This document shows, one piece after another, positions 1-64,000 of a stretch of 64,000 nucleotides of DNA (the stretch's first letter is position 1; every line of letters starts with the position of its first letter). The DNA comes from Stentor roeselii (taxonomy: Eukaryota; Ciliophora; Heterotrichea; Heterotrichida; Stentoridae). The translations under genes were made by a program, and so were the position numbers. The stretch spans positions 1 through 64,000 of the forward strand of contig RSEH01000231.1 of the NCBI GenBank assembly GCA_006503475.1, in the 5' to 3' direction. The notes under the pieces were generated by a model that was not told the origin of the DNA, searched no databases, and saw only the letters and a list, made by a program, of their open reading frames with translations.

Positions 1-516
1 AGTAGTGGCTCTACATTCATCGGTTCTATTCCAAGTCAATTTTATTTTTTAGCCACTCCTTCTTGGTTTCGCTCTGAGTCAAATAAATGGGAAAGTGATG
101 TAACTGGTTATCATATATCTGAAAGTGATAGTCCTACTTATGGAAGCAAGCATTCTATTAGAGAACTTCCTTTTGTTTCTAACTTTTATGTTAAAGTTTT
201 AATGGAAATCAACTCTAGTGTGCTTATCACTGAGAGACTTACAAAACAAGACTTTTTCATTTTTGCTTCTGCTATACTTGGAGCTGTTTCTGGATTATTT
301 GGAATTATTGGATTTATTATGGGATATTTTGAAATACTATTCAAAAAAATTGTTGAATGTCGAAAAAATAAAATTGGTTTGGGTGATCGAGATGAGCCTG
401 ATAATGAAGAGAAAAATGCTTCTGATAAAAATATGAATGTATCTAATGAAGAATTGATTGCTGCTCAAGCAGAAAATCAGGATAGTGAATCTAAAATTGA
501 GAAAAAATCAATTTAA
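1..516 (+). CDS. 3' end of a single-pass membrane protein gene (5' truncated by window)
   Basis: The frame is open from base 1 to a TAA at 514-516, so the visible 171 residues are the C-terminus of a longer protein. An ATG at 202 lies inside this frame and is probably not the start. Residues about 85-115 form one strongly hydrophobic, Gly/Ala/Ile/Phe-rich helix. It is followed by a basic stretch and then an acidic, Asn/Glu/Ser-rich tail of about 50 residues. This is typical of a surface protein with a large ectodomain, one membrane anchor and a short cytosolic tail. The family is not recognisable from this piece. The Tyr/Ser/Thr-rich part before the helix would be extracellular or lumenal (inference). 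Confidence 0.75.
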   Translation, partial: SSGSTFIGSIPSQFYFLATPSWFRSESNKWESDVTGYHISESDSPTYGSKHSIRELPFVSNFYVKVLMEINSSVLITERLTKQDFFIFASAILGAVSGLFGIIGFIMGYFEILFKKIVECRKNKIGLGDRDEPDNEEKNASDKNMNVSNEELIAAQAENQDSESKIEKKSI

Positions 517-1378
517 TAGAGATTTAGTTAGTTATTAGTTAAAATTTTTTATGGATATAGAAGATCTAAAGTAATTCTCTTAATTCAAGCACCTAAATTA
601 TATGAAAAACTTTAGAGTAAAGAATGATCTTGTATCAAATTATAGAAAACAGCTTGGTTATAAAATCAATTAAAAATCTTAAATTTTCGAATTATCATAA
701 TTCCCAAAGAGGTGCTTATTTGTTCAGGTCCACTCTCAATAATCAATTAAACATCTCAGCTTAATTAATAATTATTTATTTTCCTAAAATACATTCGATT
801 CCATAGTTTTTTTAAACTAATTAGAAAGTTTTCATTCTTAGCAGTGAGTGAGCCTAAAAAGTAAACTAAATAATCATTTCATCATTATTGAAATCAATGA
901 AATTTTTTATTGAATAAGAAATCTCGACTATTAGCAAAACTCAGCGAGAAAAACTTTATAATAAATTTTCAAAATCTGTTTAAAATTTACAAATAATTAA
1001 TAGAAACACATAAAAAAGTAATAATGATTACATCTGGTTCTAGAGTTTTACCGTGATCAAGTTAGATCCTTGATCGCTACTCAGATTGTCCAATATTTTT
1101 TGTACTATCACTCAAGTATGCTAAATTAACCGATTATAAAAAAAATTATTCTTGATTATACTATAGAAGAATCTTTTGTTAGGATATATATTTTCTGAAA
1201 TAAAATGAACATTTTTCTAATTATATATTTTATTATTTGATAAAAATGATTATTATGCGATTTTGTAAAAAATTTTTTTCACTCTTGATGAAGATGGTTA
1301 TATTTTCACTTAAAAATATGTCTTGAATCAGATTTGAATTCCTTTTAAAATTGAACTATTAACAATAAGAAAGAGAAT

Positions 1379-1714
1379 ATGCAGTGTCAAAGATGTAAAT
1401 TGGGAACCTTTAATTATAAATTTGCAGAAACATGCAGAATTCAATTTATCTCCTGCTCAGAAGGGTTATTAAGTAACAAACTGATACTGAAAAAATTATA
1501 TATACGCCCGATTCATATTTCTATTGAAAGTATTATTATTTTCACTAACTAGTCTTTCCAATATAACTTCTATCAATATTCTGCATTTAATGGGTATGAT
1601 ATTTCAGATGAGTTGTTGAATTTTAAACTCTAAGTTCTATCTTCATCTTTCTTACTATATTATTTATTAATTAAAAGGACTTACGCATTTATTTTAAATT
1701 ATTTTACTTCATAA
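1379..1714 (+). pseudogene. Possible remnant of a Cys-rich surface protein gene
   Basis: One reading frame stays coding-like over 111 codons but holds an in-frame TAG at 1550-1552 and a later TAA before the final TAA at 1712-1714. The first part begins with a CxxC motif (MQCQRCKLGTF) and two more cysteines, resembling the CxxC-x-x-GT units of ciliate Cys-rich surface proteins. The following part is Tyr/Phe/Asn-rich (SFQYNFYQYSAFNGYD). No 15-16 nt GT-AG intron removes the stops. A decayed copy fits best, but in AT-rich DNA a chance frame is possible. Confidence 0.25.
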
Positions 1715-2035
1715 TGATCAACAAATTAACTAGATAAATAAAATTTATATTAATCTTACTGTTAAAAAGTTGAAATATGCATCAAATAATTTTAAAACTA
1801 AAAAGATTTTATGAGAACCAATAAGATCGCACTTAGAAATAATATATATCATCAATTTTACTACTGATACATGAATGATTTCTTCAATTACATTTAAGGT
1901 TGAAAAATTATTAAAGATTCCAATATTTTTACTTGATTTTCAAGATCGATTTATTTTTTACTCATTTTGTGATTTTTACTATTTCTGTTATCGTATTTTT
2001 AACAAGATTAATGTATCTTCTATGCTTATAATAAA

Positions 2036-2242
2036 ATGTTTCAAAATCCTACTACGATACAGCAAAATTCAGATAGAGAGAAGCGAGGTGAGGAGTCAAA
2101 AAAGATTCAAATGGTAAAACAGCACATTAATAATCTCTTAGAACTAACTGATAAAACGAAAGAAAAACTTGAGCCTTTAAGAGAGAAAAACCTCAAAAAA
2201 AAGAATGATTTACTTAAACTCTTGAGAGATTTGTATAGTTAA
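2036..2242 (+). CDS. Small predicted coiled-coil protein (68 aa)
   Basis: An ATG-initiated frame of 68 codons. The last 45 residues are a heptad-like, Lys/Glu/Leu-rich helix (from MVKQHINNLLEL to the C-terminal LLKLLRDLYS). That amino-acid pattern is unusual for random AT-rich sequence and speaks for real coding. No neighbour is close enough to be an extra exon, and no 15-nt intron joins it to other frames. It may be a small gene or a fragment of a decayed coiled-coil gene. The family is not recognised. Confidence 0.35.
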   Translation: MFQNPTTIQQNSDREKRGEESKKIQMVKQHINNLLELTDKTKEKLEPLREKNLKKKNDLLKLLRDLYS

Positions 2243-2741
2243 CTAATATTTTGATTACTTTATTTAAAACACACATTTCATATAAAGTTCTTCTCAAACT
2301 TCTTTAATTTCACATATGAAAGAAACACCTTCAGTTCAATACTCTTATTTCCTAAACGTTTATTCTTGTTTCATATAAGAATCGTTTTTGTTGTCAGAGA
2401 TAATTTCAACTTTTCAACAAAAAATTAACTTTTTTGATCCCCATTTCGATACTAAGGAGTACTGTGTGGGGTTTTTATATTCATTATTACAAACCTGTCA
2501 GGAATATCACTATATTTTATTATTTTAAAAGTTTGTTTCAATTCCAAGTTTTCTTACCTTCAATTTGTCGATCAACTCTTGATTATTTCACTTCTCTAAG
2601 GCAAAATTTTTTAACAGAATAAATTTCACCTCTTAAGATTCAAATTTTCTAAAACTTTTCTTTCCATCACCGCTAAAGGAGTGTATGTTTAAGTTTTACT
2701 TTTTTTCGAGTTGATCTTTTTTTTATTTCTTTATTATAACA

Positions 2742-2855
2742 ATGACCGTCCTTACTTTTCCTTGCTTGCCTGATGATTTCAAGATTTGTAACTTTTGTAA
2801 GAGATTAAAACCCAGATTACCATCTAGAGGTACACAAATAATAAATTTTACATAG
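2742..2855 (+). pseudogene. Possible fragment of a DHHC palmitoyltransferase-like gene
   Basis: A 37-codon frame, open upstream from about 2715, reads as a hydrophobic segment (FFYFFIIT) followed by ICNFCKRLKPRLPSR and a TAG. DHHC-type S-acyltransferases have a membrane helix followed by CxxC-x3-KPxR-x-x-HC at the start of their Cys-rich domain, and this piece resembles that beginning. The rest of the domain is absent. Evidence is weak because the stretch is short. Confidence 0.2.
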
Positions 2856-3543
2856 AAATATGACATACTTAAAGATGATTAATATTATATTCAATCTATA
2901 ATCTTTATTATGAAATAATTGATAAATTTACTTATTGATGTGGAATGATAAGATTTCATATTTCTCCAGAAATACTTTGTACCATAGTTTTTTTACAATC
3001 TTCTTATTAGTTACTTACTGAATAAACATATAGGTCTATGTAAAATTTAATGTATTATAGATTTCAATGAGGAACGTACTATGGTATAATTTGATTTGTA
3101 ATGAATTTTGATTTAAAATTTAAGTTAGTTTAAAGTTGATAAGACATAGATATAAATATTTTTGTTAATAATTTCAATGGTATTCACTTCCTTTAAGTTT
3201 AACTTGATTTAACTTTCGAGAAAGTTTTAGTTTAAATTGAACCTGGAAAGGTTTTTTATCAAGATATTATTATTTTACAAATATAGGATTGATAATAAAT
3301 GGATAATTATCAAGAATATCTCTATGAAATAATTTTTTTCTACAGATTAAATTCTTTAGTACCGTTTGAACACAAATTTCTAATTCTGCTCATTTCAAGT
3401 TATTTATTCATTGGATTTTCGATATTATATTAAAATTTTAAGTAATATCTCAAATAACCCCAATTAAGCAAAACTTAAACATTAAAGATTTTTTAAAATA
3501 CCAAATTTATCTAAACTTTCAATGTTTCATTGATTTTTAAGTA

Positions 3544-4122
3544 TTATTTACTCTTTTCTAATTTTTTCAATCGACAAAGAAGTGACTTCCCAGCATTAAG
3601 ATTGTCTCTTACCTCATCTAACAAGAAAATTGATTTATTTTTAAGAGAAGATGTTGAATTTTCAAGAGTATCTAAACAAGACTCAAGTTCTTTATGACTA
3701 TGATTTTTAAGCAACTTCACAAAAGATTTTGCCTTTTCAGTAACATAATTCATGTTAATTTCCTTCTCTTTCAGCTCTCCCTTGACAGGTTTAAAAAGTT
3801 CATCGTGATCAGGAGTCAAAGTAGGAATCAAAATCCTGGAACTATTGTAAAACTCAATAACTGATTTGATTATCTGCTCATAGTCAAACTTCAAAGAGAT
3901 AAACTGAGCCTGAGGAAGACTTGGCAATTTTGATAGTCTTTGAAACCTTTTAAGCTGAAAGTGGAGTTTTTGATACAGGGTGTTAAAAGAGTCTTCAAGA
4001 GTCAATAACTGAACAAGGTCAAACTTATTGTTCAGTTTCATCGACTCAAGAAAAATCGGAAGATCTTCAAGTTCCTTTTTCAGATTTTGAATCATGTTTG
4101 AAATATCTTGAAAAAACTCCAT
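3544..4122 (-). CDS. Hypothetical helical protein, 192 aa
   Basis: ATG at 4122 and TAA at 3544-3546. The product is almost wholly predicted alpha-helical and rich in Leu, Lys, Glu and Ser, with no signal peptide, membrane segment or Cys/His motif. Residues 1-60 and 125-190 have coiled-coil character. Length and composition suggest a small structural or adaptor protein, but I do not recognise a family. It lies downstream of ALG9 on the same strand with only 27 bp between the ALG9 stop and this ATG, so its promoter and 5' UTR must be very short or lie inside the ALG9 gene. Confidence 0.75.
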   Translation of the reverse strand: MEFFQDISNMIQNLKKELEDLPIFLESMKLNNKFDLVQLLTLEDSFNTLYQKLHFQLKRFQRLSKLPSLPQAQFISLKFDYEQIIKSVIEFYNSSRILIPTLTPDHDELFKPVKGELKEKEINMNYVTEKAKSFVKLLKNHSHKELESCLDTLENSTSSLKNKSIFLLDEVRDNLNAGKSLLCRLKKLEKSK

Positions 4123-4149
4123 TAAAACTATTAACTACCATCAAAACAC

Positions 4150-5631
4150 TTACTTACTTCTATTTTTATTAGCAAGAGCCAAATATTCCCCATAAACAAC
4201 TTTTGGTGGATAAATAAAAAAACTTCTAAAAGGTTGCCTTGTTTGACTATCAATATACTTCTCAATCCCTTTCACTTCCCATTCTTTCAGCTCACTCCTG
4301 ACATTTTTTTCAGAAACATTCAAAGTAACAACAAAGTCACAATACTCAAAATCAAAATATCGATCAACTTCTTCTTGATTCCTGTCATTCATCTTAAACT
4401 CCTTTCCAAAGTTTCCAGGCAGAAGTCCTTTAAATCCATCCTGATAAAACCTTAGTTCTCCATCCAAAAAGTAACTAGAAGGAAACAAATACCAATCACG
4501 ACCAACACAAACATCTCCTGAAACCATTTGCCAGACCTTCAAAGGAGCTGAGTAAGCCTGATAAACTTGTAACACCCTACTAAAAGAAACCAAAACAACA
4601 CAAAAAACAACTATTTTCTGAAGAATCCTTGGAAACCTCGTTAAAACCAAAGATGAAGAAATAACAATTCCAGGATAAATCACGTACATGAACCTTTCTT
4701 CCTTATGTGGCTGAGAAGACATCAGCAAGAACCACAAGATACTTGAAAGCCAAACAGAAAAATAAAATCTGAGACCTTTTACAAATTTCTTACTTTTATA
4801 AACCTGGATTAAGTACACTGGAAATCCGAGAAAAAGAAGGAAGACCTGAATGAAAATCACCAAGTTAAAGTTAAGGAAAAGGTTTGAGATGTATAAATAC
4901 CATGGCTCGATTCCAAAAAGCAAAGAATTTCCAACAAGATTTTTTCCTAGACTTGTATTGTATAAAAGGACGTTTAGCACTGAAAGAGTAGGAGTTTTGT
5001 AGAAGTAAGAGTCACAGAGATATGAAATAAACACCGTTATTCCTAATGAAAATCCTCCAAACAGGTAAACTTTTGGATTTAAAAGACTTGAAGGATATTT
5101 TCCCAGGTATGGCAGGATAAACCCTAAAAAAATCACTGCTACAAAAGGCCATCCTACAACCATAGCAAAAGAACAGCTAAAAAAAAACCCTAAAAACGAC
5201 CAATTCGACTTATTTTTCAAGAATCTTGCAAAAAACCCTAAAGCAAGCATGATAAAATTCATAGAAAACGTTGACGGTAGTAAAGTATGACTAGCCAATA
5301 AAATCCCTGTTGTACTTGAAAACAAAACCTTTGTGATTTCCGGCAGATCTGCAGAAGAAACAAGGAACTTTTGACAAAATATAGAAAAAATCGTAAGTAA
5401 CACCCTACTGAGTCGATAAACAATAACCTTCGGTAATAAGAGCAGAGGATAAAAGACTAAAAAATGCAAGATCAAGAAAAAGTAAGACCTTAAGCCATAT
5501 TGAGGACAATATTCCCAGACCTGAAGCCCATTCCCATACTGCAGATAATGCAAAGGCTCCCAGTAGTTGAATGTTTCATCACAGTCCAAAACAGGTAAAA
5601 ACCACGCTGTTACTATTTGACCAATTTCCAT
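4150..5631 (-). CDS. ALG9: ALG9-type alpha-1,2-mannosyltransferase (GT22)
   Basis: Transfers mannose from dolichyl-phosphate-mannose in the ER lumen to the growing lipid-linked oligosaccharide used for N-glycosylation (family knowledge). The N-terminus carries the GT22 signature DCDETFNYWEPLHYL at residues 18-32, followed by LQVWEYCPQYGLRSY, which matches ALG9 better than the GPI mannosyltransferases. Another conserved loop, QPHKEERFMYVIYP, lies near residue 310. About 8-10 hydrophobic helices fill the first 370 residues. The last 120 residues are a soluble lumenal tail. At 493 residues it is slightly shorter than animal and yeast ALG9. It diverges from the coiled-coil gene at 5683 across only 51 bp. 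Confidence 0.9.
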   Translation of the reverse strand: MEIGQIVTAWFLPVLDCDETFNYWEPLHYLQYGNGLQVWEYCPQYGLRSYFFLILHFLVFYPLLLLPKVIVYRLSRVLLTIFSIFCQKFLVSSADLPEITKVLFSSTTGILLASHTLLPSTFSMNFIMLALGFFARFLKNKSNWSFLGFFFSCSFAMVVGWPFVAVIFLGFILPYLGKYPSSLLNPKVYLFGGFSLGITVFISYLCDSYFYKTPTLSVLNVLLYNTSLGKNLVGNSLLFGIEPWYLYISNLFLNFNLVIFIQVFLLFLGFPVYLIQVYKSKKFVKGLRFYFSVWLSSILWFLLMSSQPHKEERFMYVIYPGIVISSSLVLTRFPRILQKIVVFCVVLVSFSRVLQVYQAYSAPLKVWQMVSGDVCVGRDWYLFPSSYFLDGELRFYQDGFKGLLPGNFGKEFKMNDRNQEEVDRYFDFEYCDFVVTLNVSEKNVRSELKEWEVKGIEKYIDSQTRQPFRSFFIYPPKVVYGEYLALANKNRSK

Positions 5632-5682
5632 TTATAAAATCTTCTCATTAACACCTAGAATCACCCATCAACTAAATATTAA

Positions 5683-6741
5683 ATGCTGGATGCTTCACGA
5701 CTTGACTCCATGAGACAAGACCTCTTTCGGGCAGCTTCAACCATCCAAAAACTCAAAAAAGAAAGAGACGAATACCGCTTCGCTTATGAAGTACTTAAAG
5801 ACGAGTCGGTCAGTAAAAAAGACCTGCTTCGAAACCAGTCGTTTATTGATTCTCTTCGGGATTCCAATGAACTCCTGCAGAAAGAAGTGAAAAAACTTAG
5901 AAAGGAAAACGATTTGAAAGAAAAAACTATTTCAAGCCTAGAAGATAAACTACTTCAAGCAAAACAATCATTTAAAAATCATCAGAAAAGCTTAAAAGAT
6001 ATCGAAGACGCTAGAAAAGAACTAAACTACGAAATTTCTAATTCAAAATTCAAGTCTTCACAATATTCAAACATTCAAGAAATCTTAAATCAAACCAAAA
6101 CTCTTTTAAACAACTTGAAACAAGCTCCATCTATTTACTTGATTTTTAAACAAATCGCTCATTGCAATAAAAAATTCTTAAATCTCGTCGAAACTGAAAA
6201 CTTTTCTAAAGCCTTTCAAATTTTAAGCAAACTTTTAAATGAAATGCTTGGAAATTTTCGCTTTTCTGAGGAAAATGAAAGTTTTTGCAGTAGTGACGAG
6301 TTGGGCACCTGGACTGGGAAAAACTTAAAAGAAGATATAAGAGAATCAAATGAACAGCAAAGTTTAAGACTTAAAATGTTGAAGAAAAAACTTCAAGAGA
6401 CTCAAAATGAGATGAAAAGTGAAAATCAAGGCTTTCGATCAATTAAATCTCATAAAAAACTTCTTAGTTGTGATTTGAATTCTGGTTCAGGGAAAAATAA
6501 TCAGAATTCTCTTAGAAAAAGTTGTAATTTACAGGATTTTGATGAGGAAATGACGAAAAGTGAAGCGTTTTTAACTCAGAGTTCGAATAAAGGAATTCAA
6601 AGAGCTGGTAGTTCGAAAAGTCCTTTGAGGATGCCAGGGTCTCCCAAGGGAAGGTTTGAACAGTTTCATGTACCTTTTAGGAGGGTTCATGGATCTGCTA
6701 GTGTTGCAGAATGCCTGGGCAAGGCAGGGAATAAAAAATAG
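5683..6741 (+). CDS. Coiled-coil protein, 352 aa
   Basis: ATG at 5683 and TAG at 6739-6741. Residues 1-110 form a long charged coiled coil rich in Lys, Glu, Arg and Leu. A second helical segment is at about 215-245. The C-terminal third is Ser/Asn/Gly-rich with several RxxS-type sites (for example SSKSPLRMPGSPKG), which look like disordered phosphorylation targets. No catalytic domain is visible. This build is common among ciliary or basal-body structural proteins, but that role is inference. The gene shares a 51-bp divergent intergenic region with ALG9 and converges on the next gene with 36 bp between stops. Confidence 0.75.
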   Translation: MLDASRLDSMRQDLFRAASTIQKLKKERDEYRFAYEVLKDESVSKKDLLRNQSFIDSLRDSNELLQKEVKKLRKENDLKEKTISSLEDKLLQAKQSFKNHQKSLKDIEDARKELNYEISNSKFKSSQYSNIQEILNQTKTLLNNLKQAPSIYLIFKQIAHCNKKFLNLVETENFSKAFQILSKLLNEMLGNFRFSEENESFCSSDELGTWTGKNLKEDIRESNEQQSLRLKMLKKKLQETQNEMKSENQGFRSIKSHKKLLSCDLNSGSGKNNQNSLRKSCNLQDFDEEMTKSEAFLTQSSNKGIQRAGSSKSPLRMPGSPKGRFEQFHVPFRRVHGSASVAECLGKAGNKK

Positions 6742-6777
6742 ATTTTTGTAGATTATTAGATGAAGGGTTTAAGCTAG

Positions 6778-7752
6778 TTAGTAGTAGTTTCTTGAGGTTG
6801 ATGAACGTCTTGAAAACTTGAATAAATTGTCAGAATCATCTAGAACTGAATAGTTCTTTAGCTCACTTATTTCGTCAAACTCTGAAAAAGCATCTTCCTG
6901 TGAAATGAGTGCACTTTTATTAATGAAATACGAGGATTTAAGCATTTGTTTTTTGATAGAATCAGTAAGTCTTTCGTGCTCGTCTAATGGGTTGAAGTTT
7001 GATCTCGCGTTTGGGTCTTTGGGACAATCTTTGTATGAATGTCCTGAAGACCTGCAGCTCTAATTAAGTTTTACTGAACAAAAGATGACTTTTTCGTCAT
7101 CTTCTGGAGGTTCTTCTTTTGTCTCTGAGATATGCTTTGTTACAATGCATCCTGCTGCATTTTTTTCTGTTTTACCACAGCACCAGTACATGGTTCCGTT
7201 AAAACCTGAAAGATGGGTTTTACATGACCAGTTAAAGTTTTCTTCAGCATTAAAAATCTTTTTGCAATTTTTACAAACCCCATCATAAATTCCTTTAACA
7301 TGTACTCTATTATTTTTCCTCAAATTATGAATTTCTGCATTAAGTACTTCATTTTGTTTTTCAAGTTCTTTCAGGTTCAACATAATTTCTTCATTTTTTT
7401 TGTAAAGATTTCCTTTTTCTTCCTGTTCAATTTTAAGTCGATCATTAAAAAGTTTCACAGCTTTTTCAACTTTTTCAGCATATCCTTTTTTGTAATTTAA
7501 AACATAAACTAATTCATCATTCAATCCCTGAGAAGTCTTCAAAAGTTCAGAAAAATTTTCAGAAAGAATTTTTTCAGTCTTGAAGTATTTTTCATGATTA
7601 TCTCTGATAATCTGGCATTCTTGTTGAAACTTATTTAAAAAAAAGTACCCTCCAATCATTTCATTGAAATAAAAAGTAAGTCCTTTAAGTCTTTCCACAA
7701 TGACATCATTTTCAATTTTAAGTAAATTACTGAAACTTTCAATTTTAATCAT
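6778..7752 (-). CDS. Coiled-coil protein with CHORD-like zinc region and CCHC knuckle (two exons)
   Basis: The first exon (7752-7075) encodes 226 residues: a helical coiled-coil part to about residue 150, then a Cys/His-rich region with CKNCKKIF, CKTH, YWCCGK, GC and a final H. The order C-x2-C, C-x2-H, CC, GC, H resembles a CHORD zinc-binding module. A 15-nt intron at 7060-7074 removes a stop. The second exon (7059-6778) adds 93 residues beginning CSSCRSSGHSYKDC across the junction, an exact CX2CX4HX4C zinc knuckle that exists only after splicing. The predicted total is 319 residues. The family is unknown; nucleic-acid or protein binding through zinc is inferred. Only 45 bp separate it from the upstream gene on the same strand. 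Confidence 0.75.
7060..7074 (-). other. 15-nt intron
   Basis: Minus-strand GTAAAACTTAATTAG. Without splicing the frame ends at the TAG inside it. With splicing a CX2CX4HX4C zinc knuckle is formed across the junction and the frame stays open for 93 more codons. It has A at position 4 and TA at positions 9-10. Confidence 0.85.
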
Positions 7753-7797
7753 CGAGTTTTTCAGTTTATTTGAAAAAGTTAAAGAAAATAAAAAAAA

Positions 7798-8496
7798 TCA
7801 TCGGATATCATTTAAAAGTTTCTCTGCATGAAGTTCCCTGTTGAGATCATCGAACTTATGTCTGAGTTCATCAAGAGCCAGTTTATAATGATTTCTACTT
7901 CTTTCAACGAATCCAAAAGAATTTTTATAGTAATGGTACTTGCTTTCCACATGACTCAAAGAATTTTTTAAGAAAATATTCAAACTTTTTTCATCAATCA
8001 ATTCATTTTTAAGTCTTTGGACTTCACCTTCTGCTATGAACTGATTGTTGCAAGCGACTGCAATTTTATCATCACATTCTTTCACCTGTTGTTCTAAAGA
8101 CTCTAACTTGCTTTGAAGTTGGCCTGAAAGAAGAAGTTCGTCTAAAAGTGTCTTGTCTCTTGAATCAACAGAAAGATTTCTAAGTCCTAATTCTTTTCTT
8201 CTTTTCATTCGAGATTTCAACTGGTTGTGCTGGTTGAATAAGGGAATCACGGAATCTTTCAGTGATTTTGAAACACTTTTTTGACTTGCTTTTTCTATGT
8301 TGTTTAAAGCGGTTCTTGAACGGATTGTGTCCAGGTAAGACTTTTCGGTTTTCACGTCTGATCCGGTCAGCAGATAGGAAGTCTGCAGTCGTGATGAGAA
8401 AGTCTCTGTGTTGTTCCTAGAGGAATAAGAAGAGTCAACAGTTTTAAAGATTCTTCCTGTCAAGTCTCTTATTTTTGATTTCTTCTTTCTTTCCAT
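7798..8496 (-). CDS. Coiled-coil protein, 232 aa
   Basis: ATG at 8496. The N-terminal 70 residues are basic and Ser/Thr-rich (MERKKKSKIRD at the start) and look disordered. Residues about 95-230 are a nearly continuous coiled coil with Leu/Glu/Lys heptads. No membrane segment or enzyme motif is seen. The stop is 45 bp before the ATG of the CHORD-like gene on the same strand. A 189-bp AT-rich divergent spacer separates it from the EF-hand gene at 8686. A cytoskeletal or ciliary role is possible but not shown by sequence. Confidence 0.75.
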   Translation of the reverse strand: MERKKKSKIRDLTGRIFKTVDSSYSSRNNTETFSSRLQTSYLLTGSDVKTEKSYLDTIRSRTALNNIEKASQKSVSKSLKDSVIPLFNQHNQLKSRMKRRKELGLRNLSVDSRDKTLLDELLLSGQLQSKLESLEQQVKECDDKIAVACNNQFIAEGEVQRLKNELIDEKSLNIFLKNSLSHVESKYHYYKNSFGFVERSRNHYKLALDELRHKFDDLNRELHAEKLLNDIR

Positions 8497-8685
8497 TAAT
8501 ATTGATTACATTTGATGACAATTTAAATGATATTGAATAATGAAAATAATGGAAAGTGTGAATATATTAGAATATTTTAAATTACTAATAATTTCAATAC
8601 TTTACAAAAATTATTTCTGTATTAAATTTCTCAAACTTCAAGATTTTCCTCATAAACAATAAGTCAAAATAATCAATTAGTTAAA

Positions 8686-9456
8686 ATGGGCTGTCTTTGT
8701 GAAAAGTCAGAATACGAGTTCCTCGAAGACTTCATTGAAAAAGCTTGCGATTTAACTGAATTCAACTCAAAAAACTGCGACAAAATATCAAAGTCAATCC
8801 ATCGAACAACCCTTCACTTCCACCTAACACCAAAGCAATTAACTGAGTCCCTATCCTACTTAAAGATCCAGGAATCTGACTCACATAAGAAAATTTTTAG
8901 TTTATTCCTCGAACACCCGAAAAACTGCAAATTTATTGAACGACAAGACATGAAGAAAGACTACGGCCCAGACTACGGCCAAGAGATGTACTCAGTGAAA
9001 AAATTAACCACATTAGGAGTACTTATTGGAAAAGGAAGCAATAAAGAAAAGTCTCAATGTTTGTTTTCAGTTTACGATATCGATGCTTCAAATAACTTAT
9101 CCAAATGGGAAATTTCTGTTCTTATTAACGATGTTTTAGAAATCACTTTAGAGAAAATCCCTGATTTCACTGCACTGCTCTTTCCAGAAACTAGGGAAAA
9201 AATGGCTGAGTATAAAGAAAAACTTCTTGGAATGAGGCAAAATTATCAGGAGTACTTCAAATATTTACTTTTGGAAGATAATAAAAGAGAAATGACTGGA
9301 GAAGAGTTCGTTGAAGCCATGTGCCGAAGTGACATAAAAGGCATGATGGATCATTTCTGGGTAAGAAAAAACCTTTTTCAAAACTACAGAAAATGTCGAC
9401 AGCTTTTTGAAGAAATTAAATCAGAAGACCTTGCTTTCACTTCAACTCGAAAATAA
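8686..9456 (+). CDS. EF-hand protein with acylation-type N-terminus
   Basis: The protein starts MGCLC, a classic N-myristoylation plus palmitoylation start (Gly2, Cys3, Cys5), so membrane attachment is likely. A clear EF-hand loop, DIDASNNLSKWE, lies near residues 130-142 in the usual helix-loop-helix context (LFSVYDIDASNNLSKWEISV). A second, degenerate hand may lie near LLEDNKREMTGEEF at about 205-218. At 256 residues it resembles the membrane-bound EF-hand proteins common in ciliates and plausibly acts as a Ca2+ sensor. The gene is convergent with the HAD-like gene with 12 bp between stop codons. Confidence 0.8.
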   Translation: MGCLCEKSEYEFLEDFIEKACDLTEFNSKNCDKISKSIHRTTLHFHLTPKQLTESLSYLKIQESDSHKKIFSLFLEHPKNCKFIERQDMKKDYGPDYGQEMYSVKKLTTLGVLIGKGSNKEKSQCLFSVYDIDASNNLSKWEISVLINDVLEITLEKIPDFTALLFPETREKMAEYKEKLLGMRQNYQEYFKYLLLEDNKREMTGEEFVEAMCRSDIKGMMDHFWVRKNLFQNYRKCRQLFEEIKSEDLAFTSTRK

Positions 9457-9468
9457 CCTAAAATTATT

Positions 9469-10542
9469 TTACAACTTAATCCTTCTCATCTTTCTCATTT
9501 GAACATTCGAAGTAGAAGGTTTCAACTGTTTGAAATTTTCTTTATTAAAAACCAAAAACCTATGAACAGGCAAATTTCTCTTCCCTGGTTTTTTTTCTTC
9601 AAATCTCGTTTTAACCTTCAAACAGCCACTTTTTTCAAAAACATTAAAAAAATCCTCCTCACTTTTTTTCAACTTGATCAAAAAAAAGCTTAAATCCGCA
9701 AAAGTTTGAAGATTATTAAAACCAAGATGAGGAATCAAGACTGTCACAGGAGTTTCTTTTTCACAAGTCGGTGAAAAGTAAGTCAAAAACTTTTTCTTAA
9801 AAGAAGCAGAATTTTCATAGATCAAGTCCAAGCCAGTCCTTTGAGAAAGTTCTTCATTATCGATGCCGACAGCGGAAACCGCGAGGACTTTACTGCGATC
9901 AGTGACTTGAAAGTCTTCTAAGATAGCTTCAACGTCATGAACATGACGTAAGTGCCAAGTTCGATGTCTTTGAATATAAATCGCATCGAAAAAGCTCTGT
10001 TTTGCTTCCAGGGTGTTAATCAGGTCTTTTGTCGTATTTCGTGAATAAGTGCAGATTAAAACTAGGTAAAATTCACGTTTTAAACGTGAAAGTCCGGAAA
10101 TGTGATGATCTCGGAATGAAAATGTCGCTCGTTCCTCGCTCCATATGAAAGGTTTGCTTAGTTTTCCTAGAACACCTTCGAAAGTGATTAGAAGAATTGG
10201 AAGGTTTCCTAATTTTCGCTTTTTCCAAAAAATTCTTTCGTTGTGAAAGGTTTTTTTTGAAGTTGAAGGATTTTCGTCGTAGGTCAAGTGGTTTGGAAGG
10301 GATGGAATTGATAAAGCGGCTCGAAGGGATTTTACGGAGACGGTTTTTTGGAGGTGGACGGCTTTTGAGGATGTTCGACGATTTTTTGGTAGACAGGTTT
10401 GAATCTTTTTTAGCTCTGATGAGAATGATGTGGTTTTTTGACGGTTTTCTGATAGGTTTAGAGAAGCTTGTTTTCGGATTCGCACTTGGTTTATGATCGT
10501 CTTGCCTTCGATGAAAGGTTTGAACTCTGCATTTTTATTCAT
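9469..10542 (-). CDS. HAD/FCP1-like domain protein, probably catalytically inactive
   Basis: The first 115 residues are basic, Ser/Thr-rich and probably disordered. From about residue 118 the pattern resembles a HAD/NLI-interacting phosphatase fold: a first strand LPILLITFEGVLG, a later LVLICTYSRNTTKDLINTLE and a strand SKVLAVSAVGIDNEE. True HAD phosphatases have DxDxT at the first strand; here the positions read T-F-E, so the nucleophile and acid/base aspartates are absent. If the fold assignment is right this is a pseudophosphatase, perhaps a scaffold. Fold assignment by eye is moderate at best. The C-terminus is Lys/Arg-rich. Confidence 0.5.
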   Translation of the reverse strand: MNKNAEFKPFIEGKTIINQVRIRKQASLNLSENRQKTTSFSSELKKIQTCLPKNRRTSSKAVHLQKTVSVKSLRAALSIPSLPNHLTYDENPSTSKKTFHNERIFWKKRKLGNLPILLITFEGVLGKLSKPFIWSEERATFSFRDHHISGLSRLKREFYLVLICTYSRNTTKDLINTLEAKQSFFDAIYIQRHRTWHLRHVHDVEAILEDFQVTDRSKVLAVSAVGIDNEELSQRTGLDLIYENSASFKKKFLTYFSPTCEKETPVTVLIPHLGFNNLQTFADLSFFLIKLKKSEEDFFNVFEKSGCLKVKTRFEEKKPGKRNLPVHRFLVFNKENFKQLKPSTSNVQMRKMRRIKL

Positions 10543-10697
10543 TTATTTTGTTATTTAAGTAAAAAGAAGTGCATTAACTTTTAATAGACTTCTTTCAGCT
10601 TCGAAATAAAAATCTTTTCGATATTTTCAGTACTTAATTGAAATAAGATAAAATAGTTGAAATCATAACACCATAATCTAATTATCTTTATATATCT

Positions 10698-11852
10698 CTA
10701 GTTATCAATCTCTGCCATATCACAAAGCCAGCTATCCATTATAATATCCCTGGCTTTCGGCCTTTCTTCCGGGTTCACATTAAGTATCTTATGAATAAGA
10801 GCTCTAGCTCCAGCCGACACATGAGAAGGAATGCTAAAAATCCCTTTTTCAATTTTCTTAAACAACTCTCTATCAGTAGGAGCCTTGAAAGGAAAGCATC
10901 CCGAAAGCATAACAAACAACAAAATGCCCAAAGCCCAGACATCAGCAGGAGGTCCTGAGTACTCTTTCCTCGTAACAATCTCAGGCGCCATATACGTGGG
11001 AGTCCCACAAAACAACTTCACTTTTTTTTCATGTGAAAAGCAAGTCGAGAATCCAAAGTCAATAACTTTAATCGCTGAATTATCAAGATTCATCAACAAG
11101 TTCTCAAGTTTCAAATCACGATGAGTCACTTTCTGTGAATGTACATAATCAATAGCGCTTACAAGTTGTCTAAATAAATTTTTGCATTCGTATTCTTCAA
11201 GTCTTCTGCTTGGTTTTTTTTTAAGAAAAGCTCCTAAAGAGCCTCCAGGGACATGTTCTAAGACAAGATGAAGTTGTTTAGGAGTTTCAATGACTTCAAA
11301 CATTTTCACTATATTTGGATGGTCAAGTTTTTTCAATATCTCGATTTCTCGTCCAACGTTTTTCTTTTTACTCGGGTCAGCTAATCGGTACTTTTCATAG
11401 ATTTTCAAAGCGAATTTTTTACCTTCGACCTTCGAAATCGCGGATTTGACTGAAGCGTAAGCACCTGTGCCGATAAGTTTTCCTAATGTGAAGTCCTCGA
11501 GACTTCCTAGTTTAGAGTCTTCAAAGAGCTTCGAGTCTCCACTTCGACTAGGAACTTGTGGCTTTGTTGACTGGACTGGCGTGTGTCTTAGAACTGGGAC
11601 TAAAGACGTTTTGTAGTCTGAAGGCTTTTTAGTTAGTGTAAGACGACGAGGCAATAAAGGCTCTGTTGTTTCTGTCAGAAGGTCTTTTTGGGCTTGTAAG
11701 AAGTTTCGGTAGTCTGCTGCTGTCATTGTGGGTTCTTTTGACTTTAGGTTTAGAATCGCGTTTGCTTGGCGGATGATGTCTTCGGAAGTTAACGGTCGAG
11801 GAGTGCTTTTTTGACGACGCATGTCTGTCTGTGTCCTTCTGATTTTTTCCAT
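10698..11852 (-). CDS. CAMK-type serine/threonine protein kinase
   Basis: A complete kinase domain occupies about residues 118-378: Gly loop GTGAYASVKSA, VAIK-type lysine in FALKIYEK, catalytic loop HRDLKLENLL, DFG in IKVIDFGFS, and activation segment CGTPTYMAPEIV with YSGPPADVWALGILLFVMLSG. The MAPEI and GxPADVW features and the PNIVKMFEVIETPKQLHLVLE segment place it near the AMPK/MARK/CAMKL branch of CAMK kinases. The first 115 residues are Thr/Ser/Pro/Lys-rich and probably regulatory. There is no calmodulin-binding or UBA segment after the domain. The gene diverges from the HECT ligase with 79 bp between ATGs. Confidence 0.92.
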   Translation of the reverse strand: MEKIRRTQTDMRRQKSTPRPLTSEDIIRQANAILNLKSKEPTMTAADYRNFLQAQKDLLTETTEPLLPRRLTLTKKPSDYKTSLVPVLRHTPVQSTKPQVPSRSGDSKLFEDSKLGSLEDFTLGKLIGTGAYASVKSAISKVEGKKFALKIYEKYRLADPSKKKNVGREIEILKKLDHPNIVKMFEVIETPKQLHLVLEHVPGGSLGAFLKKKPSRRLEEYECKNLFRQLVSAIDYVHSQKVTHRDLKLENLLMNLDNSAIKVIDFGFSTCFSHEKKVKLFCGTPTYMAPEIVTRKEYSGPPADVWALGILLFVMLSGCFPFKAPTDRELFKKIEKGIFSIPSHVSAGARALIHKILNVNPEERPKARDIIMDSWLCDMAEIDN

Positions 11853-11931
11853 CTTATGTATGAGCGTTTGGAATTTGAATTGTTATTCTTAGGTTTAAAG
11901 AAGTGATTAATTAGTGGGTTATGTAGATGAT

Positions 11932-13572
11932 ATGGAAGTTAAGAGATATAATTTAGATATGGGAAATTCCTATTCTTCTCAAGATGACTCTACTGGAAAT
12001 GTTTTTAATGAAGTGATGACGAGGTATCTTCAGGCAAGTTTGAATAAAAATAACAATTCTACTTCTGTTTTTGGATTAGACCTTGAAAACCCTAATAATA
12101 TTTTAAGAGCTGATGATCATCGCCCACAGATTAATCAGAAAAGGCCTAAATGTCCTATCTGCATGAAGCTTTTACCTGCAAACAAAATGAATGAAGCAAA
12201 CAGGCATGTCGAGGAATGTCTTCTCAAATCAAATTCAGAAGTTCTTCAAAAAAGTAATTTTTTGTCAGAATCACGAAACCTTTGTCCTAATCCAGAAATA
12301 TCAAACCTGAACCTTTCTCATCCACCTCGCTCATTTAACCAGATAAATTCTCCCCAAGTTCTTCATCAATCACTTCATCTCTCACATCCAAATCATGCAG
12401 CATTTCAAGAGTTCATTGAAAATGAAGACTCAGTTAAACAACCTGAGTCTTTTAAGAAGCTCATGAAATTTAAACAGAAGGTTCAAGACTTGAAAATCAA
12501 TTTCACTGAGGGTTATGTTTTGTTTAATATTTCAAGGACTGAACTACTCATGGACTCTGTTGAGCAGGTGCAGATGCTTGACAGTGAAGACTTAAGATCG
12601 GAGTTTCAGGTGCACTTTGTTGGAGAACCGGCCATGGATGCTGGAGGACTTACTAAGGAATGGCTGAATTTGGTGGCTAAAGAAATTTTGACTTGTAATT
12701 TGGGACTTTTTAAACCGACTAATACTGAAGATAGGAGATTTTGGATTAGTCAAAATGCGGATGTTACTGTTTTTTATGAGGTGCTAGGAAAGATAATAGG
12801 CAAAGCAATTTTAAACAACCTTCCAATAAACTGCCCATTAAGCTATACCCTTCTAAAAAGTATTCTCGGACAAAAGAACGAAAAAGAAGACGTAAAATTC
12901 TTAGACACAAACCTCTACAAAATAATGAAATTCATAGAAAACAACTCAATAGAAGGAGTCTTTTTCGAGACCTTTTCAATACTCGACAACGGCGAAATCT
13001 ACGAGTTTTTCGAAGGAGGTTCTAAAGTAGAACTCAACGATTTAAACAAAGAAGTCTACGTGAATCTCCGAGTTGACTACGAGTTAAACAGCGCAGTCGA
13101 AACAAGTGTAGAAAATTTAAAAAAAGGTATAAATTCCGTGATTCCTCTCAATTTCTTCCAAGACCTTTCAGTTGATGACCTTGACTTACTCATCTGTGGA
13201 AGTCCAGTGATCAACTTAAAAGAATGGAAAAAATTCTCAGTTTATCAAGGAGACTTTCATGAAGATCATCAAGTTATTCGTTGGTTCTGGGAATGTCTTG
13301 AAAAGATGGAGCAAGAAGACCTCAGACTTCTTTTAACTTTTGTCACTGGTGCTGGTAGAGTGCCTATTGAAGGGTTTGAACAACTTAGGACTCATCGTGG
13401 GGATCCTGCACGTTTTACTCTGGAATCTGCAGTTTTTTTCTTAGGAGCTCTTCCAAGGGCTCATACTTGCTTTAATAGACTTGACCTTCCTTTGTATCGT
13501 GATAAGGAAACACTTAGAAAATCACTTGATCATGTCATTAAGAATCATCGACATGGGTTTGATTTTGAATAA
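11932..13572 (+). CDS. HECT-type E3 ubiquitin ligase
   Basis: The start is placed at the ATG at 11932 (MEVKRYNLDMG); the frame upstream has no ATG. The product is 546 residues. A small zinc-binding motif CPICMKLLP...RHVEEC lies at about 74-97. The HECT domain covers about 190-546: the N-lobe has LRSEFQVHFVGEPAMDAGGLTKEWLNL, and the C-lobe ends with RAHTCFNRLDLPLY, where Cys513 is the thioester cysteine. The protein is small for a HECT ligase, so substrate choice must rest on the zinc motif or on partners. Codon composition switches sharply from G/T-rich to A/C-rich near 12800 inside the gene. Confidence 0.93.
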   Translation: MEVKRYNLDMGNSYSSQDDSTGNVFNEVMTRYLQASLNKNNNSTSVFGLDLENPNNILRADDHRPQINQKRPKCPICMKLLPANKMNEANRHVEECLLKSNSEVLQKSNFLSESRNLCPNPEISNLNLSHPPRSFNQINSPQVLHQSLHLSHPNHAAFQEFIENEDSVKQPESFKKLMKFKQKVQDLKINFTEGYVLFNISRTELLMDSVEQVQMLDSEDLRSEFQVHFVGEPAMDAGGLTKEWLNLVAKEILTCNLGLFKPTNTEDRRFWISQNADVTVFYEVLGKIIGKAILNNLPINCPLSYTLLKSILGQKNEKEDVKFLDTNLYKIMKFIENNSIEGVFFETFSILDNGEIYEFFEGGSKVELNDLNKEVYVNLRVDYELNSAVETSVENLKKGINSVIPLNFFQDLSVDDLDLLICGSPVINLKEWKKFSVYQGDFHEDHQVIRWFWECLEKMEQEDLRLLLTFVTGAGRVPIEGFEQLRTHRGDPARFTLESAVFFLGALPRAHTCFNRLDLPLYRDKETLRKSLDHVIKNHRHGFDFE

Positions 13573-13629
13573 GTTAGGTTTATTAAAATGCAGGTGCAAT
13601 TGTAGAATTTTAAGGTTTTTTCATGGGTT

Positions 13630-14009
13630 TTAGAGAATTCGATCTTCTAGGATTCTGAGTTTTTCTGATAGTTGTAGGTGGTCTTGGTCGATTTTAGAGA
13701 TAATTTTTTTGCTGAGTTTAAATCTTTTTGGGAGATTTTAAAATCAGTAAAAATTTGAAGAGGTCTTGAGCCCTTAAGACTTTAGTTTTGTAAATCATAA
13801 TGAGTTTCTTTATTAATCAGCATTCTTGAAGAGCATCTAAACTGCATGATTTAATAAAAGAGTTTTTGTTGAAGTTCTTTTTGAGTCTTTTCAATTTTTT
13901 CTATTTGGAAAGCATATTCATCAGGGTGATCTTCATCAAATGAAGAAGAAAGAATAGAGTTACTAGTAGAAAACTTGATGATATTGATAGCTGGTAGGCT
14001 GACCTCCAT
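13630..14009 (-). pseudogene. Decayed small gene between HECT and EF-hand genes
   Basis: Reading the minus strand from the ATG at 14009 gives MEVSLPAINIIKFSTSNSI and continues as charged, helix-like sequence (FQIEKIEKTQKELQQK) to a TAA at 13851-13853. The same frame stays coding-like to a second TAA at 13782-13784 and then runs into a Lys/Asp/Leu-rich helix. Near a run of seven T at 13704-13710 the coding signal moves to another frame, ending at a TAA at 13630-13632. No 15-16 nt GT-AG intron removes these breaks. Two stops and one frameshift over about 126 codons suggest a host pseudogene. The rest of the 13573-14037 gap shows nothing else. Confidence 0.4.
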
Positions 14010-14037
14010 ATATATCCCATTCAATGATCAGTTATAA

Positions 14038-14658
14038 ATGAACCCATACAAGGTAAGAGGTCCAAGAGTGAAATGCCTAACAATGATAACCCCAACCGAC
14101 GGGACATTATCAACAGAAGAAACCGCATTAGCAAAGCTTCACTTCAGCAAGTTCGACACAGACAGTTCAGGTTCAATAGACATCGAAGAGCTTCCATCCC
14201 TTCTAAGACACATGGGAATTCACATGGAAAAAGAAAGACTCGATCGTTACTATTTCATCTTCTTCGGTCCAGGGCTTGACACGATGGAGCCCAAACTTGC
14301 CTGGGAACGTTTTTGTGTGATTTTAGGAATGCTTCTAAGAAATCAACTTCCTGTAAGCTTTATTTAGATTTTCCGATTAAGACTTGTATCACAAACTCAA
14401 GAAGCTGATTATATTGAATTCGCGAAAAGAGGACTTCAAGATGCGGAGTTCATTTTTTCAGAGTTTGATCGAGATGAAAGCGGATTTTTAGATCAGAAAG
14501 AATTAAAAAATCTTTTTTTGTGTCTTGGAATTGGACAAGGAGTGGACCTTGATGAATTCGTGGAAAAACAAATGAAGGTTTTGGATAAGGACCAGGATCA
14601 AAAAGTTTCATTTGATGAGTTTGTGGATTGTTACAACAATTTGATGGATTTGATTTAA
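14038..14658 (+). CDS. Calmodulin-like EF-hand protein (two exons)
   Basis: Exon 1 (14038-14352) encodes 105 residues and exon 2 (14368-14658) adds 96, giving 201 residues. Three good EF-hand loops are visible: DTDSSGSIDIEE in exon 1, and DRDESGFLDQKE and DKDQDQKVSFDE in exon 2. A fourth, near the exon boundary, is degenerate. The layout matches calmodulin/centrin-like Ca2+ sensors with a 30-residue N-terminal extension. No acylation motif or membrane helix is present. Without splicing the frame stops at a TAG inside the intron, which would cut the protein in half and remove two hands. The gene converges on NBR1 with 21 bp between stops. Confidence 0.88.
14353..14367 (+). other. 15-nt intron
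   Basis: GTAAGCTTTATTTAG interrupts the EF-hand gene. Its removal joins two EF-hand-bearing frames. A at position 4 and TA at positions 9-10, as in the other introns here. Confidence 0.9.
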
Positions 14659-14679
14659 AATTCAAGATTTAGATAATTT

Positions 14680-15741
14680 TTAAGGTTTTTCTATTTTAAA
14701 AAGAATGTTTACAGCTTTTTCTAAATCATTCCCTGATGACTTTAAAGCGGAGATTATATCGACTTTGCTGAAACCTAGACCTTGAAGATTTTTCAGATGT
14801 TCCTGGTTGATATCTCCTTCATCTATGAAACTTTGAACGACAATGTAAAGTTTATCTCCAAAACTAACTCCATCAGGAGTAAACAATCTCCAAACTCCAG
14901 TATACCTTCCTTCAGTCATAGGAATCTCAATACTGGCAATGACATCAACAGTCTCTCCAGGAAAAACCGGTCCAAATTCATATCCATTTCCAGGTAAATC
15001 TCCTTTTAAAAACCCAGCCTTGCATTCTGAAGGCCATTCTTCATTTCCAATATTTTTCACTCTCCAAATTTTTTCCATGACCTGCCCAGGACAGACTTTT
15101 TCTCCTTCAACATAATTAACATGTTGTACAAATTTCATTTTTGGCTTTTTTACAGTCATTCTAGTTAAATTTCTTCCAGGGTTCTCAAGAGCGACTTTAA
15201 TAAGCTGAATGTTGTGATCCTTGCTGGTTAGTTTGATGAAGGGATGATGATGTTCTTGGCTCATTTCGCAGATTTCACAAAAGTCAAAATTATCGCAGAC
15301 TGTGCATTTGAACCTGAATCCAGTGATAGGGAACTCGTCGCAACCGTCACATCTGACATTGTTCCAAACTGGGAAATGAGACCTTTCAACTCCTAAGGCT
15401 TTCTCGATTTCTGTCCTTACAAGACTTTTCACGGTGTTGACTGAAGAGTCGTCGATTTCGAGGTCAGAGTCTTCGAGTGATTCGAAGTTTTCACCTTTTT
15501 CGATGATTATTTTGAAGACTGGAGGCTTGAATAAAGAATGATGGTCCATGGTCTCTTGTAGTTCATAATCTGTGGAAATTGTGATCATGTCACTTTCATC
15601 ATCGATGTACTTTACTTTTACGTTCTTTACCTTGAACTGAACTTCTAGTTGCTTCAGAAGGTCTTCGAAGGACCTGGGAAGTCTTTGAAGTTTTTTCGAA
15701 GTACCTGCGAAAGTGACTTCGATTTGTAGTAGATTAGACAT
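14680..15741 (-). CDS. NBR1: NBR1-like selective autophagy receptor
   Basis: Four domains occur in the order of NBR1: a PB1 domain (residues 1-85, starting LLQIEVTFAGTSKKLQRLP), a ZZ zinc finger (about 128-170, CDGCDEFPITGFRFKC...CDNFDFCEICE), the Ig-like FW/NBR1 domain (about 205-310, with CPGQVMEKIWRVKNIGNEEWP) and a UBA domain (about 318-353). NBR1 proteins collect ubiquitinated cargo and link it to ATG8 on autophagosomes. I did not find a clear LIR motif by eye. At 353 residues it is a minimal version. The ATG is 9 bp after the TGA of the upstream LRR gene and in the same frame. Confidence 0.92.
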   Translation of the reverse strand: MSNLLQIEVTFAGTSKKLQRLPRSFEDLLKQLEVQFKVKNVKVKYIDDESDMITISTDYELQETMDHHSLFKPPVFKIIIEKGENFESLEDSDLEIDDSSVNTVKSLVRTEIEKALGVERSHFPVWNNVRCDGCDEFPITGFRFKCTVCDNFDFCEICEMSQEHHHPFIKLTSKDHNIQLIKVALENPGRNLTRMTVKKPKMKFVQHVNYVEGEKVCPGQVMEKIWRVKNIGNEEWPSECKAGFLKGDLPGNGYEFGPVFPGETVDVIASIEIPMTEGRYTGVWRLFTPDGVSFGDKLYIVVQSFIDEGDINQEHLKNLQGLGFSKVDIISALKSSGNDLEKAVNILFKIEKP

Positions 15742-15750
15742 ATTTATTAC

Positions 15751-18420
15751 TCAGAAGTCATCGTCCATGTCTTTATAAGTTTCTTTTATCGTTGTAGGCA
15801 TTCTTTCGAACTTGTACATGAAACTCTTGTAGACCTGTTGATTGGGAAAGGAAAAATTGTCTTGTAATTGCTTAGGGCAGAGATGGTACAAGTTCCACAT
15901 CGCTTTTTCTATTTTTTCCTTTAAATCTACGTGAATTCCGATTTTTTTGAACTCGGACATTTCAACTTCTTCGTGATTCGCTGTTTCAGTGTTGAGAAAC
16001 CAGCAGACTCGGCAAAGAGCTTCTAAGAATTCGACGAAAGTCATCTCGATATGCTTTTTTTCGAATAACTCGTCAACTTGTACGATCATGGATAATACGA
16101 AACAACCTTCTAAGTCTCTCGCTGCAAGTTTTTCGGAAATTATTTTGGCGTCGAGGCAGAGCTGTTTAAATTCTTCTATTGACATGAAAGGCTTTTGACT
16201 GGGAAGGGACTTTTTACCTGAGTATGTCTTGAATATGTAGTCGATTATAGGCTTGAAGGATTTTAATACCACGTCGACTGTTTCGTGTAGGTATTCTTGT
16301 TCTCGCCAGATTTGGCTGTTGTTAAGACTTAGGCCGTGCCCGATTTTTTCTTCTAAAAACATGGAAAAACCTTTGATTATGTCGGGACTTTTCTTTGTCC
16401 TCACATATCGATCATACGCTATTCTGACCAGCAGCTCAGTAAACTGATACCTAACAAGAGCATTTCCAGGGTTATACGGCTGCTTCTTCTCCTTCGAAAC
16501 CAGTACCGAATTCCAATTAACCCCAAGATCACTCTGATCATATTTCGAGTCAAAAACATTGCATTGATTCAGAAATTCATTCAAAACATTACTTCCCACA
16601 GTGAAAAACTCATTTCCACTCTGCGATCCTAAAAAACGAAAAGTTTCAATGATTTTAAAGTACCATCCTCTAAGCAAATCTTTAAGACCTGCCTGTTCAT
16701 TCACTTTAACCCAACTCATAAGTTTTGACTGATTCCAGTCAAACTCAAGGCATTCTGCAACCAGTTCATCATTAAGAAACTTGTAGTCTTTAAACAAACT
16801 TCTAGAAATACTCCAATTAACCCTTTCCATCTTCTCCTGAGCAGGAGAGTAAATAAATCGAGGATTCCTCGGAAGGGACTTAAAAGGGTTTCGATAGTCA
16901 CAAGGAGTACCTCGAGCAATAGTCTTGTTAATGACATGTAAAGTAAGACTTACATGAAACTTCTCAGAAAATTTGATTTCATGTTCTTCAGGTCTTGAAA
17001 GTTCATGAAAATCGTATTCTTTTGACCTAAGCAAAAAATTATTCTTGGTGAAAAAAAACCGAACCTCTCCTTGTGGCACAACTCTACGTATTTCATATGA
17101 GTCTCTTACAAAAGTCATCAAATCAGGTTGAAACTCGTCACATTCCAGATGAATAAACATGTCGCCGTTACTTGAACTTCCTGACTGGTTCAAGTTCCAA
17201 ACGAACTTCATTTCAACCCATTCTTCACAAACCCAACATTTAATTTTCGGACGTTTTAATGATAACTTCACTTTTTTCACCTCTTGAAAAATCCTTTTAA
17301 ATAAGTGACTTTGTTCAAAGTGAGTCGATCCTGAAGACCTTAAAACAAATCCTTGACTATCAACTATTCCTTCATTTCCCATCATATGAATCCCTAAAAT
17401 ATCATGATTCGCTTCAAGACCTCTTCCAAGTTCCACACATTCTTCACCAGTCAACGAGTTGAAAGACAGGTCGAGATGAGCGAGGCCTTGAATTTTCGCG
17501 AAACAATTAGAAATACTTTTAATGCAGCCTTTTTCACGACTGTTCCCAATCGAGTTCCATGAAAGGTCCAGTTCTTTCAAAGAGTCATTCTTGCTAAGGC
17601 CTTCAAAGACCAGGAGAGTCCCGCGGTCTTTTAAGTTGTTCCAATGTAAATCAAGTTTCTTTAAATAATGATTCTCCACCAGCATGGACTTTATAGGAAC
17701 AGCAGCTTCAGCCCCTAAAGAGTTCATCGCAAGGCCTAAAAAGTTCAAAATCCTGTCATTTCCTAAAGCTTCACAAAGCTTTCCTAAATCCTTCTGACTA
17801 AGCCGTGTATTTTCCAAGTTTAAATAACGTAAAGTCGCATTTTGCTTTTGTATCAAGCTAATCAACGGTGTCACTGACTTGATATTCATTCGATTATCTT
17901 TTAAATTCAATTCTTTCAACGGCTTTAAAGTTACTTTTGAGAGAATCACTTTAGTTCCTCTTGGACTTAAACTATTTGCACAAAGATTCAACTTTTCTAA
18001 GTTTTTCAGACGTTTTATCCCTTTTGAAAAGGCTTTGGCGTAGTTGTCCCCCATTGAAAAGTTCTGAACGCTTATTGAGTTCGAATCTGAACCTGCCAGG
18101 CCGAGCGGGATCGGACTCAAGCTTTGTCTGTGGCACTCGTTCAGGTAAGCAATGGTTGGACTTGCTTCTTCTGTTTGTCTCTTGCTTAAAAGAGGAAGCT
18201 TTCGAAGAGAGTCGAAAAAATCTGCTCTTGACTCGCCTTTGTTTTGAGAAGATGAAAAAGAATTCAGGTGGCTTGATAGTAACTCTGAGGAAAATAGATG
18301 AACTTCTGGAAAGTCTGAAGTTTTGCAAGGCTCGGGTTTTTGAGGTCTTGCAGAGGGTTTTGAAAGAGAGGACTTTGAATGTGTTGGGGAGAGAATAGGA
18401 AGACTTAATTGAGGATGCAT
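15751..18420 (-). CDS. Leucine-rich-repeat protein with long C-terminal region, 889 aa
   Basis: Residues about 130-345 hold roughly seven ribonuclease-inhibitor-type leucine-rich repeats (for example LKELNLKDNRM, LKKLDLHWNNL, LKELDLSWNSIG, LAHLDLSFNSL). Repeats of this kind form a curved protein-binding solenoid. The N-terminus is Ser/Pro-rich. The C-terminal 500 residues have no membrane segment. The part near 765-830 (MSIEEFKQLCLDA through MTFVEFLEALCRV) resembles paired EF-hand-like helices without clear Ca2+-binding loops. Similar LRR plus EF-like proteins occur in ciliates and are often axonemal; that role is inference. It ends with a TGA 9 bp before the NBR1 ATG in the same frame. Confidence 0.85.
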   Translation of the reverse strand: MHPQLSLPILSPTHSKSSLSKPSARPQKPEPCKTSDFPEVHLFSSELLSSHLNSFSSSQNKGESRADFFDSLRKLPLLSKRQTEEASPTIAYLNECHRQSLSPIPLGLAGSDSNSISVQNFSMGDNYAKAFSKGIKRLKNLEKLNLCANSLSPRGTKVILSKVTLKPLKELNLKDNRMNIKSVTPLISLIQKQNATLRYLNLENTRLSQKDLGKLCEALGNDRILNFLGLAMNSLGAEAAVPIKSMLVENHYLKKLDLHWNNLKDRGTLLVFEGLSKNDSLKELDLSWNSIGNSREKGCIKSISNCFAKIQGLAHLDLSFNSLTGEECVELGRGLEANHDILGIHMMGNEGIVDSQGFVLRSSGSTHFEQSHLFKRIFQEVKKVKLSLKRPKIKCWVCEEWVEMKFVWNLNQSGSSSNGDMFIHLECDEFQPDLMTFVRDSYEIRRVVPQGEVRFFFTKNNFLLRSKEYDFHELSRPEEHEIKFSEKFHVSLTLHVINKTIARGTPCDYRNPFKSLPRNPRFIYSPAQEKMERVNWSISRSLFKDYKFLNDELVAECLEFDWNQSKLMSWVKVNEQAGLKDLLRGWYFKIIETFRFLGSQSGNEFFTVGSNVLNEFLNQCNVFDSKYDQSDLGVNWNSVLVSKEKKQPYNPGNALVRYQFTELLVRIAYDRYVRTKKSPDIIKGFSMFLEEKIGHGLSLNNSQIWREQEYLHETVDVVLKSFKPIIDYIFKTYSGKKSLPSQKPFMSIEEFKQLCLDAKIISEKLAARDLEGCFVLSMIVQVDELFEKKHIEMTFVEFLEALCRVCWFLNTETANHEEVEMSEFKKIGIHVDLKEKIEKAMWNLYHLCPKQLQDNFSFPNQQVYKSFMYKFERMPTTIKETYKDMDDDF

Positions 18421-18763
18421 TTTTTAATTGTTGAGGGATTGATTTGTTTGGATTTTGGATTGGTTTTTGAGGATTTTTTGAGGAGGAGGGATGGTTGTTT
18501 AGGAGTATTTAGAGAATGTTTGGGTTTGATTTATTGATTTAGATGAGTTTAGAGCTCTTTTGATATTTTTAAGTGTTTTTTAAAGGATATTAGATGAAAG
18601 ATTGTTTAAGGTTTGATAAAGTAAATCAGTGACTATTAGAGGGATTAGATAAATATTAATAAAATTCCAAAATTCATCAGTTCTAAATTTTCTTCATCCA
18701 ACAGATATCCTTTAATCTCTCTTCAAGTCACTAACTCATAATCCTCATACCACAATTAATAAA
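18421..18763. promoter_or_regulatory. Divergent intergenic region, 343 bp
   Basis: It lies between two divergent start codons (LRR gene on the minus strand, membrane protein on the plus strand). The left half is strikingly G/T-rich with runs of GGATTTTTTGAGG type, and from about 18660 the right half becomes A/C-rich. No coding frame, tRNA or repeat is seen. It presumably holds two promoters; no specific motif can be named. Confidence 0.4.
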
Positions 18764-19429
18764 ATGGGATGTAAATGTTTGTTCGATTTTCCAGTAGAAT
18801 CAAATTACGAATCATCATTAAAAACATATCTAAAGTGGTACAGATTTATCAATGTCCTCCTTCAATCATTTTTCTTTTTATTTCTCGTAGTTTTCACAGG
18901 TCCCTCATTTTTTCTATATCTAAGTTACTGGACAATCTTTCTCACATTCATTTACTTTCTCTTCGTAAGTTTCAGCTACCAAACAAAAGCTTTACGAATT
19001 TTCTGTTATTTGTTATTCGAAGGCATTTTCCCTCTAAGCTGGGTGGTAACAATAATTTGGTTCAGCACAAACCGTTCATTCACAAACTACGGCCTGATGA
19101 TAATCGCTCACATCTTCCCAGTACTATCTCTAATGATTGACTTCTTCTTAAGCAAAATTATTTTTCAAAGGACTCACTACTTCATGCCTTTTTCATTAAT
19201 TTTCTCCTACATTCTCTTTATTCTCCTTCCAGTGACACTCCAATCAAATCCCCTTTATTACGGCGTAAACTTTAAAAATTCCTACACTTACATCATCTTT
19301 ATCAGCCTAGTCCTCATCGTTTTCATCTCTTTCGAACTTGCCAGGCTAATCCGAATGAAAACCTGCATCACTCGTCGAGAGCCAAGCGACATAGATGAAA
19401 GAGAAATCGAGATGCAAGTCCCTAGTTAA
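18764..19429 (+). CDS. FAR-17a/AIG1-like multi-pass membrane protein
   Basis: 221 residues with about six hydrophobic helices between residues 28 and 200 and a short, charged cytosolic tail. The arrangement, with LSYWTIFLTFIYFLF early and an IIAHIFPVLSLMIDFF helix in the middle, resembles the FAR-17a/AIG1 (AIG1/ADTRP) family. Members of that family are ER/plasma-membrane threonine hydrolases of fatty-acid esters of hydroxy fatty acids, and the middle His matches the expected position of the catalytic one. The start MGCKC could be lipidated. Assignment rests on pattern only, so confidence is moderate. The next gene on the same strand starts 45 bp after the stop. Confidence 0.6.
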   Translation: MGCKCLFDFPVESNYESSLKTYLKWYRFINVLLQSFFFLFLVVFTGPSFFLYLSYWTIFLTFIYFLFVSFSYQTKALRIFCYLLFEGIFPLSWVVTIIWFSTNRSFTNYGLMIIAHIFPVLSLMIDFFLSKIIFQRTHYFMPFSLIFSYILFILLPVTLQSNPLYYGVNFKNSYTYIIFISLVLIVFISFELARLIRMKTCITRREPSDIDEREIEMQVPS

Positions 19430-19474
19430 CTTAAAACTTTCCACCTTTATCATCCTCTAACCATCTTCATAATC

Positions 19475-20173
19475 ATGTCAGGACTCAGTTCTTGTAATTC
19501 CTGGAAAGACCTGAAAAAGCCTCAAAATCCTTTCTTCGGTGCAATGTTTTCTCGATCGCATCGAAAAAGGAAAAGAAAAAGAGTTTTAAAGCCAATCGAT
19601 AACCCTTCAGATAGAGGTCGGTCATTAGAGCCAATAAAAAAAAATTTAGAAGCTGGAGGGATTCGTTCGATTTCTCTTGAAAATAACTCGCAAAAACAAG
19701 AAATTGATGAAAAACAAGTCCTTTCTACGAAGTCCTCTTTGGAGATAAAACGACCGCCAAGGCCAAATAAGCCGAATGAGTCGAAAAGGTTGCTTCAGGA
19801 CTCGAGTAAGAAAACTCTTTCGAACCTTTCCATTGATGAAAAAGTTTCAGAGAGCGCTCTTGATAAATACTCGTTTATTGACGAGGCTGTGATGAATAAC
19901 ACGATCAGCATGAGGAAAAAGTTCTCGAAACCTCTTCATCCTGAACTTCCGAAACCAATGCAAAACTTTAGACCTGGTCGAAAATACATCAAATCTCCGA
20001 AAAAACTTGATTTTCTTCCATTTGCACCGGATTTGAAACCTGTCTCGATTAATTCATTTCAATCGGCAGTTTCTAGGACTGAACTTCAGATCAGTCATTT
20101 TTTTCAGTTGACTGAAAAAAGTACCTGCAGGTTTGATGACCTTCTGCAGAGAAATAATTGTAAATTATGCTAG
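19475..20173 (+). CDS. Hypothetical basic, probably disordered protein, 232 aa
   Basis: Rich in Lys, Ser, Pro and Arg with a strongly basic block SRSHRKRKRKRVLKP at about residues 27-40 that could be a nuclear localisation signal. Low-complexity Lys/Ser/Pro segments follow. No globular domain, membrane segment or catalytic motif is visible. It has a short C-terminal tail with two cysteines. The family is not recognised. Codon use agrees with the neighbours, so it is probably a real gene. Confidence 0.65.
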   Translation: MSGLSSCNSWKDLKKPQNPFFGAMFSRSHRKRKRKRVLKPIDNPSDRGRSLEPIKKNLEAGGIRSISLENNSQKQEIDEKQVLSTKSSLEIKRPPRPNKPNESKRLLQDSSKKTLSNLSIDEKVSESALDKYSFIDEAVMNNTISMRKKFSKPLHPELPKPMQNFRPGRKYIKSPKKLDFLPFAPDLKPVSINSFQSAVSRTELQISHFFQLTEKSTCRFDDLLQRNNCKLC

Positions 20174-20325
20174 AAAGGTAGAAAAGTTTTAAAGTATGGA
20201 ATTTTAGATAAAGGTAAAAAAAATTTTAGTTATTAGAAAAATTTTAGGGAAAAGTTTGAATTTATAAGTTTTTCTGCATGAATTCTCCTCACTTTCCATA
20301 TTTTCGTGAACTGAATTAATACAAC

Positions 20326-20952
20326 ATGAAAAATCTTCCAGTACCTCCACAAGAAGACATTTCTAATGTTTTTCTCTCTGCTTATCCGAGATACCTAGAG
20401 CCAAATGAAGTCAATTATAACATCTCCACCTTGAACATTAACTCAGAAGGAGGAAGCGACTTCGGGTCCTTCGACTTTGACCAGTTCGGCCTTTCCTCAT
20501 CTTCTGAATACTCAAAAAAACCTGGAGACTCCCAACCTGAGGTCTTGATAGAGTTCGAAATTCAGAAGAAAGACCTGAAAAACTCTGAATATCGTCAAAG
20601 TGTCACTAATTCCACAGCAAGCCCTGAATTTAAAGATGACCCCGGCTTTGGCTTACCTGAAATTCTGATAACAGATGTAGAAACAACTCAAAACTCTGAA
20701 AAAACAGGAAAAAAAGAAGAAATTTCGATGAAAACTCAGAATTCTTCAACTTTCGATCAGAAAATTTCAAGCAAAACTGACTTAATACCTGGAGAAAAAA
20801 CAGTTAATCAGAAAATTTTCTTTGAATCTTCTGAAAAATCAAGTGAGAAAAAAGTGATTGAGAACTCTTTGATTGATCTTGCGAAGATGAAGCAAAAACA
20901 AAAGACATCAACAAGACATCAGGTATCATGTAGCCGTTGCTCGTTATTTTAA
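20326..20952 (+). CDS. Hypothetical acidic low-complexity protein, 208 aa
   Basis: The protein is rich in Ser, Glu, Asp, Lys and Gln with little hydrophobic core, so it is probably disordered. The sequence ends SCSRCSLF, a Cys-rich tail that could be lipidated or bind metal. No domain is recognised. It lies between the basic protein and the acyl-CoA synthetase on the same strand, with 152 and 73 bp spacers. Confidence 0.6.
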   Translation: MKNLPVPPQEDISNVFLSAYPRYLEPNEVNYNISTLNINSEGGSDFGSFDFDQFGLSSSSEYSKKPGDSQPEVLIEFEIQKKDLKNSEYRQSVTNSTASPEFKDDPGFGLPEILITDVETTQNSEKTGKKEEISMKTQNSSTFDQKISSKTDLIPGEKTVNQKIFFESSEKSSEKKVIENSLIDLAKMKQKQKTSTRHQVSCSRCSLF

Positions 20953-21025
20953 TATAAATAGAAAATTGTTAAGTCATTTAATGTTTACCAGAAAGTGAAT
21001 TTTTCTCTTAATCAAAGAATAATTT

Positions 21026-22990
21026 ATGGGAGGAGGAAAAAGTAAAAATCTTGTTTATTCTGTAAATGTTCCTGAAACTGATGAAATCGAGTATTCCCCT
21101 GTACTTCGTCATCCAGATGCAAAGGATGTGATCATCACTCCGACTATCTGGGGCTGTTCACTTTTCTGTCCACTTTTCCAGTGATTTTTACTCAGGAAAA
21201 TCGTGCAAAAAAACCATTCCAAGCCTTTTCTCGGCTTTCGTCCTTTCGAGTCTTCCGATTACGAGTGGCTGAGCTACAGCAAGACCTTGACTTTCCTGAG
21301 TCAAATCTCCCGTAGTTTAGACTCTCTTCAACTAAAACCTGACATTTACCTTTCATCTGAATTCCAGAAAACTTTTTCACTTCTGGGCTTTTTCGGTCAT
21401 TCTAAAGTCGAATGGCTGCTTCTCTTAATAGCTTGCATGAGGACCAATATTGTCACTGTCGGACTTTTTGATAACTTTGAGTCTTTCGTGGGGTGGGCAG
21501 AAGAACTTGAACTTAAGTATCTTTGCACTGACTCTTCGAAACTTGAAACTATTAGACAAGGAATCAGTTCGGGCATCTTGTCTTTGGAGATTATTATTTG
21601 CTTTGACCAGGTCAGTCAGGAGTGCAAGGATTTGTTTGCTGATATTCATGTTAGACTTTTAAGCTTTGAGAACTTTGTTAGGGGTGACTCTAGTTGTGGG
21701 GTTTCTAATGTGACCCCTGATGATCCTTGCTTTCTTGCTTTGACTAGTGGAACTACTGGACCTGCTAAATTTTGTGTGGTGAGTCATTCGAATTTGATGA
21801 GCAACTTGTCGGCTAGTTTGTACCTGGCACAAACAATAACTAATGAAGAAACCTACCTAAGCTACTTAAACTTTTCCCTTCTCGGCGAAATCCTCTTCAT
21901 TTTTCTACTCGCAGCGTCCGAGGGCCGAGTAGGTCTCGCGCGTAGTCCATCATCACTATCATCAGACGCCCAAGTGTTAAAGCCAACGATGATGTTAGTA
22001 GTTCCTCGAATCCTGGAATACATTCACGACCTAATCAAATCCAAAGTAGAAAATCTATCAGGAGTATCAAGATCTCTTTACAACCGTGCATTTGCCACAA
22101 AATTAAAGAATTACGAAAGGACAGGAGCACTTAAACATAAAATTTGGGATGCTCTCGTCTTTGGCAAAGCGAAAAACGTGCTTGGAGGCCATTTGAAGAT
22201 AATTGTTACAGGAATTTCAATGTGTCCTCCAGATCTCGTTCGATTTGTAAGAATTGTTCTTGGATGTGATGTTCTTGAAGGATATGGAATTATTGAAGCT
22301 GGAATTTCGAATTTTGTTTCACAGCCAGGCGATGTCTTGACTGGGCATATCGGAGGACCTTTGATGAATCTTGAGGCAAGGCTGCATTATACTGGACTTT
22401 TGTTTGATGAACTTAGTCATTATTATGGAGAACTTTATGTTAGAGGCCCTGGGGTCTGCAGTAGGTATTATAAAAAAGGAGATGTTATTCATCGTAATGG
22501 CTGGATGGCCACTGGAGACCTAGTCGCTATAATCCCCGAAACAGGAGCTTTCACTTTCATCGATCGAATCGAAAACATCTTCAAATCTCGTTCAGGAAAA
22601 TGTGTATGTCTTCAAAAACTCGAGGTTCTTTATAGAACATCCAAAGCTGTCGCTCAAATATGCTGTTTTTCTGATATTAAAATCGAAGGAATCATTGCTG
22701 TTGTCGTCCCTGATCTCGAATTCGTAAGAACAAAATGGAAGACAGGCAACGCTGAAAGATTTTGCAAAAGTGAAGAATTTTCTCAGGCAATGATCCGCGA
22801 ATTCCTAGTAATTGAAAGGGTTTATAAGTTAAGACCTCATGAAAAAGTTGTGAAAATCGTGGTTGAACTGGAGCCTTGGACTTCTGAAGAACTTGTGACT
22901 CCTACTTTGAAAATTAAAAGATTCATGATTCGATTGAAATACGCTGACCAAATTGATAAGGTTATTAAAGATTACATTAGCGATTTTTAA
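21026..22990 (+). CDS. Long-chain acyl-CoA synthetase (AMP-binding family, two exons)
   Basis: Exon 1 (21026-21180) and exon 2 (21196-22990) join across a 15-nt intron to give 649 residues, the usual length for the family. Exon 1 adds MGGGKSKNLVYSV, a likely N-myristoylation start. Landmarks are the AMP/phosphate-binding loop LTSGTTGPAKFCVVSHSN near residue 232, EGYGIIEAG, the hinge motif GWMATGDLVAI and FKSRSGKCVCLQKLEVL near the C-terminus. The enzyme activates fatty acids with ATP and CoA. The usual PKG of the loop reads PAK here, a mild deviation. Codon composition flips from G/T-rich to A/C-rich near 21830 and again near 22525. Confidence 0.9.
21181..21195 (+). other. 15-nt intron
   Basis: GTGATTTTTACTCAG in the acyl-CoA synthetase gene. 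It contains an in-frame stop in the unspliced reading. Splicing joins the ATG-bearing 52-codon first exon to the main frame in phase 2. It has G at position 3, and keeps A at 4 and TA at 9-10. Confidence 0.85.
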
Positions 22991-23073
22991 TTATGAGGGA
23001 ATTTTTTTAGTGATTTTTAAATTTGGTTATGTTGAGATTAATATTTCAGTGAAGGTTTAAAGATTTACTTAGT

Positions 23074-24702
23074 TTAGCTGAAGTTTATCATTTTAACTAG
23101 TTGATTTAAGTTTAATCTCTTACTCGGATCACTTTCAAGCATCTTTCTGAGCAAATCAGCAGTAAAAGTATCAAAGTTTTTAATTTTACCTTCAAGGTAC
23201 ATCGAATCTTTATTAAACCAGATCTCACTCGCATTATCAAAGGTAAGAAACTGATAAAAAACAATTCCAAGTGCATAGACATCTGCTTTTTCGCAGTCAT
23301 ATTCACAAATAGCTCTTCTTTCCACCAAGTCCTTTATAACTTCAGGTGGAGTAAAGCAGTGACTATAACAAGCAGTAATAAATTCTTGTGTTGGCAAATA
23401 CCTCAAATCCCAACTTCTCGAAAACCCAACAATTTTAACCTGACTCTGACTATTTAAAAATAAATTCGCATCAGAAATCGCGTTGAAATGAAATCCTTGT
23501 TGAAAACTGTTCCATACAACATTAACAATTGGTCTAAACCAAGAATAAACCTCGAAAATATTAAAACGACTTCCGTGTTTTTTCCATTCAATCAAGCATC
23601 TTTCCAGACTATAACCTAAATTTTCAGTCATCACAAAAGTCTGACCGTCTTCTTCATATGCAGAGACAAGATCAGGGATTCCTGATATTTTATCTTTTAG
23701 GTATTTTAATGAATATGCAAGGACTTTACCGTCGGGGGAGAAATCTTTGGAGAATTTTAAACATGTGGTGTCATGTTTCATTAAAGTTAAACATTGTTGC
23801 TCTTCGAAAAAATTATTTCGTTTTAGGATGTTTCGACTTGATATTAGAAAACTTGAGGTCACAGGACCGAAAGGAAGGGAAAAGTGATTTATTTTTAATG
23901 AATTTGATATTTCTTGAAAGGTTTTACGCTTTAAAGGGTCTTGTTGAAGCATCGATTCTAAAATCGACTTATAAACCGGATTCTTTATTTCAAGAATTCT
24001 ATTTTTAACAAATTCTTCCTGCTGAAAAAGTCCTTGATTTGAATGATTTTTCTTAATAAAAACAATCATCAAAACAATCCCCAAGCTATAAACATCAGAA
24101 AGCGCCAAATTAAAGCAAGCCTGTGTAAGTCCTTGATTATTAAACCTTTTTAATTCAGGCGACATATAACCCATCGTTCCAATAGTTGACCTCAAACTAA
24201 TTTCACTTTTACTTTCAAGGTATTCCAAACTTTCCGAAATATTAAAATCAATGATTTTCACCTTAAAGTCCTTCGAAACAACTATATTTTCCGGTTTAAT
24301 ATCTCGATGATACACTTTAAAACTCTCTAAAACCGCAAAAGTATGAATCAAATCATCAACAATACCAAAAACCTTCTCATCCTCTAAAAAAATTTCCCTT
24401 TCCGAAATTTTAATCACTAAATCATTTAAAGTCATCTCACAAAACTCCATAACAATATAAACACATTCATTTTCCCTGAAATATCCATAAAAATCCAGAA
24501 AACTCGAATGAATTCCAGAAAGTTTCATCAAATAATTAATTTCTTGCTGATGATCTTCAATCCTAGCATTCCTATAAATTTTCACAGCAACAACTAAATC
24601 CTTCCAAAAAGCTTTCAATACTTGTACCTGATTTTTAACACCTTGACTGACAAACAAAGTTTCCCCAAAGCGAATTTCTTGTGTTGACTGAACAAAGTTC
24701 AT
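23074..24702 (-). CDS. Tandem kinase-pseudokinase protein, 542 aa
   Basis: Two kinase-like domains in one chain. The first (about residues 8-270) has a VAVK lysine, HRDIKPENIVV, IIDFNIS instead of DFG, GTMGYMSPEL and DVYSLGIVL, so it is probably active or weakly active. The second (about 295-540) keeps the fold (TPPEVIKD, KADVYALGIVFYQFLTF, SDPSKRLNL) but the catalytic loop reads FHFNAISDANLFL and the DFG site reads IVGFSRS, so it lacks catalytic and metal-binding residues. Kinase-pseudokinase pairs often use the inactive domain as a regulator (as in JAK or GCN2). The ATG lies 15 bp after the PKG stop on the same strand. Confidence 0.85.
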   Translation of the reverse strand: MNFVQSTQEIRFGETLFVSQGVKNQVQVLKAFWKDLVVAVKIYRNARIEDHQQEINYLMKLSGIHSSFLDFYGYFRENECVYIVMEFCEMTLNDLVIKISEREIFLEDEKVFGIVDDLIHTFAVLESFKVYHRDIKPENIVVSKDFKVKIIDFNISESLEYLESKSEISLRSTIGTMGYMSPELKRFNNQGLTQACFNLALSDVYSLGIVLMIVFIKKNHSNQGLFQQEEFVKNRILEIKNPVYKSILESMLQQDPLKRKTFQEISNSLKINHFSLPFGPVTSSFLISSRNILKRNNFFEEQQCLTLMKHDTTCLKFSKDFSPDGKVLAYSLKYLKDKISGIPDLVSAYEEDGQTFVMTENLGYSLERCLIEWKKHGSRFNIFEVYSWFRPIVNVVWNSFQQGFHFNAISDANLFLNSQSQVKIVGFSRSWDLRYLPTQEFITACYSHCFTPPEVIKDLVERRAICEYDCEKADVYALGIVFYQFLTFDNASEIWFNKDSMYLEGKIKNFDTFTADLLRKMLESDPSKRLNLNQLVKMINFS

Positions 24703-24717
24703 ATTATAACTAATACA

Positions 24718-27369
24718 TTAAAAATTATCATCCCAATTCAAAGTCACAGTTTTCGAAGTTTTAATTCTTCCAGGTTTAGCAAAGCGACATTCTTCTCTAT
24801 CAAGTAAAAACTCTCCCATAGGCTGATTATTCCGAAGGGCTTCTTCCACATCAACAGGCTGAAACATGCACTTCGCAGAATAAGGAGGTCTCAGTTGTCG
24901 ACTTAAAAGTCGATCCCAGCTGAAGCCGTTGAACCAGGCCGTTTTTTTTACAGTCCCGAAGCCTCCACAGGTCCTTGCAGCAGGGTTTTTAGTGAGCAGC
25001 TGAGTGATTAAAGGTTTAAGTTCAGGAGACTTGTAAGGAAAACCAGAGAAGTCTAACTTGTTTTCTAAAATTTTCTCATAAATCGTCACCGGGTCTTCAT
25101 CGTCAGGGGCGAAAGGAACTGAGCCAAAAACGAGTTCATGAAGAAGAACTCCAAGACTCCACCAGTCAACACTAAAGGAATACCCAGTCCTTAAAATGAT
25201 TTCAGGTGCTAAGTAATGAGGAGTGCCAATAGCAGTGTAAGTCCTGCCTTCTACAATATTCGCAGCTCCAAAATCAATTAACTTGATATAACCTTCCTCG
25301 TCAATCACGACATTTTCTGGTTTAACATCTCGATGAATTATTTTCCGTTCATGTAAGTACTCCAAGGTCACCACTAAAGAAGCAGCGAAGAACTTTGCCT
25401 GCTCTTCAGTGATCTTCCCTAATTCCGCTCTGACATCAAACAAGTCTTTTCCTCTGACATATTCGAGAAGATAGTAAAGTCGAAATTCATCTTTAAAGGT
25501 CTTGATGAGTTTAATGATCATGATATGATCAATCTGCATTAAAATATTTTTTTCCAGAAGTAAATTCGTTTGGATCTGGTTGTCGTTGATGACAGTTCGA
25601 AGCATCGACTTCAGCACATAAAGCGTTTTTCGTGTCTTGTGAACTGCAAGAGTCACGATTCCCAACTCGCCTTTCGCAATGACCTTCACAGGGACCAGGT
25701 CTTCAAAAAGCACGGCAGTGTCTTGAAGTTCGATTCTTTGAATTAACTTTTCACGGACCTCGCCGCTGATGATTCTTGTGAAGTCGGATTTTTCAAGAGT
25801 CCAACAACTGACAAGGCCATCAGCGACAATGGTTGCCGTTCGGAAGTCATTGAAAAGAACACTTCTTTCGCCGAAGTAATCGTTTTTTGTGATGCTTCTG
25901 ATGTACCTGTCGTTTCGGTAGACCTTCACAGTGCCTGACTTGATGATGAAGAAAGAGTGTCCAGGGTTGTTTTGTCTGACGATGAAGTCACAGTCTTCAA
26001 AGGTTCGGACTTGCAGAGCTTCAGCCAAAGCCGAGATTTTTTCTTTTTCAAGTCCTTTTAACAGCTGAACCTGCCTTAAAATATTGAGGACGTCGTTTGA
26101 AATCATCACTTGAGAGACTTCTCCACCAATGGCTTTTTCTAGTTTTTTTAAAGAAATAACGGCGACGTCACTTTCTTCAACTGCGAGAAAGTCTTCAAGG
26201 TAAACTTCTTCACTTTTCTTTATAATGTCCTCATCGCCGAGACATTGAAGAGGCTCGACTTGACGGTCACCTTGAAGTCTTCCGTGAACGAGAATGAAAA
26301 GATGACTTGATTTTAAAAGTCCTTTTGTTATGACTATTTCTCCACGTTTGAATCTTTGAACTTTCGAGTTGTCGATGATTGATTCGCGTTGTGACAGGGA
26401 AAGTGACTTGAATGAAGAAATTTTTTCAAGGGCTAGCTTTTGAGAATTGCGGTAAAGGATGTGGTCTAATGTTGAACCTAAGACTTGTGAAAGACTTTTT
26501 CGCCCGATGGAGATTAAGACAAGGTCTGTTGCTGCTATTATTGTTTGGTGTTGAGGGGTTTGGTACATTAAAGCTTGCTCACCGAAATAGTCTCCTTTGT
26601 GGATCTCGAAGGAGTCGCTACGGTCTGGGTTACATACTGCGAAACCTTCTTTGATTATGTAGAGCATGTCGATGTTGTCGCCTTCTTTGATTACGATTTG
26701 ACCGGAATTCCATCTTTGGGTCACTAGTGCTCCTAAAATAGCTTCTTTTTGAGCGCTGGTCAAAATATTGAAAATGTTGACACTATTTATAAACTTCTTA
26801 TTTTCTTCATAGTCACTCACCCTGATACGTTTCAAAGCCTTCATAAAAGTAAACCGATCAAGTCCCCACAAAATACAAGAATCAACAGTCCTAACAGTCG
26901 CTTTCCTAGGTCGATCATCAATCAATGCAAGCTCTCCAAAGCTTTTCCCAGGTCCCAAAATCCTTCTTTCATTTCCAACACTAACTTCAAGTCTTCCAGA
27001 GCTAACCACAAAAAAGCAACTTCCAGGTTGTCCCTCTTCGAAAATGATTTCTTTTGGAGGGACTTCATAAGACTTGACCTTTTTTATGATTTTCAGCTGG
27101 CCTGATAAGTCAATGCTATTAAAAATGTAGTGATTTTTTAGTACTGAAAGAATGAGTTGAATGTCGGCTTCTGACATGCTTTTATTCGAAATTATTGCGT
27201 TTCGGGCTTCTTTTTGAGAAAAATACTCGAACCTCTCGTCAAGGACTGGCTTTTGATGCTTAATTGATGCTTGTTTTGTGAGGTCTTCCACAATCAATGG
27301 CTTTGTGAGACTGCTGATGTGGTTATTAGAAATTTGTTGAGTTCTACTGCAGTTGATACAGATTCCCAT
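24718..27369 (-). CDS. PKG: cGMP-dependent protein kinase (PKG) with four cyclic-nucleotide-binding domains
   Basis: 883 residues. The start MGICINCS fits myristoylation plus palmitoylation. Four CNB domains follow at about 88-200, 206-320, 325-430 and 435-550. The phosphate-binding cassette is canonical in the first (FGELALIDDRPRKAT) and fourth (FGERSVLFNDFRTAT). It lacks arginine in the second (FGEQALMYQTPQHQT) and is lost in the third. An AGC kinase domain follows at about 565-820 (HRDVKPENVV, IDFGAAN, GTPHYLAPEII), with an AGC C-tail ending WDDNF. Four CNB domains upstream of the kinase are typical of alveolate PKGs, where the third is degenerate. It transduces cGMP signals at membranes. 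Confidence 0.93.
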   Translation of the reverse strand: MGICINCSRTQQISNNHISSLTKPLIVEDLTKQASIKHQKPVLDERFEYFSQKEARNAIISNKSMSEADIQLILSVLKNHYIFNSIDLSGQLKIIKKVKSYEVPPKEIIFEEGQPGSCFFVVSSGRLEVSVGNERRILGPGKSFGELALIDDRPRKATVRTVDSCILWGLDRFTFMKALKRIRVSDYEENKKFINSVNIFNILTSAQKEAILGALVTQRWNSGQIVIKEGDNIDMLYIIKEGFAVCNPDRSDSFEIHKGDYFGEQALMYQTPQHQTIIAATDLVLISIGRKSLSQVLGSTLDHILYRNSQKLALEKISSFKSLSLSQRESIIDNSKVQRFKRGEIVITKGLLKSSHLFILVHGRLQGDRQVEPLQCLGDEDIIKKSEEVYLEDFLAVEESDVAVISLKKLEKAIGGEVSQVMISNDVLNILRQVQLLKGLEKEKISALAEALQVRTFEDCDFIVRQNNPGHSFFIIKSGTVKVYRNDRYIRSITKNDYFGERSVLFNDFRTATIVADGLVSCWTLEKSDFTRIISGEVREKLIQRIELQDTAVLFEDLVPVKVIAKGELGIVTLAVHKTRKTLYVLKSMLRTVINDNQIQTNLLLEKNILMQIDHIMIIKLIKTFKDEFRLYYLLEYVRGKDLFDVRAELGKITEEQAKFFAASLVVTLEYLHERKIIHRDVKPENVVIDEEGYIKLIDFGAANIVEGRTYTAIGTPHYLAPEIILRTGYSFSVDWWSLGVLLHELVFGSVPFAPDDEDPVTIYEKILENKLDFSGFPYKSPELKPLITQLLTKNPAARTCGGFGTVKKTAWFNGFSWDRLLSRQLRPPYSAKCMFQPVDVEEALRNNQPMGEFLLDREECRFAKPGRIKTSKTVTLNWDDNF

Positions 27370-27507
27370 TTATAATGAGGAGTTGAATTTATTGAGTGTC
27401 AATGATTTAGCACCAATCTAATTAACTATTGATAATAAGTTTATTAGATTCTCTATTCTAACATGAAATCGAAATTATTATGAGGAGAGAAGTTTAAAAA
27501 GGTTAAT

Positions 27508-27933
27508 TCAACGATTCAAATAAGGTCGAAGCCAACGTGCTCCTTGTTGTACCACATCATTCATACAATCTCTCTTCAAAGCCAATCCTTTAGAATCAAC
27601 CAAGACCAGTTGAGGAACACTATCAACCCTATAAAGATTCCTAAGTTCCTCAATAATATCCGAATGCCTTCTATTGATCCCAAGCCAAGGCATTTCCCTG
27701 AAGCTTTCCCTGAACTGATGTTCAGTAGGATCCTGCGATACATAAATGATTTCCAAGACTTTTCCATCACGGTTAATCGCATTGTAAGCCAAGACCAAAT
27801 AAGGAGTCAAGTCCTTACAAGGAACAGACCAGCAAGCTCCAAAGTAAAGCAAAAACAACGGAACATCTTTCAATCGACTGCCAGGAACATCAGTGCCATG
27901 AGTAACAAGTTGCGTTTTGAGTACTTTTTCCAT
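27508..27933 (-). CDS. Thioredoxin/nucleoredoxin-like protein lacking one active-site cysteine
   Basis: 141 residues covering a whole tryparedoxin/nucleoredoxin-type thioredoxin fold: a strand VPLFLLYFGACW, then PCKDLTPYL, a YVSQDPTE strand, MPWLGINRR and the cis-Pro region VDSVPQLVLVDS. Active members carry WCxxC. Here the segment reads CWSVPC: the position after Trp is Ser36, and a Cys (34) sits before the Trp. Thus the usual nucleophile is replaced while the resolving Cys39 is kept. Either redox activity is lost or a shifted Cys34/Cys39 pair is used. Its ATG lies 15 bp after the preceding gene's stop on the same strand. Confidence 0.8.
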   Translation of the reverse strand: MEKVLKTQLVTHGTDVPGSRLKDVPLFLLYFGACWSVPCKDLTPYLVLAYNAINRDGKVLEIIYVSQDPTEHQFRESFREMPWLGINRRHSDIIEELRNLYRVDSVPQLVLVDSKGLALKRDCMNDVVQQGARWLRPYLNR

Positions 27934-27948
27934 ATTACAACCGAGTGA

Positions 27949-28536
27949 TTAAGAAAGACTAAAAACATCTTGAAAAGGAGACTCTTCAGTTTGAATAGAA
28001 ATACTGTTCGAGTAGTTAACAGGACTCTGGAATCTCAAAGTCTTTCGAATATTGACATATTTCTTCTCAGCTTCACGACGATGCACAAGACGAGTCGGTC
28101 GAAAACAGTCAAAAGCACTGCTGCAGGACTCGTTAATCACTTGAGGCTCAGGAGGGAAAACTTCTACTATTTGAGTAGAAGTTATTTTTTCTTGTGATTG
28201 CATCACTGGCCGGACTTCTAAACAACTTCTTCTTCGACTGTGAAAGTTTGAAGAGTTCCAAGGAGTCTTACCTGGGGATTTCAGTCTTTCTGATAAAACT
28301 GTTACTTCACAAATAGAAGAATCGGCACGTTTTTCAGTCACTGCCAAGCCGATGTTGCGGAAGTGGCTTCTTTTTAATATGAAATTTTCTTCTTCATCTG
28401 CAAGACTTCCCTGCTGCTTCATCTTTGCGATGTTGACTTGCTGACTGAGCTTTAACATGTAAGGACTAGGTCTTCTTACAAGTTTTCTATCGTTGGGAAT
28501 TATGTGAAAGTCAAAAGAAGTGAGTCTCTGCTGCAT
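27949..28536 (-). CDS. Hypothetical protein, 195 aa
   Basis: The protein is Ser/Arg/Lys-rich without membrane segments, with several basic S/T-P style sites, and looks mostly disordered. It contains a FRPTRLVHRREAEKKYVNI helix near residue 145. No family is recognised. Its start codon at 28536-28534 overlaps by two bases the candidate start of the TPR gene on the other strand, so the two genes have essentially no intergenic space. Confidence 0.6.
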   Translation of the reverse strand: MQQRLTSFDFHIIPNDRKLVRRPSPYMLKLSQQVNIAKMKQQGSLADEEENFILKRSHFRNIGLAVTEKRADSSICEVTVLSERLKSPGKTPWNSSNFHSRRRSCLEVRPVMQSQEKITSTQIVEVFPPEPQVINESCSSAFDCFRPTRLVHRREAEKKYVNIRKTLRFQSPVNYSNSISIQTEESPFQDVFSLS

Positions 28537-29632
28537 GAAAAAAATACTTTCATATTTTATGGAAAAAGGAGAGAGTTTCTTACGAGGACTACGAGTTTCT
28601 TTGAACTCTTCAACTAAAAAGGCTTATTCGATTGAAGTCCTTCCAGCTGCTGCATCAAACTACAGAAAAAAAATTCATAGTCTTTTAGTGAATAATGACA
28701 GGATTAACACCTTTGAAGAACTAGTACATCTAGAAGAGAAAGTCCCAAAAGGTGAGTACCTTGAAGGCGTTTTAACTGCAGGGCGTTTTTTACTTCTTAA
28801 CACCCTAATCGAAGAATGCTACATTTTTCTTAATGTTTGTCAGGAGCGCGTCGAGGAGGTCTACGGAGAGCCTGTTGACTTTTCCCTATTCGAAGAAATA
28901 GGAAACATGTTTTACCTCTCAGGACAATGCACTCAAGCTATTGCCTGGTACCAGAAACTGATGGACATGAACGAAGCGCCTGAATCTCGCATGTTCTTCA
29001 ACATCGGCCTTTGCTTTCAAATCATGGAAAACTTTCCCCTGGCAGTTGAAAGTTACGTCAAAAGCACCAACGCTGACCCAAAGTTCTACAAAAGTTGGAT
29101 TAATCTCGGGTTTTGTTATACTCGAATTGGAAAACCTGAACTCGCTGTTTTCGCTTATCAACAACTCCCTTTGTCTGCTGAAAACTTGCTTTGTATGGGA
29201 AATGCATTGTTTTATAATGGAAGGTTTGAAGATGCTTTAGCTTATTATTTGAGAAGTGTTGAACTTAAGGAGGATTCAGGGACTTACAATAATTTAGGAG
29301 TTGTTTTGAAGAAGTTGAAACTTTTTCAGGATTCTATTTGTGCTTTTGCTGATTCACTTGCTATTCGGCCTAATTCGGAAGCTGCTGCCAATTTGATCAC
29401 TCTTTATGTGGAACTTGGCAAAAAGAATGAGGCTTTTGCTGTTTTTAATATGTGTAAAAATGTTTTGGAGGTGGATCAGGTTAAGAAGTTTAGGGATTTG
29501 ATTGAAAAGACTTTCCCGGCTAGATTGGGAGTTACTGTCAAAGGGGATAATTTCAAGATTTTTTCTAGTTTGATGAGGAGGAATACTGCATTTAAGTCGA
29601 TTTTGACGAGTCCGAAGAAGAATGTTAATTAA
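28535..29632 (+). CDS. Tetratricopeptide-repeat protein
   Basis: The first ATG of the frame is at 28535 (MKKILSYF, 365 residues); a second at 28559 (MEKGESFLRG) is an alternative that avoids overlap with the divergent neighbour. Residues about 115-320 hold five or six TPR units, for example AIAWYQKLMDMNEAPESRMF, AVESYVKSTNADPKFYKSW, ALAYYLRSVELKEDSGTY and SICAFADSLAIRPNSEAAAN. TPRs form a superhelical protein-binding scaffold. Bardet-Biedl BBS4-type and intraflagellar-transport TPR proteins have similar layouts, but no orthologue can be named. The end is G/T-rich, and composition flips to A/C-rich at the next gene. Confidence 0.82.
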   Translation: MKKILSYFMEKGESFLRGLRVSLNSSTKKAYSIEVLPAAASNYRKKIHSLLVNNDRINTFEELVHLEEKVPKGEYLEGVLTAGRFLLLNTLIEECYIFLNVCQERVEEVYGEPVDFSLFEEIGNMFYLSGQCTQAIAWYQKLMDMNEAPESRMFFNIGLCFQIMENFPLAVESYVKSTNADPKFYKSWINLGFCYTRIGKPELAVFAYQQLPLSAENLLCMGNALFYNGRFEDALAYYLRSVELKEDSGTYNNLGVVLKKLKLFQDSICAFADSLAIRPNSEAAANLITLYVELGKKNEAFAVFNMCKNVLEVDQVKKFRDLIEKTFPARLGVTVKGDNFKIFSSLMRRNTAFKSILTSPKKNVN

Positions 29633-29678
29633 TGAGTTATTAATCTTACATGATCCAATCAATTCCAATATAACTCCA

Positions 29679-30368
29679 ATGCTTGAAAAAGAAGAAATCT
29701 TGAAAAAAATCGAATCCTTAACCCTAAAGACCTACGGGGCTCACAAACCTCCACTAGAAAAAGAATACATGACCCACGAAGAGCTAATCGCTATGTCCCC
29801 GATAGGAGCTCACCAAACCACAAAAATCGCTAAAAAATTCGCAAAACATCGAGAAATCCTTCCTCCAGTTCTCAAAAAGGCTTTAAAATACCTCTACCCA
29901 GCTAAAAACTTCGAAGAAAAGCCTCCAATGTCCAAATACGACTCAATGGTTCGAAAGATGAGCCTTCTCTCACTAACCCCAATGCTTCCACCTAAAAAAT
30001 CCCCAAAGCGACATTCAAAACCAAATAAACAAGAAACAATCAAATTCAAACTTCGAGGACTTTTCGATTTTCCTAAACTGGAAGGTCAACAAATGTTAGA
30101 AAATCTTCACCAAAACCGTTCAAAGTCCACTTTAAGACTTCCCCACATTCGAGACTCTCACCTTCACGGGAGGTACTCAAGTCTAGACTTTATAAACTGC
30201 ATAAATTACACAGGCGAAGCTGAGAGTGAGTACCTGAAGACCTTAGAAGGTCAAAAAGAATATAAAAAGCTTTACGACCTGACCCTTTTAGAGTCAGGTC
30301 TCTACCAAGAGCTGCGTATTCGACAGCAAACGAAAAATCGAGTGCATTATAAAAGAATGCCAGTCTAG
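29679..30368 (+). CDS. Hypothetical basic protein, 229 aa
   Basis: The frame is open from an ATG at 29622, which overlaps the upstream gene by 11 bp. The ATG at 29679 (MLEKEEILKKIESLT) is preferred because it starts the charged helix and leaves a 46-bp spacer like those of other genes here. The protein is Lys/Pro/Leu-rich, with short helices at the N-terminus and C-terminus (EYLKTLEGQKEYKKLYDL). It has no recognisable domain. Basic composition and Ser/Pro-rich segments suggest a structural or microtubule-associated protein (weak inference). Confidence 0.65.
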   Translation: MLEKEEILKKIESLTLKTYGAHKPPLEKEYMTHEELIAMSPIGAHQTTKIAKKFAKHREILPPVLKKALKYLYPAKNFEEKPPMSKYDSMVRKMSLLSLTPMLPPKKSPKRHSKPNKQETIKFKLRGLFDFPKLEGQQMLENLHQNRSKSTLRLPHIRDSHLHGRYSSLDFINCINYTGEAESEYLKTLEGQKEYKKLYDLTLLESGLYQELRIRQQTKNRVHYKRMPV

Positions 30369-30403
30369 TTTCCATAACATTCAAAGTGCTAAATAAAAAT
30401 TAA

Positions 30404-30793
30404 ATGGACAAGAAAATCCCTTACGGCCTCAAACGACACAGATACGAAGAAGTCGAAGACTCGTTTGATACCAGCTGGCTTTCCTCAAGTATTCAGTCGC
30501 CCAGGGCAATCAAACAACAACTGAACCTTTCAAATCTTTCAAACTTTCCCTGTCTTCAAACAAGTCGCACTGCTGTTTCTGTTTCTCAGTCATTCGAAGA
30601 TTTCTCATTTTTCCGCAACGAAATCCGAACTCCTAGAGTTGTGAAAGCTTGTCATGATATCCAGACCAATGCAAGACCTGTGAATAAACTCAGTCAGTCG
30701 TTTTTTAGGACAAAGGCTAGAGTTGTTACGCTTAAGAAAAGAACTGTTCCTGAAAATCTTTTGTTGGATATGGTTCCGAAGAAGTTGGTTTAG
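30404..30793 (+). CDS. Hypothetical protein, 129 aa
   Basis: A small basic, Ser/Lys/Arg-rich protein beginning MDKKIPYGLKRHRYEE. No membrane segment, domain or catalytic motif is present. Spacers to the upstream and downstream genes on the same strand are 35 and 25 bp. Codon use matches the neighbours, which supports a real gene. Function unknown. Confidence 0.55.
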   Translation: MDKKIPYGLKRHRYEEVEDSFDTSWLSSSIQSPRAIKQQLNLSNLSNFPCLQTSRTAVSVSQSFEDFSFFRNEIRTPRVVKACHDIQTNARPVNKLSQSFFRTKARVVTLKKRTVPENLLLDMVPKKLV

Positions 30794-30818
30794 AATAGTA
30801 ATTATAGAACATGTATAA

Positions 30819-31136
30819 ATGGTTGAGGCACTTGAAGAAATTTGTACTTTGATGTTCGAGGAGATCTGTAGAGTTGATGTTGAATTTTTGAATAACCCGA
30901 ATGTTATTAAAGCTCTTGATAATATTAAGAAGGCTGGAAATTTGCATCCTCGGTTTAACCTTGCACATCGGAAAGACAATCATCAGAGGTACTTTTATAT
31001 TAAAAATTGTCAGCAGATTCATTGTTTTGAGTGTCTTGTGAAAGAAATCAATGAAAACAGGAGTTGTTGTGAACATAACGCAGCTTTGACTAAATCTGAA
31101 ATCATGAATATTCGAGTATTGAGTTTCAGAGTCTGA
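30819..31136 (+). CDS. Small Cys/His-containing protein, 105 aa
   Basis: The N-terminal 50 residues form two amphipathic helices (MVEALEEICTLMFEEICRV). The second half contains several Cys and His residues in the order C, H-C-x2-C, C-C-x-H (KNCQQIHCFECLVKE, SCCEHNAAL), which may bind zinc. It is too short to assign. It begins 25 bp after the preceding stop. Confidence 0.55.
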   Translation: MVEALEEICTLMFEEICRVDVEFLNNPNVIKALDNIKKAGNLHPRFNLAHRKDNHQRYFYIKNCQQIHCFECLVKEINENRSCCEHNAALTKSEIMNIRVLSFRV

Positions 31137-31202
31137 AGATAGTTTAGAGTTAACCCTTAATCATATAGAATGAAAACTTTACTTATCTTTTTGTCCATAT
31201 AA

Positions 31203-32321
31203 ATGGCTAGTCCTCTTGACCAAAACGCTTTGAAATTCCCAGAAATCATCGAAAACACTCCAGAAAGGAACGTTAATACTCCAGTTGATACAACTCGGAT
31301 CAATAAAGAACTGAAAATTGACGACGATCTTAATTCGAACAACTGTGCAATCGAAATAAATCCGAAACCAAGCGAATTCCACGTTGAAGTCCCTCTGAAA
31401 GCCCCCTACCCTCCGATGGCTGAATACTCGTCACCCCCTCAGTTCCACATGAATGATCTTCGATACAAAGAAGTAAATTCTCAGTACCCGCCTGGGTACT
31501 CCTCGCAACCTCATTACAACATGAACGACCATCAGTACAACGAAGGAAATTCTCAGTATCCCCCGTCGAATCCGCAGTACCTGAGACAGCCTTATCCGAA
31601 CATCCCAGAGCCGACAAGTGTCCAACAGTCCAGTTACTTGTCGTCAATGTACAACCAGTACTCTGCAACGAAAAATGATAGAAGAGGGTTTATCAAGAAA
31701 GTTTACAGTTTGTTGCTTATTCAGCTGACAATGACTGTTGTTTTCATTGCGCTTGTTGTAAGTATCCCTCAGATGCGAGAAGGGATTAAAAGGACTGTTG
31801 GACTGTTTTATGCAGCTTTGGGAATCATGCTTGTGCTTATCTTGGCGATTATGTGCTTCAAAAAAGTAGCGAGACGGTATCCTTGGAATTATATTGCTTT
31901 GTTTACTTTTACTATATTTTTGTCTTATATTGTTGCTTTTATTAGCGCTTTTTATAATCCTTTTGTGGTACTTTCAGCTGTTTTGCTTACTTTTGTGGTT
32001 ACTTTGAGTCTTACGATTTATGCTTTTAAAACTAAAAGTGATTTTACTGTTTGTGGAGGAGTACTTGTTTCTGTTACTACTAGTTTGATTTTGTTTGGAT
32101 TTTTGATGATTTTTTTTCATCCTTTTTATGTGAATATGATCTTTTGTGAAATTGCTATTGTTTTGTATTCAGTTTTTATTGTTTATGATACTCAATTAAT
32201 TGCTGGAGGCAGGTACAATGAAATTTCATTTGATGACTATGTGATAGGAGCTCTGATGCTTTATGTTGACATCATCGGACTCTTTTTATACATTATGTCA
32301 CTTCTAGGAGCTAAAAAGTAG
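31203..32321 (+). CDS. BAX inhibitor-1/lifeguard (TMBIM) family membrane protein
   Basis: 372 residues. The first 155 are hydrophilic and Pro/Tyr/Asn/Gln-rich with repeats of the type YSSPPQFHMNDLRY and YSSQPHYNMNDHQY, as in GRINA/lifeguard proteins. The rest has seven hydrophobic helices with family landmarks: FIKKVYSLLLIQLTMT at helix 1, YDTQLIAGG before helix 7, DDYVIGALMLYVDIIGLF, and a short basic C-terminus. These proteins sit in ER, Golgi or contractile-vacuole membranes and act as Ca2+ leak channels and cell-death suppressors. The Pro/Tyr repeat region appears to be a local tandem duplication of about 25 residues. Confidence 0.93.
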   Translation: MASPLDQNALKFPEIIENTPERNVNTPVDTTRINKELKIDDDLNSNNCAIEINPKPSEFHVEVPLKAPYPPMAEYSSPPQFHMNDLRYKEVNSQYPPGYSSQPHYNMNDHQYNEGNSQYPPSNPQYLRQPYPNIPEPTSVQQSSYLSSMYNQYSATKNDRRGFIKKVYSLLLIQLTMTVVFIALVVSIPQMREGIKRTVGLFYAALGIMLVLILAIMCFKKVARRYPWNYIALFTFTIFLSYIVAFISAFYNPFVVLSAVLLTFVVTLSLTIYAFKTKSDFTVCGGVLVSVTTSLILFGFLMIFFHPFYVNMIFCEIAIVLYSVFIVYDTQLIAGGRYNEISFDDYVIGALMLYVDIIGLFLYIMSLLGAKK

Positions 32322-32591
32322 TTAAAATTTATAATAATTGATTATGTTCTAATTTTATATTTTTTTACTTTTATTTACACCTTAAAAGAAATAACCCTTC
32401 ATCACCTCCATCTTCAAAAAGTCTTTTTCACAAAAATTATTTTTTTTAAACTTTTCAATCACTTGTTAATCAAAACCATTCACCTCTTACTAAAAACTTT
32501 CCTTATTCTCAATCATTCCTTCATCAACCATTAATAAACTTTCCAAACTAATCTTCAAAGTCCTTGCTAGTTTTGAGCGCTTTATATAAAA

Positions 32592-34604
32592 ATGACTGGA
32601 GGCTCATCCCTTCTGTGCTGTCGAAAGAAAAAAATTCATCAGGTTCATGACCCAAAAGAACGTGAAGACATCGCCAAACGCCGGTGGCGAAAAATCTGGC
32701 TTCTTCGAAATCTGCTCGTTACAGCTGATGAGTAACCAATAAGCAGGGCGAAGCTCAAAGCGAAAGATTATGCGAAAGGACTTTATGAAGGAATATCTAT
32801 TGAAGCTGGTCATGAGCATGTGGTTAAAAAGAAATGGATTGTTTATCCTTGGTCATTTTCGAAGAGAGCCTGGGACTTGCTCATCGGCGGGCTTAAAGTT
32901 TATTATTGTTTTTCTATACCTTGGTATTTGGCTTTTGGAGGTAACTACGAAGGAAGTGTGATTCCCTGGGACTTCGCCTTTGATATTTTGCTGTTTATCG
33001 ACTTAATCATTCGTTTTTTCTCAGCATTTGTTGTAGACTCTAAATTAATTGACGACCAAACAGAAATCATAAAAAGAGCAATAAAAGAAGGTTTCATAAT
33101 CGACTTAATCTGCGTAATTCCCTGGTACGCAGTTTACAACGAGTTGATGTGGTTCCGAATTCTCCGTCTCCTTCAAGTGACCCAGTTAAGAACAGCTCTA
33201 GAAAAAGCAGTAATGATTAAATAGAAACTACTCGAAAAACTTCTAGACTGGCTTTCATTCAACGACTACAACAGCAAGCAAAGTTTCTTAAGAATCACAA
33301 ATTTCATAATGATGCTTTGCGTGATCTGTCATAACATCACCTGCTTCTTTTACCTCCTAGCCAAAAACGAGGACATCCCCATCGAAACCACTTATTTGGG
33401 CAATGCAGACCTGAACAACGAGCAGATCTACGTGAAAACCTTGTACTACGTCATTACAACCATTTCAACTGTAGGTTACGGAGACATTTCACCTAAGACT
33501 TCAAAAGAAATCGCTTTCGTCATGTTCATTCAATTTCTTGGAGTCGTGATTTTTGCTTATTTAACTGGAAATATCACCTCGATTCTTATGAACTTAAACC
33601 AGCGAGAAAAAATGCTCAGTGAAAAAGAAATCAATCTTGATAAATGGTTCCTTGACATGAAAACTAACAAAAGTCACTCAATACCTGAAGATCTTCATAA
33701 AAGTATTCGAGAGTATTTCTTGTATTACTGGGAAAATGACCATTCTAGTCTTCTCACTGAGACCAACTTCTTGATGAGAATGCCTTTGAACTTGAGGAAT
33801 CAGTTTTTGGATTATTTGTTCTCTGATGAAATTAAACATTTTCAGGTATTTTTTAATGATCTTGATCTTCCGCTTAAGTATCAGATGATGCTTTCTATGT
33901 TTCCGAGAATTGTTGAAGAAAAAGCTATTGCTGTTGAAAAAAATGATGAAGTTGAAGAAATTTTTATTATTAGAAGGGGAAAAGTTTTGTTGACAACGAA
34001 AAATAATGTGAGTTTCTTGGTTTTAGGTGAAAAAAGCTTCTTTGGTGAAGAGTTTGTGTTGTTTGATATTAGGCCCAAGATTAATTTTGTCGCTGATGAC
34101 GGAGGATTGGAATGTTTCTGTATTAAGAAGGGAAAATATTTGGAAATGCTTGACAGGTTTCCGAATAGTTATCAGGTGTTGATTAGAAGAGCGTTTAAGA
34201 GGAATAAGTACTTTGAAGCTGTGATGTTTTCTAGTGTCAATAATGACGACATCGGAGAAGATGGAGTAAAATTTATCAAAACCAAGTCGATGAAATCAGG
34301 AGCAAACGATTACCTTGAAAACTTTTCCTGGGACTTAACCGACGAAGAAACACTAGAACTAAAAGACCTAATCAAGAAAAAAAGTGAAACAACTGTAAAA
34401 GACAAGATCGTAGAAAACATCCAAAGCAACCAAAAAACAATGAACATCCTTCAAGACAACGTAGAAAAAATAACGAACAAAGTCGACCAAATCAAGCAAT
34501 TTTACGAAAAAGACATGAAAGACTTGGTAAATATCATCACCCTACTGCGAGACGGTCAAACCACTGAGGCGAACAAAATACTGTCGAGTCTAAAGCTTAG
34601 TTAG
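32592..34604 (+). CDS. Voltage-gated-type K+ channel with cyclic-nucleotide-binding domain (three exons)
   Basis: Exons 32592-32731, 32747-33209 and 33225-34604 join across two 15-nt introns to give 660 residues. The N-terminal cytosolic helix is followed by S1 to S6. The pore carries the K+ filter TISTVGYGDISP near residue 283. S4 is weakly charged (WFRILRLLQVTQLRTALEK). A C-linker and CNBD follow at about 395-515. The phosphate-binding cassette reads FGEEFVLFDIRPKINF and lacks the usual Arg-Thr, so cyclic-nucleotide binding is doubtful, as in EAG-type channels. A C-terminal coiled coil (about 590-650) may tetramerise it. It converges on the Rieske gene with 9 bp between stops. Confidence 0.92.
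32732..32746 (+). other. 15-nt intron
   Basis: GTAACCAATAAGCAG, first intron of the K+ channel gene. It removes an in-frame TAA and joins the 47-codon first exon to the main frame in phase 2. A at 4, TA at 9-10. Confidence 0.88.
33210..33224 (+). other. 15-nt intron
   Basis: GTAATGATTAAATAG, second intron of the K+ channel gene, in phase 0 and ending with an in-frame TAG when unspliced. It separates the S4 region from S5 and the pore. A at 4, TA at 9-10. Confidence 0.9.
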
Positions 34605-34613
34605 AATAGTTAA

Positions 34614-35993
34614 CTACCACGAATACTTAGAAATCTCAGCTTCCCGTTTGGCGCAGCCTTCATAAAACTGAGAAAACCATCTTCTCCATGTTAAAATCAT
34701 AACATCAGCCTCGGCGTCAAGGTTATAATTGGGATTACTCGCGAATTCTTTGTTATTCCAAATAAATGTATCGTTGGTCACCTGCTGCGCTTCGAGTCTC
34801 AGCATGAGTGCAGTGAAACAGTGAGGCAGGTACCCACTTGCATACAACTCATGAAAAACATCATGTTCAAATTTATCCAGAGTTGAAGTATGTTGAAAGA
34901 AAACCGCTTCATAATAAGGGCTGATCAGAAACAGATAAACCAGTCCAGGGCCGACTTGAAATACAGTTGCATTGAAGAAGAAAAGTGGTTTGAAATTAAG
35001 GACTTTCATATACATATCCAAATACATAACCCCGATGTACTTCGAGTTGGTCTTATTCAGGTGCTGATCGAACAGTTTTTGTTTATGTTCATTAACCCAA
35101 GGTATCTTATGAGTCATCTTCGCTCTTAAATCAGGATCATCGCCTCTCATCCACTTGGCATCCCAGATCCCTCCAAAGAAATTAGTAAAAGGCAGTAGGT
35201 AAGAATGTACATAAACAAAGTGCCTGATATCTCCTCCATTTTCAACAATATCCTGACAATGACTATAAATCTTATTCATCGAAACTCCTTTATAATCAAG
35301 CCTCTTCTGAATATCCGTCAAGTCAAGTGGGAAGTACTCAGGTTTCACTTCAGGGTCTGAGTGAAGCCAAACATAAATAAACCCGTTGATTTCTTTTAAA
35401 ATGTACTTCCTCACAGACACTGGCCCTTCTCCTCTCTTTTCCAAGACATCTTCAGTCTTAAGTTGGCAGGTTCCCAGTTTTTCACTATAAGTGTAAGTCA
35501 CTACTTTGCGAGGCTTTAGCGACTCTCCAGCGACTAAACTGCCAGTCTTGCCGTCGAAGAGCCACCCGTGGAAAGGGCATTGAACGCAGCTTCCATGTTT
35601 TATTTGCCCGCCCACGCCCAAATGCGCACCGCTGTGAGGGCAAAAAGCATGAAGCGCGTAGGCTTCTCCAGACTCGCCTCTGAATAAAACGATGTCATAA
35701 GCGGACTTTTTTATTGGAATCGCCTGGAGAGGCAGAAGGTCTTTGCTTTTGCAAATCATGAACCAACCGTTTGGGTAACAGGGAGGAGTCTTCCCTCGAC
35801 GCACTGTCCCTGGGTGGACTGGGTGGTATTCGTATAAATAGTACCGGTATGTTGAATAGTAATACAGGTAAAGTGAAAGGAAGGAAAGAGCCAGAATGGA
35901 TTTCAGGGAAAGGAAAGTCTCGCCCTGGAATGAATATGAGACTAGCAATGATACAGCCGCTATAATCAAAGCTGCACTGAACAAGCCAGCCAT
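34614..35993 (-). CDS. Rieske-type cholesterol 7-desaturase (DAF-36/Neverland family)
   Basis: 459 residues. The N-terminal 60 residues have two hydrophobic helices that anchor it in the ER. The Rieske [2Fe-2S] site is intact: CPHSGAHLGVGG and CVQCPFHGWLFDG near residues 113-150. The non-heme iron ligands follow in NGGDIRHFVYVHSYL near 248-262 (N, D, H, H pattern). Sterol C7-desaturases of this family (Neverland, DAF-36, Tetrahymena DES7) introduce the C7-8 double bond in dietary sterols, so the organism probably modifies sterols it eats. Other Rieske oxygenases (PAO, CMO) have different C-terminal halves. The MAGLFSAALI start fits a signal anchor. Confidence 0.92.
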   Translation of the reverse strand: MAGLFSAALIIAAVSLLVSYSFQGETFLSLKSILALSFLSLYLYYYSTYRYYLYEYHPVHPGTVRRGKTPPCYPNGWFMICKSKDLLPLQAIPIKKSAYDIVLFRGESGEAYALHAFCPHSGAHLGVGGQIKHGSCVQCPFHGWLFDGKTGSLVAGESLKPRKVVTYTYSEKLGTCQLKTEDVLEKRGEGPVSVRKYILKEINGFIYVWLHSDPEVKPEYFPLDLTDIQKRLDYKGVSMNKIYSHCQDIVENGGDIRHFVYVHSYLLPFTNFFGGIWDAKWMRGDDPDLRAKMTHKIPWVNEHKQKLFDQHLNKTNSKYIGVMYLDMYMKVLNFKPLFFFNATVFQVGPGLVYLFLISPYYEAVFFQHTSTLDKFEHDVFHELYASGYLPHCFTALMLRLEAQQVTNDTFIWNNKEFASNPNYNLDAEADVMILTWRRWFSQFYEGCAKREAEISKYSW

Positions 35994-36050
35994 TATTTTT
36001 ATGAGGTGAAGAATAAACCTGAGTATATAGGATTAATTTAAATGGCGTTC

Positions 36051-38027
36051 TCAACTCTGCTTGATTGGAAGACTGCTTCTTCTTCTAAGAACTGTATGCT
36101 GAGTTTCTAATTTTTCCACAAAAGTGTGCTTTCTCGAGATATCAGTAAAACTTTCCCAGTAGTTTTTATTCTCTTCCAGTTGATTAATGCACATAGTCTC
36201 TACTTTTTTCGACCCAAGTACTGAGTTTAAAGTAATAAACAACGGCAGGACGATATTTTTAATGAATCCTGACTGTGACTTCCCAATATTAGTAGTTTCC
36301 CTATCACAATACATGCTGACAGGCAATCCCAGTTTCTTTTCCAAGTCTCCCTGAGTATAAAACTCTTCAATCACCTGCTCGCACCACTTTTTATGCAAGT
36401 CAATAGTTTTCGCCGCATGTCCAATATCACTAGCCTTGATAATCATTTTAAACAAATCAAACCTAACATCAGCCCTGCTAAGATCCGCGGAATTAAAACA
36501 TTTTGTCTTAAAAGTTTCAATAATATCAAAATGCTTACTCATGTCAGTGGCCAGAATAATTTCAATGCTGATCTTCCTGAAGATAATCCACTGCTCGCCC
36601 GTCAATCCTTCCAAAAGCTGATTCTTTTGAATCAGCTGAAAAACGATGGTGCTGTGCATGTTCTCTAAAACACTCACATCATTATACTGAATCGCAATCT
36701 CGTCTTTCGTGGTGACCAAAAAACGATTGTTCCTGGCAGGGTGCCCGACATCATGTCCTAATGAACTTATTATTCCTGCCAGCAGCTCCAGGTCAGTGCA
36801 ACTTGAATAGACTTCAGAGTTCGTTAATAGAAAAAGATAAGAATTCATCACGTCTGCGCCGTGACATGAGTTGTGATACGGGTTCGGCAAATAACGACTT
36901 TCTAAATCTTTTAAAAAAATTTCAGGTTCTTTTAACTGGAAAGTCGAGTCAAGTTTAAATCGAGTTAGTGTGAAAAGACCTGCAACTTCTAAAGGGTTAC
37001 CTTCTGCACATTCTTTTAAGAAAAACGTGTTAAAATTCCACTCTTTTCCCAGGTTTCTCAGTACACCTCCGAGTTTTGAAACCTGAATCGCACTTTCACT
37101 TCGAGTTCTTCTTGCGAATGGCAGGTCTCCTCGAAAGCTTTGAAAAGAGTCAGACTCATGCGCATTCTGTTCAATGAAAACCTTGTCTTCAGCATCCATT
37201 CCTTTTGTGATCTTCTCTATTTGAGCCGAGTAAATATTTTTACTTGTCAAAAGCTTGTGAAGGACGTTTAAAATATTTTCATTTACCGAGTCAAGGTGCG
37301 CACGACAAATTCCACAGTTATCGCTAAGTGAGTTAAGATTTTTCACTGTCAAATGAAGCATTTCTAGAATATCTTCTAAGGGCGTCAAGGCAGGTTCTGC
37401 TTTAAAGGTTTGAAGAGGGCTGCCTGACTTGCAATAACAATAAAATGAAAGAACCAGGGTCAGGGTGAACTGAAGACAGGATCTAGAGATTAAGTATCTA
37501 GATGACAAGAGCAGTCCAAAGCCCAGCATTGAGGACAGTAATGAAAGAAAAAGATGCACTGGTTTAGGAGTTGTGGAGGAATGAATCAAAATACTCGGAA
37601 TCAGCAGCTCTAAACATGTGATCGGAGAGACTTCTGGTGAATATATCGAAGCGTTTGAGAAGATTAGGTGAAGGTTAAATATCAGGAATTCACTTACAAG
37701 GACTGACTTTCGAGGCTTTTTGTAGCTCAGGACGCAGAGAGGAATCAACAGAATTGAAGAACTGATGAACACGTAAAATATCATTTGCAAGGCTTCGTCT
37801 AGAGTGAAAGAGATTATCAGGTTGACTAGACTCAACAGATACAAAATTCCGAGACTGAGCCAGAATCTCGGCATTGATAAGGATTTAGACAGTTCTTCTG
37901 AATTTGTTTCTTTCGATGATTGGTTCAAGTGGACTTCAGAGAGTCGACCCATTCTTTCTTCACTTTTAGAATCCAGTCTAAAACCCGAGATGTTAAAAAA
38001 CGATTGATTCGCCTCCGCAATTTTCAT
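36051..38027 (-). CDS. Membrane-bound 3',5'-cyclic-nucleotide phosphodiesterase
   Basis: 658 residues. About six hydrophobic helices lie between residues 50 and 205, then a helical linker, then a class I PDE catalytic domain at about 340-640. Metal and catalytic residues are present: YHNSCHGADV (HNxxH), SLGHDVGHPARNN (HDxxH), KASDIGHAAK, and the glutamine that clamps the purine in KSQSGFIKNIVLP. The second His position of the usual SVLENHH reads Met here. Six-helix PDEs are typical of ciliates and apicomplexans. It would degrade cAMP and/or cGMP and so oppose PKG activation. It lies 57 bp upstream of the Rieske gene on the same strand. Confidence 0.92.
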   Translation of the reverse strand: MKIAEANQSFFNISGFRLDSKSEERMGRLSEVHLNQSSKETNSEELSKSLSMPRFWLSLGILYLLSLVNLIISFTLDEALQMIFYVFISSSILLIPLCVLSYKKPRKSVLVSEFLIFNLHLIFSNASIYSPEVSPITCLELLIPSILIHSSTTPKPVHLFLSLLSSMLGFGLLLSSRYLISRSCLQFTLTLVLSFYCYCKSGSPLQTFKAEPALTPLEDILEMLHLTVKNLNSLSDNCGICRAHLDSVNENILNVLHKLLTSKNIYSAQIEKITKGMDAEDKVFIEQNAHESDSFQSFRGDLPFARRTRSESAIQVSKLGGVLRNLGKEWNFNTFFLKECAEGNPLEVAGLFTLTRFKLDSTFQLKEPEIFLKDLESRYLPNPYHNSCHGADVMNSYLFLLTNSEVYSSCTDLELLAGIISSLGHDVGHPARNNRFLVTTKDEIAIQYNDVSVLENMHSTIVFQLIQKNQLLEGLTGEQWIIFRKISIEIILATDMSKHFDIIETFKTKCFNSADLSRADVRFDLFKMIIKASDIGHAAKTIDLHKKWCEQVIEEFYTQGDLEKKLGLPVSMYCDRETTNIGKSQSGFIKNIVLPLFITLNSVLGSKKVETMCINQLEENKNYWESFTDISRKHTFVEKLETQHTVLRRRSSLPIKQS

Positions 38028-38070
38028 TCAATTTATAAATACTAAAAAGGCTAAACTTAACACCTAGTTA

Positions 38071-38688
38071 TTAATCCTCAATCTTCATTCGTTTATACGG
38101 GACTTCATCATCCTTCTCACAAAATGCGAGTTCTTTGACCTTCGAAAACGTATTCTTATCCAGGGCGTCAACGCGCATCTGAATCCTTTCATCATTCAGT
38201 TGAGTGATTGCTTTAGGACAGTCCTCTTCAATGACAGCGACAATTGCTGCAAGTTTTCCAGGAGACATGATTTTAAGTCTTTCAGATAAGTCGACTTTTT
38301 CTTGAAAAGGGACGTTTTCAGGGTGTTCCTCGATTTTCGGACGTTTGATGACGTTTTCTAAACTGATGTTGTTCTGATTGCAAAACCGTAGCATGCTTTT
38401 TTCTAAGACTTCTGTCTGCTGCACTATTGTTGACTCTGCAAGGTTGTAAGTACGGCAGTTGTCCCATATCAAAATCATGTCGCCTAGGAAGTCGTCGAGA
38501 CTTGAGTAAAGGTTTTGCTTGATTTTACTTGTCACTGTTGATAAGTCCATTGGCGTCTTGATTATGAATGGGTAGTCGTGTAGACCTAATGCTTTGAAGT
38601 CGACAGGGTGTAGAAAGTGGATGCTTTCGCTTTGCTGAGATAAATGCTTTACTAGGTTTATTGCTTTTTGGGTCTCTTCTTGGTTCAT
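38071..38688 (-). CDS. BET-like protein with one bromodomain and a NET domain
   Basis: 205 residues. A bromodomain covers about residues 4-105, with the ZA loop HPVDFKALGLHDYPFIIKTP, the helix DLSTVTSKI and the acetyl-lysine-binding region IWDNCRTYN (conserved Asn). A NET domain follows at about 120-185 (LSERLKIMSPGKLAAIVAVI, then a helix LDKNTFSKVKEL). It binds acetylated histones or other proteins and links to chromatin complexes. Animal BET proteins have two bromodomains; plant GTE and many protist forms have one, as here. It has a basic nuclear-type tail (YKRMKIED). Only 32 bp separate its ATG from that of the divergent TTLL gene. Confidence 0.92.
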   Translation of the reverse strand: MNQEETQKAINLVKHLSQQSESIHFLHPVDFKALGLHDYPFIIKTPMDLSTVTSKIKQNLYSSLDDFLGDMILIWDNCRTYNLAESTIVQQTEVLEKSMLRFCNQNNISLENVIKRPKIEEHPENVPFQEKVDLSERLKIMSPGKLAAIVAVIEEDCPKAITQLNDERIQMRVDALDKNTFSKVKELAFCEKDDEVPYKRMKIED

Positions 38689-38720
38689 TTTTATAGGGAT
38701 AAAAAGTTTGAATATAAAGA

Positions 38721-40109
38721 ATGAATGAGCAGGATTCTGGAGTGCTTCATCAGTCGTTTTTTGGAAAGAAACAGAGGATTAGGGTTTGTGATAGCAAAAA
38801 AAAAGTAGGGAAGAAGAAAAGATTAGAAGATGTTGACCCCGACCTAACCACATATTATTTAAGAATCTCTTCAATCTCAGGTTCAATCAAAGCAGTAAAC
38901 CCTTCACTTCCATCCTTAAACCTGATCACTCGTGGCAAGTCAATGAGCCGAACATTTTCTCTACTGACCAAACAAAACAAGCCTTTTTTTTCATTTGCAG
39001 CTACTCAACAAGACTCAACTTTAAAATACGCGATTTTTCCAGGGAACAATAGCGAGTTAATAAAAAAACTGATGGAAAAACGTGTAGGTTGGGGAGAAAT
39101 TCCTCAAATCGAGCACTCAAATGCGAACTTCATCTGGCAGCCAATCTCAAAAAACCTGCGTTTTGACCGTCTTTTGCCGTATTTACCAAAACAAGTAGCG
39201 AACCACTTCGAGTGTCACTCAGAAATCACAGACAAAAAGAATCTTTTCCAGAACCTGTTCAACTTCTGTTCAAAGTCGTCACTTGACATCAACGATTTGG
39301 TTCCCAAGACCTTTTTCATTGAGTTGCAGAAAAATGAGGCAAAGTCACAAATCAAGCACTTTTTATGGTACTTTAAAAATAAATGCAGAGGAAAAACTCT
39401 TTGGATATTTAAACCTAGTGGGTGGAACCGTGGACAGGGAATCAGGTTGTTTAGTAAGTTGTCAGTTTTTAAGCAAATCTTGAAGGAAACTTGTGAGAAT
39501 AAAGAATGTGAAACTGTTATAGTTCAGAAGTACATTGAAAATCCTTTGCTTATCAATAAAAGGAAATTTGATATCAGGGTCTGGGTGTTAGTGACTCATG
39601 AATACAGATGTTTCTTTTGCAGGGAAGGATATTTAAGGACCTCTTCAGAAGAGTTCTCTTTAGACTCGACTCTTATCGAAAACAGGTTCGTTCATCTTAC
39701 AAATAACGCAGTTCAGCAGAAAGGTTCTAAATATTGCAGGTTTGAAGACGGAAATCAGATCGAAATGAGGAAATTGAATGATTTTTTACCTGAAAACGAC
39801 AGTTTTCAGCAGGTTTATTCAAAAATGCAAGAAATGGTAAGGATCAGTTTGCAGTCTGTTAAGAAAAAATTGAACCCACAGAAGAGACAGTATTGTTTCG
39901 AGGTCTTCGGATATGATTTTTTAATTGATAGTCTGGGAAAGGTCTGGCTTATCGAGTGCAACACGAATCCTTGCCTTGAACTGAGTTCTAAGTTGTTAGA
40001 AAGACTGATTCCTTCAATGATGAACCAAGCCTTAGGCTTAACAGTTGACAAGATTTTCAACAAAGAGCCCTGCGAGAACACACTTTGGGAGTACCTTTTA
40101 ACTATTTAA
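38721..40109 (+). CDS. Tubulin tyrosine ligase-like (TTLL) enzyme
   Basis: 462 residues with an ATP-grasp TTL domain from about residue 130. Landmarks are LWIFKPSGWNRGQGIRLF, VIVQKYIENPLLINKRKFDIRVWVLV, NRFVHLTNNAVQQKG and the C-terminal metal/ATP site YDFLIDSLGKVWLIECNTNPCLEL. TTLL enzymes add glutamate or glycine to tubulin or other proteins. The subfamily (glutamylase versus glycylase) cannot be fixed by eye, though the IENPLLI...KFDIRVW signature is shared with both groups. It fits a ciliated cell. The 18-bp spacer to the condensin gene is very short. Confidence 0.9.
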   Translation: MNEQDSGVLHQSFFGKKQRIRVCDSKKKVGKKKRLEDVDPDLTTYYLRISSISGSIKAVNPSLPSLNLITRGKSMSRTFSLLTKQNKPFFSFAATQQDSTLKYAIFPGNNSELIKKLMEKRVGWGEIPQIEHSNANFIWQPISKNLRFDRLLPYLPKQVANHFECHSEITDKKNLFQNLFNFCSKSSLDINDLVPKTFFIELQKNEAKSQIKHFLWYFKNKCRGKTLWIFKPSGWNRGQGIRLFSKLSVFKQILKETCENKECETVIVQKYIENPLLINKRKFDIRVWVLVTHEYRCFFCREGYLRTSSEEFSLDSTLIENRFVHLTNNAVQQKGSKYCRFEDGNQIEMRKLNDFLPENDSFQQVYSKMQEMVRISLQSVKKKLNPQKRQYCFEVFGYDFLIDSLGKVWLIECNTNPCLELSSKLLERLIPSMMNQALGLTVDKIFNKEPCENTLWEYLLTI

Positions 40110-40127
40110 TGCTATTTATTATTTACA

Positions 40128-43007
40128 ATGGCGGGCCAAGACCCTCTTATGAAAACACAAATCCTTGAAAGTTTCAAAGAAAACTTAATTTTTTCTCATC
40201 CTCAAGCGAAACATATTGACCAGCTTGTGAAATTCTTAGAAAAAGACCCTTCTCAATTTGAAAATTCTTTTTTTGCGATACTCAGTCAGTTCATCCAAGG
40301 GTTCAAATCCTCTGAGTCCTGTAAAAAAGGTCTAAATATTGTTGTTTCACTTTTCAAACAACTGCTTCAGATCTGTTGTCACTACGAGTCTAAAAAAAGT
40401 TATAAAATTATCAGAAAGTTCGTACTTAGCACAGTAAATTACCTTTTTTCTGGCATTGAAACTAAAGTACTGAGCAAAAGGGAATCTTCAGTCTGGTTAC
40501 TTGAAAAGATCCTGTCGATGAACATCCAACAACTTCTTGAATTCCCAGAAAAAATAATAAAAAACTTGAAAAAATCAGCTTCAGTGCTTTTAAAAGACAA
40601 CAAAACAATTCGAAGACTTGGAATTAAAATGGCTTGTTCATTAGACATCATTGACGAGTTCCTTCCAGTTGTAATCAGTGACTCCGATGCTGAAAACCGA
40701 AAAACTGCAATCAAAGCTGCACAGAATAAAGATCAGGTCCAAGTCGTTGCAGTTGCTTTGAAAGATCTCGAAGCCTCTGTCCGAAGAGTCGCCTTCGAGA
40801 AGATCCTTGAGTGGGGTACAGAAGGACTCAACATTTCCGACAAAAGACTTTGTTTTTTCGCCTGTTCAAATGAAAGAGACTCACAAATAAAACTCATCGC
40901 AGTGAAAATCGCTTTAAGTCAAATTTCAACTCAAGGTTTCAAGAAATTGATAGAAAGCCTCGAAATTGAAAAAATCGACCCCCTGGCTCAAAGAGATGCC
41001 AGGAAAAGCATCAGACGAGTTTTAGAAGAGATAAAAACTGAAGACCTTGTAAATTTGACTCAGGAACTTTTAGCTCGGTTTTGTAGACTTGCAGGGTGTT
41101 GTTATGAGTGGTTTTTAATGGTTCAGCTGATTAAATACCTGAAAAAAAACGAAGAGCAGATGGTTTTCGACCTGCTGAATGAAGCGAATGTTCTGCGGTT
41201 GATGGGACTTCAACACCCTGAAAGTCCTTTTCTTTACACCCAAGGCGCTGTCAGTCTCGCTCTGATGATGGACACCGGCTCAGAAGAAATCCGAGCAGCG
41301 ATCCTCGAAGGTCTCTTCAACATTTGCAGGACTTTTCCAGTGGAAGTCATTGAAAAAGATGTGAAATTCAAGTACCAGACTTCTTTAAACCCTAAAGTTT
41401 TCGCTTTTGATTCAGTGATCCTTTTGAAGTTTGTTGCAAAGGCAATCAAGACTCTTGTCGACCAGAACCCAAACGAGTTTCTTAGAACAATGACTGAACT
41501 TATCAATGAAATTCGAGAACCTATCGTGAAACAAGATCAGGACTTTAAATTCGTACAAACAACTCAAACTGGCATGTCTTTGATTCAAAAGCAGTTTACA
41601 ATCAAGGCAAAAATTGAAGAACTTGATTTTATCATTGAAGAACTGGAAGAAAATAAAATCAGTTTCATTGAAAATGAAAAAGTTCAAGCTGCTTTTAAAA
41701 TTCATCAAGAAATTCAAACACGTGTTGAGGAAAGGGAAAAATTCGCAGAAGAAATTGAAAAAATTTCAGAAGATATTGAAAAGACTTTAGTGGTTTCACT
41801 TGTTTTAACTACTGAAATGCTTGCTTTGTCGAAAAATGAATGTTTGCAGGTGGATATCGCTGATATTGAAGAAACTCTTATTAACCCTGCAATGGAAACG
41901 AGTAGTCAAGTTATTGCTGATCTTGCTTTTGAATGTTTGGGACAATGTTTTTTAAATCATTGTGACGCACTCGTTGAAAAAAAAAACCTTTTTTTTAAGA
42001 TTTTGATGGACCGTGAATGTGAAGCACTAATGAGAGCTCAGTCAATTGTTTTTTATATTGACTTGTTCATGATTAAAGACCCTAAAAGTCTTCAAAAAAT
42101 CCTGGAACTTGAAAATTTAAAAGAAAAAAACGAAATTCTTTGGGGAATCTGCAACTTTTCGTTTTCAGAAAATGAATTCTTAAGAGCTTTCGCTGTTGAA
42201 GGTCTTGTCAAGTTGTTTTTATCACAAAAGGTGAAATCATCTTCTCTTCTATCAGCTTTGATGATTTCTTATTTCGACAACATGTCACCTGACCTAATAA
42301 AGCAGTCCTTGCACTTGTTTTTCCCTTACTTTTCAATTCTTTCCAACAAAAACCCAGTGATTCTAAGCAAGGCCTTTAAAAATTTCGTACTTTTCTTATT
42401 CTGTGTGTCAACAAGTCAAGACAACATCAGCTTGAAGTATTCTTTCAACACGAAAAAAATCTTCCAAATCATGACCACCTGTCTTTCCCCAGCTTACACA
42501 AAAAAACACGGAAATTTCGACCTCGGTATCAATTTCAGCCTCGACATTTTTTACCACATCTGCCAAACATCAATAAAAATCCTGACATGGGAAAATCGTT
42601 TCGAAAGTCGTCTTTTTTTAAAGCCTGAAGTGTTAATCCGCTTTTTACAGTACATCAACATTTCTCACTTCAGCAACAAAGAACTCTTCCTGTGTCTTGG
42701 AATGATGAAAAAAATTAATCTTTCTGAAACCTCGCCAGAGTACACAGTGCTTCGAAAATTGATGGAAAAGATAGAAAAAATGAAAATCGGATATTCAATT
42801 GTAGATGAACTGGACAATAACCTGATTGATAATTTTATTAAAAGTGAAGCAACTGCTTCGAAGTTCTTTTCAAAACTCAATTCCGATTCAGAAGAAGTGC
42901 AAGAAGCTTTAATCCAGATAAAAAATGTGTTCAATGTTTACAGTTCAATGAAAAAATCGGCAGGAAGTCGAATCTGTTCAGAGTTAAAACGAAGCAAAAA
43001 TATTTAA
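40128..43007 (+). CDS. CAPG: Condensin subunit 3 (CAP-G/Ycg1-like) HEAT-repeat protein
   Basis: 959 residues of HEAT-like helical repeats with no membrane segment. The layout matches CAP-G: N-terminal HEAT repeats with FAACS-like segments (RRLGIKMACSLDIIDEFLPV, LKDLEASVRRVAFEKI), a central charged helix pair (about 480-560, KIEELDFIIEELEEN), and a C-terminal Cnd3-type part (MLALSKNECL, AFECLGQCFLNH, LMISYFDNMSPDLIKQSLHLFFPYFS). CAP-G binds DNA together with the kleisin CAP-H in condensin and is needed for chromosome compaction. Assignment rests on this overall pattern rather than one motif. Its closeness to the TTLL gene (18 bp) is probably chance. Confidence 0.75.
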   Translation: MAGQDPLMKTQILESFKENLIFSHPQAKHIDQLVKFLEKDPSQFENSFFAILSQFIQGFKSSESCKKGLNIVVSLFKQLLQICCHYESKKSYKIIRKFVLSTVNYLFSGIETKVLSKRESSVWLLEKILSMNIQQLLEFPEKIIKNLKKSASVLLKDNKTIRRLGIKMACSLDIIDEFLPVVISDSDAENRKTAIKAAQNKDQVQVVAVALKDLEASVRRVAFEKILEWGTEGLNISDKRLCFFACSNERDSQIKLIAVKIALSQISTQGFKKLIESLEIEKIDPLAQRDARKSIRRVLEEIKTEDLVNLTQELLARFCRLAGCCYEWFLMVQLIKYLKKNEEQMVFDLLNEANVLRLMGLQHPESPFLYTQGAVSLALMMDTGSEEIRAAILEGLFNICRTFPVEVIEKDVKFKYQTSLNPKVFAFDSVILLKFVAKAIKTLVDQNPNEFLRTMTELINEIREPIVKQDQDFKFVQTTQTGMSLIQKQFTIKAKIEELDFIIEELEENKISFIENEKVQAAFKIHQEIQTRVEEREKFAEEIEKISEDIEKTLVVSLVLTTEMLALSKNECLQVDIADIEETLINPAMETSSQVIADLAFECLGQCFLNHCDALVEKKNLFFKILMDRECEALMRAQSIVFYIDLFMIKDPKSLQKILELENLKEKNEILWGICNFSFSENEFLRAFAVEGLVKLFLSQKVKSSSLLSALMISYFDNMSPDLIKQSLHLFFPYFSILSNKNPVILSKAFKNFVLFLFCVSTSQDNISLKYSFNTKKIFQIMTTCLSPAYTKKHGNFDLGINFSLDIFYHICQTSIKILTWENRFESRLFLKPEVLIRFLQYINISHFSNKELFLCLGMMKKINLSETSPEYTVLRKLMEKIEKMKIGYSIVDELDNNLIDNFIKSEATASKFFSKLNSDSEEVQEALIQIKNVFNVYSSMKKSAGSRICSELKRSKNI

Positions 43008-43042
43008 TTAACTTATATTAGGTAATAATAAACGGATAGGGA

Positions 43043-43864
43043 ATGCTTCAAGAGGTGTTTAAAACTATTGCTCCACGGCTTATCATATTAAGTTTCGCAA
43101 CAACTGGACTTTTAGGTGTTCTAAACGAGTCAGAAGCCTCAGATATTTACTGGACTGTAGCTTTGATTCCAGTATTCGTGTCGCTTATTTTGATGCTGCC
43201 GCATTTTCACATGTTTATCGTGGATAGCTGTTCAACTCTCAGGTCAAACTCACTGACTCTGATACTGATTCTTGTTTATTGCTTCATTCTTTCCTTGCTA
43301 TTCTTTTCAGTCTTTTTAGGACTCAAGGCGGATGACTTCATTCAAAGCTCCTGGTACAGCGTCTTTATTCCTTTATGGTTCGCTGTGTTCATCGGAAGCA
43401 TTTTCACCATTTTTATGCTACCTGGAATGCTTGACCCTGCCGTCAAATTGCATCGGGAGGCCTGGTCTTTGCTCAGCATGAACATTTCAGTTATTATTTC
43501 TTCTATTTTGCTGGCAGTTTACTTAAATGATGAGCTGGATCAGATCTGGGTAGTGTTCTTACCTCTTATTGTCACTTGCCCGGTTTGTTTGGCGTACTTG
43601 GCTTTTGTGGAGTATAGCAAAGGAAGGGCTTATTGGATTTGGGCTGATTATGAATTCTGCTTTTATGTTTGCTTTATTGCTTTAATTGCTCTTGGAATTG
43701 CGAATGATACGAATTCTAGTATTCCTGATCACTCTTTTTTTACACTCATTCTTGTTTTCTGTGGACTTGTTTTTATTGCTAATGAGGTGAAAAGTTTTGT
43801 GAAATTCAATGACTCGGGTGAAGAAGGGGATACTGAATCGGCTATGCTGAATCGGAAGGAATAG
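43043..43864 (+). CDS. Multi-pass membrane protein, TMEM185-like
   Basis: 273 residues with seven to eight hydrophobic helices and a short, acidic cytosolic tail. The middle FIPLWFAVFIGSIFTIFMLPG and the repeated W-x-P-L-W style helices resemble TMEM185/TMEM60 (Fragile-X-F) proteins of animals and fungi, whose role is unclear. No transporter or enzyme motif is seen. Start at MLQEVFKTIAPRLI. The family call is by helix pattern, so it is only moderate. Confidence 0.55.
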   Translation: MLQEVFKTIAPRLIILSFATTGLLGVLNESEASDIYWTVALIPVFVSLILMLPHFHMFIVDSCSTLRSNSLTLILILVYCFILSLLFFSVFLGLKADDFIQSSWYSVFIPLWFAVFIGSIFTIFMLPGMLDPAVKLHREAWSLLSMNISVIISSILLAVYLNDELDQIWVVFLPLIVTCPVCLAYLAFVEYSKGRAYWIWADYEFCFYVCFIALIALGIANDTNSSIPDHSFFTLILVFCGLVFIANEVKSFVKFNDSGEEGDTESAMLNRKE

Positions 43865-44037
43865 AGTAGTAATTAACTTGCTTATTCAAACTAGATAATT
43901 CAAAATTATTTGATGAGAACTGAATTTTTATTAGAGGTAGCTGGATGAATTTAAATTACTTGTTCATATACTCTGAACTGGCAGTAACTTGCATTTCTGT
44001 TTATCTATCCCTGTCAAAAACTAGTAGAAAAATATAA

Positions 44038-45270
44038 ATGAGTGTAAGAAGAACCTTCGCAACATCAAATGGAATGCTATTATCTAATTCTCCTTACATA
44101 CCCTGGGTTGTTCGAGGAACAGCCTTAGTAAGTGTGTTTTTTATGATCCCTTTAAACATTATAACTCGCAATTCTTTGACAGACTACGAAGCTGATTTTA
44201 TTTCATGGCTCCAAGATTATCGTTCAAGTTCATTAAATGATTTTTTTCGAAGTGTTGCCTTCACCGGAACCCATGATATAATAGTCTTTGTGATGCCAGG
44301 TCTTTTCAACATATTAGAGCCAGTAGTAACCATGAAAATTACAGTAGTATCAACACACGCTCTTTATCTTTACACATTGTTTGCTGTGATTCTAACTGAG
44401 CCAAGGCCTTACTGGATTCACAGTGAAATCAAAGGGATTGACTGTGTGAATGGTTTCGGGACTCCTTCAGAAAAAGTTCTTTTCAGTATGATATTTTCTC
44501 TTTATTTGATAATCGAACTCTTCGAAGGACGGTTAAAAAAGATCTACCTGGCCATTTTATATATAGCAGCGTCCATCTGGGTGTTAATGGTCAGTTTTGC
44601 TATAGTTTACTTAGGTGAGAACTTCATGCATCAGATCTTTTTAACAATCTGCATCGGCTACGTCTATCTGACAATGGTCCTTCTGCTGGACTTCTACATC
44701 GTCAAGCTGTCACTCATCAGCTGCTACTACAACAACAAGAACAGACTTGCAAAGGTCTACTGGTTCATTGCAGCGATTTCAATGGTCTGGGTGATCATTG
44801 TTTTCCACATGAACATCGACAAAAACACAAAAATTTCAATAAGATGGATAAAAAATGCTTATAAAGATTGCAGCTTTGACAAAGACATCAGCGGATATTA
44901 CAGCTTTTATCAGAGCTCTTGGGTTTTTTATAACCTTGGAGCTGTTTATGGGGCTCAAGTCACAAGCAAGTATTTGCCTATGAACTGGTGGAAGACTTGT
45001 GCATGGAAGAAAGTTGTTCGAGTGTTGATCTCTGGAGGAAGCACTTATGCTCTTTATTATGGCTTGAATCAGATTGAAACTTATGATGCTCAGACTAAAT
45101 TCATTTTTCATTACGCGATCAATGTTTTTATCAGTGGGTTGTTCGGGTTTGGCGCTTTGCCTATTTTTTTTAATAAGGTTCATCTTAATCAAAAGGATGA
45201 CGACGAGTACCAAAATGTTGGACCTCGGTCATCGTTCACTGGGATTTCTTTGAGAAGTATTTATGATTAA
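44038..45270 (+). CDS. PAP2-like integral membrane protein with a degenerate active site
   Basis: 410 residues with about nine hydrophobic helices. The three PAP2-phosphatase signature regions can be traced: TEPRPYW near residue 122 (for KxxxxxxRP), GFGTPSEKVLFS near 140 (for PSGH) and YLGENFMHQIF near 198 (for SRxxxxxHxxxD). In the second motif the catalytic His is absent (PSEK), and in the third the Arg is absent while His is kept. So the protein probably has the lipid phosphatase fold without phosphatase activity, like glucose-6-phosphatase-related pseudoenzymes. This is inference from motif positions. Its TAA lies one base from the stop of the giant gene on the other strand. Confidence 0.6.
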   Translation: MSVRRTFATSNGMLLSNSPYIPWVVRGTALVSVFFMIPLNIITRNSLTDYEADFISWLQDYRSSSLNDFFRSVAFTGTHDIIVFVMPGLFNILEPVVTMKITVVSTHALYLYTLFAVILTEPRPYWIHSEIKGIDCVNGFGTPSEKVLFSMIFSLYLIIELFEGRLKKIYLAILYIAASIWVLMVSFAIVYLGENFMHQIFLTICIGYVYLTMVLLLDFYIVKLSLISCYYNNKNRLAKVYWFIAAISMVWVIIVFHMNIDKNTKISIRWIKNAYKDCSFDKDISGYYSFYQSSWVFYNLGAVYGAQVTSKYLPMNWWKTCAWKKVVRVLISGGSTYALYYGLNQIETYDAQTKFIFHYAINVFISGLFGFGALPIFFNKVHLNQKDDDEYQNVGPRSSFTGISLRSIYD

Positions 45271-45271
45271 A

Positions 45272-48200
45272 TTATGATTTAAGGTTTAAGGATTTTATTG
45301 GAAGGGGAGAAAGCTTTTGTTTTAAGAGTCTACCTGAAAGTGAAGGACCTTCAGCAGTACCTAGAATATCGTCACTGGACTCTGGAATTTCTTTTGAAAA
45401 ACTTACATCGCAGAGGTTGGTCTTTGGAAATACGTCGATTAGCAAGGAATTGTCGAAACTTCGAAAGACTCTCATTAGTTGGCCATCAAGTCGAAGACTT
45501 GCATAGCTGGGGTCATTATCATCAACAATCAATAACTTTTCATCATCCTTACAAAGCACCCTATAAAGTGGATTACCAGTAGCGAAGTCATTCAAATATC
45601 CACCAACAAAGCTTTTAACCAAAATGATTTCTAAGCCACTTCGATGCAAAGCTCTGACCTTATCAACCTGTCCATTCCAAACCTTAACTTCTTTGATATG
45701 ATCTTCATCAACATTTTTCCCAATCGTCCACGTGCCATGAATTTGCTGAAAATCAAGAATTTTCCAAGCTTTTCTCTCTTGTTCATCATATTCAACTTCT
45801 TTAACAAGATAAAGCGTTTGACTTTTACAATGAACAGCTTCAAAAACTTGATATTCCGAGTTAGTTTCAACAACTTCGAACTCTTCATTAAAAACAACGG
45901 ATCCAATAGAAAACCATTTAATTTTTTCATGGTCTTCATCTTCAGGTTCAAAAAATTCATTAATTTCATTCATTTCAGTCATTCCAGTATCTCTAAGTCT
46001 TCTCTCAGTATGGATCTGGTCATCTTTTCCCATTTCAAAGGTCTCATCAGGCATTCTTTCCTTTTCAGGCACGACAGTTGCAGTTGCAGGTCTTTCCTTT
46101 TCAATGCCGATCTGAATGCTGAGCTTGACAAGATCGAATAAAGTTGTCAAAGCAATGAGTACAGTTAAAACCAAGCAGTCGATAGTGTTTGCATAGATCT
46201 TGTGACTAGAGTCGTAAGTAAAAAGAACATAAACCAGCAGAGTAATGGCTGGAGTCAAGACCAGAAGACAGTAGCAAACCGTGTAAACCATTAAAATAAC
46301 TGTAATCGTTGATACTCTAAAAAAAGGAGACCTGCAGCATTTCAAACAACTCGGGCCTGTATAAGTTAACCTTATCAGCTGAAATGAAAAAATCGCTGAA
46401 ATAATTCCAATAAAAACAGTGAAAAACTTGTGTTGTTTCATCCAATCATGATGAAGTATATCTTCTCTCGAGAACTTGAAAAAATAAGCAAAAGTGAATC
46501 CTAAGTTCATCAAAAAGTTAATCAAAATGACTGCTAAAAATAACTCAAAAACTTCTGAAGTGTTAAGTTCTGTCAGTCTTCGTCCTTTACTTTCATCTGA
46601 ATGTTTTGAAAGTTCATAAGTAAAAGAAACCCAAGAGCATGTCTGAGTCAAAGTCCACAAAGCAACAGTCGGTCCGAGCATCTCACCTTTGCCAATGAAT
46701 TTATTCCCAGCAGTCATCACAGCAGACCCTGCAGCAGCAGTGACTGAAGGCATTGATTTAAGAGAAAGTGTTTGAGAGCAATCAAAATTATCATATCCGC
46801 AGGCTTCATTGTCACATTCCGGGTCGCATTGAGAGTTGTTGAGCTTCTCAGCAGGACAAGAGCAAGCTTTGCATTCCCCGTTCAACCCGACTAATCCAAC
46901 AGGGCAGTTTTCAAGGCATTGTCCCAGGTAAAGAAAAAAGCCAGTCTTGCATGACGTGCAGTTTTCAGTCGACTCAGCGCAGGTCAAGCAGGAGTCGAGG
47001 CAGTCAAGGCAAATGGTCTTGTTAACTTCGATACTTTGGTTCACTGGGCAGCTCTTCACACAAGTTCCTTTATAGGCAAGGCCTTCTTGGCACTTAAGGC
47101 AAAAACTTGAGTTCGAGGAGCAGGACTTGCATTGGACTTCACATGCGATGCATGTCGAGTCTAGTAGACCGAAGCCTGATGGACACTCGGACAGGCAGTT
47201 CGAGTTGAATAAAAAAGAATTCGATGGGCAGGACTTGCAGAGAGAAGGAGAATGAAAACAAGTTAAACAGGTTTTTAAGCATTTGTGGAAAAAAGGAGAA
47301 GAATTGAATGAGTCAATTAGAGATGAATCTAAACGGGTTGAAAGGGAAAAAATGTTGGAAGTACTGGAATTTTCACTGTTTTTTAGGAAGTATATGTCGA
47401 CTTTTATTGAGACTGGCAGATGGATTGAATTTGAATTGATTTTACATGAAGGAATGCAAAATGTTTCTTCTGTTGGATTTATTGATTCAGGAAGTGAAAG
47501 CTCTAAATAACCTGAAGGAGGTACTAGGTTTGAATAGCTTATTGAAAAAGAGTAGTTTGATAAAGAACCTACCATTTGGTCTGTCATTGTCCAGTTCACT
47601 GAGAGTTTAGAGGCTTTGTTTATCCAGACTGATGAAAAACCTGAACTGATCTCACATGACTCGCTTTTCAAAACAAATAAAACCTGCTCATTTTTCGTTG
47701 TTTTTGAAGGGTTCTTGATATTTTCAATGGAAAACTCAAAAGTTGTATTACCCGACCTTGAAAGCTCGAAATTCACAACAAGTGAATAATTTGTCTCTTT
47801 TTCACAAGTTAAAGTTAAAACCGATTCCGAATTTTCCTTACAAGATGCTTCTCCCAGTTCAAAGCCATCAGGAAAAACGACTAGAAGAGTCTTTTCAAAT
47901 AAAGAGCTCGTAATCCTAACATCAAGATGCGAAATTTCTCCAACAACAACAGAAGAAATATGAGCTTCAACCTCTAAATCCTCAGGAGTGCCTGTTAAAA
48001 CTGAGAGTTCAGAAAAAGTCTTATCAAGAACCAAGTCGTTTTCATAAGTCGTGATCTGGAAAGACTTCGACCCGCAGGTGTTCAGCGGATTTCTGATGTT
48101 TGTAAGAGTGAATTGAAAGTTAAGTGAAAATCCTGGATTGAAAAGGTTTTTTATTCTCACCTGGTTCATTGAAAACATGCAAAAAGCGGAGGAAGGAAGG

Positions 48201-49930
48201 TTGACCATTTGAGTGCAAGCACTGGATGCTGTTATTTTCACCTCTTCAGGGAAAAGAACGAGTAAAGACCCTTCATCCGAGCCTTGATTCTCGAGAATTA
48301 CTTGAAAAACGTAGTCAGTCACTGATGCTACTTTATCAGACTGAGTCAGAATCGAAGCTTTGATCATTCCAGCGGAAGGGATGAAAGACACCTGAATGTT
48401 TTTCCCTATTTTCACTAAGTTCTGCATACTTTCATATAAAATAATTGAAAATTCTTGAGTTTTCGCGGTGTTGTTAGGATTTTTCACTGAATCCAGTTGA
48501 AGTGTGACTTTTTCATCTAGTACCTCAAAAGATGAGAAAAGTACCAAATTTCCATGAATAGAGAAATCGAATGCACTTCCATTTGTGGCCTTAGAAACTG
48601 AAATTCCTGCAGGGAACTCAATAGTTATCAATGAAGTGTTGGTAACTAATTCAGAATCAAAATGAAAAAAGTAACTTGCTTCTCGGTTTATTTGAGTGGT
48701 TGATACTTCTAAAGTAACATCTAGATAATGCGGCTCAATCTCAATTTTCACATCTCCAGAGCAAAGTACTCCATTTTCCGAGTGTCGAATTTCAACTCTT
48801 ACCTTTGCCAAGTTTTTCGAGTTTGGATTCTGAACGCCAATCAAAAGCAGCCTGACTAGTGTCCCTCCTTGAAGCGAGTATTTCACACTATCATAGATTT
48901 CAATAAAATTCGGTTCAGTTCTCATTGAAACCTCTGAATGAATTCCATAGGCACCATAAACAAGCACGTTATTTACATCAAAATTCTCGAATTCTAATGA
49001 AAAATTAGCTGTTGTTGGAATTGGATTTTCACAGATCATGTCCAACAACAAATTTGCTTCACTGCCCAATTCATTTGAGTTACTTTGATAAGAAATATTC
49101 AAAAATGCTTGATATTCGCTTTGAGCTTCTAATGAAAAATTTTCGATTTTACCTTGAGGAAGTTTGGAATAAAGATAAAAACCATTGATTTGCCCTGAAC
49201 TTGGAGGCGGGGGAAGGAAGAAGGTTATTGTCGAGTTGCCTCCTGATGAAGAGCCTTTTAGGAGAAGCGAGTTTTGGCTGCAGAGACAGGGAGAATGAAA
49301 AATGAAGTCTGAATAAAAGTTACTTGATATGTTTTGACATTGAGGTTCTTCTGTGCAGTAGGAATTCTGATAACCATTTAAAAACTCTTCTTTGTTAGGA
49401 AATTGTAAAACAAGTTCTTCAATTTCGAAGTTTGTAGAGACAGTCAAAGTCCAATTCCCTTTGCTATCCACTGAAATCATAGCATCTTTCATTGAAACCG
49501 GGAAAAACTCAAGATAAAGTCCACTGTCGAGGTTATCAACGACAACTCCATTCTGATTCAAGCTGTAAACCAAAAAGCTCTGAGTGGTTAAAGCATATTT
49601 TGGTGTATTAATTGCATAAACAGTGAATATAATGAGTTCACCATTGGAGGGAAAACATGAAGTGATCGTAACTTCATTATTTTCAGCCTGACAATCAATC
49701 TGATCCTTTTTCTCAACCCCTCCTTCAACACTGCATCTAAGATTAGATGGAAGTTCTAACCCATCAGGAAAAACAAATATAACCGAGTGATTTTCTTCAA
49801 TTTTCGTAGGAAAAGTGATGCTAAACTGAATATTTGAAGTAGTCCGAACTAAAAGATTAGAACCTGAAACCTCAGCATTTTGAATAAGTCCAGCATCAAC
49901 AAACCTCCAAATCCATGCCAAAAAAATCAT
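45272..49930 (-). CDS. Giant Cys-rich surface protein with furin-like repeats, LNR and multi-pass domain
   Basis: 1552 residues. MIFLAWIWRFVDAG is a signal peptide. Residues about 20-880 form a beta-rich ectodomain with repeated units ending in NP-x-x-T (VQNPNSK, VKNPNNT, IRNPLNT, IKNPSKT). Residues about 885-1020 hold furin/GF-receptor Cys repeats (CLTCFHSPSLCKSC and copies), then a Lin-12/Notch repeat CDPECDNEACGYDNFDCS near 1035-1053. About five hydrophobic helices (1095-1280) and an acidic cytosolic tail of about 270 residues follow. It is probably a cell-surface receptor or adhesin. The cytosolic tail contains two similar blocks (YQVFEAVHCKSQTLYLVKEV and YRVLCKDDEKLLIVD type). The family is ciliate-type; the ligand is unknown. 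Confidence 0.85.
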   Translation of the reverse strand: MIFLAWIWRFVDAGLIQNAEVSGSNLLVRTTSNIQFSITFPTKIEENHSVIFVFPDGLELPSNLRCSVEGGVEKKDQIDCQAENNEVTITSCFPSNGELIIFTVYAINTPKYALTTQSFLVYSLNQNGVVVDNLDSGLYLEFFPVSMKDAMISVDSKGNWTLTVSTNFEIEELVLQFPNKEEFLNGYQNSYCTEEPQCQNISSNFYSDFIFHSPCLCSQNSLLLKGSSSGGNSTITFFLPPPPSSGQINGFYLYSKLPQGKIENFSLEAQSEYQAFLNISYQSNSNELGSEANLLLDMICENPIPTTANFSLEFENFDVNNVLVYGAYGIHSEVSMRTEPNFIEIYDSVKYSLQGGTLVRLLLIGVQNPNSKNLAKVRVEIRHSENGVLCSGDVKIEIEPHYLDVTLEVSTTQINREASYFFHFDSELVTNTSLITIEFPAGISVSKATNGSAFDFSIHGNLVLFSSFEVLDEKVTLQLDSVKNPNNTAKTQEFSIILYESMQNLVKIGKNIQVSFIPSAGMIKASILTQSDKVASVTDYVFQVILENQGSDEGSLLVLFPEEVKITASSACTQMVNLPSSAFCMFSMNQVRIKNLFNPGFSLNFQFTLTNIRNPLNTCGSKSFQITTYENDLVLDKTFSELSVLTGTPEDLEVEAHISSVVVGEISHLDVRITSSLFEKTLLVVFPDGFELGEASCKENSESVLTLTCEKETNYSLVVNFELSRSGNTTFEFSIENIKNPSKTTKNEQVLFVLKSESCEISSGFSSVWINKASKLSVNWTMTDQMVGSLSNYSFSISYSNLVPPSGYLELSLPESINPTEETFCIPSCKINSNSIHLPVSIKVDIYFLKNSENSSTSNIFSLSTRLDSSLIDSFNSSPFFHKCLKTCLTCFHSPSLCKSCPSNSFLFNSNCLSECPSGFGLLDSTCIACEVQCKSCSSNSSFCLKCQEGLAYKGTCVKSCPVNQSIEVNKTICLDCLDSCLTCAESTENCTSCKTGFFLYLGQCLENCPVGLVGLNGECKACSCPAEKLNNSQCDPECDNEACGYDNFDCSQTLSLKSMPSVTAAAGSAVMTAGNKFIGKGEMLGPTVALWTLTQTCSWVSFTYELSKHSDESKGRRLTELNTSEVFELFLAVILINFLMNLGFTFAYFFKFSREDILHHDWMKQHKFFTVFIGIISAIFSFQLIRLTYTGPSCLKCCRSPFFRVSTITVILMVYTVCYCLLVLTPAITLLVYVLFTYDSSHKIYANTIDCLVLTVLIALTTLFDLVKLSIQIGIEKERPATATVVPEKERMPDETFEMGKDDQIHTERRLRDTGMTEMNEINEFFEPEDEDHEKIKWFSIGSVVFNEEFEVVETNSEYQVFEAVHCKSQTLYLVKEVEYDEQERKAWKILDFQQIHGTWTIGKNVDEDHIKEVKVWNGQVDKVRALHRSGLEIILVKSFVGGYLNDFATGNPLYRVLCKDDEKLLIVDDNDPSYASLRLDGQLMRVFRSFDNSLLIDVFPKTNLCDVSFSKEIPESSDDILGTAEGPSLSGRLLKQKLSPLPIKSLNLKS

Positions 49931-49947
49931 TTATTATCGAAAATTAC

Positions 49948-51015
49948 TTAAAATCTGTCGGAAAATCCGACTAAAATGACTGTCACATTATCAGAACTTC
50001 CCCTTTCCAGAGCGAGGTCAATAACAGCACTGACAGCTTTTCCAAGTCTCTCCGAATAATTTCCATTATACAAAAGTCCTTCCCAGACCATCTGATTGAC
50101 CTCTTCATTACTAAGCACATCAAAAATGCCATCAGAAGCAATAAGCAAATAATCCAAACTTTCCTGCATTTTCACTCTATAAATATCAGGACTAGCAATC
50201 AAAACTCCAGGAAGTCCTCCCAAATGCTTCATCTTTGCAGTGACATCTCCAAACGACCTAGAAACGCTAAGTCGTCCGGGCAGGACTCGTGCAACGCCGA
50301 AGCGATTTCCAGGAACAATGACTCCTCCCGCTTTTTCAATGCGACTTTTTTCACTTTCAACGGCAGGCTTGTGGTCCTCGCTCACCTGAAGCACTTTTCC
50401 CTTGCCTGTGCCGATGATCGCGCGAGAGTCTCCGGTATTTGCCAGATAAATAAAATTTTCAGTAATCAAAGCGCAAGTCGCGCAAGATCCGGACTTATCA
50501 CTTGTTTTTTGAAGACAACTGTTGATAAAATGACTTTCAGCCTGTGAAAAACTAGTCTTCAGGCTTTCTTTGATGTCAGACGATGATGAAAGATGACGGA
50601 AAATGAAACGGTGAAGGTTCTCCGCAAGGTAGTCAGCACATCCGGAACCCCCGTGACCGTCGAATAAGGCAAAATAAGAGAAGTTTTCCTTGGATTCTGA
50701 TGTGCTGACCTTCGGCATGATCGTGACTCGGTCTTCGTTGTAAGATCGGACCAGGCCTTGATTGGTTCCAGCTGCGAAGGCCTTGATTAGCCCGTAAGCT
50801 TTTTTTGATGTTTTTAACTTTGTCGGGTTTGACGTATGGCTTGAAAGAGCTGGAATCGGAATGTGCGTTTTAGAGGTCGCTTTTTCCCGAGGGGATCTCA
50901 GGGACTGTGGAAGGAGACGAGGAGTTAAACTATTTTTTAACTCGACTAGTGACGTCGCTCGGCACTTTAAACGAAGCTGTAGCATTGGAGTGTTTTCCAG
51001 GCTTTGAGTTGACAT
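49948..51015 (-). CDS. PP2C-type protein phosphatase (PPM family)
   Basis: 355 residues. The first 80 are Ser/Thr/Pro/Lys-rich and disordered. The PP2C domain follows with all metal-binding motifs: RSYNEDRVTI, FALFDGHGGSGCADYL near residue 117, NTGDSRAIIG, SEDHKPAVESEKSRIEKAGG, RLSVSRSFGDVTAK, LLIASDGIFDVLSNEEV and the terminal GSSDNVTVILV. It is therefore a likely active Mn2+/Mg2+-dependent Ser/Thr phosphatase. Seventeen bp separate its stop from the ATG of the giant surface protein gene on the same strand. Confidence 0.95.
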   Translation of the reverse strand: MSTQSLENTPMLQLRLKCRATSLVELKNSLTPRLLPQSLRSPREKATSKTHIPIPALSSHTSNPTKLKTSKKAYGLIKAFAAGTNQGLVRSYNEDRVTIMPKVSTSESKENFSYFALFDGHGGSGCADYLAENLHRFIFRHLSSSSDIKESLKTSFSQAESHFINSCLQKTSDKSGSCATCALITENFIYLANTGDSRAIIGTGKGKVLQVSEDHKPAVESEKSRIEKAGGVIVPGNRFGVARVLPGRLSVSRSFGDVTAKMKHLGGLPGVLIASPDIYRVKMQESLDYLLIASDGIFDVLSNEEVNQMVWEGLLYNGNYSERLGKAVSAVIDLALERGSSDNVTVILVGFSDRF

Positions 51016-51940
51016 TGTGGTTTTATATGGAACTGAAAATCAGGCTCAGAATTATGGATGAGAATGGATGAGAGTTGATTAGAATGGATTTGGGTTTTTT
51101 AGGATGAATTTTAAGGGGATATGTTTGTACCTCAGTTTTGATGAAAGAATTAATTTAGAAGATTCTGAAAAGGAAAGCGTTTTTGGAATAGTCAGTGTTT
51201 TTTGCTTTTGAAGATTTTTAGATTTAGCTCTTAAATGATGGAATTCTTGTCTATTGAGAGAAATAGTCTTAAATGTATTTTTTAATTCAGTTGGGTTGAT
51301 AAGTACAAGGTCTTAGTGATTATCAATGTATTTATAATGATTGAAATAGATTTGGTATATGGACTTTTGGATGAAATTATTTTTAATGAAGCATAGGATT
51401 AGAAGAAATTCGGATATTATTTATCGGGCTTTGAAATTGTTTTACCTTTTGCATCCATTTTTCGGTATTCTATATTTATAAATATAAATAGGAAACTAAA
51501 TAAGTATCTGATTTTAGGTTAAGCATCCATAGATAACTAATCATTGAATTTAGCATGATACTTATTAACATGTCTTCAGGATCAATTTTCTAACTGGAAA
51601 AATTCAAGCATTAAAGGATTTTACTGTTTAAGCCTATTTCCTTGAAAATAAATAATATGTCTATATTCTAAATCTCTAAAAATTTTCTAGTTTTATTAAA
51701 AAAAAATAGATATCCCGAGCTTCTAAACTCAAAAAAAAGCTTATATTCAAATACCTTTGACTTCAAAGATCTGGTTGTATATAATAAAACAAATAATTCT
51801 AAAATTATTATCCCTATTTATCACAAGATAAACTTTCCTAATCAATCCTCAACTTTTTTCCATAACTTCTCTTCCCCATTCAAAATCCAAACCCTATCCT
51901 ATAAATTTCTTTATCAAGCCATTATGCGATTCAATTAGTA
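51016..51940. other. Gene-poor region with one Met-less coding-like fragment
   Basis: 925 bp. The left part is G/T-rich and the rest AT-rich. On the minus strand, 51082-51312 is open for 77 codons and reads like coding sequence (LVLINPTELKNTFKTISL near the start, RYKHIPLKFILKNPNPF at the end) but has no ATG; a TAA precedes it. No intron of the local type links it to the PP2C gene downstream. It may be a remnant or chance. Nothing else was recognised. Confidence 0.35.
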
Positions 51941-52594
51941 TCAGTGAATTATAGATTTAATAATATAGCTAGGAAATGCTTTTTCCATCGATGCAGTATA
52001 ACAATGTCTAGGCTTTTTCACCTGCGGGCTTTTTTCAGCTACCCTGTCTTTTCCCCTACTTCTGAACTTCGTTCTTTTATAAGAAGGTTCAAGTTGATTT
52101 TCTTTTAAAAGTCCTGGAGTTTTGGCTCGCTTCGAGTTTTGACTTGAAGATCGTTTATGACTGAGAAGCGGAGTTTGTCTTCCTGAAACGATTCCAGGTT
52201 TTTTCGATTTTTTTGAGTTTCTTTTGCAAGAAGCGCTTCGAGGTACCTTTTGATTAATTTTTTTAGTCAAACAACTGGAGTAAGAAGACTTGCTTTGCTT
52301 GTGGAGAACTGGAAGAGACTTTCCCAGGATCAGGTTGGATTTGCAGTATCTGTGACGAGGCTTGACTGGAGTTCTTTTTTCATTTTTTACAGGTTTTCTT
52401 GGAAAAACGTAATTTGCATTCGTTTTAGACTTTTTGAACTTTTTTTCGATTTCTTTTCGCACTTCTTCGTCTATTATACTGTTGAAACTCATTTCTTTTA
52501 AGAAGGAGTTCTCGCTGTTCAAGGATTGCTCTTCGATTGTCGGCTTTGAGCATGAATCTGAGCTTATTGTTGGGATTCCCCTTTTATTTGACAT
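51941..52594 (-). CDS. Basic Ser/Lys-rich protein, 217 aa
   Basis: A highly basic protein of Lys, Ser, Arg and Pro, with repeated short motifs such as KKSKKPG, KRAKTPG and PRHRYCK/PRHCYTA, and a helical part near residues 35-60 (IIDEEVRKEIEKKF). It is probably disordered and nuclear or DNA/RNA/microtubule-binding (inference from charge). No family is recognised. The gene stands alone between two gene-poor stretches. Confidence 0.65.
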   Translation of the reverse strand: MSNKRGIPTISSDSCSKPTIEEQSLNSENSFLKEMSFNSIIDEEVRKEIEKKFKKSKTNANYVFPRKPVKNEKRTPVKPRHRYCKSNLILGKSLPVLHKQSKSSYSSCLTKKINQKVPRSASCKRNSKKSKKPGIVSGRQTPLLSHKRSSSQNSKRAKTPGLLKENQLEPSYKRTKFRSRGKDRVAEKSPQVKKPRHCYTASMEKAFPSYIIKSIIH

Positions 52595-54878
52595 TATTTA
52601 AAATTTCACTTTAAGTTTACTATGAAGAGATTGAGAATGAAAAGATGAGGATTTTAAATTGAAGAAGAAATATGTTTTTAGAGAATATTATTGGATTTTA
52701 GGGGTTTAGATGAGGTGCTGATAATTATTTTATTAGATAACTTTATTGTAAGAATTTAAGGGTATAGACCAATAAATGCTATTCTTTGGAGATTTTTTAC
52801 TAAAAATTTGAATTTTCATACATTTAGATGAAAAAAAATTGATTTTTAGGTTTAAGAATAGTTCTAATTATAATTTAATCAACTTTACAAAATGTAAGCA
52901 TATTATCTTCGAAAAATTTAATACTTAGATAATTAGTTTATCATAATTAATTTCTCATTAATAATTTATTATGTTGTGAATTTTTGGTATTCATCTTTTT
53001 AGTTTTCGGGGTAATGAAAATTGATATTATTAAGTTCATATATCTCTAATAATTGCAAGGAGATTAGAAATGAAATATTAATGTAATTTTTCGATTAAAC
53101 TTATAAAAATATGGATCCGTTTTCAAAGATTAATATTTTTTTATAATTAATTCACCTTACTCTTTTCAATCAGGAGATATTCAATTTTTTCTAGATTTCA
53201 TCCTTATATTATTGTTGAAAATAAATCCTGTTCTCAGTTTCTCATATCGAATATCCTGGAAAATGAGCATTATGTAAACAATAAGATATATCTAGATAGG
53301 AATTAAATTTTAGTAAAAAATGAAAATCGTATCTTTATCACAATGACTTAATCAGAGTTATTCATTGAAAAACCTAAATTCTAATCTCAACCATAAGAAA
53401 AATAAAAAAATATCCATCTATTAACATCTCGTTAAAATTTATAAACTTTTCTTTATTTCAGTTTTTTTTATGGAATTTAGAGTCACTTTGACAATTAAAC
53501 AACTCCAAGAGCCTTTTCACTACACTTAACCCCACCTTAAATAGATAAAAAGTTCTAAAACTCAGGCGAATAATAAACAAGTTTGATATTCCAAAAAAGT
53601 CAAAATTCAGCTACCATAAATTTTGCAAAGAGTTCTTAAACTTAAATCGTCTTCAATAGACTCAATCATCGCTTTTCTCTATATTAACTTCTCATCGAAA
53701 TGTGATAGTCTAGGTAAATTGATTCATTCAAGGATAAAGAAATGCTGAGTAGTATCACAAAGGAAACTATTTTTGATGAACTTGAATTGGTTGAGAGGTT
53801 AAATGTTAACAGCTTAGAGTATCCGGATCCTGATGTTGAAAAGCTGTGGGACTGCTGCAATAATTTCACCAAAAGTAAAAAAGTAATCTTAAGAACTGAA
53901 GATATTGTATTGTAGTTAATAACAGGTGATGCATTTACTATAAGGTCTTTTTAATGAATAAAAGGCATAATTTGAAAGTTGTCTGACATATTTATATTAA
54001 AGATTATTTATATAACACATTTGTAATTTTTTAAGTATGTTAATTTCCAAGTATTGAAGATGGGTTAAAATTAATGTAAATCGTTAGATTAGATATAATA
54101 TGAATAGGTAATTTAATATTAGTTTTATTTATTGATTCTGAATATATTGGAATATATATTAATCTAGAGATTTTTGCTCAAATTATACTATTTACTCCTT
54201 CTCTTTAGTAAATGGCTTTATTATAACCGACTATTTTGTAATTAAATTACTCTAATTTTTTAATATGATATAAGGATCCCAACTCTACCAGACCATTCTG
54301 TTATATTCCTTCAACACGAATAATTTCAAATTAATATCCAAAATATGTTTGGATCATATACCTGACTATGATATCAAGATTAAAAGAATGCGATTGGAAA
54401 TTTTTCATTAAAGTAAATTTTCGATTATATGTTTTATCAATTTCATGAGACCCAAATCATAAAATTCCAATTGGTTGCTAATCTTGTGAAATCCAAATCA
54501 TCTAAAAAATTAAATCTATATATATCGATAATCAATAAACACTTCTATTCATACTTTAACCTTATTACATAAAGTCCAGATATACCCTACAAAATTCATA
54601 TAATATGTACTTATTATGAGAAATAGCTTAACTTGAGTACACTTCTATAAAGATAGATTAGAAATACAAAAACTACAGCATTGAGAGTTCGCTATAAAAC
54701 TAAAGTAATATTATTAATGAGTAATTTCTAAGTAAATGAAGCCATGACCCAATATGCTCACACTAAACTCGATCATAATGAAACATTTTGAGTCAATTCC
54801 CTTATCTTAGTCTAGTCAACTTCATTTAAATCATTTTTAATAGGCCACTTCAATAAAATCCTAAAACCAACCCTAAAT
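52595..54878. other. AT-rich gene-poor stretch before the WD40-channel gene
   Basis: About 2.3 kb of very AT-rich DNA. A small frame (53742-53915) is listed separately. Another coding-like piece without ATG lies at about 54274-54412 on the plus strand (46 codons, including LISKICLDHIPDYDIKIK) bounded by stops on both sides. No tRNA, transposon or long repeat was seen. It presumably includes the promoter of the gene at 54879; from about 54735 the plus strand becomes more A/C-rich, as it does upstream of other plus-strand genes. Confidence 0.45.
53742..53915 (+). CDS. Possible small gene or gene fragment, 57 aa
   Basis: An ATG frame reading MLSSITKETIFDELELVERL and on to a TAG at 53913-53915. 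The composition (Glu/Leu/Lys helix, then LEYPDPDVEKLWDCCNN) is protein-like and not typical of random AT-rich DNA. The frame is open for nine more codons upstream of the ATG, to a TAA. No 15-nt intron that would connect it to a larger gene was found. The family is unknown. Confidence 0.3.
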   Translation: MLSSITKETIFDELELVERLNVNSLEYPDPDVEKLWDCCNNFTKSKKVILRTEDIVL

Positions 54879-57800
54879 ATGAATGGATATGCTTATAATA
54901 TGGAACTTGCAAGCGTGGATCTCAAAAGTAGTCTACTCAGTGCAGGACATCAGGAAAGCTATCAGCAGCATCAGAAACTAGTCCGCACATATGAAGAAAT
55001 CCTCGAGAGCGAGTTAAAAAGGGCAAATCCAATCCTCAAGGGCCATACAAATGCAGTGAAAGGCATCGCGCTGACTTCTGACAACTCTTTTCTTATCAGC
55101 TGCGGCAAAGACAACACTCTCCGAATCTGGAGCCTTATCGACAGAGTCCAAGAGCAAATATTCGATATCCAGGTGGACCAAGGCACAGATATATCATCAA
55201 TGGTCTTATCCCCTGACAACAAATTCGTGATTTTGGTTATTTCTGAAAAGTACCTCTTGATTCGAACCCTTGACAGTATATCAACGACGACAAGAGTTGA
55301 AGGGAAGGAAAGAGTGACGATCAAATCAGTGGCAATCTCGAATGACAGTCAACTATTCTGCACAGCTGACAGTGAAAAGACAGTAACAGTCTATGACTTA
55401 AAAGGAACTGTGGTCAAAACTCATAAAATTGAAGATAGCATCTTGACTTTTGTTCTTTTTGCTAACAAAGTTATTCTCATTGGAGGGATGTCTGGAAAGA
55501 TCAGAGGTTGGAACACCTTGACTACAGCTTTTGAATACACCTTGGAACATACAGACTATGCTACAGCTGCAGTGCTTTATGAGAATAATCGATACTTGGC
55601 TGCAGGCTACTCGAGTGGAGAAGTGATTGTCTGGAACTTGCTTGAAAACAGTAAAGAATTTTATATTGATACTCAATATTCAGGAACTCCAAATGGAATC
55701 AGCTATTCCAGTAACTCTGAGAATAAAACTATTGTGTTTAGTAACAATAAACAAGAAGTCATCTTTGTAGACCTTATCAGGAAAAATGTTAAAAGGGCTT
55801 TTGTTCGTCATTCTAGCACTATCAGTGGAGTTTTGCAAAGTATGGATGGTAGACTAGTCATCACAGCTTCTTATGATAAACTCATAAAAATTTGGCAGGA
55901 AGGAGAACTCAGGGACCATAAAGCGTCTTCTAAGTTTGGAAAGGATATCAAATGCAGTGCTCTTGATAAGAATAGTGATTTGATAGCTATCGCTTATAAT
56001 GATTCTTCTGTTAAAGTAATTAACATTGCTGAGGATAAGGAAAAGTTTAGTTTGTCATGGAAGGGTCAAAGTGTTTCCACAGCTATCTGGAGTCACGACA
56101 AAAAACAGTTGATAACTTCTAACAGTACCCCTGAAATCTCAGTCTTTTCAAGCGAGAGCAAATCATTAGAATTCGTGATACCCTGTGATTCAACAATGAA
56201 TTGCTTATTCCTTTCACCTGATTCAAAAATTCTCTATGGCTGCTCAGAAAAAGGCAAGATAATATCTTGGAACTATCAAGAAAGGACGATAAACCATGAG
56301 TTTGAAAGTGAAGGTTCATCATCCCCCTGCGTCCTTGCCTTTTCACCTGACTGGACCAAGATGTACTCAGGAGACGGCAGCATCATCAACATCTGGGACC
56401 TGGCCTCGAAGACCATTGAGACCAAACTCGAAGACAACAACACTTCAGTTAAGTGTCTTGTGCCTTTGTCGAATGGAAAAACGTTGATCAGCGGAGGAGA
56501 TGGAGGCCAAGTCAACTTCTGGAACTTAGAAGAAAATCAGATAGACGTCAGCATCGATGAAGAATCTGCCTGGGCTCGAGCTATGGACTTGTTCAATAAA
56601 GAGAAGTTCTTAGTTATAGTTCATGATAATCCTCAAGTCACAGTGGTCAATGTTGAAGAGAAAAAGATTGAATATGAATTCCAAGTGAGTCAACAATACT
56701 CATGCAAAGTTTTAAATGACAAGACATTAATCATGGGAGACATGAATAACATCCGATTTTATAACTTGACTGAACAGAAAGAAGAAGCAGTCATTAAAGC
56801 TCATACAAGGTCGATCTGCACTTTACTTATCGATAATGACAGTCTGATCAGCTGCTCGGCTGACAGGTCAATCAAGAGCTGGAAACTCAGTGATAAAAGT
56901 AATAATGGAAATTATCAAGCTTTCTGTAATAAAATCAGCACTATCTGTTTATCAAAAGATTACCTTGGTGTAGCGACTGAAGAAGGAATAGTTATGATTT
57001 ATCCAACTAATTCAAAGAGACAGATAAAGAGTTTGCAAGTTCATTCATCAAATATAAACAGTCTAGAATTATACGGCAGAAACTTTGCGACTGGCTCAGA
57101 TGATAAAAAAGTTGGAATTTTTGATGTGAATAATTATAAAGTTCATTACATCGAAGGTCATTCTAGCAGTGTTAGGTGTGTCAAATTCTCGAGTGATGGA
57201 AAAATGGTTTTTTCTGCTTCTGATGATGCTTTGATCAAAGCTTGGAATGTTGAGAAAAAGACTCTGGAATTTATACTTAAAGGACATCAAAAATGGATCT
57301 ATTCGCTTTGTGTGTTTCCCAGTGGAAATTTCATTGCAAGCTCTTCGGGTGATGGAAAGGTTAAGGTTTGGGATCTAGAACTTCGAAAGGAAGATTTTTC
57401 ATTTGAGAACCACTCAAAGACTGTTAACGCTCTTTGTATTTCTGACGATGAGGAGATCCTATTCAGTGGCTCAAATGGTAGCTCAATAGCGGCACTCACT
57501 TTAAGTGGCAAAAGACTGATTTGCTCAATGACAGGCCATTCATCATTTATCAATAGCCTAGCTCTTTACAAAAACGTTTTATTCAGTACCTCAAAAGAAG
57601 AAATCAAGAACTGGCTGTATAAAGAGAAAAAAGAAATCTTAAGTTTTGGCTGGGATACTACTGGCTATGCAACCTGTTTAGTTTTGAGTCCAGATGAGAA
57701 ATACCTGGCCGCTACTTTTGATGATAAAACAGTCAGAATATACGATTTCAAACAAGGAAAATTTTTACAAACCTTCCAACCGTTCAGCTCAAGTATTCCA

Positions 57801-60800
57801 ATGCTGTCTTTTACTAAAGATTCTAAAAGTCTTCTCCTTTCAATTCGAGATTCAGATAAAATGATTTGGGACATAGAAGAAAATCAAGGTCATATACTCC
57901 CAGGTACTAAAAGTTATTCGAGTTATTTTAAGTTTTCACCTGACTTTTCCTTGTTGGCCACTTTTTCTAATGATTTCAAGGCTATTGTTTGGAACTGGAC
58001 TGAAAAAAAGATTTTGCATAGTCTTGAAGGACATGGGAACTCCTCACAAGCCATGATTTTTTCACATGATAATAAGTTCTTGTTTGTTGGAACTGATGGT
58101 GGAGCGGTGTTCAAGTGGAATCTCGAAACACTAGAAAAAAATAATTTCAAAGAGCATAGAAATGGTGTTATAAGACTTGCTTTCTCTGAGAGTAGAAATT
58201 TACTGATTTCAGCAGAGAAAGATCGAAAAATTATCTTTTATGATCTTGAAAAAAATGAAATTATTAAAGCTGAAGTTAAGAATTTTGACGAAATTAAAAC
58301 TATGACTATAACAAAAGATGAAAAGTTTCTGATTGTTGCTGGAAGTAATCCAGTCATAATCGTTTGGGATTTAGATTCCAAAACCGAGTCATTCAGAATG
58401 CAAGGCCATTCATATTTCACCCACGACATCGCAGTTTCATCTGATAGCAACAACCTGTACTCCTGTTCAGGAGACAAGTTAATCCAGCGCTGGTCCTTAC
58501 ACGAGAAAAGACAGCTTGGCAATCTGCGATTCATTTCTGGAAACATTTACTCAATAGTCATTACTAAAGACGGTTCCAGGGCATATACAGGGTCAGACAA
58601 ATCCACAATAAACGTTTTCGACCTTGCTTCAAAAAAAGAAGTAGCCTGTCTTTGCAGCGATTCACAAACCGTCTGTTCACTCGCTCTTAGCGAAGACGAG
58701 ACTCTTCTAGTCTCAGGCTCTTCTGACACCACCGTCAGAGTCTTAGAAACCTCAACCTTCGCCGAAGTAGCTCGTTTCAAAGGTGTTCAAAGGAACTGGG
58801 TGAATTCAGTGGCGATTACCAGGAACAAAAAGCACGTAATCAGTATTTCCAATGACGAGACTATTGTTTTTTGGAACCTGGAGAACAAGGAAAAAGAATT
58901 CACTCTAGAAGGCCATAAAAATAAAATCAACAGTCTTCGGCTTACTTTTGATGAAAAATTCTTGATAAGTGCTTCAGATGATGAAACAATCAAACTTTGG
59001 GATATTTTGGATAAATCTGAAGTTTATTCATTTAGTGGTCATACGAAATCTGTCAAGTGTTTGGAAGTTTTTAGAGATAACAAAGGGTTCATTTCAGCGG
59101 GTGAGGATAACTTAATCAAAGCCTGGTCTATTCAGGAAAAGAGAGAAGATTATTCTTTGAATGGACATAATGGAGGTGTTTCAAGTATTAAACTCACTTC
59201 GGATAATTTGAGGCTTATTAGTGGCTCAGTGGATTCGAAAATCATTATTTGGGACTTGGAGAAAAGAATGGTAGAGCATTGTCTTACTGGATTCACTACT
59301 GGAATTCTAGCTGTCAATATCACGGAGCAGGGCGATCTTATGCTTACTTCGGAAAAGGATAATATGTTGAAACTCTGGAAAATGAGTGAATCGAAATCTG
59401 GTATAGACCAGGTAATGACTAGCAAGCCTTTTGTTACTGTTCATACGCCTGATGAAAGGTTTGAATTGACGTATTTATATGGAAGTCTAAGAGAAGTAGC
59501 TAAAAAGAACTCAACTTCAAACAAATTAGAAATGGGAAATGAAGACTTGTATGATCCCTACTACCAGAACCTAATGAAATATTACAACTTACTCGACAGC
59601 ATTCAAGGAGGCCAGTACGAGACTATACTAGATACCTCATCAGACGCGGTTTTCAGTAAGTTCTTGTATACGATCTTCCACATATTAGCCAACTTTGGGA
59701 ATACGAATATTATATCTAGCTTGTTTTCACCTGATATGCAATTAAAAAAGGACTACTTCGGTAAATCTCCTTTATATTATGCCATAATCCAGCAACATCA
59801 AGAATGTGTAGAGAAACTTCTTGCTATTCTGATCATTATCTGTGAATCGAAAGACTTTTCAAGAATCTTCAAGTCACTCTCAGCGATTTCTAATGATATA
59901 CCCTTAATCATCAGAAACTCTTCTAAAAATTTGCATGTTTTACTTCAAAAATGCTTTATTCAAAGTGTTCCCACTTTTGTGAAAATTTCAGAAAATCTGC
60001 CAATTTTTAGATTAAGCACGAATATCTTACCTAATGCTCAACATTTCATTAAAAGTGATACGACTGGAGTTGAAATTATTCCAGTGATTATGAAGTATAC
60101 GCCTTTTACTATTCCTTTCACGATGGGATCTGAGGAATGCATTGATTTCTTAGAATCTATCATTGAGTGCAGTAATTCTAAAATTTATAATACACATCTT
60201 ATTCAGTTTGTCCTGCAGATTCAATGGGACCAGCTTATTGGTTGGGTATTGATATACACCTTACTGCTCTGGTCCAACCTTATCCTTTTAGTCCTCCTTT
60301 TCACTGAGCAAAATAAAATCTTCGAAAGCTGGTCATTGCCAGTTTTCTTATTAGTTAACTTGATGCTAATAATCTGGGAAAGCATTCAAATGTTGATTGG
60401 AGGTCTCAAAAACTACTTCAAAGACCCTTGGAACTTTATCGATTTTTTAAGATTTTGGTTATCAATGGGTTGGGTGGTGATGAACATCCTTCAACTAACA
60501 GATGGTGTAGAATACAGAATTCTTGCCTGGGCCGTAGCTCTCTTTAACTTCACTCGAGGACTGACAGGTTTCCGACTATTCGATGGAACCAGGTACTACG
60601 TGCGACTAATTCTCAGAGCACTTGTCGATATGGGGTACTTCTTCATCATCCTAGGGTACTCGACCATCACCTTCGGAGTCATGTTTCAGGTCTCTCGTCA
60701 CGGAGAGGCCTTCGAATTTAAAACTCTTTGGATGGACTCCTACAGCCTGAACTTTGGAAACTTCGAAGCTCAAGACAACTACAACTTTTCATTTGAGACA

Positions 60801-61229
60801 ATCGCTTATATGCTTGCCACAGTAGTCAATGTCATTTTAATGCTTAATCTTCTCATTGCTATTCTTGGAGATTCTTTTGAGAGCTTTCAGAGTGATATGG
60901 TGTTTGTGGATTATAGTGAAAAAGCATCGGTTATCTTAGAGATTCAGAAAATGTTTTTTTGGGTGAAAAATAATGAAAATAAGTACTTTCATGCGATGTG
61001 CTCTTCTGCTGATGCTCATGAAGAAATGTCCATGGATGAAAAAGTAGAATATTTGATAACGAATCTGGAAAATTCTAGAGAAGAAAATCTGAATCAAGGA
61101 TTAGTTACTAGAAATGTACTTGGGAATGAAATCAAGATGCTTGAAAATAAGTTCCAGGATAAGTTCACTGAAGTTAATGAAAAACTTAACAAGATCTGTG
61201 AGTTCCTTAAAGTGAAATCAGAAGAATAG
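54879..61229 (+). CDS. WD40-repeat/TRP-like ion channel fusion, 2116 aa
   Basis: One uninterrupted frame. Residues about 45-1515 hold roughly 35 WD40 repeats by count of terminal strands (LRIWSL, VIVWNL, IKAWNV, VKVWDL, IKLWDI, IIIWDL and others), enough for about five seven-bladed propellers. A helical linker (about 1540-1780) contains an ankyrin-like FGKSPLYYAIIQQHQECVEKL. Residues about 1785-2000 form six hydrophobic helices of the ion-transport/TRP type: the S2-S3 region NYFKDPWNFIDFLRFWLS, S4 GFRLFDGTRYYVRLILRALV, a pore region YSLNFGNFEAQDN and S6 MLNLLIAILGDSFESFQ. A short C-terminal coiled coil follows. It is probably a cation channel gated or scaffolded by the propellers. The ligand is unknown. 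Confidence 0.9.
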   Translation: MNGYAYNMELASVDLKSSLLSAGHQESYQQHQKLVRTYEEILESELKRANPILKGHTNAVKGIALTSDNSFLISCGKDNTLRIWSLIDRVQEQIFDIQVDQGTDISSMVLSPDNKFVILVISEKYLLIRTLDSISTTTRVEGKERVTIKSVAISNDSQLFCTADSEKTVTVYDLKGTVVKTHKIEDSILTFVLFANKVILIGGMSGKIRGWNTLTTAFEYTLEHTDYATAAVLYENNRYLAAGYSSGEVIVWNLLENSKEFYIDTQYSGTPNGISYSSNSENKTIVFSNNKQEVIFVDLIRKNVKRAFVRHSSTISGVLQSMDGRLVITASYDKLIKIWQEGELRDHKASSKFGKDIKCSALDKNSDLIAIAYNDSSVKVINIAEDKEKFSLSWKGQSVSTAIWSHDKKQLITSNSTPEISVFSSESKSLEFVIPCDSTMNCLFLSPDSKILYGCSEKGKIISWNYQERTINHEFESEGSSSPCVLAFSPDWTKMYSGDGSIINIWDLASKTIETKLEDNNTSVKCLVPLSNGKTLISGGDGGQVNFWNLEENQIDVSIDEESAWARAMDLFNKEKFLVIVHDNPQVTVVNVEEKKIEYEFQVSQQYSCKVLNDKTLIMGDMNNIRFYNLTEQKEEAVIKAHTRSICTLLIDNDSLISCSADRSIKSWKLSDKSNNGNYQAFCNKISTICLSKDYLGVATEEGIVMIYPTNSKRQIKSLQVHSSNINSLELYGRNFATGSDDKKVGIFDVNNYKVHYIEGHSSSVRCVKFSSDGKMVFSASDDALIKAWNVEKKTLEFILKGHQKWIYSLCVFPSGNFIASSSGDGKVKVWDLELRKEDFSFENHSKTVNALCISDDEEILFSGSNGSSIAALTLSGKRLICSMTGHSSFINSLALYKNVLFSTSKEEIKNWLYKEKKEILSFGWDTTGYATCLVLSPDEKYLAATFDDKTVRIYDFKQGKFLQTFQPFSSSIPMLSFTKDSKSLLLSIRDSDKMIWDIEENQGHILPGTKSYSSYFKFSPDFSLLATFSNDFKAIVWNWTEKKILHSLEGHGNSSQAMIFSHDNKFLFVGTDGGAVFKWNLETLEKNNFKEHRNGVIRLAFSESRNLLISAEKDRKIIFYDLEKNEIIKAEVKNFDEIKTMTITKDEKFLIVAGSNPVIIVWDLDSKTESFRMQGHSYFTHDIAVSSDSNNLYSCSGDKLIQRWSLHEKRQLGNLRFISGNIYSIVITKDGSRAYTGSDKSTINVFDLASKKEVACLCSDSQTVCSLALSEDETLLVSGSSDTTVRVLETSTFAEVARFKGVQRNWVNSVAITRNKKHVISISNDETIVFWNLENKEKEFTLEGHKNKINSLRLTFDEKFLISASDDETIKLWDILDKSEVYSFSGHTKSVKCLEVFRDNKGFISAGEDNLIKAWSIQEKREDYSLNGHNGGVSSIKLTSDNLRLISGSVDSKIIIWDLEKRMVEHCLTGFTTGILAVNITEQGDLMLTSEKDNMLKLWKMSESKSGIDQVMTSKPFVTVHTPDERFELTYLYGSLREVAKKNSTSNKLEMGNEDLYDPYYQNLMKYYNLLDSIQGGQYETILDTSSDAVFSKFLYTIFHILANFGNTNIISSLFSPDMQLKKDYFGKSPLYYAIIQQHQECVEKLLAILIIICESKDFSRIFKSLSAISNDIPLIIRNSSKNLHVLLQKCFIQSVPTFVKISENLPIFRLSTNILPNAQHFIKSDTTGVEIIPVIMKYTPFTIPFTMGSEECIDFLESIIECSNSKIYNTHLIQFVLQIQWDQLIGWVLIYTLLLWSNLILLVLLFTEQNKIFESWSLPVFLLVNLMLIIWESIQMLIGGLKNYFKDPWNFIDFLRFWLSMGWVVMNILQLTDGVEYRILAWAVALFNFTRGLTGFRLFDGTRYYVRLILRALVDMGYFFIILGYSTITFGVMFQVSRHGEAFEFKTLWMDSYSLNFGNFEAQDNYNFSFETIAYMLATVVNVILMLNLLIAILGDSFESFQSDMVFVDYSEKASVILEIQKMFFWVKNNENKYFHAMCSSADAHEEMSMDEKVEYLITNLENSREENLNQGLVTRNVLGNEIKMLENKFQDKFTEVNEKLNKICEFLKVKSEE

Positions 61230-62373
61230 AGGTTTTAATAAGTCAATAGGATAGTTAGTCTTATCAAACGTTTTAGGAATGGTATTCTGATTGCTGCTTG
61301 TTAAGCGAAGAACTACTGAAACCAGGTCTATAAAATAAAGGGTCTGTATATTGACTATCGCTCTGGATTTTTTATGAGGAAATATATTGAAAGGTTATAA
61401 TCTGTTTATCAGGTTTATACTTCCTCCTTGACTGAGGAGCTGGTCAAAGGCATTCTTTCCAGCATGTTCATTGAAAGTTTTCATGTTATAGCAGTTTTCC
61501 AGACTAAATTTCTAATTATAACATAAAAAATATAAAATAGTAATACTTACATATTCCATGAAATACTCAACAGAGCCAAACCATTTGCCTTGAACTGCTG
61601 ATATTTTAGCGAAATTCGAACATTTGTAAAGCATTCTGTAAGGAAGGGAGTCTATGAAGATTAATCAAATCATCTCTTTCATATGACATTCTCCTTGATT
61701 TGAAACGAAATACTGCTATTTTATTATTGTCTGCATATGCCATGTATAAAAAGATAGCCAATTCTGAGATTTTAACTACATAGCTATTACAAGATATGAA
61801 GAAATGATGGACTTGAGATTTTTGTAAGGTAATTAGTTTTTAAGTTATTCTTGAGATATATTTAAACATCCAAAATTAATCCTATGTCTTGGCACATCAC
61901 AAGGTTTAATAATGTTTCTGTTTCAATCAAAGATAATGTATAGAATGGTCTCTTCTATGAAGAGTAAAACTTGAGTTGATTTGATGCAAACCCTTATTTT
62001 TCTGGTCTTCTACTATTAAACGCTTCTTTGAATTATGGTTGATCATTCTGTATTAATTATCATTTAAAAACTTCCAGTAGTCTTTAAAAAATGACTCATC
62101 ATATATAGACCTTGTCCATTTACTTACATGGTGAAATAAGTATGGCAATAAGTTAAACCCTGAATCTTGAGTCTTATAAATGTATAGCTCTGTTTCAATA
62201 GCTATATTAGAAGTTTATAAAGATAACTCAATATTTTTGAAATTTTTACTTTCCTAATCTAAGGCTTCATTTGCACTCTGGGTACAGACTGCTCCATCTT
62301 CTCTGATAGAGATCTTCGTCCTCACCTGGAAGATGGTCCTCGCATTGTTTTGTTTCTAAGTTCCAAACATCCA

Positions 62374-62570
62374 CTATGTTAGTGATACAGACTTCTTAAT
62401 TCGTTACCTATGTGTAGGTTACTATCTTGATGAAGAATACATTCTTCAATGAAGATTACCCGCTTCATTGTTGATTACATACTTCTTGAAGGTTACAGTC
62501 TTCTTGAAGGTTACAGACTTCGATGTAGGTTACGATCTTCGTTGCATGTTACAATCTTAATCTTTCATAC
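62374..62570 (-). repeat. Tandem array of eleven 15/16-nt intron-like units
   Basis: Reading the minus strand from 62570 to 62374 gives eleven units, each beginning GTA and ending AG: six of 15 nt and five of 16 nt. Nine junctions hold exactly 3 nt and one holds none. Examples are GTAACCTTCAAGAAG (twice), GTAATCAACAATGAAG, GTAACCTACACATAG and GTATCACTAACATAG. Ten of eleven have A at position 10, as in the five confident introns of this window. The internal bases and the 3-nt spacers vary, while the ends do not. The array sits where a WD40 frame must be joined. On the plus strand it appears as a degenerate 18-19 bp minisatellite (GGTTAC...CTTCTTGAA). Confidence 0.7.
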
Positions 62571-62708
62571 CTATATGATCTTCACAATGAAAGAAATATT
62601 TTTCATCATTAGAGATAAAAAATTGTGTTGAGGTTAAGTATATTGTAACGAAGGCCCATTTCTTTTTCACTTGCTCACGTTTCTCTTGAACCTCCATTTG
62701 GTTAAAAG

Positions 62709-62722
62709 CTAAATAATATAAC
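62709..62722 (-). other. Possible 14-nt intron or one-base-shortened intron
   Basis: Minus-strand GTTATATTATTTAG. Its removal links the B-box coiled-coil frame to the following coding-like frame. The A six bases from the 3' end matches the A at position 10 of the 15-nt introns. It is one base shorter than every confident intron here, so it may instead be a decayed intron. Confidence 0.4.
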
Positions 62723-63320
62723 CTTTAACTGCCAATATTTCCGTTTTCGTTTCCCTTTCGCTTTCCATTTTCTGTTCATTTTCTTCTAGAGCTGGTAAGC
62801 TCAAAATACCATGGATGATCTGCTCCTTTTCTTCTAGTTCTGATTTTAAGGGACTTATTTCAGTTGTATAGCTGGTTTCTTTAAATTTGATTGAATCCGA
62901 TTTTACGTTTATCAAAAATATTGGACCATGATCTGTTTCTTCTCGGTGCTTTAATGCATGAGATTGGCAAAAAGACTTCTTAGGTTGACAATATTCGCAA
63001 ACAAATGCAAGTTCTTCGTGGCAGGCTTCAATATAGCAAGACATCTCTATATCCATGATTTTATATGGCAAAAAATTTAAGCATAGATGATCACTCTAGA
63101 ATAAAAGAAGTTTTCTAAAGTATAGTATATATTTCATATAATGATTAAAGAATTTAAAAGACTTAGAAGGGACATTGTATTATAAAATAGGTAAACTAAT
63201 GAATTGTGTTGCGAAATTCTTTGAGTCCTTTCTAATTTTTTATCCGAATACTTAGATTTCGATTTATCCCTTTTCTGATAACTTTCATATTCTTAAGATC
63301 GTTTGATACTCCCAATATAA

Positions 63321-64000
63321 ATGTATCCTGAGCTCGAACTAAGACTGGAAACCCTGTTTTCAGGAACTTCTGAAAGCGATCAGCATGAGATCGAAATGAT
63401 CTTATCATTTAACCCTGACCTCATTATAGAAAAACTTAAAGATTCGCATTTTAAACTTAGATATCAACTTTCGATTAAAGTACTGCTTTCCCAAAAATTT
63501 GAAGACCTGAGTTCTCAAAATATTTATATTAAATTCAGATGTCTCAAAAACTTAAAAAACGAAATCAATTCAGAACTATTGGAGATGGAAATAAGAAATA
63601 TACTTAATAGAATTGAAGACCTGATTTTCGAAAAAAACTCTCAAAATTTTGATGAAATTTTAGCAGTTCGCTCAAATATTAGAATGATCGCTAATCTTTT
63701 AACTTCAACAGAAAATCGTTTTCTTTACATTAAAAGATTATTAGAAATTTATAATCTTAAAAATGATCTAGATAAAATAAAAAGAATGATAGAACAAAAT
63801 GATAAAAAAGAAATTATATTGGATTTTATCTTCATAAAATTCAAAGAAAAATTGAGGATAATAGAGAAGTTAACTACTTACTTTGCTGATCTGGGCTATC
63901 TTGAAATTTCAAATGACCTTAACGCCTTTATCAATAGACTTAAACCTAATGATACGATCAAGATTAAAGATGAAACATCAATAAAACACCAAGTAAATGA
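63321..64000 (+). CDS. 5' part of a helical protein gene (truncated by window end)
   Basis: From the ATG at 63321 the frame is open to the last base (226 complete codons). The product begins MYPELELRLETLFSGTSESD and is wholly alpha-helical in character, rich in Leu, Ile, Lys, Glu and Asn, with no Cys/His cluster, signal peptide or membrane segment. The spacing of hydrophobic residues suggests helical repeats or a coiled coil. The family is not recognised; the missing 3' part would be needed. Codons are more AT-rich than those of the central genes. Confidence 0.7.
   Translation, partial: MYPELELRLETLFSGTSESDQHEIEMILSFNPDLIIEKLKDSHFKLRYQLSIKVLLSQKFEDLSSQNIYIKFRCLKNLKNEINSELLEMEIRNILNRIEDLIFEKNSQNFDEILAVRSNIRMIANLLTSTENRFLYIKRLLEIYNLKNDLDKIKRMIEQNDKKEIILDFIFIKFKEKLRIIEKLTTYFADLGYLEISNDLNAFINRLKPNDTIKIKDETSIKHQVN

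What the first reader, a model, noticed from the sequence alone, without database searches (positions are those of the whole stretch)
62374..62570. Tandem array of mini-introns separated by 3-nt micro-exons
On the minus strand eleven consecutive units of 15 or 16 nt each start GTA and end AG: GTATGAAAGATTAAG, GTAACATGCAACGAAG, GTAACCTACATCGAAG, GTAACCTTCAAGAAG (twice), GTAATCAACAATGAAG, GTAATCTTCATTGAAG, GTATTCTTCATCAAG, GTAACCTACACATAG, GTAACGAATTAAGAAG, GTATCACTAACATAG. The spacers are ATT, ATC, TCT, ACT, TAT, CGG, AAT, ATA, none, TCT. Lengths and the A at position 10 match real introns in this window. Removing all eleven one by one adds nine codons (peptide core YLYLSEYIL) in frame; removing the block as a whole gives DHIVDVWNL, a good WD40 strand. 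The ends are constant while the inside and spacers differ, which suggests either selection on splice sites or amplification of an intron-exon junction. I know of no described intron array of this kind.
Basis: partly seen in the sequence, partly recalled or inferred. Interest (0 to 1): 0.9.

Follow-up and report, generated by a model that had tools for sequence, protein, structure and literature searches.

The report
Tandem repeat of tiny intron-like units

Summary
It is a diverged 18/19-bp tandem repeat (TRF period 19). The window looks like a heterotrich ciliate (Stentor type): 15-nt gene introns with A at position 10. Chain length alone proves nothing: prokaryote and viral contigs hold chains of up to 14 such units. 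The unusual part is where the repeat has not decayed: only the GTA and AG columns are unchanged (0 of 42 parsimony steps; chance that unchanged columns spell GT...AG at intron spacing 96/400000), while interior identity is 0.66 (0 of 79 control chains fall below 0.75). Best reading: a tandemly amplified intron-plus-codon unit whose splice signals were kept by selection, each removed singly. Against: AAG acceptors, too many 16-mers, AT below Stentor introns, weak gene context (no Pfam support, truncated, not called by my gene finder), no RNA data. "No described array" is too strong: amphioxus "mirages" and a Cryptococcus gene with repeat-expanded introns are relatives.

The parts
62374..62570 (-). 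Array of 11 GTA...AG units of 15/16 nt with spacers of 3 or 0 nt; best read as tandemly amplified intron + one codon
   Evidence: exact match; TRF period 19; column conservation
62416..62558 (-). Part recognised as tandem repeat without using splice signals (units 2-8 lie whole inside)
   Evidence: TRF score 90, 7.7 copies, 73% matches; core-only test 1089/300000
62571..62585 (-). Possible twelfth unit, GTG...TAG, 15 nt, A at position 10, spacer 0 to unit 1
   Evidence: chain of 12 with GT..AG; profile score 8.8 bits, reached by 10% of 140 decoys
62571..62697 (-). Putative upstream exon: frame open from ATG (MEVQEK...) up to the array (overlaps the possible twelfth unit)
   Evidence: coding score 0.065 per codon, between in-frame and out-of-frame values
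62267..62373 (-). Putative downstream exon VDVWNLETKQC...PECK with its stop (first base of the V codon lies before the array)
   Evidence: coding score 0.251 per codon; only short open stretches follow
62709..62722 (-). 14-nt GT...AG whose removal joins the B-box-like frame to the array's frame; damaged intron, frameshift or assembly error
   Evidence: seven (30-codon scan) and four (40-codon scan) other 14-nt candidates, so the length class is mostly background
62709..63056 (-). Upstream ORF of 115 codons plus stop, with a B-box-like start
   Evidence: Pfam B-box E=0.16, below cut-off

Best explanation
In a heterotrich-like ciliate gene a 15/16-nt intron together with three nucleotides of neighbouring exon was amplified head to tail into an 18/19-bp repeat. 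Copies then diverged inside and in the codon, but GTA, the branch-point A and AG stayed, because each unit had to be recognised and spliced out: retained, the block brings stops and frame shifts. Each unit is removed on its own, and each leaves one codon (or none), so that 0/3-nt spacers keep the frame whatever set is joined. Shown: the anatomy, the conservation pattern, the absence of an open frame. Inferred: transcription, splicing, the order of events, and selection as the cause. It may be a past state: the gene looks truncated.
For: Only the five end columns of 19 have no change on the best parsimony tree found (42 steps elsewhere; heuristic search, 12 starts); uniform-rate probability 2.7e-6; given five unchanged columns anywhere, with any rotation and strand, 96 of 400000 random draws give GT..AG at 15/16. 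Using only units 2-8, which lie in the TRF array defined without regard to ends: 1089 of 300000. Units 1, 9, 10, 11 keep 20 of 20 end bases but 16 of 40 interior bases of the core consensus (caution, these units were found by their ends). Unit lengths are only 15 or 16, the two lengths Stentor uses, and spacers only 3 or 0. The 15-mers have A10 in 6 of 6; three of five 16-mers have A11, as most Stentor 16-mers do. Control: of 79 chains of >=6 such units in prokaryote and viral contigs, 0 had interior identity below 0.75; the array has 0.66.
Against: Acceptor AAG in 9 of 11, while all six 15-nt candidate introns of the window end TAG or CAG. Five of 11 are 16-mers against 633 of 8806 in Stentor (binomial 6e-4; copies are not independent). 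AT 64% against 70% in the six window introns and 75.6% reported for Stentor. Units 1 and 8 score no better than decoys (65% and 52% of 140 decoys reach them). No Pfam support for the gene; it stops 35 codons after the array; my simple gene finder, which allowed introns of 10-31 nt, put no gene over the array. No RNA data, no second genome.
Confidence: 0.5

Rival explanations
1. A neutral 18/19-bp minisatellite in a dead gene fragment. Its unit may have begun as an intron-exon junction or merely contain GTA and AG; nothing is spliced now and the constancy of the ends is chance, recent homogenisation or the reader's choice of frame.
For: It is a tandem repeat; chains of GTA..AG units of 18 bp are easily found in prokaryote and viral contigs, up to 14 units; host gene truncated, frame broken upstream, no Pfam support, no gene called over it; soft intron features are missing.
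Against: Decay is concentrated away from the splice signals; no control chain of >=6 units is so diverged inside with ends intact (0 of 79).
Confidence: 0.3
2. The block is removed as larger pieces: donor of an early unit to acceptor of a later one (up to 197 nt), giving DHIVDVWNL; inner sites are decoys, as in amphioxus mirages, where the repeats seem not to disturb regular splicing.
For: Block-removed product fits a WD strand slightly better than the nine-codon product (7.0 vs 2.6 bits; Pfam E=0.077 vs no hit at E<=1); mirage precedent.
Against: The Stentor annotation has only 15/16-nt introns and the authors of PMC9505925 think exon skipping may not occur; inner sites should then decay, and they have not.
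Confidence: 0.1
3. A decayed coding repeat on the plus strand: TAC-NNN-CT across each junction reads Tyr-X-Leu of a hexapeptide (EGYSLL-like).
For: The plus strand across units 6 to 3 reads VDYILLEGYSLLEGYRLR; control chains of such units nearly always have period 18 and open frames.
Against: The five 19-bp steps break the frame and all three plus frames hold stops; the third Tyr base (C) is unchanged in 11 of 11, not expected from coding constraint; the junction of units 9 and 10, with spacer 0, lacks the motif.
Confidence: 0.07
4. An array of binding sites AGnnnGTA (DNA or RNA) spaced 18-19 nt.
For: The conserved parts are adjacent across the spacer.
Against: The junction of units 9 and 10 lacks the nnn. 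As RNA it has no unusual structure (fold z -0.35) and no Rfam match at gathering score in the window, though a binding site needs neither.
Confidence: 0.03

Closest known systems
[quoted passage not shown]
   Same: Tandem repeat whose unit holds splice signals and a bit of exon; units reported from 10-72 bp (Adh3) to 150-160 bp (globin).
   Different: There one boundary is duplicated next to a normal intron and regular splicing seems undisturbed; here each unit has both donor and acceptor, at true intron length, and ends are better kept than the inside.
Repeat-expanded introns of Cryptococcus CNN00420 (PMC2395259, passages read)
   Same: Whole intron plus exon ends duplicated in tandem, giving more introns in one gene.
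   Different: Unit about 107 nt, six introns of which four are identical or one base apart, EST-supported; here 18/19 nt, 11 diverged copies, 3-nt exons, no RNA evidence.
Stentor 15/16-nt introns (PMC9505925; first part of six and search passages read)
   Same: Length, GTA, A at 10 or 11, AG.
   Different: Mostly one or a few per gene, 92.8% 15-mers, 75.6% AU. The paper says some genes have more than eight annotated introns and is unsure that all are spliced; its main text does not use the words tandem or micro-exon.
Schistosome micro-exon genes (PMC10526429, start of abstract in a search listing)
   Same: Exons down to 3 bp.
   Different: Separated by long introns, up to 5 kbp; secreted proteins.

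Membership tests
Heterotrich (Stentor-type) tiny introns | Length 15 or 16 nt, GTA...AG | tested here: met
   11 of 11; note that the units were picked by these ends
Heterotrich (Stentor-type) tiny introns | A at position 10 (15-mers) or 11 (16-mers) | tested here: met
   6 of 6 and 3 of 5; paper 8005 of 8173 and 442 of 633
Heterotrich (Stentor-type) tiny introns | Length ratio and base content like the genome's introns | tested here: not met
   5 of 11 are 16-mers, binomial 6e-4; AT 64% vs 75.6% reported
Heterotrich (Stentor-type) tiny introns | Removed from RNA | not testable with these tools
   no RNA data; no whole genome held
Mirage-like intron-exon tandem repeats | Tandem repeat whose unit carries splice signals and exon bases | tested here: inconclusive
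   tandem repeat with GT/AG in each unit; that the 3-nt spacers are exon is inferred
Mirage-like intron-exon tandem repeats | Sits at a true intron boundary of an expressed gene | tested here: inconclusive
   flanks weakly coding, no Pfam family, truncated
WD40 gene | WD repeats recognised by family models | tested here: not met
   no Pfam hit at E<=0.001; E=0.077 at best
Ordinary coding 18-bp repeat | An open frame through the array | tested here: not met
   0 of 6 frames open

The most novel reading that the evidence does not exclude
A working intron array: at least eleven 15/16-nt introns spliced one by one around single-codon exons, made by slippage of an intron-codon unit, so that a gene can gain or lose codons and introns in steps, and can yield many in-frame isoforms by joining any donor to any later acceptor.
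Probability: 0.33. Interest if true: 0.85.

Novelty: new variant of a known kind. Interest (0 to 1): 0.55.

Why it matters
If spliced, it would be the densest intron array I know of (recall, not a search) and a direct case of intron gain by repeat slippage, at a size where intron and exon together are shorter than the footprint of one spliceosome (established knowledge, recalled). It would force removal in sequence and show how a spliceosome picks among sites 3 nt apart. Even if not spliced now, the decay pattern would be a record of splice-site selection on copied introns.

Tried and rejected
Chain length as evidence: rejected, since 239 control loci from prokaryote and viral collections hold chains of up to 14 units. 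WD40 gene as proof of an exon junction: weak. RNA structure: nothing unusual. Plus-strand coding repeat: frame closed. Exact array 24-mer in viral contigs: 0 matches; 3-kb region in plasmids, near mode: no match. Remnant ORFs at 61230-62266 and the exon pieces against the rest of the window: no convincing match, best E 0.06. Whole host genome: not held. Literature: nine searches, of which I saw the listed rows only (between 5 and 20 per search), showed no description of an intron array with 3-nt exons in a ciliate; that says something about those listings of an open-access library only, and the main Stentor genome paper was not held.

Full report
What is there. The minus strand at 62374-62570 holds exactly the eleven units and ten spacers that were reported. 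TRF, which knows nothing of splice sites, finds a period-19 repeat at 62416-62558, 7.7 copies, 73% matches. So this is a diverged tandem repeat; the question is whether its splice signals mean anything. With GT in place of GTA the chain has twelve members: GTGAAGATCATATAG lies directly upstream at 62571-62585.

Host. Long ORFs under the standard code (2137 and 1552 codons the longest) agree with, but do not prove, a standard code. Two scans for GT..AG stretches whose removal joins coding segments gave, taken together, six different 15-mers: 7060-7074 (-), 14353-14367, 21181-21195, 26727-26741, 32732-32746 and 33210-33224 (+). These are all the 15-mers that the scans listed; five come, three (two of them shared), which also demanded that the sense frame beat all other frames. 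All six have A at position 10 and end TAG or CAG. Candidates of other lengths turned up in similar numbers (15 was not the commonest length), so single ones may be false, and I left the 16-mers of those scans out of the profile used below. The separate gene finder kept five 15-mers, all with A10. Spliced products give an ion channel whose Ion_trans match (residues 44-286) spans the intron after residue 158, an AMP-binding enzyme whose match begins just behind its intron, and an EF-hand protein. Introns of 15 nt with A10 point to a heterotrich such as Stentor (PMC9505925); the organism itself is not identified, and no whole genome is held.

Is it more than chance? A Markov null gives chains of at most 2 (20 resamplings), but that is the wrong null for a repeat. 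They hold 333 chains of four or more, 79 of six or more (some overlap), up to 14 units. So such chains arise readily as 18-bp repeats. But 0 of 79 had interior identity under 0.75 and 0 of 79 lacked an open frame; 18 of 79 mixed 15- and 16-mers. The array has interior identity 0.66, no open frame in six, and 6:5 lengths. Limits of this control: the seed pattern demands four fixed 18-bp units, which favours regular coding repeats; a closed frame is also what any AT-rich non-coding stretch of 197 bp would tend to show; viral contigs are not certain to be free of introns.

Where it has decayed. On the best parsimony tree found (42 steps, heuristic search; the 15-mers were given a gap at column 12, the missing spacer counted as unknown, and the three bases behind unit 11 stood in for its spacer), per-column steps are 0 0 0 2 3 4 4 4 3 1 3 5 3 1 0 0 for the unit and 2 4 3 for the spacer. 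The unchanged columns are GTA and AG; next come column 10 (the branch-point place of 15-mers) and the base before AG, with one step each. Under uniform rates zero changes in those five has probability 2.7e-6. Letting any five columns be unchanged, with random bases, any rotation and either strand, 96 of 400000 draws give GT..AG at 15/16. With only units 2-8, which lie inside the TRF array, eight columns are unchanged and 1089 of 300000 draws do so. Units 1, 9, 10 and 11 keep 20 of 20 end bases but 16 of 40 interior bases, though they were recognised by those ends.

What speaks against living introns. Nine of 11 acceptors are AAG, against none of the six window introns. Five of 11 are 16-mers against 633 of 8806 in Stentor (binomial 6e-4). 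AT is 64%, against 70% in the six window introns and a reported 75.6%. On a profile from the six window introns, units 1 and 8 score -0.4 and 1.1 bits, like decoys; the other nine score 4.1 to 11.7, against 5.7 to 10.7 for the window introns when each is left out in turn (16-mers were given their best of ten gap sites, which flatters them). The gene finder called no gene over the array.

The gene. Upstream lies a 115-codon ORF (63056-62712, stop at 62711-62709) with a B-box-like start (Pfam E=0.16, below cut-off). A 14-nt GT...AG at 62709-62722 would join it to the array's frame; 14-nt candidates are common in that scan, so this may be a damaged intron, a frameshift or an assembly error. The frame before the array scores 0.065 per codon and after it 0.251, against 0.198 (sd 0.085) in frame and -0.135 (sd 0.172) out of frame in 40-codon pieces. 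The joined 192-aa product has no Pfam hit at E<=0.001. The product with the block removed has a WD-like strand (7.0 bits on a profile of 11 repeats from the neighbouring WD40 protein; 2.6 bits with the nine codons; shuffling the upstream part gives mean 3.4, maximum 14.4 in 200, so the upstream half adds little that is sure). The gene stops 35 codons later and only short open stretches follow. It may be a truncated or dead gene.

Mechanism. I hold it most likely that slippage or unequal exchange amplified an intron with one codon, and that splice selection kept the ends while the copies diverged. Spacers of 3 or 0 mean that any donor joined to any later acceptor keeps the frame. Removal would have to be sequential, since neighbouring units are closer than a spliceosome's footprint (established knowledge, recalled, not tested). 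Selection may have ended when the gene broke.

Known relatives. Amphioxus mirages are tandem repeats of intron-exon boundaries, with units of 10-72 bp in Adh3, and seem not to disturb splicing (PMC3087553, passages). A Cryptococcus gene gained introns by expansion of a ~107-nt repeat holding a whole intron, with EST support (PMC2395259, passages). A three-bp exon is known in Drosophila homothorax (PMC7392893, listing only), and schistosome micro-exon genes have exons from 3 bp (PMC10526429, abstract start in listing). The Stentor intron paper says that some genes have more than eight annotated introns and is unsure that all are spliced; arrays like this may be among them, which I could not check. 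The main Stentor genome paper was not held. What appears new here is scale: whole introns of 15/16 nt with single-codon exons, eleven or twelve in a row.

Verdict. A real and unusual repeat, a new variant of a known kind, with splicing the open question.

Noticed in passing
62571-62585 (-): GTG...TAG 15-mer with A10 directly upstream of unit 1; a possible twelfth intron, which would make the DHI codons intronic.
   Followed up: partly
62709-62722 (-): 14-nt GT...AG whose removal restores the frame from the B-box-like ORF to the array; T-rich and ending TAG like Stentor introns, but one base short and beginning GTT.
   Followed up: partly
61230-62266 (-): About 1 kb without a called gene on the minus strand but with protein-like stretches in several frames; may be gene remnants.
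   Followed up: partly
54900-61229 (+): 2109-aa protein rich in WD40 repeats (Pfam WD40 E=2e-118), whose gene ends about 1 kb from the array, on the other strand.
   Followed up: no
32592-34604 (+): Ion channel gene (Ion_trans E=5.7e-16) with a cyclic-nucleotide-binding-like domain below cut-off and two candidate small introns, the first of which can be read as 12 or 15 nt.
   Followed up: partly
L170:11332 (+), also L145, L167, L186: Chains of 13-14 GTA..AG units of 15 nt with 3-nt spacers in viral contigs, open in three or four of six frames: regular 18-bp repeats, a warning against chain length as evidence for introns.
   Followed up: partly
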